From assembly GCA_900471515.1 (NCBI GenBank), contig UCFC01000020.1:62001-126000 (forward strand): a stretch of DNA of 64,000 nucleotides, written 5' to 3'. This stretch comes from Hyphomicrobiales bacterium. Lineage in GTDB: Bacteria > Pseudomonadota > Alphaproteobacteria > Rhizobiales > Rhizobiaceae. Positions 1 through 64,000 of the stretch are shown here, in pieces (the first letter of the stretch is position 1; every line of letters begins with the position of its first letter). The position numbers and the translations under genes are program-made. Under the pieces are notes generated by a model, which made no database searches, had not been told where the DNA came from, and worked only from the letters and a program-made list of their open reading frames with translations.

Positions 1-627
1 GAGCTTGCCCAGCATGCGCAGAAGGTCGGCGCCGATGCCGTGCTCGTCGTCACGCCCTATTACAACAAGCCGACGCAGAAGGGGCTGATTGCGCATTATT
101 CGGCGATTGCCGAAGCCGTCGACCTGCCGATCTATATCTACAACATCCCCGGCCGTTCGGTCATCGACATGACGCCGGAGACGATGGGTGCGCTTGCCAA
201 GGCCCACAAGAACATCGTCGGCGTCAAGGATGCGACCGGCAAGATCGAGCGCGTCTCCGAGCAGCGCATCACCTGCGGCAAGGATTTCCGCCAGCTCTCC
301 GGTGAAGATGCGACGGCGCTCGGCTTCAACGCCCATGGCGGCATCGGCTGCATTTCCGTCACGGCCAATATCGCGCCGCGCCTCTGTGCCGAATTCCAGG
401 CCGCGACGATTGCCGGCAACTATGCCAAGGCGCTGGAGCTGCAGGACCGGCTGATGCCGCTGCACAAGGCCGTCTTCATGGAACCCGGCGTCTGCGGCGC
501 AAAATACGGCCTGTCGAAGCTTGGCCGCATGAGCCGCACCGTCCGCTCGCCGCTCATGTCCTCGCTGGAGCCCTCGACGGAAGCGGCAATCGACGCCGCC
601 ATGCGTCATGCGGGCCTCCTTAACTAA
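1..627 (+). CDS. dapA: 4-hydroxy-tetrahydrodipicolinate synthase, 3' part (start lies before the window)
   Basis: Condenses pyruvate with aspartate semialdehyde in the lysine / diaminopimelate pathway, so it feeds both lysine and peptidoglycan. The frame is open from base 1 and encodes the C-terminal two thirds of the enzyme. The family segment [14 protein letters not shown] is present, followed by [10 protein letters not shown] with the conserved tyrosine, and [10 protein letters not shown] with the Schiff-base lysine. The N-terminal strand and the first threonines are outside the window. It is followed by a hairpin and then smpB in the same direction, the usual rhizobial order. Assignment is firm; only completeness is lacking. 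Confidence 0.95.
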
Positions 628-636
628 GAGGAATTC

Positions 637-668
637 CGGCCCATCTTCACAAGATCGGGCCGTTCTCT
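637..668 (+). terminator. Hairpin between dapA and smpB
   Basis: An imperfect stem (CGGCCC-ATCTT pairing with AAGAT-GGGCCG, one bulged base, three-base loop) starts 9 bases after the dapA stop and is followed by a short pyrimidine run GTTCTCTT. It could end dapA transcription or be a processing site in a dapA-smpB transcript. The T tract is weak. Confidence 0.5.
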
Positions 669-727
669 TACATAGATCACAGGAAATGAGGGCGCGGCAT
701 TCGCGCCCCGCGAATGGAATTATCGCC

Positions 728-1207
728 ATGGCCCCCAAAGGCAGCCAGCGTATCGTGAAGAAGGTTGTTGCGGAAAACCGCAAGGCCCGCTTCAACTACG
801 AGATCATCGATACTTATGAGGCCGGCCTGGTGCTGAAGGGCACCGAGGTCAAGTCGCTGCGCGAAGGCAAGGCCAATATCGCCGAATCCTATGCCTCGGA
901 CGAGGATGGCGAGATCTGGCTGATCAATTCCTATCTGCCGGAATATCTGCAGGCGAACCGCTTCAACCACGAGCCGCGCCGCCGCCGCAAGCTTCTCCTG
1001 TCCGGACGCGAGATCAACCGTCTGCGGGCGGGCATCAACCGCGAAGGCATGACGCTGATCCCGATGAAGATCTACTTCAACGATCGCGGCCGCGCCAAAC
1101 TTGAGCTCGCTCTGGCAAAGGGCAAGAAGCTGCATGACAAGCGCGAATCCGAGAAGGAGCGCGATTGGAACAGGCAGAAGAACCGCCTTCTGAAGGATAA
1201 CGGCTGA
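728..1207 (+). CDS. smpB: SsrA-binding protein SmpB
   Basis: Small basic protein that binds tmRNA and carries it to stalled ribosomes for trans-translation. The 159-residue product has the usual length. Family signatures are visible: [10 protein letters not shown] near the N-terminus, [14 protein letters not shown], and the lysine/arginine-rich C-terminal tail [15 protein letters not shown] that enters the decoding channel. I take the ATG at 728 because [12 protein letters not shown] matches the family start; the longer open frame upstream encodes nothing SmpB-like. It lies about 100 bases after dapA and is convergent with the NYN-domain gene. Confidence 0.95.
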
Positions 1208-1240
1208 CGTTGCCCGCCGTGTCAGGCGATCCGCAAGGGC

Positions 1241-1822
1241 TCAGTCCTCGAAATCGCTGGCCGGCGCCACTTCGGCAGGCCGGGGCGGACGTTCGGAGGG
1301 ATCGCGGCCGATCTCGGCCTTCAGCGACAGAAGATCGATGAAGTGATCGGCCTGCCGGCGCAGGTCGTCGGCGATCATTGGCGGCTGGGTCGACATGGTC
1401 GAAATGACCGAAACCTTGCGTCCCTTGCGTTGCAGCGCTTCGACCAGGGTGGTGAAATCGCCGTCGCCGGAGAAGATGACGAGGTGATCGACCGTTTCGG
1501 ACTGTTCCATGGCGTCGATCGCAAGCTCGATATCCATGTTGCCCTTGATCTTGCGGCGCCCCATGGAGTCGGTAAATTCCTTGGCGGGCTTGGTCACGAC
1601 CTTGTAGCCGTTATAATCCAGCCAGTCGATGAGCGGACGGATGGAGGAATATTCCTGGTCTTCGATTAGCGCGGTATAGTAGTAAGCGCGCAGCAGATAT
1701 CCGCGTTTCTGAAACGCTTTCAAGAGCTTGCGGTAATCGATATCAAAGCCGAGACTCTTGGATGCAGCGTAGAGGTTGGCGCCGTCTATGAATAGTGCAA
1801 TTTTTTCGCGTGGGTCAAACAT
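1241..1822 (-). CDS. NYN-domain (LabA/DUF88) PIN-like protein
   Basis: 193-residue protein of the LabA/DUF88 branch of the NYN (PIN-like) fold, a family expected to be metal-dependent RNA-processing nucleases. The acidic positions are visible: FIDGANLY near the start (Asp14 and Asn17), GNMDIELAIDAM in the middle and SGDGDF (two Asp) near residue 120. The last 25 residues are proline- and acid-rich and look disordered. It faces smpB tail to tail and is divergent from rpoZ, a placement seen in other rhizobia. The substrate is unknown; an RNA-turnover role is inferred from the fold only. Confidence 0.85.
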   Translation of the reverse strand: MFDPREKIALFIDGANLYAASKSLGFDIDYRKLLKAFQKRGYLLRAYYYTALIEDQEYSSIRPLIDWLDYNGYKVVTKPAKEFTDSMGRRKIKGNMDIELAIDAMEQSETVDHLVIFSGDGDFTTLVEALQRKGRKVSVISTMSTQPPMIADDLRRQADHFIDLLSLKAEIGRDPSERPPRPAEVAPASDFED

Positions 1823-2119
1823 CGCTTACCAATCCAAAGAGAGTAATCGAAATCCATAAGCCACTTAGCCCAATAAAAACAGCGGCTTGTGAATGTGGCG
1901 TCGAGCTGTTCCGTACTTTATGAATTATTCATATATGAAAGATTTAGGGCACGATTCGTGATATTCCAAGCAACCTTCGGTGGAAATGTCATATTGTGCA
2001 TGGAAATTTAGACTGGTCGCGGATAAAGGCGAGGGGACCCTAATGAAAAACTTGAATTTGCCCGGTTTTAATTGTATCGGGCATCCTAATCCCGAAAAGA
2101 CGACCGCAAAGGACAGGCA
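1823..2119. promoter_or_regulatory. Divergent intergenic region between the NYN gene and rpoZ
   Basis: About 300 bases, clearly AT-richer than its surroundings, that must hold promoters for both flanking genes. A small inverted repeat TGCCCG / CGGGCA with a 13-base loop lies at 2059-2083, in the probable rpoZ leader, and a Shine-Dalgarno-like AAAGGA precedes the rpoZ ATG. I could not place convincing -35/-10 pairs by eye, and no short coding frame with a ribosome-binding site was evident. Confidence 0.4.
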
Positions 2120-2524
2120 ATGGCCCGTGTCACAGTAGAAGATTGCATTGACAAGGTAGAGAACCGCTTCGAGCTGGTTCTACTCGCCAGCCATCGCGCC
2201 CGGCTGATTTCCCAGGGTGCGTCGATCACCATCGATCGCGACAACGACAAGAACCCGGTCGTGGCTCTGCGCGAAATCGCCGACGAGACCCTGTCGCCCG
2301 ACGACCTGAAGGAAGACCTGATCCACTCGCTGCAGAAGCATGTGGAAGTGGACGAGCCCGAGCCCGATCCGGCAAGCCTGATCGCCGCCGGTGCAGCTGC
2401 TGCCGCCGACAGCGAAGAACAGGACGACCTGCCGGAAACGATCACCTTCGACCAGATGTCGGAAGAAGAGCTTCTGGCCGGTATCGAAGGCCTCGTCCCG
2501 CCGGAAAAGAGCGACGATTACTAA
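2120..2524 (+). CDS. rpoZ: DNA-directed RNA polymerase omega subunit
   Basis: Smallest subunit of core RNA polymerase; it clamps the beta-prime C-terminus and in many proteobacteria contributes to ppGpp sensing. The 134-residue product begins [13 protein letters not shown] and has the family segment [15 protein letters not shown] and the [10 protein letters not shown] helix. The C-terminal 50 residues are acidic, the long form typical of alphaproteobacteria. It lies directly upstream of rel, the ppGpp enzyme, in the same direction, the classic rpoZ-spoT neighbourhood. Confidence 0.96.
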
Positions 2525-2530
2525 GCGCGT

Positions 2531-2553
2531 TCCCGGCCTTCGAGCGGCCGGGA
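2531..2553 (+). terminator. GC hairpin after rpoZ
   Basis: A perfect TCCCGGCC / GGCCGGGA stem with a seven-base loop begins 7 bases past the rpoZ stop. There is no T tract, so it may attenuate or stabilise the rpoZ end of an rpoZ-rel transcript instead of terminating it fully. Confidence 0.4.
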
Positions 2554-2683
2554 CATCCCGCGCGGCAAAAGATCGACGATTACCAATCATCAATCTTGCG
2601 CCTGTAAATCTTAGGCATAATATTGCCCATGTGTGCGCCAATCTGCGATTGGCGCCCTTTTATTTTATTGGAGTGGCTTTGGA

Positions 2684-4918
2684 ATGATGCGGCAGTACGA
2701 GCTCGTGGAGCGGGTTCAGAAATACAAGCCCGATGCCAACGAAGCTCTGCTGAACAAAGCCTATGTCTACGCCATGCAGAAGCATGGCCAGCAGAAGCGG
2801 GCGAGCGGCGATCCCTATATTTCGCACCCGCTCGAAGTGGCCGCCATCCTGACGGACATGCATCTCGATGAATCGACGATTGCTGTCGCCCTCCTGCACG
2901 ACACGATCGAGGATACGACGGCCACCCGCGCCGAGATCGACGAACTCTTCGGCGAGGATATCGGCCGCCTGGTCGAGGGCCTGACGAAGATCAAGAAGCT
3001 CGACCTCGTCACCAAGAAGGCCAAGCAGGCGGAAAACCTGCGCAAGCTGCTGCTTGCCATTTCCGACGACGTGCGCGTCCTGCTCGTCAAGCTCGCCGAC
3101 CGCCTTCACAACATGCGCACCCTCGACCACATGTCGCAGGAAAAGCGCGCGCGCATTTCCGAAGAGACGATGGAAATCTATGCGCCGCTTGCCGGCCGCA
3201 TGGGCATGCAGGACATGCGCGAGGAGCTGGAGGAGCTTTCCTTCCGGCACATGAACCCGGAAGCCTACGAGACCGTCACCAAGCGCCTGGAGGAATTGTC
3301 CAAGCGCAACGAGGGACTGGTCAAGAAGATCGAGGCGGAACTGCGCGACCTGCTGATCGCCAACGGGCTGACGAGCGCCTACGTGAAGGGGCGCCAGAAG
3401 AAGCCCTATTCGGTCTTCCGCAAGATGCAGTCGAAATCGCTCTCCTTCGAGCAGCTTTCGGATGTCTATGGTTTTCGCATCATCGTCGAGGATATTCCCT
3501 CCTGCTACCGCGCGCTCGGCATCGTCCACACGCGCTGGCGCGTCGTGCCCGGCCGCTTCAAGGATTACATCTCGACGCCGAAGCAGAACGACTACCGCTC
3601 GCTGCACACGACGATCGTCGGCCCGTCCATGCAGCGTATCGAGCTGCAGATCCGCACCAAGCGCATGCATGAGATCGCCGAATTCGGCATTGCCGCCCAT
3701 ACGCTCTACAAGGACGGCGCCACCAATGCGGACGGCGATATCCTCTCGCGCGAAAGCAATGCCTATTCCTGGCTGCGCCACACGATCGAGGCGCTGGCCG
3801 AAGGCGACAGCCCCGAAGAATTCCTCGAACACACCAAGCTCGAGCTTTTCCAGGACCAGGTTTTCTGCTTCACGCCGAAGGGCAAGCTGATCGCCCTGCC
3901 GCGCGGCGCAACCCCGATCGATTTCGCCTATGCGGTGCATACCAATATCGGCGACACGACCGTCGGCGCCAAGATCAACGGCCGCATCATGCCGCTCGTC
4001 ACCCGCCTCAACAACGGCGACGAAGTCGAGATCATCCGCTCCGGCGTGCAGGTGCCGCCGGCCGCCTGGGAAGAGATCGTCGTCACCGGCAAGGCGCGCG
4101 CCGCCATCCGTCGCGCCACCCGCATGGCGATCCGCAAGCAATATGCCGGCCTCGGCCATCGCATCCTGGAGCGCACATTCGAGCGCGCCGGCAAGATCTT
4201 CTCGCGCGAGGCCATGAAGCCGGCGCTGCACCGGCTGGGGCAGAAGGACGTGGAAGACGCGATCGCCGCCGTCGGCCGCGGCGAGATGTCCTCGCTCGAC
4301 GTGCTGCGCGCCGTCTATCCCGACCATCAGGACGAGCGCGTCACCGTCAAGCCGGCCGGGGACGAAGGCTGGTTCAACGTCCGCAGCGCTTCGGGCATGA
4401 TCTTCAAGATCCCCGGCAAGTCCAAGACCGATCTCGACGGCGAGCGCGCCTCCACCGAGAGCGATCCCGATATCGTGCCGATCCGGGGCCTCTCCGGCAA
4501 TGTCGACGTCAAGTTCTCGCCGACCGGCGCCGTGCCCGGCGACCGCATCGTCGGCATCATGGAAAAGGGCAAGGGCATCACCATCTATCCCATCCAGTCG
4601 CCGTCGCTGCAGCGCTTCGACGACCAGCCGGATCGCTGGATCGACGTGCGCTGGGATCTCGACGAGGCCAACAAGTCCCGCTTCATGGCCCGCATCATGG
4701 TCAATGCGCTGAACGAGCCGGGCACGCTCGCCAAGGTGGCGCAGTCGGTCGCCGGCCTCGACGTCAATATCCGCATGCTGAACACGGTGCGCGTGGCCGC
4801 CGACTTCACCGAAATGGTGCTGGAAGTGGAGGTCTGGGACCTGCGCCAGCTGAACCAGCTGCTCGCCCAGCTCAAGGATCTGGACTGCATCGCCACGGTC
4901 CGGCGCCTCTACGAGTAG
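2684..4918 (+). CDS. rel: Bifunctional (p)ppGpp synthetase/hydrolase (Rsh family)
   Basis: The single long RelA/SpoT homologue of the stringent response, making and degrading (p)ppGpp. Domains in order over 744 residues: HD hydrolase with HPLEVAAILT and the LLHDTIEDT motif (about residues 25-180), synthetase domain with GRQKKPYSVFRKM and DVYGFRIIV (about 230-360), TGS domain with FTPKGKLIALPRGATPIDFA (about 390-450), helical region, and a C-terminal ACT domain. Both catalytic halves look intact, as expected where one enzyme does both jobs. I start at the ATG at 2684 (MMRQYELVERVQ), with GGAG about 10 bases upstream. It follows rpoZ. Confidence 0.96.
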   Translation: MMRQYELVERVQKYKPDANEALLNKAYVYAMQKHGQQKRASGDPYISHPLEVAAILTDMHLDESTIAVALLHDTIEDTTATRAEIDELFGEDIGRLVEGLTKIKKLDLVTKKAKQAENLRKLLLAISDDVRVLLVKLADRLHNMRTLDHMSQEKRARISEETMEIYAPLAGRMGMQDMREELEELSFRHMNPEAYETVTKRLEELSKRNEGLVKKIEAELRDLLIANGLTSAYVKGRQKKPYSVFRKMQSKSLSFEQLSDVYGFRIIVEDIPSCYRALGIVHTRWRVVPGRFKDYISTPKQNDYRSLHTTIVGPSMQRIELQIRTKRMHEIAEFGIAAHTLYKDGATNADGDILSRESNAYSWLRHTIEALAEGDSPEEFLEHTKLELFQDQVFCFTPKGKLIALPRGATPIDFAYAVHTNIGDTTVGAKINGRIMPLVTRLNNGDEVEIIRSGVQVPPAAWEEIVVTGKARAAIRRATRMAIRKQYAGLGHRILERTFERAGKIFSREAMKPALHRLGQKDVEDAIAAVGRGEMSSLDVLRAVYPDHQDERVTVKPAGDEGWFNVRSASGMIFKIPGKSKTDLDGERASTESDPDIVPIRGLSGNVDVKFSPTGAVPGDRIVGIMEKGKGITIYPIQSPSLQRFDDQPDRWIDVRWDLDEANKSRFMARIMVNALNEPGTLAKVAQSVAGLDVNIRMLNTVRVAADFTEMVLEVEVWDLRQLNQLLAQLKDLDCIATVRRLYE

Positions 4919-4942
4919 GATTCTCTCGAAGTCCCGCGCTTC

Positions 4943-4966
4943 GCAAAATTGCGTTTTGCATATTTT
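4943..4966 (+). terminator. Possible terminator after rel
   Basis: A six-base perfect stem GCAAAA / TTTTGC with a five-base loop, followed by ATATTTT, lies 25 bases past the rel stop. The stem is short and AT-rich, so this is tentative. Confidence 0.35.
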
Positions 4967-5113
4967 GTGATCATTTCATGGCCGAAAGGGCATATTGAAA
5001 TGGCAAGCCATGCGCATGCTGCATGGCTGTGTTCAGGTTACAGCGTTGGTAATTAACCATTGCCGCGCCTATCTTCTGGTCATCGGAAAATGAAACGAAG
5101 ATGAGGCAAAGCA

Positions 5114-5263
5114 ATGTTTGAACCGATCAGGAAGTTCGCCCGCGCCCTTCGCGCTCCGACCGCTCAGGAACGTGAAATGGCATATCTCAACGGCTCGCAT
5201 GACCGTATTGATCTTGAATACCGTCAGCGCCAGGTCGATCGCGGCATGTTCCGCAATCGCTGA
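5114..5263 (+). CDS. Small DUF3563-type protein (49 residues)
   Basis: A 49-codon gene beginning MFEPIRKFARALRAPT and ending RGMFRNR. The middle (QEREMAYLNGSHDRIDLEYR) matches the layout of the DUF3563 small proteins common in Rhizobiales: an amphipathic N-terminal helix, then a conserved ERE-x2-YL-N-x-S-x-D-x2-DLE-R core. A purine-rich AAGATGAGG stretch lies upstream of the ATG. Function of the family is not known; it is annotated only by similarity, recalled from memory. It stands alone between rel and the DUF2062 gene, and is followed by a GC hairpin (about 5289-5319) without a T tract. Confidence 0.8.
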   Translation: MFEPIRKFARALRAPTAQEREMAYLNGSHDRIDLEYRQRQVDRGMFRNR

Positions 5264-5408
5264 CCGTTGAAATATACTTGAAGTAAGGAAGGGGGCGTTA
5301 TGCATGATCTGCGCCCCTTGGAAGAAGAGTAGAATAGACGGCCTGTCTGTTAAGCGGTTCCATTTGCTGCTCTTGTCATGGTCCGGTGCGCTGCACTAAA
5401 TACGCGCC

Positions 5409-5999
5409 ATGTTGTTTCGCCGTCGCAAACCAGCGGGTTTTAGAGAGAAGCTGCGAGAGCTCGTATGGCCTCGCAAGGGTTTTCTGCGCCCGCCCAGATA
5501 TCTCATGATGCGCGTCCTGCGCCTGACGGCCTCGCCGCACGCCGTTGCGGTGGGTGTCGCTGCGGGTGTCTTCGTTTCGTGGACACCCTTTATCGGCGTG
5601 CATTTCGTCATGGCCTTCGTCATCACCTATTTCCTGTCGGGCAATATGGTGGCGGCAGCGCTTGGCTGTGCCGCCTTCGGCAATCCGCTGACCTATCCCT
5701 TCATCTGGGGCATCACCTGGGAAGTGGGGCATCTGCTGCTCAGCCGGCAGGACCAGATGGCCGGGCAGACGATCGATCTCGCCGAACTCTTCCGCCAGCT
5801 GCATTTCACCGAATTGTGGAAGCCGGTGCTGGAGCCGATGCTGGTCGGCGCCATCCCGCCGGCCGCCGTCACCTCGGTTGCGCTTTATATCCTGACATTC
5901 TACACCGTGAGAGGCTTTCAGGCGCGTCGCCGCGCCCGGCTGATGGAGCGCGCGCGTCTCAGGCTCTCCGATCCCGCCGGCGAGATGCCGACCGTCTGA
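5409..5999 (+). CDS. DUF2062 membrane protein
   Basis: 196-residue inner-membrane protein of the DUF2062 family, function unknown. Two or three hydrophobic segments are visible: the glycine/valine-rich [19 protein letters not shown] at about residues 45-65 continuing into a second span, and another near residues 140-165. The segment around SWTPFIGVH is the family signature. The termini are arginine-rich and probably cytoplasmic. It lies 32 bases upstream of acpS in the same direction and probably shares its transcript; DUF2062-acpS-lepB-rnc-era is a common rhizobial order. No clear ribosome-binding site precedes the ATG. Confidence 0.85.
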
Positions 6000-6031
6000 G
6001 CCGCAAGCGAACCGTCCCGAAAGGCTCCCGC

Positions 6032-6436
6032 ATGATTATCGGCATTGGCAGCGACCTCATCGACATCAGGCGCGTGGAGAAATCCATCGAGCGTTTCGGC
6101 GACCGCTTCACCCATCGCTGTTTCACCGAGGTCGAGCGCGCCCGCTCGGACCGCCGCGCCAACCGCGCCGAATCCTACGCCAAGCGTTTCGCCGCCAAGG
6201 AGGCCTGCTCCAAGGCGCTTGGCACCGGGCTTTCGCAGGGCGTGTTCTGGAAGGATATGGGCGTCGTCAACCTGCCGAGCGGCAAGCCGACCATGAACCT
6301 GACCGGCGGCGCCGCGGCCGTTCTCAAGGCCATGCTGCCGGCGGGCCACAAGGCCGCCATTCATTTGACAATAACCGATGATTATCCCTTGGCTCAGGCT
6401 TTTGTGATCATCGAGGCGCTGCCGGATGCCGTATGA
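6032..6436 (+). CDS. acpS: Holo-[acyl-carrier-protein] synthase
   Basis: Transfers the 4'-phosphopantetheine arm of CoA to the serine of acyl carrier protein, activating AcpP (encoded here at 54948) for fatty-acid synthesis. The 134-residue product has the family metal site [12 protein letters not shown] near the N-terminus and the [16 protein letters not shown] helix with the catalytic glutamate near residue 59. I take the ATG at 6032 because [12 protein letters not shown] is the canonical start. A stem-loop follows immediately, then lepB. Confidence 0.95.
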
Positions 6437-6437
6437 T

Positions 6438-6458
6438 AGCGACCTCTCGTCGCTTTTA
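6438..6458 (+). terminator. Terminator or attenuator between acpS and lepB
   Basis: AGCGAC / GTCGCT, a perfect six-base stem with a five-base loop, followed by TTTTAAT, begins one base after the acpS stop. It fits a weak intrinsic terminator, suggesting that lepB expression is partly separate from acpS. Confidence 0.5.
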
Positions 6459-6550
6459 ATGTCGTCGTTATTGCCGCAACCGGTCGAAGCCGCTAGAGAG
6501 AACGTCAGAAAGTAATGCGCCTTCACGGCGTCTTGAAGGAATAAGACTGC

Positions 6551-7294
6551 GTGTCCGAAAAAGTCGAAGCCAAGCCGAATGCCCTCTGGGAAAATATCAA
6601 GGTCATCATCCAGGCTCTCGTCCTGGCAATGGTCATCAGGACTGTGCTGTTCCAGCCCTTTACCATTCCCTCGGGCTCGATGATGCCGACCTTGCTGGTC
6701 GGCGACTATATCTTCGTCAACAAGTTTGCTTACGGCTATTCGAAATATTCGCTGCCTTTCTCGCCCGACATTTTCAGCGGCCGCATTTTCGGCTCCGATC
6801 CCAAGCGCGGCGATATCGTCGTTTTCCGCTTCCCGCCCAATCCCGACGTCGATTACATCAAGCGCGTCGTCGGCCTGCCGGGCGACCATATCCAGGTGAC
6901 GGACGGCATTCTCTACATCAACGGCAAGCCGGTTCCCAAAGTGCCCGATGGCACCTTCACCTCCGACTACAAGCTCGATCCGGGCCAGGACGTGCCGGTC
7001 TTCCGCGAGACGCTCGATGACGGCAAGACCTACGACACGCTCGACCAGTCCCCGGTTTCGCGCGGCGACAACACCCGCGAGTTCATCGTCCCCGAAGGCC
7101 ATTACTTCATGATGGGCGACAACCGCGACAATTCGCTCGACAGCCGCTTCGATGTCGGCTTCGTGCCGGCGGAAAACCTCGTCGGCCGCGCCAGCGTCAT
7201 CTTCTTCTCGCTCGGCAACGACACGTCCTTCCGCGAAATCTGGAAATGGCCGACCAACATGCGCTGGGACCGCCTCTTCAAGGTTGTTGAATGA
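6551..7294 (+). CDS. lepB: Signal peptidase I
   Basis: Membrane-bound serine protease that removes signal peptides from exported proteins. It starts with GTG at 6551. A single N-terminal membrane segment (about residues 17-34) is followed by the periplasmic catalytic domain: Ser43 in IPSGSMMPTL is the nucleophile, Lys104 in VDYIKRVVGLPGD the general base, and MGDNRDNSLDSR the family box near residue 185. At 247 residues it is the compact form usual in alphaproteobacteria. The stop overlaps the rnc start (ATGA), so the two are translationally coupled. Confidence 0.96.
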   Translation: MSEKVEAKPNALWENIKVIIQALVLAMVIRTVLFQPFTIPSGSMMPTLLVGDYIFVNKFAYGYSKYSLPFSPDIFSGRIFGSDPKRGDIVVFRFPPNPDVDYIKRVVGLPGDHIQVTDGILYINGKPVPKVPDGTFTSDYKLDPGQDVPVFRETLDDGKTYDTLDQSPVSRGDNTREFIVPEGHYFMMGDNRDNSLDSRFDVGFVPAENLVGRASVIFFSLGNDTSFREIWKWPTNMRWDRLFKVVE

Positions 7295-8007
7295 GCAAGG
7301 CGCAGACGCTCTCGGCGGCGGACCGCGCAAAGCTTGAAGGCCTGATCGGGCATGAATTTGCCGGGAAGGAACGTCTGGACCGGGCGCTGACCCATGCCAG
7401 CGCGCGCACCGACAAGGGCAATTACGAGCGGCTTGAATTTCTCGGCGACAGGGTTCTCGGCCTCTGTATCGCCGAGTTGCTGTTCCGCACCTTCGGCACG
7501 GCCACCGAAGGCGAGCTTTCCGTGCGCCTGAACCAGCTCGTCAGCGCCGAAACCTGCGCGGCCGTTGCCGACGAACTCAACCTCCACCTCTATATCCGCA
7601 CCGGCGCCGACGTGAAGAAACTCACCGGCAAGCGCATGATGAACGTGCGCGCCGACGTGGTTGAAAGCCTGATCGCCGCACTCTATCTCGACGGCGGCCT
7701 GGAAGTCGCCCGCCGCTTCATCCTGCGCTATTGGGAGGGCAGGGCGGTACGCGCCGACGGCGCCCGCCGCGACGCCAAGACCGAGCTGCAGGAATGGTCG
7801 CACGCCAAATATGGCGTCACACCCGTCTACCGGGTTGAAGAACGCAGCGGACCGGATCATGATCCGCGCTTCAAGGTGACTGTGGAAGTCGCCGGCGTTG
7901 CGCCGGAAACGGGCGTGGAGCGCTCCAAGCGCGCCGCAGAACAGGTCGCCGCGACGAAAATGCTCGAGCGCGAAGGCATTTGGCAGCCGACATCTGCCGG
8001 AAATTGA
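7291..8007 (+). CDS. rnc: Ribonuclease III
   Basis: Double-strand-specific endoribonuclease that processes rRNA precursors and structured mRNAs. The 238-residue protein shows the catalytic helix ERLEFLGDRVLGL, the second acidic cluster RADVVESLIAALYLDGG, and a C-terminal double-stranded RNA-binding domain from about residue 160 ending KRAAEQVAATKML. The start overlaps the lepB stop by four bases. era follows 8 bases after the stop, so lepB, rnc and era form an operon. Confidence 0.97.
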   Translation: MSKAQTLSAADRAKLEGLIGHEFAGKERLDRALTHASARTDKGNYERLEFLGDRVLGLCIAELLFRTFGTATEGELSVRLNQLVSAETCAAVADELNLHLYIRTGADVKKLTGKRMMNVRADVVESLIAALYLDGGLEVARRFILRYWEGRAVRADGARRDAKTELQEWSHAKYGVTPVYRVEERSGPDHDPRFKVTVEVAGVAPETGVERSKRAAEQVAATKMLEREGIWQPTSAGN

Positions 8008-8015
8008 CGGGATCA

Positions 8016-8954
8016 ATGACAGAAGAAAACGAAATGGCAGCCCTTGGCGCTGCCGAAAGCCATCCGACGCATTCCGGCTTTGTCGCCCTGATCGGCCCGA
8101 CCAATGCCGGCAAGTCGACCCTGGTCAACCGCCTCGTCGGCGCCAAGGTGTCGATCGTCAGCCATAAGGTGCAGACGACGCGCGCCATCGTGCGCGGCAT
8201 CGCCATCCACAACAACGCGCAGATCGTCTTCATGGATACGCCCGGCATTTTCAAGCCGCGCCGCCGGCTCGATCGCGCCATGGTGACATCCGCCTGGGGC
8301 GGCGCCAAGGATGCCGATCTCATCATGCTGCTGATCGACAGCGAGCGCGGCCTGCGCGGCGATGCCGAAGCCATCCTCGAAGGCCTGAAGGATGTTCCGC
8401 AGAAGAAGATCCTCGTTCTCAACAAGATCGACCGCGTCAACCGCGAACTGCTTCTGGCGCTCGCCGCCACCGCCAACCAGAAGGTTGCGTTCGAGCAGAC
8501 CTTCATGATCTCGGCCGAAAACGGTTCGGGCTGCGACGACGTGATGGACTATCTGGCAAAGACCCTGCCGGAAGGCCCCTGGTACTATCCGGAAGACCAG
8601 ATTTCCGATCTGCCGATGCGCCAGCTCGCCGCCGAAATCACCCGCGAAAAGCTCTTCCTGCGCCTGCATCAGGAGCTTCCCTATTCCTCGCATGTCGAGA
8701 CGGAGAAATGGGAAGAGCGCAAGGACGGTTCCGTGCGCATCGAACAGGTCATCTATGTCGAGCGCGACAGCCAGAAGAAGATCGCGCTCGGCAAGGGCGG
8801 CGAGACGATCAAGGCGATCTCCTCGGCCTCCCGCCGCGAACTGTCCGAAATCCTCGAACAGCCGGTCCATCTCTTCCTGTTCGTCAAGGTGCGCGAGAAC
8901 TGGGGCGACGATCCCGAGCGCTTCCGCGAGATGGGGCTCGAATTCCCGCATTAG
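8016..8954 (+). CDS. era: GTPase Era
   Basis: Essential Ras-like GTPase that binds the 3' end of 16S rRNA and aids 30S maturation. The G1 motif GPTNAGKST, G2 region, DTPG (G3) and NKID (G4) are present, followed by a C-terminal KH RNA-binding domain with GKGGETIKAI near residue 250. I take the ATG at 8016 (MTEENEMAAL); an ATG at 8034 in the same frame is also possible. An open frame running 36 bases further upstream needs a TTG start inside rnc and is less likely. Confidence 0.96.
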   Translation: MTEENEMAALGAAESHPTHSGFVALIGPTNAGKSTLVNRLVGAKVSIVSHKVQTTRAIVRGIAIHNNAQIVFMDTPGIFKPRRRLDRAMVTSAWGGAKDADLIMLLIDSERGLRGDAEAILEGLKDVPQKKILVLNKIDRVNRELLLALAATANQKVAFEQTFMISAENGSGCDDVMDYLAKTLPEGPWYYPEDQISDLPMRQLAAEITREKLFLRLHQELPYSSHVETEKWEERKDGSVRIEQVIYVERDSQKKIALGKGGETIKAISSASRRELSEILEQPVHLFLFVKVRENWGDDPERFREMGLEFPH

Positions 8955-9049
8955 GGCTGCAACAAGCGCCGTCCAGCCCCTTGTTTCCGTGTGAAAATCG
9001 CGGCCTGTTGCAGGGAACCATTCGGCCTGCCCGCGCATTGATCCGCCAA

Positions 9050-9079
9050 CGGCGCCGCACCCTGCGGCGCCGGTTTTTG
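9050..9079 (+). terminator. Strong intrinsic terminator after era
   Basis: A perfect 10-base stem CGGCGCCGCA / TGCGGCGCCG with a three-base loop, followed by GGTTTTTG. It closes the lepB-rnc-era unit and separates it from the Crp/Fnr gene, which starts 16 bases later; that gene's promoter therefore has to lie upstream of or within this hairpin. Confidence 0.8.
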
Positions 9080-9095
9080 CGACGGCGGGGACCAG

Positions 9096-9848
9096 ATGGC
9101 GACGGCAAGACCCACCCATTCCTTCAAGACCCCCTGCGAGCAATGTCCGTTGCGGCCATTGCCGCATTTCCGCGAATTCAGCCGCGACGAGCTGGACTTC
9201 GTATCGAAGTTCAAGCGGGGCGAACTGGCCGTCGATGCCGGCGCGACGATATTGGTGGAGGGCGCCCACAGCGCCCATCTCTTCACCCTGCTTTCGGGCT
9301 GGGGCTTCCGCTACAAGATGCTGGAGGATGGCCGCCGGCAGATCCTGAACTATGTCATGCCGGGCGACCTGATCGGCCTGCAGGGCACGATCATGGGCGA
9401 GATGCAGCATTCGGTCGAAGCCCTGTCGCCGGTGACACTCTGCGTCTTCGAGCGCGACAAGCTGATGAGCCTTTACAACAGGCACCCGTCGCTCGCCTTC
9501 GACATTACCTGGATCGCCGCGCAGGAGGAGCGCATTCTCGACGAGCACCTGTTGAGCATCGGCCGCCGCACGGCGCTCGAAAGAGCCGCCTATCTCATTG
9601 CCTTCCTGTTCGAGCGCGCCAGGAAGCTCAGCCTGTTCCACGGCCGCAACGTCATCCCGATCACGCAGCAGCATATTGCCGATACGCTCGGCCTTTCGAT
9701 CGTCCACACCAACAAGACGCTGAAGAAGCTTGCGGGCCGCAACCTGATCCGCTGGCAGGAGCGCGGCTGCGACGTGCTGGACGGCGAGGGGCTGATGCAG
9801 GTGGCCGGCTGGGAGGGGCTGCACGAGGCAAAACGCCCCTTCATCTGA
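9096..9848 (+). CDS. Crp/Fnr-family transcriptional regulator
   Basis: 250-residue regulator with an N-terminal cyclic-nucleotide-type beta-roll (about residues 30-140), a long dimer helix and a C-terminal winged helix (about 165-240). Cys14 and Cys17 (CEQCPLR) precede the beta-roll and Cys116 (LCVFERD) sits where the fourth FNR cluster cysteine would be, but the third N-terminal cysteine of FNR is missing. The recognition helix reads SIVHTNKTLKKL and lacks the Glu/Ser/Arg pattern that reads the FNR box, so its DNA target probably differs. Ligand and targets are unknown. Confidence 0.88.
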   Translation: MATARPTHSFKTPCEQCPLRPLPHFREFSRDELDFVSKFKRGELAVDAGATILVEGAHSAHLFTLLSGWGFRYKMLEDGRRQILNYVMPGDLIGLQGTIMGEMQHSVEALSPVTLCVFERDKLMSLYNRHPSLAFDITWIAAQEERILDEHLLSIGRRTALERAAYLIAFLFERARKLSLFHGRNVIPITQQHIADTLGLSIVHTNKTLKKLAGRNLIRWQERGCDVLDGEGLMQVAGWEGLHEAKRPFI

Positions 9849-10156
9849 AACAGGCGGCGCAAAACGTTCCGCAGAAGGCGGCGCGCAGTTGCGAAGCATC
9901 GCGGCAGGCTTCGCAATCTTCCTGTCCGGACCGGCCGGCCCCGATGTCTTTTTTAAATGCAAATCGGCGCCGGGAAAAATAATGTCGCGTCATCTTTCCT
10001 CCGACTTTCGTTTTTATCGACCGGAGGCGAAAATGTGGCTATTCAGTTGAAGGCGGGCAGCCGCCGTCAACGGTCCAGGCGGGGCACCGACGGAATGATG
10101 TTTGCAAAAAGGTCGAAGCGCTGCAATTCTTGCGCTTCACGAGGGGCATGGAGATC
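9849..10156. promoter_or_regulatory. Gap between the Crp/Fnr gene and the receiver gene
   Basis: 308 bases. A perfect nine-base stem TTGCGAAGC / GCTTCGCAA with a 10-base loop and then TCTTCC (9889-9920) is a likely terminator for the regulator gene. Further on, GGAGG at 10023-10027 precedes a five-codon frame (MWLFS, 10033-10050), too small to call a gene. A 67-codon open frame crossing this area has no family signature and I reject it. The receiver gene's promoter must lie here but I could not place it. Confidence 0.4.
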
Positions 10157-10525
10157 ATGAACGCACGAACCCGTGTTCTGGTCCTGGAAGACAGTCTGAT
10201 CATCGCCATGGAGGCCGAGGATATCCTGCGTCTCGTTGGCGCCGACACGATCGATATCGCCAACAGCCTCGATCAGGCGAGGGACGCCATCCAGGGCGCC
10301 GATTACGATTTCGCGCTTCTCGACGTCAATCTGGGAGAGGCGATGAGCTTCGATTTCGCGCGCGACCTGTCGCTTGCCAATATCCCGTTCGGCTTCGTCA
10401 GCGGTTATTCCGATACGCAGGATTTCCCGACCGACCTTCAGGACGTGCCCCTTCTCGTCAAGCCTTTCGACGAGAATGCGATGCGCGACTTCCTCCAGAA
10501 GCTTTTCCCGTCGCCGGCCGAATGA
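10157..10525 (+). CDS. Single-domain response regulator (receiver only)
   Basis: 122-residue CheY-like receiver with no output domain. The acidic pocket (Glu11, Asp12 in VLEDS), the phospho-acceptor Asp56 in FALLDVNLG, and Lys102 in LLVKPF are all present, so it should be phosphorylatable. The switch position has SGYSD in place of the common S/T-A. I prefer the ATG at 10157, 10 bases after GAGGGG; an ATG at 10148 in frame would add three residues. No kinase gene is adjacent. It lies between the Crp/Fnr gene and recO. Role unknown; stress or motility phosphorelays are the usual guesses for such proteins. Confidence 0.85.
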   Translation: MNARTRVLVLEDSLIIAMEAEDILRLVGADTIDIANSLDQARDAIQGADYDFALLDVNLGEAMSFDFARDLSLANIPFGFVSGYSDTQDFPTDLQDVPLLVKPFDENAMRDFLQKLFPSPAE

Positions 10526-10580
10526 CAGAGTTCGAGCCGTGTTCTAGAATGAACCGGCGGGGCTGAAGGACGGTTTTCCG

Positions 10581-11351
10581 ATGCAATGGCAGGACCAGGC
10601 GATCATTCTTGGCGTCAAGCGCCACGGCGAGACGAGCGTCATCGCCGAGGTGATGACGCGTGAGCGCGGCCGCCATCTCGGCCTCGTCCGTTCCGGCCGT
10701 TCGCGCACCATGCAGCCGGTGCTGCAGCCCGGCAACGAGGTGGAAGTCACCTGGCGTGCCCGGCTGGACGAACATCTCGGGGAATTCCGCCTCGAGCCGG
10801 TCAAGTTGCGCGCCGCCCGGCTGATGGAAACGGCGACCGCCGTCTACGGCGTGCAGGCCATGGGTGCGCTGCTGCGCCTGCTGCCGGAGCGCGATCCGCA
10901 TCCGCATCTCTTCGAGGCGCTGGAAATCATCCTCGATCATCTCCACAATCCCGCCGATGCCGGGGAACTGTTTGTGCGCTTCGAGCTGGCGGTGCTCAAC
11001 GATCTCGGCTTCGGGCTGGACCTGACCGAATGCGCGGCCACCGGCAGCCGCGCCGATCTCGCCTATGTCTCGCCGAAATCCGGCCGTGCCGTCAGCCGCG
11101 CCGCCGGAGAGCCCTGGGCCGACAAGATGCTGATTCTGCCGGCTTTTCTGAGCGCGCAGGAAAACCAGGCGGCTGATTTCGAAAGCCTCGCGGCCGCGTT
11201 CCGTCTGACCGGATTCTTTCTGCATCGCCATGTTTATGAGCCGCGCGGCCTGGAGGCTTCGGCGGCGCGCGAGGGCTTCGTTCAGGCCGCACTCAAGGCA
11301 TTGAATCCGGCTCAGCGGACGCTTTTGCGACCGGACGAACTTCCTGCCTGA
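10581..11351 (+). CDS. recO: DNA repair protein RecO
   Basis: Helps load RecA on SSB-coated single strands in the RecFOR recombination pathway. The 256-residue protein starts [17 protein letters not shown], typical of the OB-fold domain, and has the family segment [14 protein letters not shown] at about residues 32-45. The central helical domain follows. It lies downstream of era, the usual order, though here two regulatory genes are inserted between them. AAGGAC lies about 10 bases before the ATG. Confidence 0.93.
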
Positions 11352-11452
11352 GCGGCTTTTCATCCCTGCAAAACATCTTTCAGTTCTGGCGGTTTACCCT
11401 CGGGCAACCGGCTTCTATCTCTGCCCGGACATGTTTGTTCAAGGAGGAAGCC

Positions 11453-12448
11453 ATGCTGACCAGGCCCGATACATCGACCACCATCACGCTCTGGAACGGG
11501 CAGGAGGTTCCCCGCCTCGGCATGGGCTGCTGGGCGATCGGCGGCCCGTTCTTCGCCGGCGACACGCCGCTCGGCTGGGGCGAGGTGGACGACAACGAAT
11601 CCATTGCCGCGATCAACCGCGCGATCGACCTTGGCATCCGCTTCTTCGATACCGCCTCCAATTACGGCGCCGGCCATTCGGAAGAGGTTCTGGGACAGGC
11701 CATCGGCAATCGCGCCGATATCGTCATCGCCACCAAATTCGGCTTTGCCACCGATCCGCAAACGAAGCAGGCGACGGGTGCCTTTGCCGATCCGGCCTTC
11801 ATCCGCCAGTCCGTCGAGACATCGCTCCGCCGGCTGAAGCGGCAGCGCCTCGATCTCCTGCAGTTCCATCTCAACGATTTCCCGCTGGAACAGTCCGACG
11901 AAGTCTTCGATACGCTGCAGGCGCTGCGGGCGCAGGGCAAGATCGACGCTTTCGGCTGGAGCACGGATTTCCCCGATCGCGCCGCCCGCCACGCCGGCCG
12001 GCCGGGCTTCGTCTCGATCCAGCATACGATGAACGTCTTCGAGCCGGTGCCGCAGATGATCGAGGTCGTCGAGAAGAACGGCCTGATTTCCATCAACCGC
12101 GGCCCGCTTGCCATGGGCCTGCTGACCGGCAAGTTCACGCCGGACAAGGCCGTCGGCGCCAAGGACGTGCGCGGCGCAGCCCTCGACTGGATGGTCTATT
12201 TCAAGGACGGTCGCATCGCCCCGGAATTCGCGGCAAGGCTCGATGCCGTGCGCAGCCTGCTCACCTCTGACGGGCGCACGCTGACCCAGGGCGCGCTCGC
12301 CTGGCTGTGGGCACGTTCGCCGCGCACCCTGCCCATTCCCGGTTTCCGGACGGTGGCGCAGGTGGAGGAAAATGCCGGTGCGCTCGAAAAGGGGCCCCTG
12401 CCGGCTGACGTGATGGCGCAGATCGATGCCGCGCTGGCAGGCGTCTGA
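11453..12448 (+). CDS. Aldo/keto reductase
   Basis: 331-residue NADPH-dependent reductase of the aldo/keto reductase superfamily (TIM barrel). The catalytic tetrad positions are recognisable: Asp and Tyr in FFDTASNYGAG, Lys in IATKFGF and His in LLQFHLNDF. The C-terminal cofactor-binding segment PIPGFRTVAQVEENAGAL is also typical. The ATG at 11453 is chosen for its strong AAGGAGG; an in-frame TTG 18 bases earlier is less likely. Its stop is two bases from the MOSC gene's stop on the other strand. Substrate cannot be told from sequence. Confidence 0.9.
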   Translation: MLTRPDTSTTITLWNGQEVPRLGMGCWAIGGPFFAGDTPLGWGEVDDNESIAAINRAIDLGIRFFDTASNYGAGHSEEVLGQAIGNRADIVIATKFGFATDPQTKQATGAFADPAFIRQSVETSLRRLKRQRLDLLQFHLNDFPLEQSDEVFDTLQALRAQGKIDAFGWSTDFPDRAARHAGRPGFVSIQHTMNVFEPVPQMIEVVEKNGLISINRGPLAMGLLTGKFTPDKAVGAKDVRGAALDWMVYFKDGRIAPEFAARLDAVRSLLTSDGRTLTQGALAWLWARSPRTLPIPGFRTVAQVEENAGALEKGPLPADVMAQIDAALAGV

Positions 12449-12450
12449 GG

Positions 12451-13308
12451 CTATCGCTGCGCCCGGACCTTGAAGGGCCAGCCTTCCGGCCGTGCCTCGA
12501 CGATCGTCACCGCGTCGCCGATCGCGACCCGGCCGGTGCCGCGCGGGGTCACGTTCCAGCCGAAGAGCGGGCCGGGCACGCGCCGGTCCCCCGACATGCG
12601 GATGCGGCCCATGGCCGGCATCGGGTTCGCCACGTCGCGCGAACCCGTCAACTGGTCCTGCGTCGTCATGATGCAGCGGGCGCAGGGCTTGACGAGATCG
12701 AAGCGGATGCCGCCGATCTCGATGGCCGCCCAGCGGTCCTCGGCCCAGGCCTCGTCCGTGTCGATAACGATATTCGGCCGGAAACGCTCCATGCCGACGC
12801 CGCCTTCGGCATGGGCGGCGAGATCGGCGTTGAGCGCCTTCAGCGATCCCGTCGTCGTCACCAGGATCTGGTAGCCGTCGGCAAATGTCACCGGCGTGCC
12901 TTCGCCCGCCCATTCGGCATTGGCCGTGCGTCTGGCCGCGGCGTCGAAAAAGACGAGCTTCACCTCGCGGCCGAGCCATTGCGAAAGCCTGGCATTGCTG
13001 TCGTCGTCGGCAAGGGCGGCGCTGACCAGCGATTTCCAGACCGTCACGTCGAGCCGCCGGTCCGGATGCGGCGGCGCCACACCGATCGCGGGCCTGCCCT
13101 CCATCCGCAGCCGGAAACTGCCGGCCTCCGGCCGTACGTCGATGCGGGCAAGGGCCGGCAATTCGCGTTGCGTGATGAAATGTCCGTCCGGGTCCGTCAC
13201 CATGGCGCGCCGGTCGCCGGGCAGGCCAAAGGCGTCGATCTCGGTAAAGGGCAGGGCAATGCCGCGGGCGCTCTTGAGCGGGTAGATGAAAAGTTCACTG
13301 ACGCGCAT
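12451..13308 (-). CDS. MOSC domain-containing protein (YcbX-like)
   Basis: 285-residue protein with an N-terminal MOSC beta-barrel domain (MRVSELFIYPLKSARGI) and a MOSC domain (about residues 120-280) carrying the conserved cysteine in KPCARCIMTTQD. YcbX-type proteins deliver or hold molybdenum cofactor to reduce N-hydroxylated compounds; unlike E. coli YcbX there is no C-terminal ferredoxin domain. The ATG at 13308 has AGGAG six bases upstream; the codon before it is an in-frame TTG. It is convergent with the aldo/keto reductase and upstream of nothing obviously related. Confidence 0.85.
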   Translation of the reverse strand: MRVSELFIYPLKSARGIALPFTEIDAFGLPGDRRAMVTDPDGHFITQRELPALARIDVRPEAGSFRLRMEGRPAIGVAPPHPDRRLDVTVWKSLVSAALADDDSNARLSQWLGREVKLVFFDAAARRTANAEWAGEGTPVTFADGYQILVTTTGSLKALNADLAAHAEGGVGMERFRPNIVIDTDEAWAEDRWAAIEIGGIRFDLVKPCARCIMTTQDQLTGSRDVANPMPAMGRIRMSGDRRVPGPLFGWNVTPRGTGRVAIGDAVTIVEARPEGWPFKVRAQR

Positions 13309-13332
13309 CAAGGGCTCCTGGGTTTCTTCCGG

Positions 13333-13977
13333 TCAGATTTCGTCCATGAATGCCGCGAGGAATTCGCGCAGGCTCCTGTCGCGGGCGGCGGCCAGTTCGC
13401 GGCCGGTCCGGGTCTGGAAACCATCCGCCAGTTTGAACAGCTTCGTCTGGAAATGGTCAATCGCGTAACGCTTGTCGTCGAACGGCCGGTCCTCGGCGGC
13501 AGGATCGAAAGGATCGTAGAGCCCCGATCCGAGCCGCCCCGCTATATAGAAGCAGCGCGCCGCCCCCACCATGCCGATCGCATCCAGCCTGTCGGCATCC
13601 TGCAGGATTTTTGCCTCCAGCGTCTGCGGCGGCACGTTGGCCGAGAAGCTGTGCGCGGTCACGGCATGGGCGACATCGGCAATATCCTCCTCGCCCCAGC
13701 CAAGTTCCTTCAATATCCGCGCGGCCTTTTGCGCGGCGAGTGCCGAGGCCTGGGCGCGCAGCGGCGAATTCTTCTCGACGGCGACGCAATCGTGCAAAAG
13801 CACGGCCGCCGCCAGCACGCGGCCCCTGCCGCCTTCGGCCGCGTGAATGCGCATGGCGTTGCGGAAGACGCGCAGGATATGGGCAAGGTCGTGCGAGCCG
13901 TCGTCTCCCTCGGTCGCATGCGCGATCAGTTCCGCAGCCAGCGACTCGTGGGGAGAAAAGGCTTCGGCCTTGAACAT
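13333..13977 (-). CDS. HD-domain metal-dependent phosphohydrolase
   Basis: 214-residue HD-superfamily protein of the YedJ-like kind. The metal ligands are visible as the HD pair in GSHDLAHILRV, the second His-Asp in AVLLHDCV and the later Asp in ILQDADRLDAIG. Substrates of this subgroup are poorly defined, probably nucleotides or other phosphoesters. I place the start at the ATG at 13977, with GGAG upstream; the much longer open frame extends antisense-like into the neighbouring gene without family content. It lies between the MOSC gene and the GGDEF-EAL gene, all on the minus strand. Confidence 0.85.
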   Translation of the reverse strand: MFKAEAFSPHESLAAELIAHATEGDDGSHDLAHILRVFRNAMRIHAAEGGRGRVLAAAVLLHDCVAVEKNSPLRAQASALAAQKAARILKELGWGEEDIADVAHAVTAHSFSANVPPQTLEAKILQDADRLDAIGMVGAARCFYIAGRLGSGLYDPFDPAAEDRPFDDKRYAIDHFQTKLFKLADGFQTRTGRELAAARDRSLREFLAAFMDEI

Positions 13978-14051
13978 CGTCGTCTCCGCCTTTCGAAAGG
14001 GATCGTATCCCGTCGATAGCGTCTTGGCCGGCGAGTCGCAACGGCCTGGAA

Positions 14052-15959
14052 TCAGCGCCGGATCTTGGCGAGCGGTGTGACGCTGTCGCTCTTCTTCGGC
14101 GGCATGCAAAGCATCTGGGCCACCTCGCCGAAGGGTTTGGGCGGGCTGATGTAATAGCCCTGGATCTCGTCGCAGGCCTCGCGTTCGAGCAGCGTCATCT
14201 GTTCGGCGCTTTCCACCCCTTCCACGGTCACCCGCATGCCGAGCGCGTCGCCGAGCAGGATGATCGCGCGCATGATCGCATGCGCCTCCTTGTGGTCGAC
14301 GATGTCGTTGACGAAGGACTTGTCGATCTTGATCTTGTCGAAGGGAAAGCTCGAAAGGTAGCTCAGCGACGAATAGCCGGTGCCGAAATCGTCCATGGAA
14401 ATGCGGATGCCGCGCTCCTTGAGCGCATGCAGGATCGGCAATGCCTCGTCGAGATTTTCCATCAGCACGCTTTCGGTGATTTCGAGCTCGAGGCGCGAGG
14501 GCGACAGTCCCGCCGCCGCAAGCGCCTCGCCGACATCCTGCGGCAGGTCGCTGCTGGTGAACTGGATGGCCGAGACGTTGACGGCAATCTTGATATCCTC
14601 CGGCCATTGCGCTGCATCGTTACAGGCGCGGCGCAAAACCCAGCGGCCGATATCGACGACGAGGCCGACCTCCTCGGCAAGCGGGATGAATTCCATCGGC
14701 GAGACGCGGCCGCGAACCGGATGGTTCCAGCGGATCAGCGCCTCGAAGCCGCAGACGCGATGCTGCGTCAGGTCGTAGAGCGGCTGGTAGTGAAGCTCGA
14801 ATTCCTCGTTCTGCACGGCGGCGCGCAGGTCGGCCTCCAGCGCATGGCGGGCCTGCATCTTTTCGTCCATCTCGCCGGTGAAGAAACGTTCGCGCCGGCG
14901 CCCGTCCGCCTTGGCGTGGGACAGGGCAACGGCGGCATTGCGCAGCAGCTTGTCGGTCTCCACCGCATCCTCGGGGGCGATCGAGATGCCCATGGACACG
15001 CTGAGTTCCACCTGCTTGTCGCCGCGGAAGAAGGGCTCGCTGAGTTCGCGGCGAATCTGGTCGGCAAGTGCCGTGATGTTCCACGGCTGCTGGCGGCCCG
15101 TCTGCAGGATCGCGAATTCGTCCGAGCCGAGACGGGCAAGGATGTTCTCCGAGCCGGCCGAGGCGCGGATGCGCTCCGCCACCTGCTGCAGGATCTTGTC
15201 GCCGGCCGAAACGCCGAGCGTATTGTTGATCGATTTGAACCGGTCGAGGTTGAGATGCACGAGCGCGATCTGCTCGTCCTGCCCGCGCTCGGCAAGGGCC
15301 GCATCCAGCTGCTCGCGGAAGCGGATACGGTTCGGCAGGCCGGTCAGCGGATCGTGATGGGCAAGGTAGGTAATGCGCTCGGCCGCCCTTCGGTCTTCGG
15401 TCACGTCGGCATGGATGGCGATGTTGCTGCCGTCGGCAAGGATGGTGACGACGCTCTGGATGATGCGGCCGTCATCCATCAGCCATTCGCGCCGGCGGAT
15501 GCGCCGCCCCGCCTTCGAAGCGGCCTGCTGGCCTTCCTTCCTGCCGCGGGGCCGGGCGTCGGCCTGCTCGCTGCCGCGTGTCTTCCGCTTCAGATCGGCA
15601 ATCGTCGCACCCGGCGCCACATCGTCGCCGCTGAAGCCGAAGAGCTGGCAGAAGCGCAGGTTGGAAAGGGTCAGCCGCTGGTCCGCGTCGAACACGCTGA
15701 GGCCGAGCGGCAGGTTGTTGAGCACGATTTCGAAGAGTTTGCGCTGCTCGGCCAGCGCCTGTGTGGTCAGGCCGAAGGCGCTCTTCAGTTCGCGGTTTTC
15801 GGCAAGCAGCGCTTCGGCGCTGCGCTCGATTTCCTCATAGTCGCTTTCATGGCTGCGATAGGTCGCGATGACGAGCTCCATCAGATGCTCTGCATCGATC
15901 GATCCGTCGTCGGTGACGGCCTGCGTGCACTGTTGCCAGAAAAGCGACTCAGCTTTCAT
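14052..15959 (-). CDS. PAS-GGDEF-EAL cyclic-di-GMP protein, probably a phosphodiesterase
   Basis: 635-residue cytoplasmic protein: N-terminal helical/coiled segment (1-75), PAS domain (about 76-190, ending in the linker ADVTEDRRAAERITYLAHHD), GGDEF domain (about 195-360) and EAL domain (about 375-620). The EAL side looks catalytically complete: Glu406-Ala-Leu, ELEITES, Asp523-Asp524 in DDFGTGYSSL and EGVES. The GGDEF side is degenerate: the signature is GSDEF (278-282) and the first metal Asp is Asn237 in HLNLDRF. A regulatory GTP-binding role for that half is inferred. No membrane segment. I start at the ATG at 15959 (MKAESLFWQQ); an in-frame ATG at 16088 would add 43 arginine-rich residues. 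Confidence 0.9.
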   Translation of the reverse strand: MKAESLFWQQCTQAVTDDGSIDAEHLMELVIATYRSHESDYEEIERSAEALLAENRELKSAFGLTTQALAEQRKLFEIVLNNLPLGLSVFDADQRLTLSNLRFCQLFGFSGDDVAPGATIADLKRKTRGSEQADARPRGRKEGQQAASKAGRRIRRREWLMDDGRIIQSVVTILADGSNIAIHADVTEDRRAAERITYLAHHDPLTGLPNRIRFREQLDAALAERGQDEQIALVHLNLDRFKSINNTLGVSAGDKILQQVAERIRASAGSENILARLGSDEFAILQTGRQQPWNITALADQIRRELSEPFFRGDKQVELSVSMGISIAPEDAVETDKLLRNAAVALSHAKADGRRRERFFTGEMDEKMQARHALEADLRAAVQNEEFELHYQPLYDLTQHRVCGFEALIRWNHPVRGRVSPMEFIPLAEEVGLVVDIGRWVLRRACNDAAQWPEDIKIAVNVSAIQFTSSDLPQDVGEALAAAGLSPSRLELEITESVLMENLDEALPILHALKERGIRISMDDFGTGYSSLSYLSSFPFDKIKIDKSFVNDIVDHKEAHAIMRAIILLGDALGMRVTVEGVESAEQMTLLEREACDEIQGYYISPPKPFGEVAQMLCMPPKKSDSVTPLAKIRR

Positions 15960-16427
15960 GCGCGGAAGTCCCCTCGCGGGACGGTTGCGGTGGAAGCATG
16001 GCAAAAGGCGAAGGCGTCTTCGATTGGCAAAGGTGCCATATCGCGCCGGGCATAAAAAAGACCTTTCTAAAATGGATGTAAAAATCACTTTTTATAAGCA
16101 GCAGGTGACCGTTTCCGGCAACCCGCATACGGCATCTTCTACCGCTCGGATTAATAATCGGTTGCAACCGAGCCTCTCTTTATACCTAGCCGGCAATTAG
16201 TTTGTATCTCGCAAACTACTGAAATAACGAGGAAACCCGGTTGCGCCCGCGAGATGGGGAGTGCCGCTGCGAGAGGCGGTTACACTTTGTCAACCATGGT
16301 TAATCGGGAGTTAACAGCTTATTGACCGAAGCCGCAAATCAGTTTAACCAACAAGCCGTTCCTAATGTTTTCCACCCGCGTACTGCGTACAGACTCTCAC
16401 CGGAAGAAGCGGTGAACGGAGGTTTGT
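15960..16427. promoter_or_regulatory. Divergent promoter region with several palindromes
   Basis: 468 bases between the GGDEF-EAL gene and the EF-hand gene, markedly AT-richer than its flanks. It contains the 12-base palindrome CGGTTGCAACCG (16159-16170) nested in GCTCGG / CCGAGC arms, the inverted repeat TAGTTTG-N7-CAAACTA (16198-16218), the palindrome AACCATGGTT (16292-16301), and TCACCG / CGGTGA (16397-16415) just before the GGAGG of the EF-hand gene. These look like operator candidates. No coding frame with a ribosome-binding site was seen, apart from a weak upstream extension of the GGDEF-EAL gene. Confidence 0.45.
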
Positions 16428-16769
16428 ATGACTGCTCTTTCATCAGTTTCAGACATCTCTTATGCATATTTGGCAACGCTCTCGCGGCTCGATGCCAATG
16501 GTGACGGCGTGTTGAGCCGCACCGAACGAGCGGCGGAGGAAAAGCCCGGCATCATCAGGGAATTTCTCGAAGACGATGACGCCGACAATGCGCAGCCGAA
16601 ATATCCGAGCAGCCTCGTCGCGCTCATGATGGAATATCGCGACAACGGCTCGGCGGCCGGCACGGCCGTTCCCTATGCGCTGCAGCAGGTTGCCCCTGGG
16701 GGCGACGATCCGGCCATGCAGATCTATCGCAACACCTACGGCGAATTCGACCTCGATATCGCCGCCTGA
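16428..16769 (+). CDS. Small EF-hand protein
   Basis: 113-residue soluble protein with one clear calcium-binding loop, LDANGDGVLSRTE (about residues 21-33), having Asp, Asn, Asp, Gly and the terminal Glu at the canonical positions. A second acidic stretch (EDDDADNAQ, about 47-55) is not a proper loop. No signal peptide is visible, so it is probably cytoplasmic. GGAGG lies seven bases before the ATG, preceded by a small hairpin. It is a single-gene unit with a strong terminator behind it. Family beyond EF-hand is not recognised; a calcium-responsive or buffering role is inference. Confidence 0.8.
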   Translation: MTALSSVSDISYAYLATLSRLDANGDGVLSRTERAAEEKPGIIREFLEDDDADNAQPKYPSSLVALMMEYRDNGSAAGTAVPYALQQVAPGGDDPAMQIYRNTYGEFDLDIAA

Positions 16770-16793
16770 CCTCATCCGTCAGCCTGCATGACC

Positions 16794-16819
16794 AGCCGGC
16801 CGCCTGGCCGGCTTTTTCT
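16794..16819 (+). terminator. Strong intrinsic terminator after the EF-hand gene
   Basis: Perfect eight-base stem AGCCGGCC / GGCCGGCT with a four-base loop followed by TTTTTC, 25 bases past the stop. A textbook rho-independent terminator. Confidence 0.88.
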
Positions 16820-16875
16820 TGCCTTTTATCCGGGCGGCGCCGGTGGCAGATCGCCTGTGCGCGTCGAGGGTCTGA

Positions 16876-16921
16876 AGCAATTCCGGCAAAAGCGGGAACC
16901 GGTTTTGCGTCCGGAATGCAG
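16876..16921. repeat. Short palindromic intergenic repeat, copy 1
   Basis: GCAATTCCGGCAAAA, a short centre, then GGTTTTGCGTCCGGAATGC. It is a diverged member of the palindromic family described at 29353. It lies between two convergent genes (EF-hand and phosphatase-like), next to the strong terminator at 16794. Confidence 0.75.
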
Positions 16922-16947
16922 AGGAAAAGGCCGGGAGCGTCAGCCGG

Positions 16948-17469
16948 TCAACGGTCGCTGACAGGCAGCACGAAGGGCGCGTTGCCGTCGGCCTCCGCGC
17001 CACGGCCGATCGCCTTGACGGCATCGACGAGCCGGCCGCCCCGGCCAAGCAACGCATCGCCGATTTCGACGATCCGCGCATTCGGCGTCGCATAGGGCGA
17101 GGCGCTCCGCAGCCGGCGGGCAAGGGCTGCGTCCTCCTGCTCGGGCGCCAGCGACAGTGCCGCAACCAGCGCGGCGGCGGGCGAGCGCGATACGCCCATC
17201 CAGCAATGCACGAGCAGCGGCGCCTCCTGCTGCCAACCGGCGGCAAAATCGATGATCGCCCGCACATGTCTTTCGTCGGGCGCCACGAGATCGCCCGTGC
17301 CCTTGAAGGCGATATCGTTCATGTTGAGCAGCAGGTGCCGGTCGGCCTGGATGACGGCAGGCCGGTGAAAGGCCTGCTCCTTCGCCATCAGGCTGATCAT
17401 TTCGCGCGCCTTGTGCCGCACGGCCATTTCGGCGATGCGCGCCAGCGGGCAGACCACGATCACGCTCAC
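16948..17469 (-). CDS. Tyrosine-phosphatase-like protein (Cys-X5-Arg)
   Basis: 173-residue protein of the dual-specificity / tyrosine phosphatase superfamily. The phosphate loop HCWMGVSRSP carries the nucleophilic cysteine and the arginine five residues later; the general-acid region may be the NMNDIAFKG segment upstream. It starts with GTG at 17469, chosen because it overlaps the preceding gene's stop (GTGA). Third gene of the ygfZ - HD hydrolase - phosphatase operon. Physiological substrate is unknown; small-molecule phosphates are as likely as proteins. Confidence 0.85.
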   Translation of the reverse strand: MSVIVVCPLARIAEMAVRHKAREMISLMAKEQAFHRPAVIQADRHLLLNMNDIAFKGTGDLVAPDERHVRAIIDFAAGWQQEAPLLVHCWMGVSRSPAAALVAALSLAPEQEDAALARRLRSASPYATPNARIVEIGDALLGRGGRLVDAVKAIGRGAEADGNAPFVLPVSDR

Positions 17470-18074
17470 GGCGCCATCCCTCGGGCCGTCTCGATCTCCG
17501 CGAAGCGCTCGCAGAAAAGGCGCTGCGCTTCGACCGCCGGCAACGGATCGATCAAAAGCATGTCGCGCGTGATGCCGCGCGGCTGGCCGAAGAATTTCTG
17601 TGCCTCCGCCGGCGTGAAGCCGGCAAGCACCGTCGCCTCGAAATAGGCGGCGATCGTATCGGCCTTCTTGATCTTGTCCTTGAGTTCGCGGGAAGGGTGG
17701 GGCGGCAGGCCGAAGCGCAGGTGCACGGCCGCCTCCAGCCGTTTCTCGACCGTCTTGTACCCGCCGCCGACGACCGCCTTGAAGGGCGAGATCATGTCGC
17801 CGATCACATATTCCGGCGCGTCGTGCAGCAGCGCCATCAGGCAATCGCCGGGTGTCGCCGCATTGAAATGCCGGAAGATGAACTCGACGACGAGGCAGTG
17901 CTGGGCGACGGAAAAGGCATGGTCGCCCGAGGTCTGGCCGTTCCAGCGGGCGACACGGGCAAGCCCGTGGGCGATATCGCTAAGCTCGACATCGAGCGGC
18001 GAGGGGTCGAGCAGATCGAGCCGCCGGCCGGAGAGCATGCGCTGCCAGGCGCGGGGAGGCTTCGCACTTGTCAC
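17466..18074 (-). CDS. HD-domain phosphohydrolase (YfbR-like)
   Basis: 202-residue HD-superfamily protein resembling the YfbR 5'-deoxynucleotidase group. The metal-binding pattern is seen in SGDHAFSVAQHCL (His), LLHDAPEYVIGD (His-Asp) and the later Asp in KKADTIAAYFEA. It begins with GTG at 18074, overlapping the ygfZ stop (GTGA), and its own stop overlaps the phosphatase start in the same way, so the three genes are translationally coupled. Nucleotide hydrolysis is inferred from the family; specificity is not shown. Confidence 0.85.
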   Translation of the reverse strand: MTSAKPPRAWQRMLSGRRLDLLDPSPLDVELSDIAHGLARVARWNGQTSGDHAFSVAQHCLVVEFIFRHFNAATPGDCLMALLHDAPEYVIGDMISPFKAVVGGGYKTVEKRLEAAVHLRFGLPPHPSRELKDKIKKADTIAAYFEATVLAGFTPAEAQKFFGQPRGITRDMLLIDPLPAVEAQRLFCERFAEIETARGMAP

Positions 18075-18910
18075 GCGCTGGCCTCGTCCGCCGAAGTCGG
18101 GAAGCTGAGCCCGGACCAGGCGGGCAGGCTGAGCGTGACCGCAACATTGCCGGCCAGCAGCGGCGTGCCCGCGGCCATCGCCTCGCCGGCGCGGTCGATG
18201 CGCACGATCGCCAGTCCGCTTGTTCCCTCGACGGAGCCGAGCGCGCCGACCGGCTTGCCGCCGGCGGTGATTTCGGTGCCGCTGGCCGGCAGTGCGGCTT
18301 CGGCCGAAACGGTCACGACGCGGCGGCGCGCCGTGCCGCGATGCTGCATGCGCGACACCACTTCCTGGCCGACATAGCAGCCCTTCTTGAAGGAGAGGCC
18401 GCCGTTGAAATCCATCAGCACGTCATGCGGAAAGGCATCCTGCAGCGCATAGTCCGGCCCCGACGCGACCACGCCATGGGCAATGCGCAGCGCCTCGTAG
18501 AGGCTCGCATCGTCGCTGCCATGCTGGCCGGGGCGGCGCATGAGAGGGATGCCGGCCTTGGCAAAACGGCTGTCCTTGACGCCGTCTCCCGCGTCCTCGC
18601 CCCAGGAAACGGTAACGCCGTCCTCGGCCATCGCCGTCAGCGTCACCGGCGCGCGCAGGCGGTACATGGTCAGCCGCTTGAGCAGGGCTTCGCGTTGCAA
18701 GGCGTCCGTCTCGATGACGAATCCCTCGCCGTCACGCCAGATCATGAAGTCGAACAGGATCTTGCCCTGCGGCGTCAGCAATGCGCCGGGCCGCGCCTCG
18801 TCGCCGGCGAGCGAGACGATGTCGGTGGTAATCAGGTTCTGCAGGAAGGACTGCGCTTCGGCCCCGCCGACGGCAATGAGCGAGCGGTCTTTCAGGAATA
18901 CGGCTGGCAT
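18071..18910 (-). CDS. ygfZ: Folate-binding YgfZ/GcvT-like protein
   Basis: Tetrahydrofolate-dependent protein that supports maturation or repair of certain iron-sulfur enzymes. The 279-residue product carries the diagnostic motif KGCYVGQEVVSRMQHRG with the conserved cysteine near residue 168, and the N-terminal segment AEAQSFLQNLITTD. The GcvT-type fold is split in the usual way. It is the first gene of a three-gene overlapping operon with two phosphohydrolase-type genes. Start ATG at 18910, with AGG upstream. Confidence 0.92.
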   Translation of the reverse strand: MPAVFLKDRSLIAVGGAEAQSFLQNLITTDIVSLAGDEARPGALLTPQGKILFDFMIWRDGEGFVIETDALQREALLKRLTMYRLRAPVTLTAMAEDGVTVSWGEDAGDGVKDSRFAKAGIPLMRRPGQHGSDDASLYEALRIAHGVVASGPDYALQDAFPHDVLMDFNGGLSFKKGCYVGQEVVSRMQHRGTARRRVVTVSAEAALPASGTEITAGGKPVGALGSVEGTSGLAIVRIDRAGEAMAAGTPLLAGNVAVTLSLPAWSGLSFPTSADEASA

Positions 18911-18980
18911 GGCGGAACCTGTCGCGTTGGTGATCGCTCAGAGGTAAGTCTTTGAAGCGGAAGCTGCAAGCGCCGCAGCG

Positions 18981-19730
18981 TCAGTCGCCGGCGGTGAAGA
19001 ACTTCCATTTGCCGTCGGGCGCGATGCCGACGCGATAGAAATTGTAGCCGCCGAATTCCTGCATGTCGGAGAGATCGCCAGCGGTCACGATGCGCAGCAG
19101 CTCCACGCGTTCCGGCGGCGTCAGCGATTTCAGGTCCTTTTCGGCGAAATAGGGCCAGACATACATTTCCTCGGGCGTGCCCTGGCCGACATGCACGAAG
19201 CCGGTCGAGATCACGTCGAGCATGATGGCAAGGATCTCGTCGCCGTCGGGATCGCCGGAAAGGTCCTTCAGCGTGCCGATCGGATCGTCGGTCGGTTCGC
19301 CGACCGTCACCTGCGTCTGGTCGGCACCGGTCCCCATCAGCGGCCGCAGCCGTTCCAGGTCGCCGGAGGCGGCCGCCTCGACGATCTGCTCGCGCATCTT
19401 GCGCACCGGTTCCGGCGCCTTGCTGATGTCGTAGATCACCTCGACGGGCTTGGAATCGTCGGATGCGCCGGGTGTCTTGTCGACGCTCTGGCCGCCGTCC
19501 TTGTTGACGAGCGGGTCGGGCTGGGGAATGCCGGAAGAGCCGTTCTGGGGCGCTGCCGGCTGCTGGCCCTGCTGCGCCGTGGCGGGCGCGTCGGGCTGGC
19601 CCGGGATCTTCTGAAGTTCGGAAAGCGCGTAAGCGGCAGATGCGGACATCATGCTGCCAGCGGCAAGGCCGACGGCAAGCAGGACCGGCGCGAGCAAAAT
19701 TCGCGAGGAAATATCTTTACCGGTACGCAT
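18981..19730 (-). CDS. Exported protein of unknown function
   Basis: 249-residue protein with a typical signal peptide (basic start MRTGKDISSR, hydrophobic core LLAPVLLAVGLAAG, cleavage probably after SASA or AYA near residues 33-35). A low-complexity Pro/Gln/Ala/Gly linker (about 40-90) leads to a compact domain (about 95-249) containing VRKMREQIVEAAASGDLERLRPLM and WPYFAEKDLKSLTPPE. I do not recognise a named family. The C-terminus reads as a substrate-like beta segment ending WKFFTAGD. It lies 17 bases downstream of a small acidic protein gene and may share its transcript. Confidence 0.8.
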   Translation of the reverse strand: MRTGKDISSRILLAPVLLAVGLAAGSMMSASAAYALSELQKIPGQPDAPATAQQGQQPAAPQNGSSGIPQPDPLVNKDGGQSVDKTPGASDDSKPVEVIYDISKAPEPVRKMREQIVEAAASGDLERLRPLMGTGADQTQVTVGEPTDDPIGTLKDLSGDPDGDEILAIMLDVISTGFVHVGQGTPEEMYVWPYFAEKDLKSLTPPERVELLRIVTAGDLSDMQEFGGYNFYRVGIAPDGKWKFFTAGD

Positions 19731-19747
19731 GAAACTCTCTGTATTTC

Positions 19748-20005
19748 CTATTGCAGGGTCCTGTTGGTGGAAAACTCACCTGCCAGCATGCGGTCGCGCA
19801 GCGAGTCGAGCAAGGTCTCGGCGCTGATTTCTCCATGCAGTCTGATCGTCTCGCGCAACGCATGAGCAATCGCGGCGTCAGCGATGATTTCAGGCTCGAT
19901 GCCATCGGCCATGCCGTCGGCCCATGCCTCGTTCTGGTATTCCAGAGCCGCCTGCATCTTTTCGTGGACGATCATGTCGTCGATGTCGTTGAGGCTTGGT
20001 TCCAT
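19748..20005 (-). CDS. Small acidic protein of unknown function
   Basis: 85 residues starting MEPSLNDIDDMIVHEKM, mostly helical and acidic, without membrane segments. The ATG at 20005 has GAGG about eight bases upstream; an in-frame ATG at 20029 would add eight residues but has no clear ribosome-binding site. It precedes the exported-protein gene by 17 bases on the same strand, suggesting co-expression. No family recognised. Confidence 0.7.
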   Translation of the reverse strand: MEPSLNDIDDMIVHEKMQAALEYQNEAWADGMADGIEPEIIADAAIAHALRETIRLHGEISAETLLDSLRDRMLAGEFSTNRTLQ

Positions 20006-20108
20006 CGTCTTTTCCTCAGAACTTCTCATGTCTTACCGCTGCGTTAACAACACTAACAGCCTTTTCCCAAAACGACACGTCCGCATGCGAAAACAGGTTA
20101 ATTAAACG

Positions 20109-20567
20109 TTAATTTCCGAAGCGCGAAGTAATTTCTGTGGCAAGTGTTGCACCTTCGTTACGGTAGCGCTCTTCTGCCACGATGGCCGCCTGCGTGCAAT
20201 CCGTATAAACCGAGGCGAATGCCCGGTAGCCGCGATTGAAGGCTGCGGTCAGTTTTTCCTTGCGCTGCGGCTCCCCGTTCGTTTCAGAATCAAGCAGTTG
20301 CTGCATGTCGGCCCGCCATTCGTCCGCCCCCGGCGCCTTGCAGAGCGTGCGCAGGTAATGCACCGAGCCCAAGACCTCCGCCAGCCGCGCCAGCTTCTCG
20401 TCATAGGGCACGGCCGCAACCTGCGGCACGATCTCCTCCGGCGGCGGCGCTGCATTCTTGCCGCCCTGTGCCCCGCCTTGCGTCCCGCCTTGTGCCATTG
20501 CGGAGCCGGCCCAGGCGAGGCCGGCAAAGACGAATGATGACAAGACAACGCGTCGAACGGGAATCAT
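20109..20567 (-). CDS. TIGR02301-type exported protein
   Basis: 152-residue protein matching my recollection of the alphaproteobacterial TIGR02301 family: signal peptide MIPVRRVVLSSFVFAGLAWA with cleavage near AMA-Q, a Gly/Gln-rich linker, then the family core RLAEVLGSVHYLRTLC, WRADMQQLLDSE and FNRGYRAFASVYTDCT with two conserved cysteines. Function unknown, presumably periplasmic. I start at the ATG at 20567; an in-frame ATG at 20591 is equally open, and neither has an ideally spaced ribosome-binding site. It follows the NUDIX gene, its common neighbour in rhizobia. Confidence 0.82.
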   Translation of the reverse strand: MIPVRRVVLSSFVFAGLAWAGSAMAQGGTQGGAQGGKNAAPPPEEIVPQVAAVPYDEKLARLAEVLGSVHYLRTLCKAPGADEWRADMQQLLDSETNGEPQRKEKLTAAFNRGYRAFASVYTDCTQAAIVAEERYRNEGATLATEITSRFGN

Positions 20568-20642
20568 GCTCCCAGTTGATACAGGGAGCATGACAGGAAC
20601 AAGGCGGATGCGGCAGTTTCCACTTCTATTCTCGTGCGGGCA

Positions 20643-21059
20643 TCATTTACCGGCCGCCAGCCGCTCGGCGCATTCGAGCACGCTCTGCGGCACGGGCATG
20701 CGCCGGATCTCTTCCACGCTGTACCAGCCGAGGTCGGCCGCATCGTCGGCTGCCGCCGCCACCGCATGGCGGTCCGCCTCGACACGGAAGACCGAGAGAA
20801 AGAAATGGCTGCTGATACTGCCGTCGGGCGCATGCGTCTTCAGGTCGTAGGTGGAAAACAGGCGCGGGTCGCGGGCCTGGATGCCGGTCTCCTCGAGGAA
20901 TTCGCGCAGCGCCGTCTCTTCCGGCGTCTCCCCCGGTTCGCCGCGTCCGCCGGGAAAGGCATACATGTCGGCCGAAGGCGGGTTTCGCCTGAGCACGAGG
21001 AGGAAACGGCCATCGCGTTCGAGGATGGCGGAGGAGGCGGGTCTGGCTTCTGAGGTCAT
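20643..21059 (-). CDS. NUDIX hydrolase
   Basis: 138-residue pyrophosphohydrolase with a complete Nudix box, GEPGETPEETALREFLEETG (residues 40-59), supplying the metal-binding glutamates. The rest of the chain is the bare Nudix fold. Substrate cannot be predicted; nucleoside diphosphate derivatives are typical. It lies about 75 bases upstream of the TIGR02301 gene on the same strand and is divergent from ynfA. Confidence 0.9.
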   Translation of the reverse strand: MTSEARPASSAILERDGRFLLVLRRNPPSADMYAFPGGRGEPGETPEETALREFLEETGIQARDPRLFSTYDLKTHAPDGSISSHFFLSVFRVEADRHAVAAAADDAADLGWYSVEEIRRMPVPQSVLECAERLAAGK

Positions 21060-21165
21060 GGCATCGCACGCTTGGCTGTGATGCCGCCTTATCCCACGGG
21101 CGGCTCACCTTGCGCAACCGCCGCCATTGCGTGGAATATGGCGCCACGATTCCCGCGAGACGCCC

Positions 21166-21486
21166 GTGACCTACCTGATCTACGCCCTTGCCGCCCTCTT
21201 CGAAATTGCCGGCTGTTTCGCCTTCTGGGCCTGGTTGCGGCTGGCAAGGCCCGTCTGGTGGCTGGCGCCGGGCATGGTGTCGCTGGCGCTTTTCGCCTGG
21301 CTGCTGACGCTGGTGCCGAGCGAGGCTGCGGGCCGCACCTTTGCCGCCTATGGCGGCATCTATATCGTCGCCTCCCTGCTCTGGCTCTGGCTGGCGGAGA
21401 GCCGCGTTCCCGACCGCTGGGATATCGGCGGCGCGCTGATCTGCCTCGCCGGCACGGCCGTCATCCTTTTTGCACCGCGCAGTTGA
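21166..21486 (+). CDS. ynfA: YnfA/UPF0060 small membrane protein
   Basis: 106-residue inner-membrane protein with four predicted spans, of the UPF0060 family related to small multidrug-resistance transporters. Signatures: [18 protein letters not shown] in the first span, [17 protein letters not shown] in the third, and [14 protein letters not shown] in the fourth. I choose the GTG at 21166 ([16 protein letters not shown]), which gives the family length of about 108; the open frame extends 13 codons further without similarity. It is followed closely by the SRAP gene. Confidence 0.88.
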
Positions 21487-21540
21487 AGCTTTTGGCCGCG
21501 CTGCCTTGACCGCTGTCGGGCAGGGTGCAAAGACAGCGGC

Positions 21541-22305
21541 ATGTGTGGACGTTTTGCCCTGACGGAAGCGGTCAAGACTGTCGCCGAAGCCTTCAGCCTC
21601 GCCGAGCTGGAAGGCTTTCCGGCGCGCTACAACATTGCGCCGACGCAGCCGATCCTCGTCGTTATCGCCGGCGAGGGGCATGAGCCGGGCAGCAACCTGC
21701 CGGATCGGCGCGCTCTGCTGGTGCGCTGGGGCCTCACGCCGGGCTGGGTGAAAGATCCCAAGGAATTTCCGCTGCTGATCAATGCGCGCGCCGAAACCGC
21801 AATCGGCAAGGCTTCCTTCCGCGCCGCCATGCGCCATCGCCGCATTCTCATCCCGGCTTCCGGCTTCTACGAATGGCATCGCCCGTCGAAGGAGAGCGGC
21901 GAGAAGGCGCAGGCCTATTGGATTCGCCCGCGCCGCGGCGGCGTCATCGCCTTTGCCGGCCTCATGGAAACATGGTCCTCGGCCGACGGGTCCGAGGTCG
22001 ATACCGGCGCCATCCTGACAACCAGGGCCAACAGCGCGATCGCGTCGATCCACGACCGCATGCCCGTCGTCATCCAGCCGGAGGATTTTTCCCGCTGGCT
22101 CGACTGCAAGACGCAGGAGCCGCGCGCGGTCATGGACCTGATGCAGCCGGTTCAGGAGGATTTCTTCGAAGCGATCCCGGTCTCGGACAAGGTCAACAAG
22201 GTCGCCAATATGGGGCCGGACCTGCAGGAGCAGGTGCCGCTCGAACGGCAGCCGAAGCCGCCCGAGAAGAAAGCGCCTGACGAGGCTCAGCTCAGTTTCT
22301 TCTGA
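21541..22305 (+). CDS. yedK: SOS response-associated peptidase / abasic-site-binding protein (SRAP, YedK-like)
   Basis: Forms a thiazolidine crosslink with abasic sites in single-stranded DNA and protects them during replication. The 254-residue product begins MCGRFALT, so Cys2 becomes the N-terminal nucleophile after methionine removal. NARAET, IPASGFYEW with the catalytic Glu, and SIHDRMPV with the conserved His are all present. The C-terminal tail (ERQPKPPEKKAPDE) is charged and probably disordered. It lies 54 bases after ynfA. Confidence 0.92.
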   Translation: MCGRFALTEAVKTVAEAFSLAELEGFPARYNIAPTQPILVVIAGEGHEPGSNLPDRRALLVRWGLTPGWVKDPKEFPLLINARAETAIGKASFRAAMRHRRILIPASGFYEWHRPSKESGEKAQAYWIRPRRGGVIAFAGLMETWSSADGSEVDTGAILTTRANSAIASIHDRMPVVIQPEDFSRWLDCKTQEPRAVMDLMQPVQEDFFEAIPVSDKVNKVANMGPDLQEQVPLERQPKPPEKKAPDEAQLSFF

Positions 22306-22328
22306 AACCCGGTTCTGTCGACTGGAAC

Positions 22329-22347
22329 ACCGGCAATTTCTGCCGGT
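22329..22347 (+). terminator. Hairpin after the SRAP gene
   Basis: ACCGGCA / TGCCGGT stem with a five-base loop, 23 bases past the stop. A second, longer near-palindrome (CCGGACCCGCCAT / ATGGCGGGTTCCGG, one bulge) follows at 22390-22416. There are no T runs, so these are candidate bidirectional terminators for the SRAP gene and the small gene on the opposite strand. Confidence 0.4.
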
Positions 22348-22470
22348 CCGGTCTTGGGCCGGGACGGTGTGCGCTTGCCCGTGTTTTTGCCGGACCCGCC
22401 ATATGGCGGGTTCCGGATATCATGGCCGGCATCCTTGGGCGCCTGCCGGCAACCTGCCGGCTCGCGCGCC

Positions 22471-22605
22471 TTATGCCAGCTTCTTGACCGGTGCCGGTTT
22501 TGCCATCATCGAGGCCGCAGCCACGGCCTTGAGGCCGAGCGGGCGGTAGTTGGTCGCCAGGTCCGGCTTGGCTGCCTGCTGCTGTTCCGACTTCTTCGAG
22601 GTCAC
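22471..22605 (-). CDS. Small basic protein (44 residues)
   Basis: A 44-codon gene starting with GTG at 22605, preceded by a strong TAAGGAG with ideal spacing. Product begins VTSKKSEQQQAAKPDL and contains NYRPLGLKAVAAASMM, then a short lysine/proline tail. Codon use is typical for the genome. I believe proteins with a YRPLG-I/L-KAVAAA core recur in rhizobia but this is memory, not a search. No function known. An AT-rich region upstream (22606-22771) is a plausible promoter. Confidence 0.65.
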   Translation of the reverse strand: MTSKKSEQQQAAKPDLATNYRPLGLKAVAAASMMAKPAPVKKLA

Positions 22606-22771
22606 GATACTCTCCTTACGTGTTTCCCTAGAATCTTATGTGATTTGTTCTTTTGTCTTTAATAGCGACAAAAGAGAGGCATTTCTCATCAGGAAATGTA
22701 ACCACGAAGCATAATTCGCGAGGCTTAACCGAAGCCTGCGTTCGTTAATACTTACTTAATAAAGTAGACGC

Positions 22772-23617
22772 TCAGATATGGCGGCCGATATCGTCTTCGC
22801 CGACACCGGGTTCCTCGATGGTCAGCGTGCCATATTTGCGCTTCCACTTTCGCGCGCCGAAGGGCAGCGAGATGAGGTAGGCGCAGACGGTGAACACCAT
22901 CACTTCCCAGGTGAAGCTCATCAGCAGCGCAACATAGATCACGACGCCGAGCATGGCCGGCAGCACGAGATCGCGCCGCATCCGGCTCTCGGATTTGCCG
23001 GACCAGACCGGCAGGCGGCTGATGAGCAGGAAGGCGATGAGGACCGTATAGCCGGAGGAGAGGAAGGCGAAGGTCCGGTCGGTGGCAAGGCCGAGGAAGC
23101 CGAGATAGACAGGCAGCAGCACCAGCATGGCGCCCGCCGGGGCCGGCACGCCGACGAAATATTCCGATTGCCAGGGCGCGCGGTTCTCGCGTTCCGACAT
23201 CACGTTGAAGCGCGCCAGTCTGAGGCCTGCGGCGATCGTGTAGATGAGCGCGGCGATCCAGCCGAGCGAGCGCGCCTCGTCGAGCGCGTAGACATAGACG
23301 ACGAGGGCCGGCGCCACGCCGAAATTGACGATGTCGGCAAGCGAATCCATCTGCGCGCCGAATTTCGAGGTGGCCTTCATCAGCCGCGCCACGCGCCCGT
23401 CGACACCGTCGAGGAAGGCGGCGACCAACACCATGGCGACCGCCAGCTCATGCCGGCCTTCGAAGGCAAGCCGGATGCCGGTCAGGCCGGCGCAGATCGC
23501 AAGAATGGTGATGAGGTTCGGCACGACGAGCCGGATCGGGATTTCGCGCAGGCGCGGCCCGCGGGCGGAATCGTCGTTCGGGCCATTCGGTTCGAAGGGC
23601 GGAAAGGGAGTTTCCAT
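22772..23617 (-). CDS. pssA: CDP-diacylglycerol-serine O-phosphatidyltransferase
   Basis: Makes phosphatidylserine from CDP-diacylglycerol and serine, the first step towards phosphatidylethanolamine. The 281-residue membrane protein has the CDP-alcohol phosphotransferase signature DGRVARLMKATSKFGAQMDS with its metal-binding aspartates (residues 73-93), and about eight hydrophobic segments. It lies 18 bases downstream of psd, so the two sequential steps of phosphatidylethanolamine synthesis are encoded as one unit. GAGG lies upstream of the ATG. Confidence 0.95.
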   Translation of the reverse strand: METPFPPFEPNGPNDDSARGPRLREIPIRLVVPNLITILAICAGLTGIRLAFEGRHELAVAMVLVAAFLDGVDGRVARLMKATSKFGAQMDSLADIVNFGVAPALVVYVYALDEARSLGWIAALIYTIAAGLRLARFNVMSERENRAPWQSEYFVGVPAPAGAMLVLLPVYLGFLGLATDRTFAFLSSGYTVLIAFLLISRLPVWSGKSESRMRRDLVLPAMLGVVIYVALLMSFTWEVMVFTVCAYLISLPFGARKWKRKYGTLTIEEPGVGEDDIGRHI

Positions 23618-23635
23618 ATCGCGCTTTCCTCGAAA

Positions 23636-24334
23636 TTAGCTGCGGCGGCTGATGACCGGACCCTTTGCCGAGGCGAATTCGGCAATGACAGTCTCGCCGG
23701 CAACCGCCGTCTGGCCGAGGGCGACGCGCGGCGCGGCGCCGGCCGGCAGAAAGACGTCGAGGCGCGAGCCGAAGCGGATGAGGCCGAAACGCTCGCCCGC
23801 GTCGACGGGTTCGTTGACATGCGAGAAACAGAGGATGCGCCGCGCCACGAGGCCGGCGATCTGCACCACGCCGATCTGGCCGTGGCGGGTTTCGATGACG
23901 AGGCCGTTGCGCTCGTTGTCTTCGCTGGCCTTGTCGAGTTCGGCATTGACGAAGCTGCCGGGCCGGTAGTTGATGCTGACGATGCGGCCGCGCATCGGCG
24001 CGCGGTTCACATGGCAGTTGAAGACGTTCATGAAGACCGAGATGCGCAGCATCGGCTCGGCTCCGAGGTTCAGCTCGGCCGGCGGCGTCACCATCTGGAT
24101 CGACGAAACCTTGCCGTCGGCCGGCGAAATGACGAGATCGTCGTCCTGCGGCGTCACGCGCTCGGGGTCACGGAAGAAATAGGCGCACCAGAGCGTCAGG
24201 ATGAGGCCGATCCAGAAGAGCGGCTTGAAGATCCAGCCCAATACGAGCGACGCGACGAAGAAGGCGGCGACGAAGGGATAACCTTCCTTGTGCACCGGAA
24301 CGATCGTGTTGCGAACCGTATCGAACAAGCTCAT
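23636..24334 (-). CDS. psd: Phosphatidylserine decarboxylase proenzyme
   Basis: Converts phosphatidylserine to phosphatidylethanolamine. The 232-residue proenzyme is the short bacterial type: N-terminal membrane segments (about 20-50), the [11 protein letters not shown] and [13 protein letters not shown] motifs, and the self-cleavage site in [11 protein letters not shown] near residue 190, where the serine becomes the pyruvoyl group. First gene of the psd-pssA operon. Its leader contains a nine-base stem just before the AGGAG ribosome-binding site (see 24350-24385). Confidence 0.95.
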
Positions 24335-24349
24335 GAATGCCGGTCTCCT

Positions 24350-24385
24350 GTCGTTTTTCGTATCCGCTGGTTACAGAAAAACGAC
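24350..24385 (-). promoter_or_regulatory. Inverted repeat in the psd leader
   Basis: Perfect nine-base arms GTCGTTTTT / AAAAACGAC around an 18-base centre, ending about two bases before AGGAG of psd. In RNA it would form a hairpin abutting the ribosome-binding site; in DNA it could be an operator. It could also act as a weak terminator of the upstream ABC gene. Confidence 0.45.
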
Positions 24386-24469
24386 GTGAGGAGCAATGGC
24401 GCGGACCTCAGGCCGCCTTCGATGCATCGGTTCTAAACAATAAAACGGCGCTGCTGCCCGCCGTCAACG

Positions 24470-26347
24470 TCAGCTGGCCGGCGCCAGCCGGTTGACGATG
24501 CCGAGCTCGTCGCTCTCGCGCACCTGCTTCAGATGCTCTTCGGCCTGCGTTGCCTCGCGCTGGCGGTTCCACATCGAGGCATAGAGGCCGTTCTGCGCAA
24601 GCAGGGCGGCATGCGTGCCGCGCTCGGCGATCTCGCCGCTCTTGAGCACGATGATCTCGTCCGCGCCGATGACGGTGGACAGGCGATGGGCGATGACCAG
24701 CGTCGTGCGGTTCTTGGAAACGACGTCGAGCGCCGTCTGGATTTCCCGCTCCGTCGTCGTGTCGAGCGCCGAGGTTGCCTCGTCGAGAATGAGGATCGGT
24801 GGCGCCTTGAGGATGGTGCGGGCAATCGCCACGCGCTGCTTCTCGCCGCCGGAAAGTTTCAGCCCGCGCTCGCCGACCTTCGTCTCGAAGCCTTCGGGCA
24901 GGGTCTCGATGAAATGCGCGATCTGGGCGATCTCGGCCGCCTGTTTCACCTCCGCCTCATTGGCCGAAGGGCGGCCGTAGCGGATATTGTAGGCAACCGT
25001 ATCGTTGAACAGCACCGTATCCTGCGGCACCATGCCGATGACGGAACGCAGGCTCTTCTGCGTGACGCTGCGGATATCCTGCCCGTCGACGGTGATGGAG
25101 CCGCTCTGGATGTCGTAGAAACGATAGAGCAGGCGCGACAGCGTCGATTTGCCGGCACCCGAGGGGCCGACGACCGCGACCGTCTTGCCGGCCGGCACCT
25201 CGAAGGAAATGCCCTTCAGGATCGGCCGCGCCGGGTCGTAGGCGAAATGCACGTCCTTGAAGGAAATCGCGCCCTGGCCGATGGCAAGCGCCTTTGCGCC
25301 GGGCGCGTCCAGCACCTCGGCCTTGACTTCCAGGAGATCGAACATCTGCTCGATGTCGATCAGCCCCTGGCGGATTTCGCGGTAGACGAAGCCGATGAAG
25401 TTCAGCGGCACGGAAAGCTGCAGCAGCATGGAATTGACGAAGACGAAATCGCCGACCGTATGTTCGCCGCGCTGCACCGACCAGGCCGAAAGCACCAGCA
25501 TGATGGTCGTGCCGATGCCGAAGATCACGCCCTGGCCGAAGTTCAGCCAGCCGAGCGAGGTCCACACGTCGGTGGCCGCCTTCTCGTAGCGCTCCATCGA
25601 CTTGTCGAAGCGCTTCGCCTCCATTTCCTCGTTGCCGAAATATTTGACGGTCTCGAAATTGAGGAGCGAGTCGATCGCCTTGGTATTGGCGTCCGTATCG
25701 CTGTCGTTCATCGCCCGGCGGATCGAAATGCGCCAGTCGGAGGCGCGGATCGTGAACCAGATATAGGCCCAGACGGTGAAAGCGGTGACGGCGAGATAGG
25801 AGAAGCCGTAGCCCCACCAGAAGATCGCCGCCGTCAGCAGGAATTCGATGACCGTCGGGATCGAGTTCAGGATCGTGAAACGCACGATCGTCTCGATGCC
25901 CTTGGTGCCGCGCTCGATGATGCGCGAAAGCCCGCCCGTCTTGCGCTCCAGATGGAAGCGCAGGGAAAGCTCGTGCATATGCACGAAGGTGCGGTAGGCA
26001 AGCTGGCGCACGGCATATTGGCCGACGCTGGCAAAGAGCGAATCCCGGAGTTGGTTGAGCCCGAGCTGGATGAGGCGCGTCAGGTTATAGGCGACGACGA
26101 GGGCGGTGGCGCCGATCAGCAGCGGCGGCAGCGTGCCCTGCAGGTCCATCTTGCCGTTCAGCGCATCGGTGGACCATTTGAAGAAATAGGGCACCAGCAG
26201 CAGCACGAATTTCGACACGAGCAGATAGACCGAAGCCCATACGACCCGCATCCTGAGGTCCGGTCGCCCTTCCGGCCACATGTAGGGCCAGAGATTATAG
26301 AGCGTTCCCAGCAGGTTGCTGTCCGAAACTGTCTTGCCGTTTGCCAT
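24470..26347 (-). CDS. Atm1-type ABC exporter (fused membrane and ATPase domains)
   Basis: 625-residue half transporter: six membrane spans (about 35-330) with the long cytoplasmic helices of ABC exporters, then an ATPase domain with Walker [13 protein letters not shown] (about residue 396), signature LSGGEKQRVAIAR and Walker B ILILDEATSALD. The membrane part, with YFFKWSTDAL, HLERKTGGLSR and YRFYDIQSG in the ATPase, resembles bacterial Atm1/HMT1 homologues that export glutathione- or sulfur-linked species and heavy-metal conjugates. Substrate is inference. It acts as a homodimer. The gene follows the LysM gene, from which a strong terminator separates it. Confidence 0.9.
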   Translation of the reverse strand: MANGKTVSDSNLLGTLYNLWPYMWPEGRPDLRMRVVWASVYLLVSKFVLLLVPYFFKWSTDALNGKMDLQGTLPPLLIGATALVVAYNLTRLIQLGLNQLRDSLFASVGQYAVRQLAYRTFVHMHELSLRFHLERKTGGLSRIIERGTKGIETIVRFTILNSIPTVIEFLLTAAIFWWGYGFSYLAVTAFTVWAYIWFTIRASDWRISIRRAMNDSDTDANTKAIDSLLNFETVKYFGNEEMEAKRFDKSMERYEKAATDVWTSLGWLNFGQGVIFGIGTTIMLVLSAWSVQRGEHTVGDFVFVNSMLLQLSVPLNFIGFVYREIRQGLIDIEQMFDLLEVKAEVLDAPGAKALAIGQGAISFKDVHFAYDPARPILKGISFEVPAGKTVAVVGPSGAGKSTLSRLLYRFYDIQSGSITVDGQDIRSVTQKSLRSVIGMVPQDTVLFNDTVAYNIRYGRPSANEAEVKQAAEIAQIAHFIETLPEGFETKVGERGLKLSGGEKQRVAIARTILKAPPILILDEATSALDTTTEREIQTALDVVSKNRTTLVIAHRLSTVIGADEIIVLKSGEIAERGTHAALLAQNGLYASMWNRQREATQAEEHLKQVRESDELGIVNRLAPAS

Positions 26348-26470
26348 GCCTGTCTCCAGCCCGCCGGGCCGCTGTTGCCGCGGCCTGTCGCCGTTTCCGC
26401 GAGATATGCTACCGGCTGGCCGATTACAACATTGACAGGGATTTTATCGGCGCGCTGTTGCACGCCGGCC

Positions 26471-26505
26471 CTAAAGACATCGGCGGCCGATGGGCCGCCG
26501 ATGTC
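26471..26505 (-). terminator. Strong terminator after the LysM gene
   Basis: A perfect 13-base stem GACATCGGCGGCC / GGCCGCCGATGTC with a four-base loop starts five bases after the LysM-protein stop (minus strand) and is followed by TTTAG. The stem is very stable although the T tract is short. Confidence 0.75.
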
Positions 26506-26510
26506 GCGTT

Positions 26511-28565
26511 TTAGAGGTGTTCGCCCGAAAGCCGCTTGCGATGCAGTTCCTCGGCATTCGGCAGGGCATCCTTCGGCAGGCCGAAGATCTGGCCGGGGCG
26601 GATGCGGTCCGGATTGGTGATCTTGTCCTCGTTGGCGATGTAGATCGTCGTATAGCGCACGCCGAGGCCGTAGACGCGGCGGGAAATCTGCCAGAGCGTA
26701 TCGCCGCGGCGGATGATGACCGCATTGTTGTTCTCCGTCAGCGGCGCCTGCTCAATCGTCTTCGGCTGGCCGGCGGCCGCCACCTCGTTCGAGGCCGCCG
26801 GCGCGGCGTCGGGCACCGTCAGTCCGGCAATGATGGCGCCGAGCCTGTCGAGGGCCGCCCCCACCGATTTTGCATCCTTCGGCAGGCCCTGCAGCAGCGT
26901 CAGCGCGTTGGCGGCAACCTGCGAGGCGGAAGCCGATGCCTGCTTGAACGCGTCGGTCGCATCGATGCCAGGGCGGAAATCGACGAGCGAGCGCAGCGCG
27001 AACTCGGTGGCCGAGCGCGCCGCCGCAAGCTGTTCCGTACCCGGCACCTTGCCGTCCGCAAAGAGGCCCTTCAGCAGGCCGAAGGCCTTTGTCGCATCGC
27101 CCTTCAGCTTGCCGAGCTGGCCCTCGTCGAGCGGCACCATCGCCTGGCCGGCATTGCCGCCGGACTGGGCGGCAACCGTCACCTGGTCGCCTTCCGGACG
27201 GTTGAAATTGACGGTCGCGCGCACGAGCACCTTGCCCGAGCCATCGACCAGATCGACGCGAACCTTGTGGTCGCCGACCGAAAGGTCCATCGCCCCGCTG
27301 ATGACGAAGTGCCCGTCCGGCTCGGCCGTATCCTGGCCGATCAGCGCGTCGTCGGCATAACCGACGACCTTGGCATTGGCGCGCGCCGTGCCGGCCACGA
27401 AGATCTTGTTGCCCTCGATCTCGACGGCGTTGATGACCACGTCGGCAGCCGTCGCGTCGCCCTGCTGGGTGCCGGGAACGGAAGGCGCCGCACTGCCCGC
27501 ATCGCTCGACGTCGCCGGCGTCTGCATCGCGACCTGATCGCCCGGCGCGCCGGTGGCGGCAGGCTGCGTGCTGGCGGCGGCGTTGTCGGCGGGCGCTGCG
27601 GCTGCGTCGCTGGCGGCCGGCTGGGCGCTGGCGACCTCGGCCTTCGGCGCGGTGATGATGCGGCTTGCCGTGCCGGGCTTGGAAACCATGGCGAGCAGTT
27701 CGCTGCCGCTGCCGTCCTTCGGCACGGAAACGGTCGCAACCTCTTCGGACAGCGTGGTCTTGCCGTCCTTGCCGGTGACTTTCAGCACGAGCTGGTGGTC
27801 GCCGGCGGCGAGCGGATTGTCGAGCACGGCGGCAAAATCGCCGGTGCCGTCGACATCGGTGGTCACGACGACCTTGTCGCCGTCGAGCACTTCTAGCTTG
27901 CCGTGCGGCTCGGCCGAACCGGCAATGACGGTCGAACCGTCAGGCTCGACGCGCAGCACATCGAAAGCCGGGATCTTCGGGCCGGTGCCGGAAGCGGTAT
28001 CGGCAGCCGGAGGCGTCTGGCTGTCGGCCGCGGCCGGCTGGCCGGCCGGCTCCGGCGCGCCGGTCAGCGCGGCTTCGGCCCGTGCGAGCGCAGCCAGCGC
28101 ATCGGCAGCACTTTCGGGAAGGTTGCGGATGATGTCGCGGGCCTTGCCGGCACCGTCCTTGGCCTTGGAGACGAGGCTTGCCGTCGTCGCGTCCAGGCCT
28201 TCGGGTGCCGCGAAATCGGCGACCGCGGTCAAGGCGTCCACGGCCGCGGTCTTGGCGCCGGCAAGCGCGTCGGCGGCAGGCACCTTGTTGTCGGCAAACA
28301 GCGCCTTCAGCCCGGAAAGGGACCGGATGGCGTCGGCAGTGAGGCTGCCCACCTTCTGGGCCGCGGCTGCGGCATCGGCGGCCGCGGAGCGGGAGGTCTT
28401 GGACGTTTCGTTAACCGTGTTGTTGACCTCTGTGCCGGCCTGGTTGATGGCGTCACCCACCTTCGCCACATCAGAGCCGAGCCGGGGCATGACGAAAAAC
28501 ACCATCAGTATGATTGCGATTACGAGCACTGCGAGGGCCAGCAAGCCGGCACGGTTTTTCATCAT
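26511..28565 (-). CDS. LysM-domain envelope protein with duplicated internal domains
   Basis: 684-residue protein anchored by one N-terminal membrane helix (about residues 7-27) with the rest probably periplasmic. A LysM peptidoglycan-binding domain lies at about 614-665 (VIIRRGDTLWQISRRVYG). Between these are two copies of a helical module (about 78-168 and 488-582, both with LK-x-LFAD-x-KVP) and two copies of an Ig-like beta module (about 200-283 and 376-460, both ending in AGDH/VGDH-x2-V), joined by Ala/Pro/Gln-rich linkers. A structural or cell-wall-tethering role is inferred. GGAGA precedes the paired ATGs. Confidence 0.88.
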   Translation of the reverse strand: MMKNRAGLLALAVLVIAIILMVFFVMPRLGSDVAKVGDAINQAGTEVNNTVNETSKTSRSAAADAAAAAQKVGSLTADAIRSLSGLKALFADNKVPAADALAGAKTAAVDALTAVADFAAPEGLDATTASLVSKAKDGAGKARDIIRNLPESAADALAALARAEAALTGAPEPAGQPAAADSQTPPAADTASGTGPKIPAFDVLRVEPDGSTVIAGSAEPHGKLEVLDGDKVVVTTDVDGTGDFAAVLDNPLAAGDHQLVLKVTGKDGKTTLSEEVATVSVPKDGSGSELLAMVSKPGTASRIITAPKAEVASAQPAASDAAAAPADNAAASTQPAATGAPGDQVAMQTPATSSDAGSAAPSVPGTQQGDATAADVVINAVEIEGNKIFVAGTARANAKVVGYADDALIGQDTAEPDGHFVISGAMDLSVGDHKVRVDLVDGSGKVLVRATVNFNRPEGDQVTVAAQSGGNAGQAMVPLDEGQLGKLKGDATKAFGLLKGLFADGKVPGTEQLAAARSATEFALRSLVDFRPGIDATDAFKQASASASQVAANALTLLQGLPKDAKSVGAALDRLGAIIAGLTVPDAAPAASNEVAAAGQPKTIEQAPLTENNNAVIIRRGDTLWQISRRVYGLGVRYTTIYIANEDKITNPDRIRPGQIFGLPKDALPNAEELHRKRLSGEHL

Positions 28566-28721
28566 TGCGTCTCCAAAGGCGGCAAATTGCCGTAGTATTC
28601 AGAAATTGCTAGCGATTCCCGTGCCCTTGCACAAGCATTCAAAGCAAATACGCAAGCTCCGGACGTCGCTTTTCAGTCAATTTTCTTGACTGCATTGAAA
28701 TGGAATAGTTGTTTTTCCCTT

Positions 28722-29345
28722 ATGACCGAACAATCTGTATCGATTCGATCCATTTGCGTTTACTGCGGCTCTCGGCCGGGACGCGATCCTTCCCATATGG
28801 CTGCCGGCCGCGCGCTCGGAAAAGAGATCGCGGAATATGGCCTTCGCCTGATCTATGGCGGCGGCACAAAGGGCATCATGGGCGCTGTGGCCAGCGGGAC
28901 CCTATCCAACGGCGGTCAGGTGACGGGCATCATTCCCGAGTTCCTGATTGACATGGAGGCGACTCGCCATTCGCTCGGCCAGCTCAACGAGCTTATTGTA
29001 ACCCCTGACATGCATGCGCGCAAACACACGATGTTCGAGCGCTCCGATGCTTTCGTGGCCCTGCCGGGCGGTATCGGCACGCTGGAAGAGATCGTCGAGA
29101 TCATGACCTGGGCGCAGCTCGGCCGTCATGAAAAGCCGATGGTCTTCGCCAATATCAACGGGTTCTGGGACCCGATGATGGAGCTTTTGCGCCACATGAC
29201 CGGTGAGGGTTTCCTGCACACCGCCCATCGCGTCCAGCCGCTCGTCATCGACGAGATCTCGGGCATCATCCCCGCCATCATGGCGCAGGCGGCCGAACTT
29301 GCCGCCGACCGCGACGGCGAGGACGACGTGATCTCGAAGATGTAG
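28722..29345 (+). CDS. LOG-family (TIGR00730) nucleotide phosphoribohydrolase
   Basis: 207-residue Rossmann-fold enzyme of the lysine-decarboxylase-like / LOG family. It has GGGTKGIMGAVA and the diagnostic PGGIGTLEE motif (about residues 113-121). Characterised members cleave nucleoside 5'-monophosphates, including cytokinin ribotides, to free base and ribose phosphate. In a plant-associated bacterium cytokinin activation is an obvious thought, but housekeeping nucleotide turnover is as likely. I start at the ATG at 28722; no good ribosome-binding site is seen. TTGACT at 28686 could be a -35 box, which would make the leader very short. Confidence 0.9.
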   Translation: MTEQSVSIRSICVYCGSRPGRDPSHMAAGRALGKEIAEYGLRLIYGGGTKGIMGAVASGTLSNGGQVTGIIPEFLIDMEATRHSLGQLNELIVTPDMHARKHTMFERSDAFVALPGGIGTLEEIVEIMTWAQLGRHEKPMVFANINGFWDPMMELLRHMTGEGFLHTAHRVQPLVIDEISGIIPAIMAQAAELAADRDGEDDVISKM

Positions 29346-29352
29346 GCACTCA

Positions 29353-29565
29353 GCAATTCCAGCAAAAGTGCGTAGCGGTTTTGCGCCCGGAATTGCGTGG
29401 AAACAAAAGCAATTCCAGCAAAAGTGTGCAGCGGTTTTGCGTCCGGAATTGCGTGGAAACAAAAGCAATTCCAGCAAAAGTGCGTAGCGGTTTTGCGTCC
29501 GGAATTGCGTGGAAAGAAAAGCAATTCCAGCAAAAGTGTGCAGCGGTTTTGCGCCCGGTTTGCGC
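29353..29565. repeat. Four tandem copies of the palindromic repeat (56-bp period)
   Basis: Copies start at 29353, 29409, 29465 and 29521, exactly 56 bases apart. Each reads GCAATTCCAGCAAAA, a centre of about ten bases, then GGTTTTGCG[T/C]CCGGAATTGC and a purine-rich spacer. The arms form an imperfect hairpin. Copies 1 and 3 have TGCGTA in the loop, copies 2 and 4 TGTGCA. The array fills the gap between the convergent LOG and rarD genes. The fourth copy's right arm is degenerate. Open frames through the array merely translate the repeat. Confidence 0.92.
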
Positions 29566-29584
29566 AAGGAAGGACGGCGGCGGG

Positions 29585-30499
29585 CTAGCGCCCGCGGCTC
29601 GTGCGCAGCATCGACCAGCTGTAGAGGAACAGGCCGGCCCAGATCAGCGGGAAGGCGATCATGCGCGCCGTATCCATTTCTTCGTGGAAGACGAAGACGG
29701 CAATGAGGAAGATCATCGTCGGCGCGATATACTGCATGATGCCGATCGTCGACAGTTTCAGCAGCTTGGCGCCGTTGGCGTAGATCATCAGCGGTACGGC
29801 GGTGATCAGTCCGCAGCCGAGCAGCAGGGCGGTATCGTTGAACCCGGTGCGGTAGAAGTGGCCTTCGCCGCTGACGAATTCCAGGTAAAGGATGTAGAAG
29901 AGGGCAGGCAGGCTGAGGATCAGCACTTCCAGGAAGAAGCCCTGGTTCGGCCCGAGCGGCAGCGTCTTGCGCAGCAGCGCATAGAAGCCCCAGCTGATCG
30001 CCAGCGTCAGCGCCACCCAGGGAATGCCGCCGCTGTCGAAGGCGAGCACGACGACCGCAAGGCCGGCAAGGCAGATCGCCGCGATCTGCATCGGCTGCAG
30101 CTTCTCCTTCAGCAGCACGGCGCCGAGGAAGATGCTGAACAGCGGATTGATGAAATAGCCCATGGCCGCATCGAGCGAATGGCCGGCGCCGATCGCCCAG
30201 ACATAGGTGCCCCAGTTGACGGTAATCAGTGCCGCCGTCACGACCGCCATGCCGAGCATGCGCGGCGAGCGCAGCGCAACGGCAATATCCTGCGTGCGCC
30301 CCAGCGCCAGCAGCACCATGCCGGCGAGCGGCAGCGACCAGAGGATACGGTGGGCGATCACCTCGGCCGGCGAAATATGCGCGACCGCCTTCATGTAGAT
30401 CGGCAGAAAGCCCCACAGAAGATAGGCCGTAAGCGCGAAGGCAAAGCCGCGTGGACTGTCTTCGTTCTTGATGATGGTTGCGCTTGCATCGGCAGACAT
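29585..30499 (-). CDS. rarD: EamA-type permease RarD
   Basis: 304-residue inner-membrane protein of the drug/metabolite transporter superfamily with about ten spans in two EamA repeats. It carries RarD-type signatures: AYLLWGFLPIYMKAV at the start, EVIAHRILWSLPL, VNWGTYVWAIGAGHSLDAAMGYFINPL and the late segment IMQYIAPTMIFLIAVFVFHEE. Substrate unproven (E. coli RarD is linked to chloramphenicol sensitivity only indirectly). Convergent with the LOG gene across the repeat array and divergent from the methyltransferase gene. Confidence 0.92.
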   Translation of the reverse strand: MSADASATIIKNEDSPRGFAFALTAYLLWGFLPIYMKAVAHISPAEVIAHRILWSLPLAGMVLLALGRTQDIAVALRSPRMLGMAVVTAALITVNWGTYVWAIGAGHSLDAAMGYFINPLFSIFLGAVLLKEKLQPMQIAAICLAGLAVVVLAFDSGGIPWVALTLAISWGFYALLRKTLPLGPNQGFFLEVLILSLPALFYILYLEFVSGEGHFYRTGFNDTALLLGCGLITAVPLMIYANGAKLLKLSTIGIMQYIAPTMIFLIAVFVFHEEMDTARMIAFPLIWAGLFLYSWSMLRTSRGR

Positions 30500-30612
30500 T
30501 GGGTGTTTCCGTATTTGTTCTGTTTCTGATCCGCATTAGCTTAAGCGGCGTGAATAGGCCAATTCATTTCCTTGAATGGATCGTCAATCGAACGCCATGA
30601 AAGGAGGCAGGC

Positions 30613-31473
30613 ATGGCCGAGACGGAACTGGCGAATTGCCGGCAGGCCTATGCCACCCGGATGCTGGCAAGGATGGGTATTTCCGGCGACGAGAGACTGC
30701 GGCAGGCCTTTGCCGCGGTGCCGCGGGAAGATTTTCTCGGGCCGCCGCCGTGGCGCATGGCCAACAGCACCGGCTATCGGGACATGCCGTCCACCGATCC
30801 CGCCGTCCTCTATCAGGACGTTCTGGTTGCACTGCAGGAAGAGCGGCAGGTCAACAACGGCAGCCCTTCGCTGCATGCGCTCGGCCTCCACTGGCTTGCG
30901 CCGCAGCCCGGCGAAACGGCCTGCCATATCGGCGCGGGCGGCGGTTATTATACCGCCATGCTGTCGCACCTCGTCGGCAGCCGCGGCCATGTCACGGCGA
31001 TCGAATACGACAGGGAACTTGCCGCTCGCGCAACCGCCAGCCTCGCCCCCTACGGCAATGTCGAGGTGATCTGCGGCAACGGCCTGAAATGGCCGAAATC
31101 GCCCGTCGACGCGATCTACGTCAATTTCGCCGCCCACAGGCCGGCCGAGGCCTGGATCGACAAGCTTGCTGCCGGCGGCAGGCTGATCTTTCCGCTGTCT
31201 GCCCCCTCGCTCGGCGGCAACGACCCCCTGCGGCCATGCAGCGCCCGCGGCGGCTTCTTCCTGATCCAGCGCAGCGACCACGATTTCCGCGCCCGCTATC
31301 TCACCGCCACGATCTTCGTCTGGGGCCATGCCGCCTCCGGCACGCCCGAAACCTACAGGGCGCTGGAAGCCGCCTTCCGCAGGGGCGGCATGGAAAGGGT
31401 CACGCGGATGCGCTGGAAGGGGCCGAGGGAAGGGGACGAATGGTATTCGCAGGAGGATTGGGGCCTCCTCTAG
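30613..31473 (+). CDS. Protein-L-isoaspartate O-methyltransferase-like protein
   Basis: 286-residue SAM-dependent methyltransferase related to PIMT. Motif I appears as CHIGAGGGYYTAMLSHLVG (about residue 108), followed by VTAIEYDRELAARA and NVEVICGNGLKW. Compared with classical Pcm it has a longer C-terminus, and the usual GTGSGYQTA has become GAGGGYYTA, so repair of isoaspartyl residues is not assured. Start ATG at 30613 follows a strong AAAGGAGG. A short palindromic repeat begins just after its stop, facing cimA. Confidence 0.85.
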   Translation: MAETELANCRQAYATRMLARMGISGDERLRQAFAAVPREDFLGPPPWRMANSTGYRDMPSTDPAVLYQDVLVALQEERQVNNGSPSLHALGLHWLAPQPGETACHIGAGGGYYTAMLSHLVGSRGHVTAIEYDRELAARATASLAPYGNVEVICGNGLKWPKSPVDAIYVNFAAHRPAEAWIDKLAAGGRLIFPLSAPSLGGNDPLRPCSARGGFFLIQRSDHDFRARYLTATIFVWGHAASGTPETYRALEAAFRRGGMERVTRMRWKGPREGDEWYSQEDWGLL

Positions 31474-31474
31474 C

Positions 31475-31512
31475 TTCCGGCAAAACCGCTGCGCGCTTCT
31501 GCCGGAATTGCT
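31475..31512. repeat. Short palindromic intergenic repeat, single copy (inverted)
   Basis: TTCCGGCAAAACCGCTGCGC, then a centre and TGCCGGAATTGCT; a slightly shortened copy of the family at 29353. It occupies nearly the whole 46-base space between the convergent stops of the PIMT-like gene and cimA, so it is the only candidate terminator for both. Confidence 0.8.
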
Positions 31513-31519
31513 TTGCCGC

Positions 31520-33133
31520 TCACTCCGCCGCGATCTTGCCGGCCAGCTGCCGGTTCTTCATCAGCTTGTAGATGACCGAATCCATCAGCGCCTGGAAGGA
31601 GGCGTCGATGATGTTTTCCGACACGCCGACCGTCCACCAGCGCACGCCGCTGGAATCGGTGGATTCGATCAGGACGCGGGTGATCGCCTCGGTGCCGCCG
31701 TTGAGGATACGCACCTTGAAATCGGCCAGCACGAGGTCGTCGATCTCGTGCTGGTATTTGCCGAAATCCTTGCGCAGCGCCAGGTCGAGCGCGTTGACCG
31801 GGCCTTCGGCTTCCGCCACCGACATCAGCGTCTGGCCGTCGATGGTGATTTTCACCACCGCTTCCGAGACGATCTTGATGCGGCCGTGGGAATCGAAGCG
31901 CCGTTCGATCATTACCCGGAAACCGTCGATCGAGAAGAAATGCGGGATCGTGCCCATCGTGCGGCGCGCCAGCAGCTCGAAACTCGCATCGGCACCCTCA
32001 TAGGCATAGCCGGAGGCCTCGCGCTCCTTGACGATGGAGATCAGGAGGTCGAGCTTCGGATCGTCCTTGGCGACATCGATGCCGCGCCGCTTCAGCGCAT
32101 TGATGAAATTGGCCTTGCCGCCCTGGTCCGAGACCATGACCTTGCGGAAATTGCCCACACTTTCCGGCGGCACATGTTCGTAGGTGCGCGGATCCTTGAG
32201 CAGCGCCGAGGCATGGATGCCGGCCTTGGTGGCAAAGGCAGAGGCGCCGACATAGGGCATCTGATGGTCCGGCGAGCGGTTCAGAAGCTCGTCGAAGGCA
32301 TGCGACAGGCGCGTGAGGTTGGTCAGCCGCTCGGCATCGATCGCCGTTTCGAAACGGCTATTGTAGGCGCTTTTCAGCGCCAGCGTCGGGATCAGCGTCA
32401 CCAGGTTGGCATTGCCGCAGCGCTCGCCGATGCCGTTCAGCGTGCCCTGGATCTGGCGCGCGCCGGCCTCGACGGCGGCAAGCGAATTGGCGACCGCCTG
32501 GCCGGTGTCGTTATGCGCATGGATGCCGAGACAGTGGCCCGGCACGCCGAAGGCGATCACCGCCTCGACGATGGCACGCACTTCCGGCGGCTGCGTGCCG
32601 CCGTTCGTATCGCACAGCACCACCCAGCGCGCGCCGTTTTCATAAGCTGTCTTGGCGCAGGCCAGCGCATATTCCGGATTGGCCTTGTAGCCGTCGAAGA
32701 AATGCTCGCAGTCGACCATCGCCTCCTTGCCGGCGGCAACCGCGGCCTTGACGCTGTCGGCAATCGCTTCGAGATTTTCCTCGTTGGTGCAGCCGAGCGC
32801 CACCTGCACATGATAGTCCCAGCTCTTGGCGACGAAGCAGACGGCGTCGCTGCTGGCCTGCAGCAGGCCGGCAATGCCCGGATCGTTGGAAACGGAAACG
32901 CCGGGGCGCTTCGTCATGCCGAAGGCGACGAAGGAGGCCTGCTTCGTGCGCTTTTCGGCGAAGAAGGCCGTGTCGGTCGGGTTCGCGCCGGGATAGCCGC
33001 CCTCGACATAGTCGAGTCCAAACTCGTCCAGCATGCCGGCAATCGCAATCTTGTCCTCGACGGAAAAGTCGATACCGGGCGTCTGCTGCCCGTCCCGGAG
33101 CGTCGTGTCGAAGAGGTAGATGCGTTCTTTCAT
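31520..33133 (-). CDS. cimA: (R)-citramalate synthase
   Basis: Condenses pyruvate and acetyl-CoA to citramalate, a threonine-independent entry to isoleucine. The 537-residue protein is a DRE-TIM metallolyase: catalytic DTTLRDGQQTPG at the start, metal-binding HAHNDTGQAVANS, and KAGIHASALL with the CimA-type extension. A C-terminal LeuA-type allosteric domain (about 400-520, KITIDGQTLMSVAEAEGPVNALD) is present. 2-isopropylmalate synthase is the alternative, but length and the DFSVEDKIAIA N-terminus favour CimA. GGGAGG precedes the ATG. Confidence 0.9.
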   Translation of the reverse strand: MKERIYLFDTTLRDGQQTPGIDFSVEDKIAIAGMLDEFGLDYVEGGYPGANPTDTAFFAEKRTKQASFVAFGMTKRPGVSVSNDPGIAGLLQASSDAVCFVAKSWDYHVQVALGCTNEENLEAIADSVKAAVAAGKEAMVDCEHFFDGYKANPEYALACAKTAYENGARWVVLCDTNGGTQPPEVRAIVEAVIAFGVPGHCLGIHAHNDTGQAVANSLAAVEAGARQIQGTLNGIGERCGNANLVTLIPTLALKSAYNSRFETAIDAERLTNLTRLSHAFDELLNRSPDHQMPYVGASAFATKAGIHASALLKDPRTYEHVPPESVGNFRKVMVSDQGGKANFINALKRRGIDVAKDDPKLDLLISIVKEREASGYAYEGADASFELLARRTMGTIPHFFSIDGFRVMIERRFDSHGRIKIVSEAVVKITIDGQTLMSVAEAEGPVNALDLALRKDFGKYQHEIDDLVLADFKVRILNGGTEAITRVLIESTDSSGVRWWTVGVSENIIDASFQALMDSVIYKLMKNRQLAGKIAAE

Positions 33134-33193
33134 GTCGGTTCCTCCCGGCGAGCGGGTTCCTTGATCTTCGTGAGCGGGCCTTTCGGCGCCTTG

Positions 33194-35107
<1,914 letters not shown>

Positions 35108-35111
<4 letters not shown>

Positions 35112-35587
35112 AGGTGATCCTCCGGCGGCCAGACCGGCGTATCGTGGTCCGGGTGCTGATAGGAGACGATCTCGCGCAGGAAGGAGCCGGCAGCGAGATC
35201 CGCCTCGGTGCGTTCTGCCGGCAGCTCGTGCAGGTGATCGACAAAGCCGATCTTGCCTTCCACGCCCCACTGGATGGTCGGCGGCAGTTGCGACGGATCA
35301 TCGAAGGCCCCGGCGGAAACCGACATTCCGTCCGGCGCCTCATAGGTCAGCGGCGTGCCGCAATCGCCGCAGAAGCCGCGGCTGACGAAATTCGACGACC
35401 GGAAGGTCTTGCGCTGCCCCCTGGTCCACTCGAATTCCATCCCGCGCACGGAAACGAGCGGCGCGTAATAGGCGCCGAACGCCTTCTGGCACATGCGGCA
35501 ATGGCAGATCGACGAATCCGGCGGCGTCCCCCGCGCCCGGAACCGGATCGCCCCGCATTGGCAGCCGCCGGTGTAAGTCTCGGTCAT
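35108..35587 (-). CDS. GFA-family zinc-binding protein, paralog 3
   Basis: 159-residue GFA-family protein: [42 protein letters not shown] and the terminal QHPDHDTPVWP box. The ATG at 35587 overlaps the DUF559 stop (ATGA) and also has its own AAGGA. The frame extends upstream within the DUF559 gene but without GFA similarity. First of the three paralogs in transcription order. Confidence 0.9.
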
Positions 35588-35952
35588 GGCAGATCCTTTC
35601 CGATGGTGCGGATGATGTGGCTGCACGCGTTGTCAATATCTTTGAGAATATCGTCATTCCAGAAACGGAGGACGGTCCAGCCGTCGGACTGTAGGCGTCG
35701 AGTGCGCGCGTCGTCATAAAGAGCGTTCTGGGCAAGCCCGTGCTGCGAGCCGTCTATTTCAACGATGAGTCGATACGTCGGGCATGCAAAATCGACGATA
35801 TAGCCAGCAATAGGCAATTGTCTGCGAAAACTAAGCCCCATCAGGCGGTGAGCGCGAAGCTCGTTCCAGAGCTTCAATTCAGCATCAGTCATGGTCTTGC
35901 GCATACGCCGGGCGTTCGCCCGTCGTTGCGGGGGAACTGGCGTATGCGACAT
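35584..35952 (-). CDS. DUF559 (endonuclease-like) protein
   Basis: 122-residue protein of the DUF559 family, which has a restriction-endonuclease-like (Vsr-related) fold. Core motifs are intact: LWNELRAHRLMGLSFRRQ, YIVDFACPTYRLIVEIDGSQH and DGWTVLRFWNDDIL with the acidic and glutamate positions of the fold. Function unproven. Base composition is lower in GC than the GFA genes it leads, and it abuts a RIME-like element, suggesting it arrived or was exchanged separately. Its stop overlaps the GFA paralog 3 start, so it heads the overlapping chain. Confidence 0.85.
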   Translation of the reverse strand: MSHTPVPPQRRANARRMRKTMTDAELKLWNELRAHRLMGLSFRRQLPIAGYIVDFACPTYRLIVEIDGSQHGLAQNALYDDARTRRLQSDGWTVLRFWNDDILKDIDNACSHIIRTIGKDLP

Positions 35953-35985
35953 GTCTTGCCTTCCGCTTAGAAACGCTGGGGCAAC

Positions 35986-36171
35986 ACCCCCCTCTGCCCT
36001 GCCGGGCATCTCCCCCACAAGGGGGGAGATTGGCAAGACGCGCCGGCCTCGCCAAATCTCAACGGCATGCTGAGCAGCTCTCACGGTACGGTATGAATAG
36101 TCCGGGCGAGCGGGTGCCCCCAGCCAATCTCCCCCCTTGTGGGGGAGATGCCCGGCAGGGCAGAGGGGGGT
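35986..36171. repeat. RIME-like element with perfect 49-bp inverted ends
   Basis: Left arm 35986-36034 and right arm 36123-36171 are exact reverse complements over 49 bases (ACCCCCCTCTGCCCTGCC ... to the CCAATCTCCCCCC end), separated by 88 unique bases. Each arm contains its own inner palindrome around CCCCC-ACAA-GGGGG. This resembles the intergenic mosaic (RIME) elements of rhizobia; the identification is from memory. It has no open frame and I see no target duplication. It lies 23 bases after the cysS stop and 34 before the DUF559 start. Confidence 0.85.
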
Positions 36172-36193
36172 ATGTCTCGCCGCCCAAACCATC

Positions 36194-37651
36194 CTAACGC
36201 TTGATCTCCCACGTCGTGACGCGCTCGCCAGTTGCCGCATCCTTGCCGTCCTTGAGCTGAATGCCCTCGGCAGCAAGCGTGTCGCGGATCTTGTCGGCCT
36301 CGGCGAAATTCTTCGCCTTCAAGAACTCCAGCCGCGCCTTGACCCGCGCATCGACTTCCACAGCCACCGCCTCGTCGATCTCGGTTTTTTCGAGCAAGTC
36401 GAATCCGAGGAGTTTTGCAGAAGCTACTAACGTTGCGACGAGCATTTGTTGTTCTTGTTCGACTTCATGTTCGGAGACTGCGCCGCGCTCGTGGAATGCT
36501 GCAAACGCTGATCCCGCAATCGTTGACAATCGTTGAACTGCTCGCTGTGTGCTCAGATCATCAGCCAAAGCTTTCAAGACCTGTGGATCGATCGGTGCCG
36601 TTGATTGTGACGAAAGCAGCTCCGCCGCTCGCTTCCATTTAGAAAGAGTGTTCGAAGCCTCTATGAGCTTATTCCAAGTAAAGTCGATCGGCTCGCGGTA
36701 ATGCGTCATCAGCATGGCAAGGCGCAGCACCTCGCCCGGCCATTGCCGGCCGGCGAAGGTTTCCGTGTGCAGGAGCTCGTAGATGGTGACGAAATTGCCT
36801 TCCGATTTCGACATCTTGCGGCCCTCGACCTGCAGGAAGCCGTTATGCATCCAGACATTCGCCATCACGTCCGTGCCGTGGGCGCACCGCGACTGGGCGA
36901 TCTCGTTCTCATGGTGCGGGAAGATCAGGTCCAGACCACCGCCGTGAATATCGAAGACGTCGCCGAGATAGCGCCCGCTCATGGCCGAGCACTCGATATG
37001 CCAGCCCGGCCGGCCGCGGCCCCAGGGGCTTTCCCAGCCGGGTTCGTTGTCGTCCGAGAGTTTCCAGAGCACGAAATCGCCGGGGTTTTTCTTGTGCGCA
37101 TCGACGGCGACGCGGGCGCCGGCCTGCTGCTCGTCGAGATTGCGCTTCGAAAGCTGGCCGTAATCGGCCATCGATTTCGTGTCGAACAGCACTTCGCCCG
37201 AAGCCTGATAGGCATGGCCGCGCGCAATCAGCCGCTCGATGATCTCGATCATCTCGGCAATATTGTCGGTCGCCCGCGGCTGCACGGTCGGCTCCAGCGA
37301 ACCGAGCGCCCTGGCGTCTTCGAGGAACTGCGTCTCGGTCTTTTCCGTCACCGCCCGGATCGCCGCGTTCAGCGGCAGGCCCGGATAGTCGCGCAGCGCC
37401 CGCGCGTTGATCTTGTCGTCGACATCGGTGATGTTGCGCGCATAGGTGACATGGCTTTCGCCATAGACATGGCGCAGCAGGCGGAACAAGACGTCAAAGA
37501 CGATGACCGGCCGCGCATTGCCGATATGGGCGTAATCGTAGACCGTCGGGCCGCACACATACATGCGGACGTTTTCGGCATCGATCGGCTTGAAAACCGA
37601 TTTCTCCCGCGTCAGCGTGTTGTACAGCTTCAGTTCCGGCGTGCCGCCCAT
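36194..37651 (-). CDS. cysS: Cysteinyl-tRNA synthetase
   Basis: Charges tRNA-Cys; also supplies Cys for mycothiol-independent thiol pools. The 485-residue class I enzyme has HIGH-type [12 protein letters not shown], zinc ligands including VCGPTVYDY and [10 protein letters not shown] and HHENEIAQS, and KMSKS at [11 protein letters not shown]. The start ATG at 37651 has GGAG six bases upstream; the 24 codons before it are not family-like. Odd: about residues 320-427 (positions 36370-36690) have much lower GC and many codons rare elsewhere (ATA, TTA, GTA, CGA), while both ends are normal. The protein still reads as a continuous enzyme. Confidence 0.95.
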
Positions 37652-37854
37652 TTCACTCTCCCAATATGCATAAGCAGAAAATAACCGCCGCCGGCAGGCC
37701 GGGGCGTTTCGCATCTTGGACATTTGGGAGACGAAAACGGCCAGGCCAGCTTTGGGCTAGCGAATAATCTTCCGGCAAATAATGCAGGTAACCGTTTTCA
37801 TGACGCGTTTTATGGCGCGGGATCGGGGTTTGGTCAAGTGAGTTGCCAAGCCAT

Positions 37855-37890
37855 TTCCCACATTGTCGTTTGCGTCACGAAATGTGGGAA
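37855..37890 (-). terminator. Inverted repeat after the SDR gene
   Basis: Perfect ten-base arms TTCCCACATT / AATGTGGGAA around a 16-base loop, beginning 11 bases past the SDR stop (minus strand). There is no T run, so an operator or bidirectional stop in the 250-base cysS-SDR gap are both possible. Confidence 0.4.
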
Positions 37891-37901
37891 GGAGGATCGA
37901 C

Positions 37902-38642
37902 TCAGCCCGGCAGCCGGTAATCCGCCAGCTTGTTCTCGCGCACGATGAACAGCTTGCCGGTCTCCGTCACGCCGGGGCCGAGCAGGGGAAGGATCGCTTT
38001 GGCCACTTCGGACGGATGCGGCAGGCTCATCGGGTCTTCGCCGGGAACCGCCTGCGCCCGCATGGCCGTGCGCGTCGCACCCGGATCGACGCTGGTGATG
38101 CGCAGCGGCGTCGATTGCGTCTCGCCGGCCCAGGTGCGCGCCAGCGCCTCGACGGCGGCCTTGGAGGCCGAATAGGCGCTCCAGAACGGGCGGCACTTGT
38201 GGGCCGCGCCCGAGGACATGATGACGGCGCGGCCGGCATCCGAGTGGGTCAGCAGCGGGTCGACCGAGCGGATGAGGCGCCAGGTGGCGTTGACGTTGAT
38301 GTTCATCACCTTCTCGAACACCTTCGCCTCGATATGGCCGATCGGCGAGATGACGCCGAGCATGCCGGCATTGGCGACGAGAATGTCGAGCTTGCCCCAG
38401 CGCTCGAAGATCGAGCCGCCGAGACGGTCGATCGCTTCCATGTCTGCGAGGTCGAAGGGGACGAGCGTGGCCGAGCCGCCGACGGCCTTGATCGCGTCGT
38501 CGAGTTCTTCCAGCCCGCCGACGGTGCGCGCGCAGGCGATCACATGCGCGCCGGCCTTGGCGAGTTCGAGGGCGGTGAAATAGCCGATGCCGCGCGAAGC
38601 GCCCGTCACCAGCGCGATCCTGCCTTCAAGATTGATGTTCAT
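37902..38642 (-). CDS. Short-chain dehydrogenase/reductase
   Basis: 246-residue NAD(P)-dependent Rossmann-fold oxidoreductase. Cofactor motif TGASRGIGYF, DLADME, NAG in VANAGMLG, and the catalytic Ser with YSASK (SSGAAHKCRPFWSAYSASK). ATG at 38642 is preceded by GGGGCAG; 14 further in-frame codons upstream have no support. It follows purF, its usual rhizobial neighbour. Substrate unknown. Confidence 0.9.
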   Translation of the reverse strand: MNINLEGRIALVTGASRGIGYFTALELAKAGAHVIACARTVGGLEELDDAIKAVGGSATLVPFDLADMEAIDRLGGSIFERWGKLDILVANAGMLGVISPIGHIEAKVFEKVMNINVNATWRLIRSVDPLLTHSDAGRAVIMSSGAAHKCRPFWSAYSASKAAVEALARTWAGETQSTPLRITSVDPGATRTAMRAQAVPGEDPMSLPHPSEVAKAILPLLGPGVTETGKLFIVRENKLADYRLPG

Positions 38643-38670
38643 CTGCCCCGGTCCCGCATGTGCTTGATAA

Positions 38671-38696
38671 GATAAGGGGCGCAATAAGCGCCCCGG
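38671..38696 (-). terminator. Terminator after purF
   Basis: GGGGCGC / GCGCCCC, a perfect seven-base stem with a five-base loop, followed on the minus strand by TTATCTTATC, 30 bases after the purF stop. Confidence 0.6.
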
Positions 38697-38726
38697 ATCG
38701 GAAAGTCAAAGCGCAACAGCATCGCC

Positions 38727-40217
38727 TCAACCGTTGCTGGCGAGCATGGAAATCTTGTTCCCCATGGACTCGCCGTTCTTGTCGAGCAGGCGGGTCGGGT
38801 AGTCGCCGGTGAAATAATGGTCGGTGAACTGCGGCCGGGCCGGGTTGCGGTCCTCGCCGCCGACGGCGCGATAGAGGCCGTTGATCGACAGGAAGGCGAG
38901 CGAATCCGCGCCGATATATTTCGCCATGGCTTGGACATCGGCATACTGGTTGGCGAGCAGCTTGTCGGCGTCAGGCGTATCGATGCCGTAGAAATCCGGG
39001 AAGAAGATCATCGGGCTCGCAACGCGGATATGCACTTCCCTGGCGCCGGCCTCGCGGATCATCTGCACGATCTTCAGCGAAGTCGTGCCGCGCACGATGG
39101 AATCGTCCACCAACACCACGCGCTTGCCTTCGATCATCGCCCGGTTGGCGGAATGTTTCAGCTTCACGCCGAAGGCGCGGATCTGCTGCGTCGGCTCGAT
39201 GAAGGTGCGGCCGACATAGTGGTTGCGGATGATGCCGTATTCGAACGGAATGCCGCTTTCCTGCGCATAACCGAGGGCCGCAGGCGTGCCGCCATCGGGA
39301 ACCGGCACGATCACGTCGGCATCGACGGGCGATTCCTTGGCGAGGTTCATGCCCATGTTCTTGCGCGTCGTATAGACGTTGCGGCCGCCGACGACCGAGT
39401 CCGGGCGGGCGAAATAGACATATTCGAACAGGCAGAGCCGCTCGGGCTGCTGCTTGTTCGGCTTGCGGGCATCGATGCTGATCGAACCGTCGGGCTGGAT
39501 TTCGCAGATGACGACCTCGCCGTTCTCCACGTCGCGGATGAACTTGGCGCCGATAATGTCGAGCGCGCAGGTTTCCGAGCAGAAGATCGGCTTGCCGTCG
39601 AGTTCGCCCATGACGAGCGGGCGGATGCCGGTGGGGTCGCGTGCCGCAATCAGCTTCGTGCGCGTCATGGCGAGCATCGAATAGCCGCCTTCCATCTGGC
39701 GGATGGCGTCGATGAAGCGGTCGGCGGTGGAGGTGTGGCGCGAGCGGGCGATGAGGTGCAGGACGACTTCGGTATCGGATGTCGACTGACAGATGGCGCC
39801 GGTGGCGATGATCTGGCGGCGCAGCGTCAGGCCGTTGGTGAAATTGCCGTTATGGGCAATGGCGATGCCGCCTTCTTCCAGTTCGGCAAACAGCGGCTGC
39901 ACGTTGCGCATCGCCACTTCGCCCGTCGTCGAATAGCGCGTATGGCCGATCGAGATGCTGCCGGGCAGGCGGGCGAGCGTCATCGGATTGGTATAGTGGT
40001 CGCCGACGAGGCCCATATGGCGCTCCTGGTGGAAGCGCTTGCCGTCGAAGGAGACGATGCCGGCCGCTTCCTGCCCGCGATGCTGGAGCGCGTGCAGGCC
40101 GAGCGCCGTCAGCGCCGCGGCATCGTCATGTCCCAGAATTCCGAAAACGCCGCATTCTTCATGCAGCGTATCTCCGTCGAGCGGATCGTCAATCGGGAAG
40201 GAATGGGACTGGTTCAT
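38727..40217 (-). CDS. purF: Amidophosphoribosyltransferase
   Basis: First committed step of purine synthesis: glutamine plus PRPP to phosphoribosylamine. The 496-residue protein has a 21-residue leader before CGVFG, so Cys22 must become the N-terminal nucleophile after processing. The glutaminase domain (to about 240) contains GHTRYSTTG and AHNGNFTN; the phosphoribosyltransferase domain has VVLVDDSIVRGTTS. The cysteines that hold an iron-sulfur cluster in the Bacillus-type enzyme are not evident near the C-terminus (TDHYFTGDYPT). It follows cvpA in the conserved radA-cvpA-purF order. Confidence 0.96.
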   Translation of the reverse strand: MNQSHSFPIDDPLDGDTLHEECGVFGILGHDDAAALTALGLHALQHRGQEAAGIVSFDGKRFHQERHMGLVGDHYTNPMTLARLPGSISIGHTRYSTTGEVAMRNVQPLFAELEEGGIAIAHNGNFTNGLTLRRQIIATGAICQSTSDTEVVLHLIARSRHTSTADRFIDAIRQMEGGYSMLAMTRTKLIAARDPTGIRPLVMGELDGKPIFCSETCALDIIGAKFIRDVENGEVVICEIQPDGSISIDARKPNKQQPERLCLFEYVYFARPDSVVGGRNVYTTRKNMGMNLAKESPVDADVIVPVPDGGTPAALGYAQESGIPFEYGIIRNHYVGRTFIEPTQQIRAFGVKLKHSANRAMIEGKRVVLVDDSIVRGTTSLKIVQMIREAGAREVHIRVASPMIFFPDFYGIDTPDADKLLANQYADVQAMAKYIGADSLAFLSINGLYRAVGGEDRNPARPQFTDHYFTGDYPTRLLDKNGESMGNKISMLASNG

Positions 40218-40445
40218 TTCTGCGGGCCTCTGCTCTCACAAGAATGGATCGGCTTTCCTGCAGCATGATACCGGAAATCTCTGAGCTTTCCGATAGGTCA
40301 TGCCGAACGGCATCTGCCTCAAAGCCCGCTTGCCGGCTCTGAAACGGCTGAGGCCCGGCAGAGCGGAATGCCCGGCCGGACCTTGGTCTTACGTCCCGCT
40401 CAAATGGCAATTGCCAGGCCGCGGGTCAAGCTCGTGAACACTGCG

Positions 40446-41066
40446 TCAATTCGATGGCTGCTGTGCGCCATTGGCAGGCGCGGGTGCTGCGTCTTCCGCC
40501 GGAGCCTGATCGCTGGCCGGCGCATTCTCTTCCGTCGTGTGCGCGCCCTGAAGCTTCTCCGTAATGCTCTTCTGGATCATCTGGGCGAATTCATCCGGCA
40601 GGACCGCCTGCAGGCGAACGACGAGCGAATCCAGGAACGGCTTCGATTTGGCATTGTTGACCCAGGCCGGGCGGTGGTCGGCATCGACCAGCCAGTTCCA
40701 GAAGGCAACAGCGACGACGAGCAGAAGTATGCCGCGCGCTGCGCCGAAGAGGAAGCCCAAAGTGCGGTCGAGCGCGCCGATGCGGCTGTCGATGATGAAA
40801 TCGGCGATCTTCATCGTGATGAAGGAGATGACGATCAGCGCGATCAGGAAGACGACGGCAGCCGAGCCGACGATGGCGATGCGGTCGTCGTCGGTATATT
40901 TCTTCGCATAAGGCACGAGATAGGGGTAGAGATAGTAGGCGGCGGCTGCCGAGCCGCCCCAGCTCGCGATCGAGAGGATTTCGCGCGAGAAGCCGCGGAC
41001 CATTGCCAATACGGCGGAGAAGAGCACGACGCCGATGACAATACCGTCGAAAATCGTAATGGGCAT
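40446..41066 (-). CDS. cvpA: CvpA-family membrane protein
   Basis: 206-residue inner-membrane protein with four spans in the first 150 residues, of the colicin-V-production family. FDGIVIGVVLFSAVLAMVRGFSREIL at the start is the family signature. The C-terminal 40 residues are Ala/Pro/Glu-rich and probably cytoplasmic and flexible. Role is unclear; the gene is commonly linked to purF, as here (228 bases upstream of it). GGAGTGG precedes the ATG. Confidence 0.93.
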   Translation of the reverse strand: MPITIFDGIVIGVVLFSAVLAMVRGFSREILSIASWGGSAAAAYYLYPYLVPYAKKYTDDDRIAIVGSAAVVFLIALIVISFITMKIADFIIDSRIGALDRTLGFLFGAARGILLLVVAVAFWNWLVDADHRPAWVNNAKSKPFLDSLVVRLQAVLPDEFAQMIQKSITEKLQGAHTTEENAPASDQAPAEDAAPAPANGAQQPSN

Positions 41067-41156
41067 ATAAATTCCACTCCAGACTGCCGCCTTGCCGGCC
41101 GCGTCGCGCCTTGTTTTGGCTGATCCTATAGCATCTCCGCTATTGGTGATGAAGGA

Positions 41157-42557
41157 TCAAACGTCTTCTTCCACACGCTGCAGCGCCCCTTTCGATCCGG
41201 CAATGCGCGCGACCAGATCCGGCAGGCTCTCGATCTCGCTCCAGCGGCCGCTGCCCTTCGGCAGATCGGCGGAGCCGGATGGGAGCAGAGCCGCCGAAAA
41301 CCCCAGCTTTTCGGCTTCTTTAAGGCGCTGGGCGGTTTGCGCAACCGGCCGGACGGCGCCCGACAGACTGACTTCGCCGAAATAGACGCAATCGGCCGGA
41401 AGGGCAATACCGGCAAGTGAGGAAACGAGGGCCGACGCCACCGCCAGATCGGCCGCCGGTTCGGAGATGCGAAGGCCGCCGGCAATGTTGAGATAGACGT
41501 CGTGCTGGCCGAGCCGCACGCCGCAATGGGCTTCCAGAACCGCAAGGATCATCGACAGGCGGGCGGAGTCCCAGCCGACGACGGCGCGTCGCGGCGTGCC
41601 GAGCGAAGTCGGCGCCACCAGCGCCTGAACCTCGACGAGCACGGGCCGCGTGCCCTCCATGCCGGCAAAGACGGCTGCCCCCGGCGATTTTTCGTTGCGC
41701 TCGCCGAGGAAGAGTTCGGACGGGTTGGCGACTTCGCGCAGGCCCTTGTCCGACATTTCGAAGACGCCGATCTCGTCGGTCGGCCCGAAACGGTTCTTGA
41801 CCGTGCGCAGGATGCGGTAGTGATGGCCGCGGTCGCCTTCGAAATAGAGTACGGCGTCGACCATGTGCTCGACGACGCGCGGGCCGGCGATCTGGCCGTC
41901 CTTGGTCACATGGCCGACAAGCACCATGGCCGCACCCGTCTGCTTGGCGAAACGGATCATCGACTGAACGCCGGTGCGCACCTGCGTCACCGTGCCCGGC
42001 GCGGATTCGGCAAGCTCGCTCCAGAGCGTCTGGATGGAATCGATGATGACAAGGTCGGGGCGTTTTCCTTCCGCGAGCGTCGCCAGAATGTCCTCGACAT
42101 TGGTTTCGGCCGCCAGCAGCACATCGGTATCGGCCGCCGCCAGGCGCTGGGCGCGCAGACGCACCTGCGCCACCGCCTCTTCGCCCGAGACATAGATGAT
42201 CCGGTGCCCGCGCCGCGACAGCGCTGCGGCCGCCTGCATGAGCAGCGTCGACTTGCCGATACCGGGATCGCCGCCGACCAGCACCGCCGAGCCGCGCACG
42301 AAGCCGCCGCCGGTGACGCGGTCGAGTTCGGAAATGCCGGTATGGATGCGCGGCGCTTCCTCGATCTCGCCCGACAGCGCCGTCAGCGCCACCGGCCGGC
42401 CCTTCTTCGGCGTCTTGGCCGGGCCGCCGCCGATGCCGCCCATCGGGTCTTCCTCGACGATGGTGTTCCACTCGCCGCAATTGTCGCATTTGCCGGCCCA
42501 GCGGTTATGCACCGCGCCGCAGCTCTGGCAGATGAATTGTGTTCTGGCCTTGGCCAT
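41157..42557 (-). CDS. radA: DNA repair protein RadA
   Basis: RecA-like ATPase that helps branch migration and processing of recombination intermediates. The 466-residue protein has the C4 zinc finger CQSCGAVHNRWAGKCDNCG, Walker A GGDPGIGKSTLL, the RadA-specific KNRFG motif in VKNRFGPTDEIGVFEM, and a Lon-protease-like C-terminal domain (about 290-455). The ATG at 42557 is preferred to a TTG one codon earlier. First gene of the radA-cvpA-purF direction. Confidence 0.96.
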   Translation of the reverse strand: MAKARTQFICQSCGAVHNRWAGKCDNCGEWNTIVEEDPMGGIGGGPAKTPKKGRPVALTALSGEIEEAPRIHTGISELDRVTGGGFVRGSAVLVGGDPGIGKSTLLMQAAAALSRRGHRIIYVSGEEAVAQVRLRAQRLAAADTDVLLAAETNVEDILATLAEGKRPDLVIIDSIQTLWSELAESAPGTVTQVRTGVQSMIRFAKQTGAAMVLVGHVTKDGQIAGPRVVEHMVDAVLYFEGDRGHHYRILRTVKNRFGPTDEIGVFEMSDKGLREVANPSELFLGERNEKSPGAAVFAGMEGTRPVLVEVQALVAPTSLGTPRRAVVGWDSARLSMILAVLEAHCGVRLGQHDVYLNIAGGLRISEPAADLAVASALVSSLAGIALPADCVYFGEVSLSGAVRPVAQTAQRLKEAEKLGFSAALLPSGSADLPKGSGRWSEIESLPDLVARIAGSKGALQRVEEDV

Positions 42558-42671
42558 CAATGACTGCTTTCAGGTAGGGGCACGCAAGTGCCCGAATCGG
42601 ATTTCCGCCCCAGAGCATATCCGTTTTTTCTTCGAAACACGGACAAGCTCCATCTCTTTGCTTTTGCGCAG

Positions 42672-42713
42672 TCCCGGACGCAAAACCGCTGCGCATTTTT
42701 GCTGGAATTGTTT
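42672..42713. repeat. Short palindromic intergenic repeat, single copy (inverted)
   Basis: CCGGACGCAAAACCGCTGCGC, centre, then TTTTTGCTGGAATTGTT: an inverted copy of the family at 29353, in the divergent gap between radA and the LysE gene, the only divergent location in this window. Confidence 0.78.
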
Positions 42714-42803
42714 CGGACAATGGCTTCCGGCACCGATCAAAACTAATGATTTTCCCATCAGCGGCCGGGCTGGCAACATCCGCAGCCTGATAAAGGATAC
42801 GTA

Positions 42804-43439
42804 ATGCTCGATTATTCGCTCGCCCACTGGATCGGTTTCTTCACGGCAGCGGTTCTCCTGAACCTCTCGCCCGGTCCCGATATGGCCTTCATCCTCGGCC
42901 ACACGATCAAGGGCGACACGCGCGCCGGTTTCTCGGCCGTTTTCGGCATCTGGACCGGCGCCTGCATGCATGTGCTTCTGGCCGCTTTCGGCCTGTCGGC
43001 GATCCTTGCCGCCTCGGCCATCGCCTTTTCCACGATCAAATGGATAGGCGCGATCTATCTCGTCTGGCTCGGCATCCAGGCGCTGCACTCGAAAGGCGAG
43101 GGCGGTTTTGTTCGTGCGGCGGGCGAGACGCTCGGCTGGCAGCGCATTTATCGGCAGGGCGTGCTGGTCTCGCTGCTCAATCCGAAGGTTGCGATCTTCT
43201 TTCTCGCCTTCCTGCCGCAATTCGTCGTGGCGGGCGCAGGCCCGGCATGGCTGCAGCTTGCCGTCCACGGCGGCCTCGTCATCGTCGTGGCCGCCTTCAT
43301 CGAGCCGCCGCTGATCCTTGCGGGAGGGCGGCTTGCCGATCTCTTCAGGCAGAATGCGAAGATCGGCCTGTGGCTCGACCGCGGTCTCGGCGCGTTGTTC
43401 GTGGCGCTCGGCGTCCGCCTCGCGCTCACCACCCGCTGA
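42804..43439 (+). CDS. LysE/RhtB-family exporter
   Basis: 211-residue inner-membrane protein with six spans, of the LysE/RhtB family that exports amino acids such as lysine, threonine or homoserine lactone precursors. NLSPGPDMAFILGHTIKGDTRAG is the diagnostic N-terminal motif, and SLLNPKVAIFFLAFLPQF the mid-protein one. AAAGGA lies before the ATG. It is inserted between radA and alr; its stop is three bases from the alr stop on the other strand. Substrate unknown. Confidence 0.92.
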   Translation: MLDYSLAHWIGFFTAAVLLNLSPGPDMAFILGHTIKGDTRAGFSAVFGIWTGACMHVLLAAFGLSAILAASAIAFSTIKWIGAIYLVWLGIQALHSKGEGGFVRAAGETLGWQRIYRQGVLVSLLNPKVAIFFLAFLPQFVVAGAGPAWLQLAVHGGLVIVVAAFIEPPLILAGGRLADLFRQNAKIGLWLDRGLGALFVALGVRLALTTR

Positions 43440-43441
43440 GG

Positions 43442-44608
43442 CTATTCCTCGTCCGTCACGTATTTGCGCTCGTGGCGCAGGCCGATGCTCGTCAGCATCT
43501 CGTAGCCGATCGTGCCCGCGGCCTTGGCCGCCTCGTCGACGGGAATGTTCTTGCCGAAAAGCTCGATATAGTCGCCGGCGCGCACGGCACCGTCCGGCAG
43601 GTCGGTCACGTCGAAGATCGTCTGGTCCATGGTGATGCGGCCGGCGACCGGCACCTTGCGGCCGGCAATGAAGCCCTGTCCGCCCTGCGGCACGGCCTGG
43701 CGCAACGGCACGCCCCCGCTCGACTGGCTGCGCATATAGCCGTCGGCATAACCGGCCGAAACGATCGCCAGCCGGCTGTCGCGGCCAAGCTCCAGCGCCC
43801 GCCCGTAGCTCACGGTTTCGCCGGCCTTGACCGTGCGGACCTGGATGATGCGTGCCTCGGCCGTTGCCACCGGACGCATCGGGTTCGCCATGCCGTTGAC
43901 GGCCTGCCCGCCATAGATCGCGATGCCCGGCCGGGTAAGATCGAAGTGGTAGTCGTCCCCGAGGAAGATGCCGCCGGAGGCCGCCAGGCTTGAATCGATA
44001 CCTTCATAGGCGGCGCTAACCCTGCGGAATGATTCAAGCTGCTGCCTGTTCATGACAGAGGAGTGGTCGTCGCCGCAGGCAAGATGGCTCATGACCAGCA
44101 CGGGCGAAAAACTCGCCGGCCGCGAGACGTCGTCGGCGAGCGCGATGGCCTCGTCGACTGTCAGGCCGAGCCGGTTGAAGCCGGTATCGACATGCAGCGC
44201 GCAAGGGTAGTCGCCGTAGTCGGCAAGTACCGCCATCCAGAAGGCAAGCTGCTCTTCCGAGGCGATGATCGGCACAAGGTCGTTTTCGAAGAAGCGCCGC
44301 TCGGTGCCGGGCCAGATGCCGGCGAGCACGAAGATGCGGGCCTCGGGGGCAAACATGCGCAGCGTTACGCCCTCATCGACGGTTGCCACGAAGAAATCCC
44401 GCGCGCCGGCGAGATAGAGCGCTTCGCCGGCATCCTCGATCCCCATCCCGTAGGCATCCGCCTTGACGACGGCGGCCGTGCGCGCCTTGCCGGAACGCCG
44501 CGCCATGTCCCGCCAGTTGTCGGTGAGCGCCGTCAGGTCGACGGTCAGCCGCAGGCCGGCGGAGGCAAAAAGGTCGTCGTCTTCGAAGGGGATGGAAAAA
44601 TCTGTCAT
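43442..44608 (-). CDS. alr: Alanine racemase
   Basis: PLP enzyme that makes D-alanine for peptidoglycan. The 388-residue protein has the PLP lysine in AVVKADAYGMG (about residue 49), the HVDTGFNRLGL segment, and the catalytic tyrosine in VSAGYADGYMRS (near 280). An extra 15-residue acidic N-terminus precedes LRLTVDLTALTDNW. Upstream on the same strand, beyond the AraC/azl insert, lies dnaB, the usual alphaproteobacterial neighbour. Confidence 0.95.
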   Translation of the reverse strand: MTDFSIPFEDDDLFASAGLRLTVDLTALTDNWRDMARRSGKARTAAVVKADAYGMGIEDAGEALYLAGARDFFVATVDEGVTLRMFAPEARIFVLAGIWPGTERRFFENDLVPIIASEEQLAFWMAVLADYGDYPCALHVDTGFNRLGLTVDEAIALADDVSRPASFSPVLVMSHLACGDDHSSVMNRQQLESFRRVSAAYEGIDSSLAASGGIFLGDDYHFDLTRPGIAIYGGQAVNGMANPMRPVATAEARIIQVRTVKAGETVSYGRALELGRDSRLAIVSAGYADGYMRSQSSGGVPLRQAVPQGGQGFIAGRKVPVAGRITMDQTIFDVTDLPDGAVRAGDYIELFGKNIPVDEAAKAAGTIGYEMLTSIGLRHERKYVTDEE

Positions 44609-44762
44609 GAATCGCCGCGCTGAAAGGGAAAGGAAAATGCTGCCAATACTCTAGAGGCCATTGTGGCAAAGAGAAAGCATGAGGGGGCGACATAGCGGGC
44701 TTTCCTCACATGCGATCACTTTTGTTCAAGACGCAGGCAGGCCGCCGCGCTAATCTTGCGGG

Positions 44763-45620
44763 ATGCAGAACGTATCGCAGAAAGAGGCGGCAGAGGCCAT
44801 GCCGCTTGCCAAGGTGGAAACGGCCCGCTTCTGGCGGGACAGCCGCTTCCGCGACATGGAGTGCCTGAGCGCCAGCTTCCTCACGCATGAATATGCGCCG
44901 CACGCCCATGACACGTTCAGCATCGGCGCGATCGAAAGCGGCAGCCAGATCGCCACGCTGGGCGGCAGGCGGGAGGAGACCGGCCCCGGCGACCTCTATC
45001 TGATCGATCCCGGCGTCGTCCACGACGGCGCTCCCGGCGGCGAGGGCTATCGCTACCGGATGATCTACCCGGACACGAAGCTCTTCATCGATATTCTGGA
45101 AGACGTCACCGGCAAGGCCTTCAACGCGACGCCGTCCTTTGCCGGGCCGCTGCCGCGCGATCCGCAGCTTGCCAAAGCCTTCCACATCGCCCATCGCACC
45201 CTTGAAAGCGGTGCCGGCGCGCTGGAATCCGATGAAAGCATGTTCTCGGTGCTGGCCGCGATCTTCGCCCGTTACGGCAGCACGCTTGTCGTGCCCGTCG
45301 ATACCAAGGAACGCAGCGCCGTCGCCCGCGCCCGCGATTACCTGATCGAGAATTTCGACAGCGATGTCGGCCTTGAGGAACTGGCCGGGGTGGCGGGACT
45401 GAGCCGCGCCCATCTGATCCGTGCGTTCCGCCGGGAATATCACATTACCCCGCACGCCTTCCTGACGGACCGGCGCGTGCTCGTTGCCCGGCAGCTGCTG
45501 AGGGAAGGCCGCATGCCGGCCGATGTCGCGGTCGAATGCGGCTTTGCCGACCAGGCGCATTTCACCCGCCACTTCAAGTCGCGCACCGGCGTCACGCCCG
45601 GCCAGTTCCGCGCCGGTTAG
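44763..45620 (+). CDS. AraC-family transcriptional regulator
   Basis: 285-residue regulator: N-terminal cupin-like sensing domain (about 35-150, with HEYAPHAHDTFSIG and GDLYLIDPGVVHDG) and a C-terminal double helix-turn-helix (about 185-283, VGLEELAGVAGLSRAHLIRAFRREYHITPHAF and ECGFADQAHFTRHFKSRTGVTPGQFR). This layout is typical of regulators next to amino-acid exporter genes, and azlCD follow downstream, so it probably controls them; that is inference. The ATG at 44799 has a ribosome-like GAGG and is an alternative start. Confidence 0.92.
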   Translation: MQNVSQKEAAEAMPLAKVETARFWRDSRFRDMECLSASFLTHEYAPHAHDTFSIGAIESGSQIATLGGRREETGPGDLYLIDPGVVHDGAPGGEGYRYRMIYPDTKLFIDILEDVTGKAFNATPSFAGPLPRDPQLAKAFHIAHRTLESGAGALESDESMFSVLAAIFARYGSTLVVPVDTKERSAVARARDYLIENFDSDVGLEELAGVAGLSRAHLIRAFRREYHITPHAFLTDRRVLVARQLLREGRMPADVAVECGFADQAHFTRHFKSRTGVTPGQFRAG

Positions 45621-45708
45621 CGCCTCTTCTGGCCGGGATGCTTAAATCCGGCCGCGAAAGACACCAAATCACTTTCGTTCAATACAGGCTTCCATGCTCC
45701 CGGCTAGA

Positions 45709-45812
45709 GCAATTCCAGCAAAGGCGTGAAACGGTTTTGCGTCCGGAATTGTAGAGAAAACAATGAGCTAGAGCGTTGAAGGCGACTGCGTTTTCGCCGG
45801 AAATGCTCTACG
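45709..45812. repeat. Palindromic repeat plus a second related palindrome
   Basis: A copy of the family at 29353 (GCAATTCCAGCAAAG ... GGTTTTGCGTCCGGAATTG, 45709-45752) is followed by a different palindrome, AGAGCGTTGAAGGCGACTGC ... GCCGGAAATGCTCT (45771-45812). Both lie between the AraC gene and azlC, in the azlC leader. Confidence 0.75.
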
Positions 45813-45841
45813 CCTCGGCCATCTTGATGTGGAGGTTGCCA

Positions 45842-46561
45842 ATGCTGCAACAGAGCCGGCCAGCCGGCAAAAGTCCGATCCGCGAGTTTCTGGGCGGCGT
45901 GCGCGCCATTTTCCCGCTGATCGTCGCCGTCCTGCCGATCGGCCTCGTCTTCGGCGCCGTTTCGGCCACCAAGGGGCTTTCCGCCCTGGAGACGGCGCTG
46001 ATGAGCGCGCTCGTCTTTGCCGGCGGTTCGCAATTCGTGGCGATGGATATCTGGACGCATCCGGCAAGCTGGATCGGCGTCGGTTTCGCGGCCCTGCTCG
46101 TCAATATCCGCCACGTGCTGATGAGCGCCTCGATCGGCACGAAGATGCAGGCCTTCCCCGGCATCAGGCGCTATGTCGCCATGCTTTTCCTGGCAGACGA
46201 ACTCTGGGCCATGGCGGAATTCCGCGCCGGCACGACGCGGCTGACGCCGGCCTGGTATGCCGGCATCGTCGCGCCCTTCTACCTGACCTGGGTCGGCTCG
46301 TCGCTTGCAGGCGCGCTGCTTGGCGCCTTTCTCGGCGATCCCGCCGTCATCGGCCTCGACTTTGCCTTTCCGGCCGTCTTCATCGTGCTGGTCATGGGCT
46401 TCCGGAAGGGGCCGGAGACGGGCGCCGTGCTTGCCGCCAGCGGCCTTGCCGCCGTTGCCGTCCACCAGTTCGTGCCCGGTGTGTGGTATATCGCGGCCGG
46501 CGCGCTGGCCGGCCTGGCAATGGCGCTCTGGCGGGGCCGGGCAAAGGAGCAGCACACATGA
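45842..46561 (+). CDS. azlC: AzlC-family branched-chain amino-acid exporter subunit
   Basis: 239-residue inner-membrane protein with about six or seven spans. Family landmarks: FLGGVRAIFPLIVAVLPIGLVFGAVS near the start, MSALVFAGGSQFVAMD, and NIRHVLMSASI. AzlC works with the small AzlD partner, which overlaps it by four bases here. GGAGG at about 45830 supports the ATG at 45842; the frame is open for 22 codons further upstream. Export of branched-chain amino acids or analogues is inferred from the family. Confidence 0.92.
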   Translation: MLQQSRPAGKSPIREFLGGVRAIFPLIVAVLPIGLVFGAVSATKGLSALETALMSALVFAGGSQFVAMDIWTHPASWIGVGFAALLVNIRHVLMSASIGTKMQAFPGIRRYVAMLFLADELWAMAEFRAGTTRLTPAWYAGIVAPFYLTWVGSSLAGALLGAFLGDPAVIGLDFAFPAVFIVLVMGFRKGPETGAVLAASGLAAVAVHQFVPGVWYIAAGALAGLAMALWRGRAKEQHT

Positions 46562-46860
46562 CGCTCGATTTCAACACGCTGCTCGCCATCCTCGCCATGG
46601 CCGTGGCGACGATCTTCACCCGCATCAGCGGCCTCGTGCTGATCCGCTACGTGGAGATCGACGAGATCAGGCGAGCCGCGATCGAAGCCATCCCGCCGGC
46701 CGTGCTGATGGCCGTCATCGCCCCCACCGCCTTTGCGACCGGCTGGGCGGAGACCCTCGCCTGCGTGGCAACGGCAATCGCCGCAAGCCGCCTGCCGATG
46801 CTGGCAAGCGTCGTGGTCGGGGTTGCGACGGTGGCGCTTCTTCGCGGAGCAGGTCTCTGA
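46558..46860 (+). CDS. azlD: AzlD-family exporter subunit
   Basis: 100-residue membrane protein with three or four spans (MTLDFNTLLAILAMAVATIFTRISG and IPPAVLMAVIAPTAF are typical AzlD). Start overlaps the azlC stop (ATGA), so the two subunits are translationally coupled. The frame continues upstream within azlC without a proper start. A hairpin follows that overlaps the end of dnaB. Confidence 0.9.
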   Translation: MTLDFNTLLAILAMAVATIFTRISGLVLIRYVEIDEIRRAAIEAIPPAVLMAVIAPTAFATGWAETLACVATAIAASRLPMLASVVVGVATVALLRGAGL

Positions 46861-46871
46861 GAGAGGCAAGG

Positions 46872-46896
46872 ATTGACGCGGAAGACCCGCGTCAAT
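46872..46896. terminator. Bidirectional hairpin between azlD and dnaB
   Basis: ATTGACGCG / CGCGTCAAT, a perfect nine-base stem with a seven-base loop. The right arm contains the dnaB stop codon, so the end of dnaB is within the hairpin. Tails are weak on both sides. Confidence 0.5.
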
Positions 46897-48394
46897 GTTC
46901 CTCATACTGGATGAAGGACGGGTCGGCGAGATCGGCAAAGCGCGTGAATTCCGACTGGAAGGCGAGCTTCACCGTGCCGGTCGGTCCGTGGCGCTGCTTG
47001 GCGATGATGACGTCGGCCGTGCCCTTGACCTTGTCGAACAGCGCTTCCCATTCCGCATATTTCGGATCGTTGGGATCGCGCGGTTCCATGTTCTTGACGT
47101 AATATTCCTCGCGGAACACGAAGAGCACGACGTCGGCGTCCTGCTCGATCGAGCCGGATTCGCGAAGGTCGGAAAGCTGCGGGCGCTTGTCGTCGCGGCT
47201 TTCGACGGCACGCGACAGCTGCGACAGCGCGATGATCGGAACGTTCAGTTCCTTGCCGAGCGCCTTGAGGCCCGTCGTGATCTGGGTGATTTCCTGGACT
47301 CGGTTCTCGTTGGACTTGCCGGAGCCGGTCATCAGCTGCACGTAGTCGACCACGAGCACGTCAAGGCCGCGCTGGCGCTTCAGGCGGCGGGCGCGCGCCG
47401 AAAGCTGGGCGATGGAGATACCGCCGGTCTGGTCGATATAGAGCGGCACCTTCTGCATCATCATCGAGCAGGCGACGAGCTTTTCGAAATCGGCATCGTT
47501 GATGTCGCCGCGTCGGATCTTCGAGGAGGAGACTTCCGTCTGCTCGGAGATGATACGGGTGGCAAGCTGTTCGGACGACATTTCCAGCGAGTAGAAGCCG
47601 ACGACGCCGCCGTTCTTGGCTTTGTAGCTCCCGTCTGACTGAAGGTCAGGCTCATAGGCGGCGGCGATATTATAGGCGATGTTGGTGGCAAGCGAGGTCT
47701 TGCCCATGCCCGGACGGCCGGCGAGCACGATCAAGTCGGAGCGCTGCAACCCGCCCATCTTGGCATCGAGCGAGTGAATGCCGGTGGAAATGCCCGAGAG
47801 CCCGCCGTCTCGTTCCTTGGCGACGGCCGCCATGTCGATCGCCAGCGCCACGGCATCGTTGAAGGACTGGAAGCCGCCGTCGTAGCGGCCGTTTTCGGCA
47901 AGCTCGAACAGGCGCCGCTCGGTATCTTCGATCTGCGCCTGCGGCGGCATGTCGAGCGGCGCGTCATAGGCGATGTTGACGACATCCTCGCCGATCGTGA
48001 TCAGCGCGCGGCGGATGGCGAGGTCGTAGATCGCCCGGCCGTAGTCCTCGGCGTTGATGATCGTCACCGCCCCCGTGACGAGGCTTGCGAGATATTGCGA
48101 AACCGTGATGTCGCCAACCTTCTCGTCGGCCGGCAGGAAGGTCTTGACCGTGACCGGATTGGCGATCTTGCCCATGCGGATGATATCGCCGGCGACCTCG
48201 AAGATCTTGCGGTGCAAGGGTTCGTAGAGATGGTTGGGCTTGAGGAAGTCCGACACCCGGTAATAGGCGTCGTTGTTCATCAGGATGGCGCCGAGCAGTG
48301 CCTGTTCGGCCTCGATGTTATTAGGCGCTTCGCGATAGTGCTGCTCTGCGGGAGCAACGGCGGCAATCTTTCGTGCAGCTTCGTTCATCGTCAT
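46892..48394 (-). CDS. dnaB: Replicative DNA helicase
   Basis: Hexameric 5'-3' helicase of the replication fork. The 500-residue protein has the N-terminal helicase-loading domain (NNIEAEQALLGAILMNNDAYY), Walker A GRPGMGKTSLA, Walker B VLVVDYVQLM, and the arginine-finger region QLSDLRESGSIEQDAD. The start is an ATG at 48394 or a second in-frame ATG at 48388 two codons on; the 26 codons upstream are not DnaB-like. No intein. It lies downstream of rplI on the same strand, though two terminators stand after rplI. Confidence 0.96.
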   Translation of the reverse strand: MTMNEAARKIAAVAPAEQHYREAPNNIEAEQALLGAILMNNDAYYRVSDFLKPNHLYEPLHRKIFEVAGDIIRMGKIANPVTVKTFLPADEKVGDITVSQYLASLVTGAVTIINAEDYGRAIYDLAIRRALITIGEDVVNIAYDAPLDMPPQAQIEDTERRLFELAENGRYDGGFQSFNDAVALAIDMAAVAKERDGGLSGISTGIHSLDAKMGGLQRSDLIVLAGRPGMGKTSLATNIAYNIAAAYEPDLQSDGSYKAKNGGVVGFYSLEMSSEQLATRIISEQTEVSSSKIRRGDINDADFEKLVACSMMMQKVPLYIDQTGGISIAQLSARARRLKRQRGLDVLVVDYVQLMTGSGKSNENRVQEITQITTGLKALGKELNVPIIALSQLSRAVESRDDKRPQLSDLRESGSIEQDADVVLFVFREEYYVKNMEPRDPNDPKYAEWEALFDKVKGTADVIIAKQRHGPTGTVKLAFQSEFTRFADLADPSFIQYEEH

Positions 48395-48641
48395 CCGTAC
48401 TGTCTTTTTTCCAGAACCCGGATTTGCAGGGCCGGCCGCAAAAATCAAGCCTCGCGCGGCAACTGCGTCCAAGCCGTCGCCAAATGGGCGGCGATGTGCC
48501 CATTGTTCGACTTCTCCACAGTCGCAGCGTCCCGTCAGCCGAAAATTTCCGAACTGTCACCCATGCGACACGCTGCCGGCGGCGACTCACTTTGCCGCTT
48601 CGGCGCCGGGATATATTAGCGGCGCGGATTGCAGGGCGCAG

Positions 48642-48720
48642 CAAAAAAGCCGGCACATTGCGCAGCGCCGGCTGTGGACAATCCGCCAACGAAAAAAGCC
48701 CGGCGCAGGGCCGGGCTTTG
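48642..48720 (-). terminator. Two tandem terminators after rplI
   Basis: Reading from rplI: first AAAGCCCGGC / GCCGGGCTTT (48692-48720) followed by TTTTTT, then AGCCGGC / GCCGGCT with TTTTTT (48642-48673). Both have perfect stems and full T tracts, as expected at the end of a strongly transcribed ribosomal operon. Confidence 0.88.
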
Positions 48721-48741
48721 CGATCCGTCCGAAGACAGAAA

Positions 48742-49320
48742 TCATGCTTCGTCTTCGTCGAGGCCGTCGGCTTCCGGATCGAAGAAGTCTTCCGGACGCA
48801 GGGCGTCTTCGTCAACGCCGTAGATGGCGTCGACCGAGGTGAGTTCTTCGCCCTTGGCCTGACGTTCTGCTTCTTCGACGGAACGGGCGACGTTCAGCTC
48901 GACGTTGATTTCAACTTCGGCATGGAGCTGCAGCTCGACCTTGTGCAGGCCGATCGCCTTGATCGGCGTGTTGAGGTGAACCTGGTTGCGGGAAATGTTG
49001 AAACCTTCGGCGGCCAGGACCTCGACGACGTCACGGGCAGCGACGGAGCCGTAGAGCTGGCCGGTTTCGCCGGCGGAACGCACGACGATGAAGGACTTGC
49101 CGTTAAGAACGTCGGCAACCTTCTGGGCTTCGGACTTGCGCTCCAGGTTGCGGGCTTCGAGCGTTGCCCGCTCGGCTTCGAAACGGGCCTTGTTGGCGGC
49201 GTTGGCGCGCAGTGCCTTGCCGAGCGGCAGGAGGTAGTTGCGTGCGAAGCCGTCGCGAACCTTTACGGTTTCGCCCATCTGGCCGAGCTTGGAGATGCGT
49301 TCGAGAAGAATGACTTCCAT
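48742..49320 (-). CDS. rplI: 50S ribosomal protein L9
   Basis: L9 spans the surface of the large subunit and influences frame maintenance. The first 150 residues are canonical ([36 protein letters not shown]). The chain is 192 residues, about 40 longer than E. coli L9, with a strongly acidic tail ending [15 protein letters not shown]. It follows the DUF2232 gene by 21 bases and ends in two strong terminators. Confidence 0.97.
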
Positions 49321-49341
49321 GGTGTTTTTCCTTTCTTGTTC

Positions 49342-50340
49342 TCAGATTTCGGTATCGGTCTGTTTGGGGGCATCGGCATCCTTGTTCGGGGTGAGGGCGA
49401 TCGCCTTGCGGGTATCGGCCAGACCAAGCACGAGGATGAAAAGGGCCGGCAGCATCATGGTGCATGCCAGGTAGCTCAGGATGAGGGCCGGCAGGCGCCA
49501 GTCCTTGCCGCGCGTGCGGAAGTGCAGGGCGGCGAAGCCGGACATCAGGAAGCCGGCGCCGAAGGCTCCGACAACGGTGGCGCCGATCATCGCCGGAACG
49601 CCGCCCATGAAGGTGGCGGCCAGACCGGCGAGGAAGACGAAGATGGAATTGCGGTTCATGCGCAGCGACGAGGGGATATCCTCGCGCGGGCGCAGGGCCT
49701 TGCCGGACGCGGTCACGATGCGCGTCGCGACATAATAGGCGGCAAACAGCATCACCACCCAGATGCCGCCCTGGATTGCCGGCAGCATGAGGACGACGAG
49801 CGATTTGGTCTGTGCGGTGGCGGCCGGATCCGGAACGAAATCCGGCTGCTGCTCCTGCAGCGAGTTCATCAGCGCATCGACCATCTGATTGGTGATGTCG
49901 GGTCCGTAGCCGATCATGATGCCGGTCACGATGACGGCGAAGGTGACGAGACCGCACAGATGCAGCAGGATATCCGACAGCGGATACCAGGCGAGCAGGT
50001 TGTCCGGGCCGCCGAGTTCGGAAGCCGGGCGCGCGAGATTGGCAAGATGGCTGAGCCAGCCTGCCGGCAGCAGCGTCACCAGCGTCATGACCAGCGCGAA
50101 GGACGGTGAGATGGCGACCGCGCCGACGACCGCGGCAGTGACGACGGCGGAAATCGCCGCGAGATTGCCCCAGCCGAGGCCGACCAGCAGAATGGGAAGC
50201 GCGGAAGCGGCGTAGAGAACGGCACTGAACGACGGCTGCATGCTCGCGCCAAGCACCAGCAAGGCGGCGGTCACTCCGGCAAGTGCGCCGGTCGCAAGCG
50301 TTTTCGGGTTCGGTCGTATCACTTCGCTGTCCTGCTTCAT
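49342..50340 (-). CDS. DUF2232 membrane protein
   Basis: 332-residue inner-membrane protein with about eight hydrophobic segments, of the DUF2232 family often encoded between rpsR and rplI in alphaproteobacteria. The N-terminal TGALAGVTAALLVLG and the central GYGPDITNQMVDAL regions are typical. Function unknown. The ATG at 50340 is preceded by an in-frame TTG; no good ribosome-binding site is seen. Confidence 0.85.
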   Translation of the reverse strand: MKQDSEVIRPNPKTLATGALAGVTAALLVLGASMQPSFSAVLYAASALPILLVGLGWGNLAAISAVVTAAVVGAVAISPSFALVMTLVTLLPAGWLSHLANLARPASELGGPDNLLAWYPLSDILLHLCGLVTFAVIVTGIMIGYGPDITNQMVDALMNSLQEQQPDFVPDPAATAQTKSLVVLMLPAIQGGIWVVMLFAAYYVATRIVTASGKALRPREDIPSSLRMNRNSIFVFLAGLAATFMGGVPAMIGATVVGAFGAGFLMSGFAALHFRTRGKDWRLPALILSYLACTMMLPALFILVLGLADTRKAIALTPNKDADAPKQTDTEI

Positions 50341-50431
50341 CAAGCAGTTAGAGGATTTCCCTGAATCTGTCCGGGAGATGCCTCAACATGGGTTTTCTGG
50401 TTCCGATCCGCGCCCATCGCGGAAGGGAGGA

Positions 50432-50456
50432 AGCCCCGGATCGGAAATCCGGGGCT
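50432..50456 (-). terminator. Hairpin between rpsR and the DUF2232 gene
   Basis: AGCCCCGGAT / ATCCGGGGCT, a perfect ten-base stem with a five-base loop, 11 bases past the rpsR stop. No T tract; it probably limits read-through or marks an RNA processing site inside the ribosomal operon. Confidence 0.5.
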
Positions 50457-50467
50457 CCGATAGTCAA

Positions 50468-50716
50468 TCAGGCGACGACGTACGGCAGCAGGCCGAGGAA
50501 GCGGGCGCGCTTGATCGCCTGGGCGAGTTCGCGCTGCTTCTTCTGGGAAACGGCCGTGATGCGGGACGGAACGATCTTGCCGCGCTCGGAAATGTAGCGC
50601 TGCAGGAGACGGACGTCCTTGTAGTCGATGCGCGGAGCGTTTGCGCCCGAGAAGGGGCAGGTCTTGCGACGACGGTGGAACGGACGACGGACCGGAGCGG
50701 AGGAAGATTCAGACAT
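50468..50716 (-). CDS. rpsR: 30S ribosomal protein S18
   Basis: 82-residue S18, with the family signature [36 protein letters not shown]18 pairs with S6 on the 30S platform; its gene lies 12 bases after rpsF with AGGAG before the ATG, so the partners are co-translated from one message. Confidence 0.98.
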
Positions 50717-50728
50717 TCTTATTTCTCC

Positions 50729-51187
50729 TTATGCACGGTCTTCGCGGGGAGCGCGGTCCGGACGCGGAGCGCGCTGGAACTCGCCGTCACGGCGCGGCGG
50801 ACGGTCGCCGAATTCGCGGCGCGGGCCACGGTCGCCGCCTTCACGCGGGCCACGGTCGTCGCGGTCGCGCTTCTGCATCATGGCAGACGGGCCGTCTTCG
50901 TGCTTTTCGACAGCGATGGTCATGTAGCGAAGAACGTCTTCGCTGATGCGCATCTGGCGTTCCATTTCCTGGATCGCAGCTGCCGGCGCATCGATGTCCA
51001 TCAGGGCATAGTGCGCCTTGCGGTTCTTCTTGATGCGGTAGGTGAGGGACTTGAGGCCCCAGTTTTCGATACGCCCGACCTTGCCGCCGTATGCTTCGAT
51101 CACGCCCTTGTACTGTTCTACGAGGGCATCGACCTGCTGCGACGTGATATCCTGTCGGGCAAGGAATACATGTTCATAAAGAGCCAT
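50729..51187 (-). CDS. rpsF: 30S ribosomal protein S6
   Basis: 152-residue S6. The globular part ([15 protein letters not shown] to [13 protein letters not shown], about 1-105) is standard; the last 45 residues are an Arg/Asp/Gly-rich tail ([17 protein letters not shown]...), much longer than in E. coli and presumably disordered. It heads the rpsF-rpsR-DUF2232-rplI unit. Confidence 0.97.
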
Positions 51188-51653
51188 GACAGCTTTGCCT
51201 TTCTTGCGTTGATCAGAACCCGGCATTCGGCGGCTAAGCCTCAACGACTGCTCCTGAGAGGCATGATACGCCAAGCAAGAAAAGCGTTTCCGAGACGGTC
51301 GAGAGCGGAGACACGGGAGGCTGGAACGCTTCCGTTCCAAACGGTTTGCACGAGGCAGACCGGCCCTCCGTTCAGCCACCAGCCAGAAGACCGGGTTAAC
51401 GAACAGGCGCGCTTATACGGATTTTTGCGCGAAAGGCAAGGGAAGGCGGCAAGAAACCTTATTTCGTCGCATCCGGCCGAAAGAAGGCGGTCTGTCCCGG
51501 CGGAATGTCGATGAAGAACCGGTCGTCGGCGAAGGGCAGCCGCTGCGTTCGGAAAAATCACGTGCTGGAACTGAAAGTATGGCGCCCGTGACCGGTTGGC
51601 TGCCACTTACCGGCGAAATGCGAACACAAACAGGGGCCGTCGCCTGTCGGACA
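51188..51653. promoter_or_regulatory. Upstream region and leader of rpsF
   Basis: About 466 bases with no gene I can support. It must contain the rpsF promoter. A short minus-strand frame (51459 to about 51560) encodes a protein-like tail, DDRFFIDIPPGQTAFFRPDA, but is closed by a stop upstream and has no start; it may be a gene remnant. Larger open frames here have no domain or ribosome-binding site. Confidence 0.4.
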
Positions 51654-51683
51654 TGAAAAAAGGGCGCGATCTCCCGCGCCCTT
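51654..51683 (-). terminator. Strong terminator after the Tas-like gene
   Basis: AAGGGCGCG / CGCGCCCTT, a perfect nine-base stem with a six-base loop and a TTTTTT tail on the minus strand, 17 bases past the stop. Confidence 0.87.
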
Positions 51684-51700
51684 CGCAAATTCCCAGGCCG

Positions 51701-52744
51701 TCAGAGCGGCATCGGATACTGCCGGTGAACCTTCTCGATCTCTGCCAGCACGTCGCTGCCGAGTTTGACGCCGGCCGATCCGATATCCGTCTTCAGCTGC
51801 GCCATCGAGGTCGCGCCGATGATGACGGAGGTCATGAAGCGGCGGGTCAGGCAGAAGGCGAGCGCCATCTGCGAAGGGTCGAGCCCGTGGCGGGCGGCAA
51901 TGTCGAGATAGGCCCGCGTCGGCGCTTCCTGCAGCGGCTGCAGGCGGCCGCCGAGATCGCCGTTGATCGCGGCGCGCGTGCCCGCCGGCTTTTCGCCGTT
52001 GATGTATTTGCCGGTCAGGATTCCCGCGGCAAGCGGCGAATAGGCCAGCAGGCCGACATTTTCGTGATGGGAAAGTTCGGCCAGGTCGAGATCGAAATGG
52101 CGATAGAGAAGATTGTACTCGTTCTGCACGCTGGCCACGCGCGGCAGGTTCAGCTGCTCGGACAGCGTCACGTATTTCTGGATGCCCCAGGTGGTTTCGT
52201 TGGACAGGCCGAAGGCGCGGATCTTGCCCGCCTTCACCAGTTCGCCCATGGCCTCGACGATCTCGGTCATGTTGGCGACGGCTTTTGCGCTGTCCTGCTT
52301 GAACGGGTCGTAGTGCCAGCTCTGGCGGAAATGGAAATGGCCGCGGTTCGGCCAGTGGACCTGGTAGAGATCGATGTAATCGGTCTTGAGCCGTTTCAGG
52401 CTGGCGTCGATCGCAAGCCTGATGTTTTTGGCATCGGCGCCTTCGCCGTCGCGCAGATAGGAGCGGCCCGTGCCGGCGACCTTGGTGGCAAGCACGATAT
52501 CTGCGCGCTTGCCGGTCTTTTCAAACCAGCTGCCGATATATTCTTCCGTGCGGCCCTGCGTTTCGGCCGAAACCGGCGTCGTCGGGTAGAGTTCGGCCGT
52601 GTCGAAGAAATTGATGCCTTCCTGGACGGCGTAGTCCATCTGCTCGTGGGCTTCCGCCTCGCTGTTCTGCGTGCCCCAGGTCATCGTTCCCAGGCAAATT
52701 TCGGAAACGGAAATATCTGTGCGGCCTAATTTATTGTATTTCAT
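51701..52744 (-). CDS. tas: Aldo/keto reductase, Tas-like
   Basis: 347-residue aldo/keto reductase close to E. coli Tas throughout, for example ICLGTMTWGTQNSEAEAHEQ, FFDTAELYP, ETQGRTEEYIGSW, LYQVHWPNRG, LSNETTWG and YINGEKPAGTR. Catalytic Asp, Tyr, Lys (ATKVAG) and His (QVHWP) are intact. Physiological substrate unknown; Tas was found as a suppressor of a tyrosine auxotroph. The start is the ATG at 52744. Divergent from fabD across about 200 bases. Confidence 0.9.
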   Translation of the reverse strand: MKYNKLGRTDISVSEICLGTMTWGTQNSEAEAHEQMDYAVQEGINFFDTAELYPTTPVSAETQGRTEEYIGSWFEKTGKRADIVLATKVAGTGRSYLRDGEGADAKNIRLAIDASLKRLKTDYIDLYQVHWPNRGHFHFRQSWHYDPFKQDSAKAVANMTEIVEAMGELVKAGKIRAFGLSNETTWGIQKYVTLSEQLNLPRVASVQNEYNLLYRHFDLDLAELSHHENVGLLAYSPLAAGILTGKYINGEKPAGTRAAINGDLGGRLQPLQEAPTRAYLDIAARHGLDPSQMALAFCLTRRFMTSVIIGATSMAQLKTDIGSAGVKLGSDVLAEIEKVHRQYPMPL

Positions 52745-52919
52745 CGGGAACCTTGAACGTCGTCTGAGAAAGGGAAGGGCTTGCGAAGAACCGCGCAAAT
52801 CTAGGCTGGATTTGCTGAAGCGCAAGAGAAAAAACCGGGCTTTCCCGCTGGCGCGAAAGGCTTTGGAGAGAATCGGCCGCCACTTGACTCTCAAGGAAAG
52901 AATGTCAATTGGAGGCGAA

Positions 52920-52949
52920 ATGGCCCGATGGGCACTATCGAGGAACTGA
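52920..52949 (+). promoter_or_regulatory. Possible nine-codon leader frame before fabD
   Basis: GGAGG at 52911-52915 is followed by ATG at 52920 and a frame of nine codons (MARWALSRN) ending three bases before the fabD ATG. The fabD ribosome-binding site (GAGGAA) lies inside the mini-frame, so translation of the two could be coupled. May be chance; a -35-like CTTGACT lies at 52883. Confidence 0.3.
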
Positions 52950-52952
52950 AAA

Positions 52953-53897
52953 ATGACCGTTGCTTTCACTTTTCCCGGCCAGGGCAGCCAGGCCGTCGGC
53001 ATGGGCAAGGATCTCGCCGAGAGCTTCGCGGAAGCCCGCGCCGTTTTCGAAGAGGTCGACGAAGCGCTCGGTGAAAAGCTTTCCGACACCATGTTCAACG
53101 GTCCCGAAGACAAGCTGACGCTGACGGCCAATGCCCAGCCGGCGCTGATGGCCGTCTCCATGGCCGTCATCCGCGTTCTGGAGGCCAGGGGTCTCGACCT
53201 GAAGGCCAGGGTCGCCTATGTCGCCGGCCATTCGCTCGGCGAATATTCCGCCCTCTGTGCCGCCGGCACCTTCTCCATCGCCGATACGGCCCGCCTTCTG
53301 CGCATTCGCGGCAATGCCATGCAGGCCGCCGTGCCGGTCGGCGTCGGCGCCATGGCCGCCATCATCGGCCTCGAACATGCCGATGTGCAGGCCGTCTGCG
53401 AAGAGGCTGCGGCCATCGGCTCCTGTCAGATCGCCAATGACAATGGCGGCGGCCAGCTCGTCATATCCGGTGAGAAGTCGGCTGTCGAAAAGGCGGCCGG
53501 CCTTGCGACCGAAAAGGGCGCCAAGCGCGCCATCCTGCTGCCGGTCTCCGCGCCCTTCCATTCGAAGCTGATGGCGCCCGCCGCCGACGCCATGCGCGAG
53601 GCGCTGGCCGGCGTGAAGAAGGCCGATCCGCGCGTGCCGCTCATCGCCAACGTCCGTGCCGCCCCCGTCACGGATGCCGAAGAAATCGCAAGCCTTCTCG
53701 TCGAGCAGGTCACGGGTCAGGTCCGCTGGCGCGAGACGGTGGAATGGTTTGCCGCAAACGGCGTGACCACGCTTTACGAACTCGGCGCCGGCAAGGTGCT
53801 CACCGGCCTTGCGCGCCGCATCGACAAGACTGTCAATGGCGTCCCGGTCAACGGCCCGGCCGATATCGACGCCGCCATTGCCGCTCTCACGGCCTGA
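52953..53897 (+). CDS. fabD: Malonyl-CoA:ACP transacylase
   Basis: Loads malonate onto ACP for fatty-acid elongation. 314 residues, with FTFPGQGSQAVGMGKDL at the start, nucleophile Ser in GHSLGEYSALCAAG (about residue 92) and His in APFHSKLM. First gene of fabD-fabG-acpP-fabF, the classical fatty-acid cluster. Confidence 0.97.
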   Translation: MTVAFTFPGQGSQAVGMGKDLAESFAEARAVFEEVDEALGEKLSDTMFNGPEDKLTLTANAQPALMAVSMAVIRVLEARGLDLKARVAYVAGHSLGEYSALCAAGTFSIADTARLLRIRGNAMQAAVPVGVGAMAAIIGLEHADVQAVCEEAAAIGSCQIANDNGGGQLVISGEKSAVEKAAGLATEKGAKRAILLPVSAPFHSKLMAPAADAMREALAGVKKADPRVPLIANVRAAPVTDAEEIASLLVEQVTGQVRWRETVEWFAANGVTTLYELGAGKVLTGLARRIDKTVNGVPVNGPADIDAAIAALTA

Positions 53898-53924
53898 TTG
53901 CCCACTCAAACAAGGAACGTTCCC

Positions 53925-54662
53925 ATGTTCGATCTTTCCGGCCGCAAGGCTCTCGTCACCGGCGCATCGGGCGGTATCGGCGAGGAAATCGCCCGCCTTC
54001 TCCACAAGCAGGGCGCCATCGTCGGCCTGCACGGCACCCGCGTCGAAAAGCTCGAAGCTCTGGCGGGCGAGCTTGGCGAGCGCGTCAAGATCTTCCCGGC
54101 GAACCTGTCGGATCGCGACGAGGTCAAGGCGCTCGGCCAGAAGGCGGAAGCCGATCTCGAAGGCGTCGATATCCTGGTCAACAATGCCGGCATCACCAGG
54201 GACGGTCTCTTCGTGCGCATGAGCGACGAGGACTGGGATGCCGTTCTCGAAGTGAACCTGACGGCGACCTTCCGCCTGACGCGCGAACTCACCCATCCGA
54301 TGATGCGCCGCCGTTACGGCCGCATCATCAACATCACCTCCGTTGTCGGCGTCACCGGCAATCCCGGCCAGGCGAACTATTGCGCCTCCAAGGCCGGCAT
54401 GATCGGCTTCACGAAGTCGCTGGCCCAGGAAATCGCCACCCGCAACGTGACCGTCAACTGCGTTGCCCCGGGCTTTATCGAAAGCGCCATGACCGGCAAG
54501 CTGAACGACAAGCAGAAGGAAGCGATCATGGGCGCCATTCCCATGAAGCGCATGGGTACCGGCGCCGAAGTGGCCTCCGCCGTTGCCTATCTCGCCTCCG
54601 CCGAGGCCGGTTATATGACGGGTCAGACGCTGCACGTGAACGGCGGCATGGCCATGATCTGA
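53925..54662 (+). CDS. fabG: 3-oxoacyl-ACP reductase
   Basis: NADPH-dependent reduction of 3-oxoacyl-ACP in the elongation cycle. 245-residue SDR with TGASGGIGEE, NNAGITRDGLF and the catalytic set ITSVVGVTGNPGQANYCASKAG. The ATG at 53925 follows AAGGAACG and lies 27 bases after fabD. Tight homology to FabG proteins throughout (VNCVAPGFIESAMTGKL). Confidence 0.97.
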   Translation: MFDLSGRKALVTGASGGIGEEIARLLHKQGAIVGLHGTRVEKLEALAGELGERVKIFPANLSDRDEVKALGQKAEADLEGVDILVNNAGITRDGLFVRMSDEDWDAVLEVNLTATFRLTRELTHPMMRRRYGRIINITSVVGVTGNPGQANYCASKAGMIGFTKSLAQEIATRNVTVNCVAPGFIESAMTGKLNDKQKEAIMGAIPMKRMGTGAEVASAVAYLASAEAGYMTGQTLHVNGGMAMI

Positions 54663-54947
54663 AACGATTAGCTGCCGCGGTCGCCGATTTCAGCCAATAG
54701 CGTGTTGAGCAATCACGAACGGTTGATTTTCTGGCTTTGCGGCAGACTTAAAGCATGTTAAGCGGGCCATGACTGTGTACAGTCGTCCCGAAAAAGCAGA
54801 CGGACCGGCGGGCTTTTCGCAAGCCTGGGACTTCTCTAAAGCCGGGTAAACGAGTTTGCCGAGGATGTCTGAAAGCATCGCAGGCTGAAACAGGGTAGGG
54901 GTGTCAGAAAGACATTCCGATCAGGACATAAGGTCGAGGAAACCGAC

Positions 54948-55184
54948 ATGAGCGATATCGCAGAACGCGTAAAGAAAATTGTTATTGATCATCTTGGCGT
55001 CGATGCCGACAAGGTTGTCGAGAGCGCCAGCTTTATCGACGATCTGGGCGCTGACTCGCTCGACACGGTCGAACTGGTCATGGCTTTCGAAGAAGAATTC
55101 GGCGTTGAAATTCCCGACGACGCTGCTGACTCGATCCTGACGGTTGGCGACGCCGTGAAGTTTATTGAAAAGGCTCAGGCCTGA
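54948..55184 (+). CDS. acpP: Acyl carrier protein
   Basis: 78-residue acidic carrier for acyl intermediates. Phosphopantetheine site is the Ser in [14 protein letters not shown] (residue 38 region), modified by AcpS (6032-6436). GAGGAAACC precedes the ATG. About 285 AT-richer bases separate it from fabG, probably holding its own promoter, and an intrinsic terminator follows, so it can be expressed separately at high level. Confidence 0.98.
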
Positions 55185-55199
55185 TTCTGCGCATTCGAG

Positions 55200-55232
55200 A
55201 AAGGGCGGGCCAAGAGTCCGCCCTTTTCTTTT
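55200..55232 (+). terminator. Strong terminator after acpP
   Basis: AAAGGGCGG / CCGCCCTTT, a perfect nine-base stem with a nine-base loop and TCTTTT tail, 16 bases past the stop. Confidence 0.87.
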
Positions 55233-55277
55233 GAGCATGTTTCTCCATAAAACATAACAGACGGGGGAAAGCAGTCG

Positions 55278-56540
55278 ATGAGAAGGGTCGTCATTACAGG
55301 TACCGGCATGGTATCGCCCTTGGGATGCGGAACGGAAGTGACCTGGTCCCGCCTGCTTGCGGGAGCCAACGGCGCCCGCCTCGTGACCGAATTCGAGGTC
55401 GAGGATCTCCCCGCCAAGATCGCCTGCCGCATTCCCGTCGGCGACGGTTCCGACGGCACCTTCAATCCGGACGACTGGATGGAGCCGAAGGAACAGCGCA
55501 AGGTAGACCCCTTCATCATCTACGGCATGGCCGCTGCCGACATGGCGCTGAACGACGCCAACTGGCATCCCGAAACCGACGAGGACCAGATCGCCACCGG
55601 CGTGCTGATCGGTTCCGGCATCGGCGGCATCGAGGGTATTGTCGAAGCCGGCTATACGCTGCGCGACAAAGGCCCGCGCCGCATCTCTCCCTTCTTCATT
55701 CCCGGCCGCCTGATCAACCTCGTCTCCGGCCAGGTCTCCATCCGCCACAAGCTGCGCGGCCCCAACCATTCGGTCGTCACCGCCTGCTCCACCGGCGCGC
55801 ACGCCATTGGCGACGCTGCCCGCCTGATCGCGCTCGGCGATGCCGATGTCATGGTCGCCGGCGGCACGGAATCCCCGGTCAGCCGCATTTCGCTTGCCGG
55901 CTTTGCTGCCTGCAAGGCGCTGTCGACGCAGCATAACGACGACCCGCAGAAGGCCTCGCGCCCCTATGACAAGGACCGTGACGGTTTCGTCATGGGCGAG
56001 GGCGCCGGCATCGTGGTTCTCGAAGAGCTGGACCACGCGCTGGCACGCGGCGCCAAGATCTATGCCGAAGTGGTCGGCTACGGCCTTTCCGGCGATGCCT
56101 TCCACATCACCGCCCCGTCGGAAGACGGCGAAGGCGCGTTCCGCTGCATGACCATGGCGCTGAAGCGCGCCGGTCTGACGCCGGCCGATGTCGATTACAT
56201 CAACGCCCACGGCACCTCGACCATGGCCGATACGATCGAGCTCGGCGCCGTCGAGCGGCTCGTCGGCAATGCGGCCTCGAAAATATCGATGTCGTCGACC
56301 AAATCCGCGACCGGCCATCTTCTCGGTGCCGCCGGCGCCATCGAGGCGATCTTCACAACCCTCGCAATCAGGGATAACGTCGCCCCCCCGACGCTCAATC
56401 TCGACAACCCGGAACGGGAAACGGCAATCGATCTTGTTCCGCACAAGGCTCGTGAGCGAGAAATCAACGTGGCGCTGTCCAACTCGTTCGGATTCGGCGG
56501 CACGAATGCATCGCTCGTGCTGCGCCGCTACGTCGCGTAA
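55278..56540 (+). CDS. fabF: 3-oxoacyl-ACP synthase II
   Basis: Condensing enzyme for chain elongation. 420 residues; Cys nucleophile in TACSTGAHAIGDAARLI (about 170), the two catalytic His in NAHGTSTMADTIE and KSATGHLLGAAGAIEA. The N-terminus MRRVVITGTGMVSPLG is canonical. GGGGAAAG precedes the ATG. It lies 93 bases after acpP, beyond its terminator. Confidence 0.97.
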   Translation: MRRVVITGTGMVSPLGCGTEVTWSRLLAGANGARLVTEFEVEDLPAKIACRIPVGDGSDGTFNPDDWMEPKEQRKVDPFIIYGMAAADMALNDANWHPETDEDQIATGVLIGSGIGGIEGIVEAGYTLRDKGPRRISPFFIPGRLINLVSGQVSIRHKLRGPNHSVVTACSTGAHAIGDAARLIALGDADVMVAGGTESPVSRISLAGFAACKALSTQHNDDPQKASRPYDKDRDGFVMGEGAGIVVLEELDHALARGAKIYAEVVGYGLSGDAFHITAPSEDGEGAFRCMTMALKRAGLTPADVDYINAHGTSTMADTIELGAVERLVGNAASKISMSSTKSATGHLLGAAGAIEAIFTTLAIRDNVAPPTLNLDNPERETAIDLVPHKAREREINVALSNSFGFGGTNASLVLRRYVA

Positions 56541-56658
56541 CAGGCGGTTTACGAGCACGGGCGAACGTCAAACGGCGTCATGAAGAGCGGCAGAACCTGT
56601 TTTTGCCGCATTACTTCGCGAAATAGCGAAGCGGGGGCCAAGTTTTAGAGGATTGCCG

Positions 56659-57879
56659 GTGAGCGATACGACCAACCAGAGCAGCGACAACGGCCAGCCG
56701 GCGCAGAAGGGACCGATCATCCCGAAATCGCCGAACGAAGCCCTGCGCCCGGAACGCGTTCCCGAGCCGCCGAAGCGCTCCCGGAATGCGCGCAGCCAGG
56801 TCGTCCTCTTCCTGAATTTCGTCATGACCATGGCGGTGGTCGTCTGCATCGCCGGTCTCATCGGCTTCTATTACGCCATCACCGCCTATCAGAGCCCCGG
56901 CCCGCTGCAGACGAACACCAATTTCATCGTTCGCAGCGGCGCGGGCCTTGCCGAGATCTCCGCCAACCTCGAGCGCAACCTCATCATCTCGGATGCCCGC
57001 GTCTTCCGCTATCTGACCGCGACGCATCTCAACGCCGGCGAAAGCCTCAAGGCGGGCGAATACGAGATCAAGGCGCATGCGTCCATGAACGAGATCATGG
57101 AACTCCTGAAATCGGGCAAGTCGATCCTCTATTCCGTCTCCTTCCCGGAAGGGCTGACGGTGCGGCAGATGTTCGACCGGATGCTGGACGATCCGGTTCT
57201 CGAAGGCGACCTGCCGGCAGCGCTCCCGGCGGAGGGCAGTCTGCGGCCCGATACCTACAAGTTCTCGCGCGGCACCAAGCGGTCTGAAATCATCGACCAG
57301 ATGGCGGCTGCCCAGCAGAAGCTCGTCGACCAGATCTGGGAACGGCGCGACCCCTCCCTGCTCCTGAAGAGCAAGGAGGAGTTCGTAACGCTTGCCTCGA
57401 TCGTCGAGAAGGAGACCGGCGTGGCGGACGAGCGCGCCCATGTCGCCTCTGTCTTCCTGAACCGTCTCGGCAAGGGCATGCGCCTGCAATCCGATCCGAC
57501 CATCATCTACGGCCTCTTCGGCGGCGAGGGCAAACCCTCCGACCGGCCGATCTACCAGTCGGACCTGAAGAAGGAGACGCCGTACAATACCTATCTCATC
57601 AAGGGCCTGCCGCCGACGCCGATCGCCAATCCCGGCAAGGACGCGCTGGAGGCGGTTGCCAACCCTTGGAAGACACAGGATCTCTATTTCGTCGCCGACG
57701 GCACGGGCGGCCACGTCTTTGCCGCGACGCTCGAAGATCACAATGCCAACGTCAAGCGCTGGCGCAAGCTGGAAGCCGACAAGGGCGCCGATCCCGAAAT
57801 TGCCGTCGACGGACAGCCGGAGGATCAGCCCGCGGACAATACATCCGCCGTTCCGCCGAAGAAAAAGAAGATCAACTGA
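56659..57879 (+). CDS. mltG: Endolytic murein transglycosylase MltG (YceG)
   Basis: Cleaves nascent glycan strands and helps set their length. 406 residues: a cytoplasmic proline-rich start, one membrane helix (about 50-72), then LysM-like and YceG catalytic parts with FPEGLTVRQMFDR, ASIVEKETGVADER containing the catalytic Glu, and LQSDPTIIYGL. I choose the GTG at 56659 (VSDTTNQSS), with GAGG upstream; a TTG two codons earlier is possible. Follows fabF, as usual. Confidence 0.95.
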   Translation: MSDTTNQSSDNGQPAQKGPIIPKSPNEALRPERVPEPPKRSRNARSQVVLFLNFVMTMAVVVCIAGLIGFYYAITAYQSPGPLQTNTNFIVRSGAGLAEISANLERNLIISDARVFRYLTATHLNAGESLKAGEYEIKAHASMNEIMELLKSGKSILYSVSFPEGLTVRQMFDRMLDDPVLEGDLPAALPAEGSLRPDTYKFSRGTKRSEIIDQMAAAQQKLVDQIWERRDPSLLLKSKEEFVTLASIVEKETGVADERAHVASVFLNRLGKGMRLQSDPTIIYGLFGGEGKPSDRPIYQSDLKKETPYNTYLIKGLPPTPIANPGKDALEAVANPWKTQDLYFVADGTGGHVFAATLEDHNANVKRWRKLEADKGADPEIAVDGQPEDQPADNTSAVPPKKKKIN

Positions 57880-57895
57880 TATCGGGAGGCCTTTG

Positions 57896-58783
57896 ATGGC
57901 ATTGCAGTCCATGACCGGTTTTGCGCGGCGCGAGGGAACGAGCGGCCGCTGGCGCTGGACATGGGAACTGCGTTCGGTCAACGGCAAGGGTCTCGATCTG
58001 CGCCTCCGCCTGCCGCCCGGCCTGGAGCGGCTGGAAACGGACGTCCGCCGCATTGCCGGCGAGAATTTCATCCGCGGCAATCTGCAGGCGACGCTGGCGC
58101 TGACGACGGGCGAGAGCCAGATGGAGGCCGTTCTCAACCAGGATGCCTTCGCTGCCGTTCTTGCCATGCGCGACCGGCTGGAAGGCCTGATCGACCCGGC
58201 GCCGCTGAGGCTCGATACGCTGCTTTCCATCCGCGGCCTCGTCGATTTCCGCGAGCCGCAGGACAGCGAGGAGACGGTTGCCGCCCGCGATGCCGACATT
58301 CTGTCGGGACTGGCGGCCGCGCTTTCCGATCTCCGCGCCATGCGCGAGCAGGAGGGGGCCGCACTCGCGCGTGTGCTTCTCGGCCATGTCGCGACGATCG
58401 AGGCCCTGACAGGCACGATCGAGGCCGATCCTTCGCGCTCGCCCCAGGAGATCGCGGCAAGGCTTTCGGCCCAGGTCGCGCTGCTCATGGAAGGCGCCGG
58501 CGCGCTCGACCGCGACCGGCTGCATGCCGAAGCGGCCCTGCTTGCCACCAAGGCGGATCTGCGCGAAGAGATCGACCGGCTGAAGGCCCATGTCGCCGCC
58601 GCCCGCGATCTCGTGGCGAAAGGTGGCCCGGTCGGTCGAAAGCTCGATTTCCTTGCACAGGAATTTAACCGGGAATCGAATACGATCTGCTCGAAATCGA
58701 ACGCATCGGCCGTCACCGCAGCCGGCATCGAGCTGAAGGTGGTGATCGATCAGTTCCGCGAGCAGGTCCAGAATTTGGAGTAG
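57896..58783 (+). CDS. yicC: YicC-family endoribonuclease
   Basis: 295-residue protein of the YicC/YloC family, with members shown to be endoribonucleases acting on small RNAs. N-terminal MALQSMTGFARRE and C-terminal GPVGRKLDFLAQEFNRESNTICSKS boxes are diagnostic. GGGAGG precedes the ATG at 57896; the longer frame overlaps mltG without support. gmk follows after three bases, a conserved pairing. Confidence 0.94.
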   Translation: MALQSMTGFARREGTSGRWRWTWELRSVNGKGLDLRLRLPPGLERLETDVRRIAGENFIRGNLQATLALTTGESQMEAVLNQDAFAAVLAMRDRLEGLIDPAPLRLDTLLSIRGLVDFREPQDSEETVAARDADILSGLAAALSDLRAMREQEGAALARVLLGHVATIEALTGTIEADPSRSPQEIAARLSAQVALLMEGAGALDRDRLHAEAALLATKADLREEIDRLKAHVAAARDLVAKGGPVGRKLDFLAQEFNRESNTICSKSNASAVTAAGIELKVVIDQFREQVQNLE

Positions 58784-58786
58784 GAC

Positions 58787-59449
<663 letters not shown>

Positions 59450-59450
59450 A

Positions 59451-59548
59451 GCAATTCCAGCAAAAGTGCGCAGCGGTTTTGCGTCCGGAATTGCGGAGAA
59501 AGAAAGCAATTCCAGCAAAAGTGTGCAGCGGTTTTGCGTCCGGAAATA
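59451..59548. repeat. Two tandem copies of the palindromic repeat
   Basis: Copies at 59451-59494 and 59506-59548, 55 bases apart, of the family at 29353. They fill the 101 bases between the convergent gmk and ksgA genes, starting one base after the gmk stop and ending two bases before the ksgA stop. The second copy's right arm has drifted (GGAAATACGC). Confidence 0.9.
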
Positions 59549-59550
59549 CG

Positions 59551-60378
59551 CTAGAGGCTGTTGGCCAGCCGGCAGAATTCTTCCACCGACAATGTTTCCG
59601 CGCGCCTGGCCGGATCGATGCCGGCCTTGACGAGCAGGCTTTCGCCGCCAAGCGGCTTCAGGCTCTGGCGCAGCATCTTGCGGCGCTGGCCGAAGGCGGC
59701 CTGCGTCACCTTCTCCAGATTGGCGACGGAGCAGGGGATCGGGTTCTCGTTCGGCGTCAGGTGGACGACCGTCGACGTGACTTTCGGCGGCGGCGTGAAG
59801 GCCTGCGGCGGAATATCGAATGCCATGCGGGCATTGGTGCGCCATCCGGCGAGCACGCCGAGGCGGCCGTAATGATCGTCGTCCTGCGAGGCGACGATCC
59901 GTTCGCCGACTTCCTTCTGGAACATCAGCGTCAGGGATTGCCAGAAGGGCGGCCATGCCTTCGGCAGCAGCCAGTTCACCAGAAGCTGGGTGCCGACATT
60001 ATAGGGCAGGTTGGCGATGATCTTGACGGGGCCGTCCGCCGCCAGCGCCTCGAAGTCGATCTTCAGCGCATCGCCTTCGATGACCTCCAGCCGGCCCGGA
60101 TAGTGGTCGGCGATCTCGGCCAGAGCCGGCAGGCAGCGTGCGTCGCGCTCGACGGCAACGACCTTCTTCGCCCCGAGCGCCAGGATCGCCCGCGTCAGGC
60201 CGCCGGGGCCGGGGCCGACCTCGAAGACCGTTACGTCCTCCAGCGCCCCCGCCGTGCGGGCGACCTTCTGTGTCAGGTTGAGATCGAGCAGGAAGTTCTG
60301 CCCGAGCGCCTTGCGCGCGTCGAGCCCATGACGCTGGATCGTCTCGCGAAGCGGCGGCAGGCCGTCGAGTGCAGCCAT
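59551..60378 (-). CDS. ksgA: 16S rRNA dimethyladenosine transferase
   Basis: Dimethylates two adjacent adenosines near the 3' end of 16S rRNA (also called rsmA). 275 residues with [20 protein letters not shown] motif [16 protein letters not shown] and the [11 protein letters not shown] active-site loop. Start ATG at 60378 overlaps the last base of the pdxA stop (TGATG); a TTG precedes it in frame. Last gene of lptD - surA-like - pdxA - ksgA. Confidence 0.96.
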
Positions 60379-61406
60379 CAACGACGGCTTTCCGCGGTAC
60401 GGCCAAGTTGTGCGCCGAGCTTGAGCGCGGCAACGAGGCTTGCCTCGCGCGCCAGACCCCGGCCGGCAATGCCGAAGGCGGTGCCGTGGTCGGGAGAGGT
60501 GCGCACGAAAGGAAGGCCGAGCGTCACGTTGACGGAATCGTCGAAGCCGAGCGCCTTGGCCGGGATCAGCGCCTGATCGTGATACATGCAGACGGCAACG
60601 TCGTAGCGCGCGCGCGCTTCGTCGTGGAACATCGTATCGGCGGGGAGGGGGCCGATCGCGTCGATGCCCTCGTCGCGCAGCAGCTGGACTGCGGGATGGA
60701 TGACGCTTTCATCCTCCTTGCCGATCGCCCCGCCTTCGCCGGCATGCGGATTGAGCCCGGCGATCGCCAGGCGCGGCGCGGTAATGCCGAACCGCTGCTT
60801 CAGGTCCCTGTCGGCGATCCGGCAGGTCTCGACGATCAGTTCGAGGGTCAGCGCCTCAGCCACATCCTTGAGCGGAATATGGATGGTGACGGGAATGGCG
60901 CGCAGTTTCGGCCCCGCAAGCATCATGACGGGCATGGCCGGCTGGCCGGTCGCGCGCATCGCCAGATCGGCAAGGAATTCCGTATGGCCCGGAAACTTGA
61001 AACCGGCCTCGTAGAGCACCGACTTGGCGATCGGATTGGTGACGACCGCGAGCGCTTCGCCCTGCATGACGAGCCCGACCGCCGTCTCGATCGAGGAGAT
61101 CGTACCCTTTGCCGTCGCGACATGCGGCTCGCCGGCCGCAACGTCGATGCCCGCCGCTATCGGCAGGACCGGCAGCGCGTCCGCGAAGACGCCGAGGCTT
61201 TCGGCCGCATGGCCGACGCTGCGCAGGGAAATGTCGAGGCCGAGCTTGCGCGCCCGCACGGCAAGCACATCGGGATCGCCGATCAGGAAAAACGGCGGCA
61301 GCCCAAGCTCGCGCCTGCGCAGCCAGGCCATGAGGGTAATGTCAGGCCCGACGCCCGCCGGGTCGCCCTGGGTCAGTGCAAGCGGTCGCGAAAAGGGTGT
61401 CGCCAT
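60378..61406 (-). CDS. pdxA: 4-hydroxythreonine-4-phosphate dehydrogenase
   Basis: Oxidises 4-phosphohydroxythreonine in pyridoxal phosphate synthesis. 342 residues; [15 protein letters not shown] at the start, metal ligands in [34 protein letters not shown], and [11 protein letters not shown]. Seven bases after the surA-like gene and overlapping ksgA, the common order in proteobacteria. Confidence 0.96.
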
Positions 61407-61413
61407 GGAGAAA

Positions 61414-62355
61414 TCAGCGATAGACGATCTGCGCGCGCTTGCGCAGCTCGTCGAGATATTTGGTGCTGTTTTCGTTTTCCGGCGCCGCCGACTTGTCGGC
61501 CTTGGCCTTGTCGAGGTCTTCCTGACGGAACACCATCTCGGCCGCCTGATCGTCCGAGACCTGGCGCTGGCTGCAGATCGCCAGATATTCCACGCCCTTG
61601 TCGGTCACGCGCGTTGCCGTCGTATTGCCCTTGGCCGCTGCCACCAGATCCTTCCAGTCCGCCGGAATTTCCGGAGCCAGCATGCGGCCGAGGTCGCGGA
61701 TCGAGACGTCGCGCATCGTGGCGGCGAACGTTTTTGCCTGATCGCAGCCCGGATATTTGGAGCGGGACGCTTCGGCTTCGCTCTTGCGCTTGGCCGTGAT
61801 CGCGTTGCGCTTGGATGCGGGGATGACGAAGATGACCTGCTGCAGCATGTATTCGGTCGTCACCGGCTTCTGCTTGTTGTTCTGCATCATGCGGTTGACG
61901 AGATCGTAATTCGAAATGCGTGCGCTGGAGCCGTAACGCGCGTTGACGACACGCGGCCAGCTCATCTGCACGGCAATGAAGTTCTTGAAGTGATCGACAC
62001 CGACGCCGGCGCGGTCGAGGATCTGCCCCATCTGCTCGACGGAAAGCTTGTTGGAGGAGGCAAAACGGGCGAAGGAGGCGTTGACGTCGTCCTGCGAAAC
62101 CGACATGCGCACGCGCGCCACTTCCTGCCGTTTCAGCGTCTCGTCGATCAGCTGCTCTTCGGCGGCCTTGGCATCGGCCTTCTGACGCTGCAGCCGCAGG
62201 AAGGCCTGTCGCTTGGCAACGTCGCCGCTGGTAATGGCGGTGCCGTTGACCACCGCCTTGACCTCGCTGGCGGCAAGGACAGGGGTGCTGAAGGCAGCAA
62301 GCATGAAGGCTGCGCCTGCGATAAGCGTGGTTACGGTCTTCTTCGCGTCAATCAT
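61414..62355 (-). CDS. SurA-like periplasmic chaperone / peptidyl-prolyl isomerase
   Basis: 313-residue exported protein. Signal peptide with hydrophobic core [16 protein letters not shown] and cleavage after LAA or LA near residue 28, then a SurA N-terminal-like domain ([21 protein letters not shown]). Rotamase similarity downstream is weak, so isomerase activity is doubtful. Outer-membrane protein folding is inferred from position, directly after lptD. ATG at 62355 has GGGAGG upstream; the longer frame has no support. Confidence 0.88.
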
Positions 62356-62510
62356 CCGTTGACCTCCCGATTCGCCGCACGATCCAGCGCGCGGCGCTCT
62401 TACCATATACTGAGACGAGCGGAAATCGCATCTCTTGCTCCGCGATACCCTATGCCTCACATAACGACTGGTCGCAATGTCCTGCACAGGCTTACGGCGA
62501 AAGAATGGCC

Positions 62511-62530
62511 CGGCCGGAGATTTCCGGCCG
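62511..62530 (-). terminator. Palindrome after lptD
   Basis: CGGCCGGA / TCCGGCCG, an eight-base stem with a four-base centre, 12 bases past the lptD stop and followed on the minus strand by GGCCATTCTTTC. A weak terminator or attenuator before the surA-like gene. Confidence 0.45.
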
Positions 62531-62541
62531 TCCATCCGTCA

Positions 62542-64000
62542 TCAGAGGTTGCTTGCAGCGTCACCCGTACCCAGCCGGATATCGCCGAGCGTGCGGAAGG
62601 TCAGGCGAGCGGCGATCGTCCAGTCGCTTGCCGTTTCGTCCGTCGTATCGCGCGTATCCGTATAGGCGATCGTGAAGATCGTGCACTCGTCTTCGTAGGA
62701 AATGCCGAGCGTGCGCCGGGTGACGACATCGTTGTTCAGATCCCAGGCGATGCCGCCGAAGATCGACCAGTAATCCTGGAACTTGACCCTGGCGTTTGTC
62801 TGGATCTCGTCATTGTCTTCGGCAAAGCCGTATTCCGGCTGCGCGGTCAGATGCGTATAGGTCACCTGGCCCGAGAACCTGTCGTTTTGATAGGCTGTTG
62901 TCAGGTCGCCGCGATTGAAGGAGAAATCCTTCTCGTCCAGCCGGTAGGATGCCGCAACCGAGAGGCCGAAGGGCATTTCGATGCCGCCGAGGCCGACATA
63001 GTCGGAACGGTCGGTCTCAAGACCCGATTCGGCGCCGACATTCACGAGGTCGTCTGTCGCAAACGAGTTCTGGCCCGCAAGCTGGTAGGACTGGCCGAAG
63101 ATGCCGTGCAGCTTGTAGCCGCTGTCGAAGGTTCCGGTGTACTGGAAGCCGACATTCGCGCGCGTGCCGCCTTCGATACGGTCATAGCCGGAGAACCGGT
63201 CGCGGTCGAAAAGGTTGGTCGCATCGAAGACGAAACTCTGCGCGTCTTCGTTCGGCAGCCGGCCGGCCAGCGGCTCGTCGGGACGCGCATAGACCTGGGC
63301 GATCGGTTCCAGTACATGCGTGCTGTTGCTGGTCGTGAACAGGATCGGGTAGCGCAGTTCCAGCCCGGCCGTGACCATTCCGCGCGTTGCCGCGCTGTCG
63401 TCGAGATAGTTGCCGGCATAGGGAACGCCGTTGGCGTCGACGGGGCTGTCCATGTTGAGCGCGAAAGCATCGCCGCGCGCGGCAAGCAGCGGCGTGATCA
63501 CGAGGCCGGTCGGCGTCACGAAGGTGCGCTTCCACTGGAGCTCGGTGGTCAGGCGGGTCGTCTGGCCTTCGAGGCCGCGGAAACGGTCGAACCCGGCGAC
63601 GTTGTAGAAGTCGTCATGGGTGCGCGAAATGTTGGTGAGGTTCACGTCGGCCGAAAGCTCGCCGCCCGCGACCGGTTTCGGCGCGACATAGTGGTAGTCG
63701 AGCGTCGGGTAGACGATCGCCTGCTGCTTCTCCGACGTGCTGTTGTTATCGGCGTCCTGGACGTCGAAGTAGAAGGAGCGCAGGTCGAAGTAGTTCCGCT
63801 TGCCGAGACCCGTCAGGTAGACGGTATTGGCGTAGGGCGTGCCGGAATAGCCCTGGATCTTGTAGGTGCGCGAGAAGTTGTTGTCGCTCTGCACCATCAC
63901 GTCCCAGCCGAACGTCCAGCGGGGGTTGATCCTGAAATTCGCCCTCGAAGCGACCATGCCGCGCTGCTTGGCCTCGGCATCACTCGTGCCGGTGCTGAAG
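62542..64000 (-). CDS. lptD: LPS-assembly protein LptD, C-terminal part (continues past the window)
   Basis: Outer-membrane beta-barrel that inserts lipopolysaccharide into the outer leaflet. About 486 C-terminal residues are visible; the frame stays open to the last base. The chain shows repeated amphipathic strands (for example FRINPRWTFGWDVMVQSDNNFSRTY, LTTELQWKRTFVTPTG, LGISYEDECTIFTIAY) and a C-terminal residue set typical of barrel proteins. Position upstream of surA-like, pdxA and ksgA is the conserved context. The signal peptide and OstA domain lie outside. Confidence 0.93.
   Translation of the reverse strand, partial: FSTGTSDAEAKQRGMVASRANFRINPRWTFGWDVMVQSDNNFSRTYKIQGYSGTPYANTVYLTGLGKRNYFDLRSFYFDVQDADNNSTSEKQQAIVYPTLDYHYVAPKPVAGGELSADVNLTNISRTHDDFYNVAGFDRFRGLEGQTTRLTTELQWKRTFVTPTGLVITPLLAARGDAFALNMDSPVDANGVPYAGNYLDDSAATRGMVTAGLELRYPILFTTSNSTHVLEPIAQVYARPDEPLAGRLPNEDAQSFVFDATNLFDRDRFSGYDRIEGGTRANVGFQYTGTFDSGYKLHGIFGQSYQLAGQNSFATDDLVNVGAESGLETDRSDYVGLGGIEMPFGLSVAASYRLDEKDFSFNRGDLTTAYQNDRFSGQVTYTHLTAQPEYGFAEDNDEIQTNARVKFQDYWSIFGGIAWDLNNDVVTRRTLGISYEDECTIFTIAYTDTRDTTDETASDWTIAARLTFRTLGDIRLGTGDAASNL

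Follow-up and report, generated by a model that had tools for sequence, protein, structure and literature searches.

The cysteinyl-tRNA synthetase (CysRS) gene, cysS, found in the 64,000-nucleotide stretch of DNA from a Rhizobiaceae soil bacterium analysed here (the window) is very probably a natural chimera, in which a stretch of approximately 290 bp encoding the whole helical-bundle (DALR) domain has been replaced by its orthologous counterpart from a distant cysS of lower GC. The gene displays a domain-exact replacement in an otherwise vertical, single-copy and in-frame context. Its 12 closest relatives match the protein at 95-97% identity outside the block and at 43-47% inside it; the flanks harbor 12-13 differences in 388 aligned residues, against 38 in 70 for the block (Fisher p ~1e-25). 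Replacement of part of the tRNA-binding region in cysS by recombination with a divergent donor, as proposed in the first-pass annotation, is the best reading of these figures. The features concerned are collected in Table 1.

Table 1. Features of the cysS region, in window coordinates.
Feature	Coordinates	Strand	Basis
cysS, cysteinyl-tRNA synthetase, 485 aa	36194..37651	-	translation, Pfam, genome search
Conserved stretch preceding the block in coding order, codons 315-324	36680..36709	-	left limit at codon 324/325
Replaced block, codons 325-421, putative foreign helical-bundle (DALR) domain	36389..36679	-	codon alignment, identity drop, codon statistics, predicted helices
Right limit, native sequence resumes, codons 422-429 (KTEIDEAV)	36365..36388	-	residue identity to 12 relatives
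Palindromic repeat of 186 bp; its two 62-nt arms are 90% complementary and separated by 62 nt	35986..36171	.	repeat search
DUF559 gene (endonuclease-like), resident, lower GC	35584..35952	-	Pfam DUF559, E 2e-39

The cysS gene and the limits of the block

The gene contains no internal stop and is the sole cysS match in the whole genome. Its product has the fold of a CysRS (match to 1u0b, E 1.3e-41), which it has in common with the E. coli enzyme (PDB 1u0b/1li5) over a near full-length alignment. Pfam places the class I (C) catalytic domain (PF01406) at residues 20-332 (E 5e-113). The C-terminal CysS_C match at residues 432-472 scores 17.8 bits (E 0.0036), under the 23-bit cut-off, as does that of a native relative, L031, at 17.4 bits. 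DALR_2 gives no Pfam match in the window's protein and a weak one in L031 (16.5 bits, cut-off 22). Within 84 aligned sequences, H42, G44, N45, K279, M280, K282, S283, C33, C221, H246 and E250 are invariant, and I43 and S281 nearly so; we take H42-N45 and K279-S283 to be the HIGN and KMSKS signatures, and the Cys, His and Glu positions to be zinc ligands. Like bacterial CysRS in general, the window's enzyme is encoded by a single gene with its catalytic motifs. Unlike them, it has a helical-bundle domain that is apparently foreign to the remaining protein, and it is 27 residues longer than in sister species (485 against the 458 of the closest proteins in the genus).

The limits of the block are sharp. 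Codons 314-324 specify a residue identical in 12 of 12 close relatives and codons 325-328 in none; at the other end, codons 420-421 agree with none of the 12 and codons 422-430 with 11-12. The block spans the gap between the Pfam catalytic and C-terminal matches, and an AlphaFold2 model built from the 84-row alignment (pLDDT 94.3, pTM 0.89; 89-98 per ten residues in the block) predicts helices at residues 326-343, 356-363, 368-390 and 394-414. Taken together, the Pfam limits and the predicted helices indicate that the swapped piece would be the helical-bundle (DALR) domain in its entirety, both ends falling in loops. In CysRS, this helical bundle contacts the tRNA.

The composition of the DNA changes at the same place. 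Rather than the single low-GC patch running from DUF559 through the repeat into cysS that had been described earlier, the GC profile contains two separate dips, of 0.535-0.605 at 35500-35899 and 0.51-0.56 at 36300-36799, with GC of 0.585-0.670 between them (35800-36399). A region as low in GC (0.525-0.54) lies at 37600-37899 and spans the start of cysS and the sequence upstream. The first dip (~35600-35900) is the DUF559 gene, and the second (~36300-36800) is sharply bounded and lies inside cysS. Since DUF559 and the palindrome are resident, as outlined below, the apparent single patch is a coincidence of neighbours. The abrupt change within cysS itself was correctly recognized: GC and GC3 are 0.505 and 0.464 in codons 325-421, against 0.623 and 0.830 in the remaining gene, and the limits first given, 36370-36690, agree to about 20 bp with the measured 36389-36679. 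The scarce codons named at that time are also found to cluster in the block. Between its 97 codons and the remaining 388, the counts are CGA 3 vs 0, TCT 2 vs 0, ATA, TTA and GTA 1 vs 0 each, and ACT 2 vs 1, and the block is also rich in GCA (7 vs 1), CAA (5 vs 1) and TCA (4 vs 0).

Of the 53 ORFs in the window, 37 were testable, and none of the others dips as deeply in internal GC3 as cysS (-0.38). The dip is more than chance because it is the deepest of the 37 and the runners-up (-0.35 and -0.29) both fall in out-of-frame ORF extensions. These two, at 33197-34750 and 51704-53170, are ORF-calling artefacts, with Pfam domains and likely starts located after the dip; at 33194-34750, the longest ORF extends an alpha/beta hydrolase gene upstream and out of frame, and the second extension belongs to an aldo-keto reductase gene. 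The GC3 level of the block is reached by 16 of 4165 scoring windows in ORFs other than cysS, at least five of which lie in the extension of 33197-34750. Compared across CysRS sequences, GC3 in the block is 0.37 under that of its own flanks, whereas the 183 other sequences average -0.05 (sd 0.06); among all 184 distinct CysRS, L190 and L194 approach the drop.

Close relatives, trees and neighbouring elements

Comparable contrasts are absent from two native pairs. Between L002 and L200 there are 12 differences in 388 residues outside the block and 3 in 70 inside (p 0.71, no contrast), and between L002 and L006 there are 17 and 8, respectively (p 0.04, a slight contrast). In bins of 20 alignment columns, nucleotide identity of the window's gene to L002 runs at 0.85-1.0 ahead of the block and 0.33-0.75 across it, followed by 0.90, 0.88 and then 0.73 in a short last bin. 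In the 184 distinct CysRS, a non-random sample in which some loci were picked as block matches, some as relatives of L190, and others because they ranked as the 80 best matches to the window protein, 178 pairs without the window have flanks at least 0.95 identical, and their block identity never falls below 0.786; the window's 12 such pairs have block identities of 0.43-0.47. The native domain is present in all 13 close-clade genomes read (L002-L006, L199-L206), so the contrary outcome, with both parts of the gene giving the same tree and close relatives displaying the same codon pattern, is absent. A cysS match occurs in 147 of 148 genomes of the genus, the window's own included, the exception (G111) being an 82% complete draft. 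In an alignment of the window with G109, the unaligned stretches are between ORFs or touch ORF ends (up to about 70 bp, at 51440-51511), except for the DUF559/repeat stretch and the cysS block, the latter being wholly inside cysS. The tRNA-Cys is 100% identical in seven of seven genus genomes tested, the window's own among them, and 96-97% identical in two distant family members. A change in tRNA-Cys as the cause is ruled out for the genomes tested, where its sequence is identical, and the foreign domain must therefore work with the old tRNA.

The first-pass annotation had called for separate phylogenies of the two parts of cysS. In the flank tree, the window's cysS sits inside its own clade (SH-aLRT 95). 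The segment tree lacks the native clade, and the shortest paths from the window lead to L117, L112 and L114, which belong to other genera; forcing the native clade on the segment is borderline, with an AU p of 0.097, or 0.051 for a wider clade, on 79 columns with long branches. A FastTree run with segment limits of 330-426, five residues off, gave the segment no firm position (support 0.13), and even the closest rows lay about 2 substitutions per site from it.

The palindromic repeat sits just downstream of cysS, and the DUF559 gene follows. A full DUF559 gene is found between the cysS and GFA (glutathione-dependent formaldehyde-activating) genes in 4 of 34 relative loci (L004, L033, L041 and L059), at 76-90% amino acid identity, and a partial copy in L034; in several other loci, for instance L002 and L031, a GFA gene directly follows cysS. 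The DUF559 GC is 0.56 in the window and 0.57-0.62 in the four loci. Alignments of the DNA to L033 and L004 stay at 87-88% identity across DUF559 and the palindrome, break off at 36396 and pick up again at 36681; the one to L041 also crosses the repeat. Because both elements occupy the same place in several relatives, they are resident rather than co-acquired, and the earlier idea that they arrived in the same event as the cysS block is not upheld.

The 186-bp element resembles the rhizobial intergenic mosaic repeats; an Rfam scan of 34000-39000 returned nothing at gathering thresholds. Of 231 loci, some of them duplicates, 50 carry a similar motif no more than 400 bp downstream of cysS, among them all five genomes seen of a genus designated g105. 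It follows six of the nine low-GC3 sequences described below, against the 50 of 231 overall. As five of these six come from one genus, a link between palindrome and domain change stays a lead. In L278 (G379, 8560-9260), the last 36-44 cysS codons and the palindrome are repeated downstream, with a single N there, reflecting either a recent duplication or a mis-assembly. On the other side of DUF559, three tandem GFA family genes (34150-35587) adjoin the alpha/beta hydrolase; each paralogue matches the counterparts of the others in relatives at roughly 44-51%, and there too the array lies beside cysS.

Related domains in other genomes

The window is not alone in having an unusual block. GC3 in the block is more than 0.25 under that of its own flanks in 9 of 212 distinct CysRS (L001, L137, L190, L194, L245, L248, L250, L256 and L258), and in 15 of the 184 with a flank neighbour at 0.80 or above, the window included, block identity to the nearest such neighbour is below 0.5. 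In all five genomes seen of g105, the block has a GC3 of 0.54-0.64 and the flanks 0.88-0.94, and the four other blocks are 23-29% identical to that of L190, with flanks at 75-87%. Two members of this genus, L248 and L256 (the latter from a 69% complete draft), have protein flanks that are 93-94% identical and domains that are 27-28% identical; by nucleotide bin, the flanks are at 0.83-0.98 and most of the domain at 0.18-0.43, with one edge bin at 0.67. Around six such genes, in stretches of 20 kb (one of 8 kb) with 4-14 testable ORFs each, only cysS dips beyond -0.25 in GC3 once three out-of-frame ORF extensions are set aside, the next-deepest dips being -0.12 to -0.22. The dip in a hydrolase ORF near cysS in L275, L276 and L278 was rejected as an out-of-frame N-terminal ORF extension. 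By these comparisons, at least one further Rhizobiaceae genus has a domain that is either replaced or hypervariable. As no donor or native sister is known there, rapid divergence in place may account for the g105 domain. The helical domain of L245 (g105) matches that of L160, from genus g80, at about 55% identity over 91 residues, and that of its own congener L190 at only about 29%.

A near match to the block was found in none of the genus, family, order and class genomes, plasmids, phages and viral contigs searched. In genome sets that overlap and each include the window's own genome, the block search returned 34 of 148 genomes in the genus at E 0.001 (best other genome E 5e-6, 48% over 63 residues), 71 of 297 and, at E 1e-7, 21 of 393 in the family, 29 of 397 in the order and 18 of 385 in the class. 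The best matches are the CysRS of other Rhizobiaceae genera, mostly 46-54% identical over about 60 residues, and the nearest blocks include L041 (0.49 over 70 residues) and G250 (54% over 57). Plasmids and phages gave no match to the 97-residue block at E 1e-5; in viral contigs, 13 stretches fit a pattern, none of them a relative of the block, and the 80 viral CysRS loci kept have weak block similarity (best 31% identity, E 5e-4). Sinorhizobium phage Phosso (469 kb) carries an annotated cysteinyl-tRNA synthetase gene (L360, 2507-3877), whose product shares 38% identity with that of the window; a tRNA of undetermined type and a gene annotated as serine-tRNA synthetase lie nearby.

Explanations and meaning

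The domain could instead have diverged in place under relaxed or positive selection, with its codon bias decaying alongside. Across the family, the domain is far more variable than the remaining CysRS (median domain identity 0.39 at flank identity 0.75-0.80), the low GC3 of g105 could mean weak codon selection, and the non-ORF GC of the window is 0.566. For the window's block, divergence of this kind is nevertheless very unlikely: its flanks differ by about 3% whereas 38 of 70 residues have changed and 27 are extra, the close-clade genomes keep the native domain, a GC3 of 0.46 is under even the non-ORF GC, and at either end the transition takes no more than a few codons. An assembly error or contamination that put foreign sequence into cysS would be conceivable in a draft of 83 contigs. 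It is, however, a very slight prospect here, given that both joins are in frame and at domain limits, that the predicted structure of the block is, with high confidence, a CysRS helical domain, that no source sequence was found and estimated contamination is 0.24%, and that the repeated pattern in g105 argues against a one-off error.

The adjacency of DUF559, repeat and cysS block, and the lower GC of the first and last, would suit one larger foreign segment that carried all three. This reading has almost no probability left and is refuted for the relatives examined, in which the alignments continue through DUF559 and the repeat and break at the block; DUF559 keeps its place in the four loci and, on the block's near side, native sequence makes up most of codons 422-437. 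An origin of the block in a phage-borne or plasmid-borne cysS is highly improbable. Phages such as Phosso do carry CysRS genes, CysRS encoded on IMG/VR contigs reach 55% overall identity, 624 plasmid records have a CysRS match, and low GC suits mobile DNA, but the block itself has no plasmid or phage match at E 1e-5 and its viral similarities are weak, whereas cellular Rhizobiaceae are nearer, at 48-54% over about 60 residues.

The preferred reading is exchange with a cellular cysS. As no donor was found, we infer the recombination partner, which would be an unsampled alphaproteobacterium of roughly 50% GC; the donor stretch probably came from outside the sampled genomes. Homologous or homology-assisted recombination would have swapped the ~290 bp, with one end in the conserved catalytic block and the other at the start of the C-terminal domain. 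The enzyme apparently tolerates the swap, as would be expected if the domain is a permissive module.

Mosaic genes have native flanks, a foreign middle and in-frame joins, and the window's cysS resembles them in each respect, with an abrupt identity change at both limits and deviant codon use (GC3 0.46 vs 0.83) in mosaic-gene tests. Homologues of aph(3')-IIa are reported as an example of mosaic genes formed by intragenic recombination (PMC4437187). Unlike these, the present case concerns an essential housekeeping enzyme, its limits match one structural domain, and the nearest known sequence to its foreign part is about 50% identical. The usual picture of aminoacyl-tRNA synthetases is one of co-evolved units whose transfer, where it happens, involves the entire gene. 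Among the open-access papers listed by the literature searches, no title or abstract start dealt with domain replacement in CysRS. The synthetases are prone to horizontal replacement, and one account deals with whole-gene transfer and homeoalleles (PMC3191353). Passages of that text concern replacement of entire genes, and the word intragenic does not occur in it, whereas in the window one internal domain has been exchanged.

Given the pattern in g105, this position in cysS appears prone to such exchange, and the domain is most likely a permissive module that is repeatedly replaced by recombination within conserved flanks. A bolder view, which we hold to be doubtful, is that the CysRS helical bundle of Rhizobiaceae forms a hypervariable, AT-richer cassette within an essential enzyme, which can be exchanged and is repeatedly renewed, under selection, from a pool that is for the most part unsampled, with the window as a recent exchange still in its native flanks; candidate drivers would be an inhibitor, toxin or phage factor docking on the domain or on the enzyme-tRNA contact. 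With one domain of an essential synthetase exchanged cleanly and the tRNA remaining the same, the window's cysS provides a natural experiment on interchangeable synthetase parts. If selection drives the exchange, it would point to an agent acting on CysRS.
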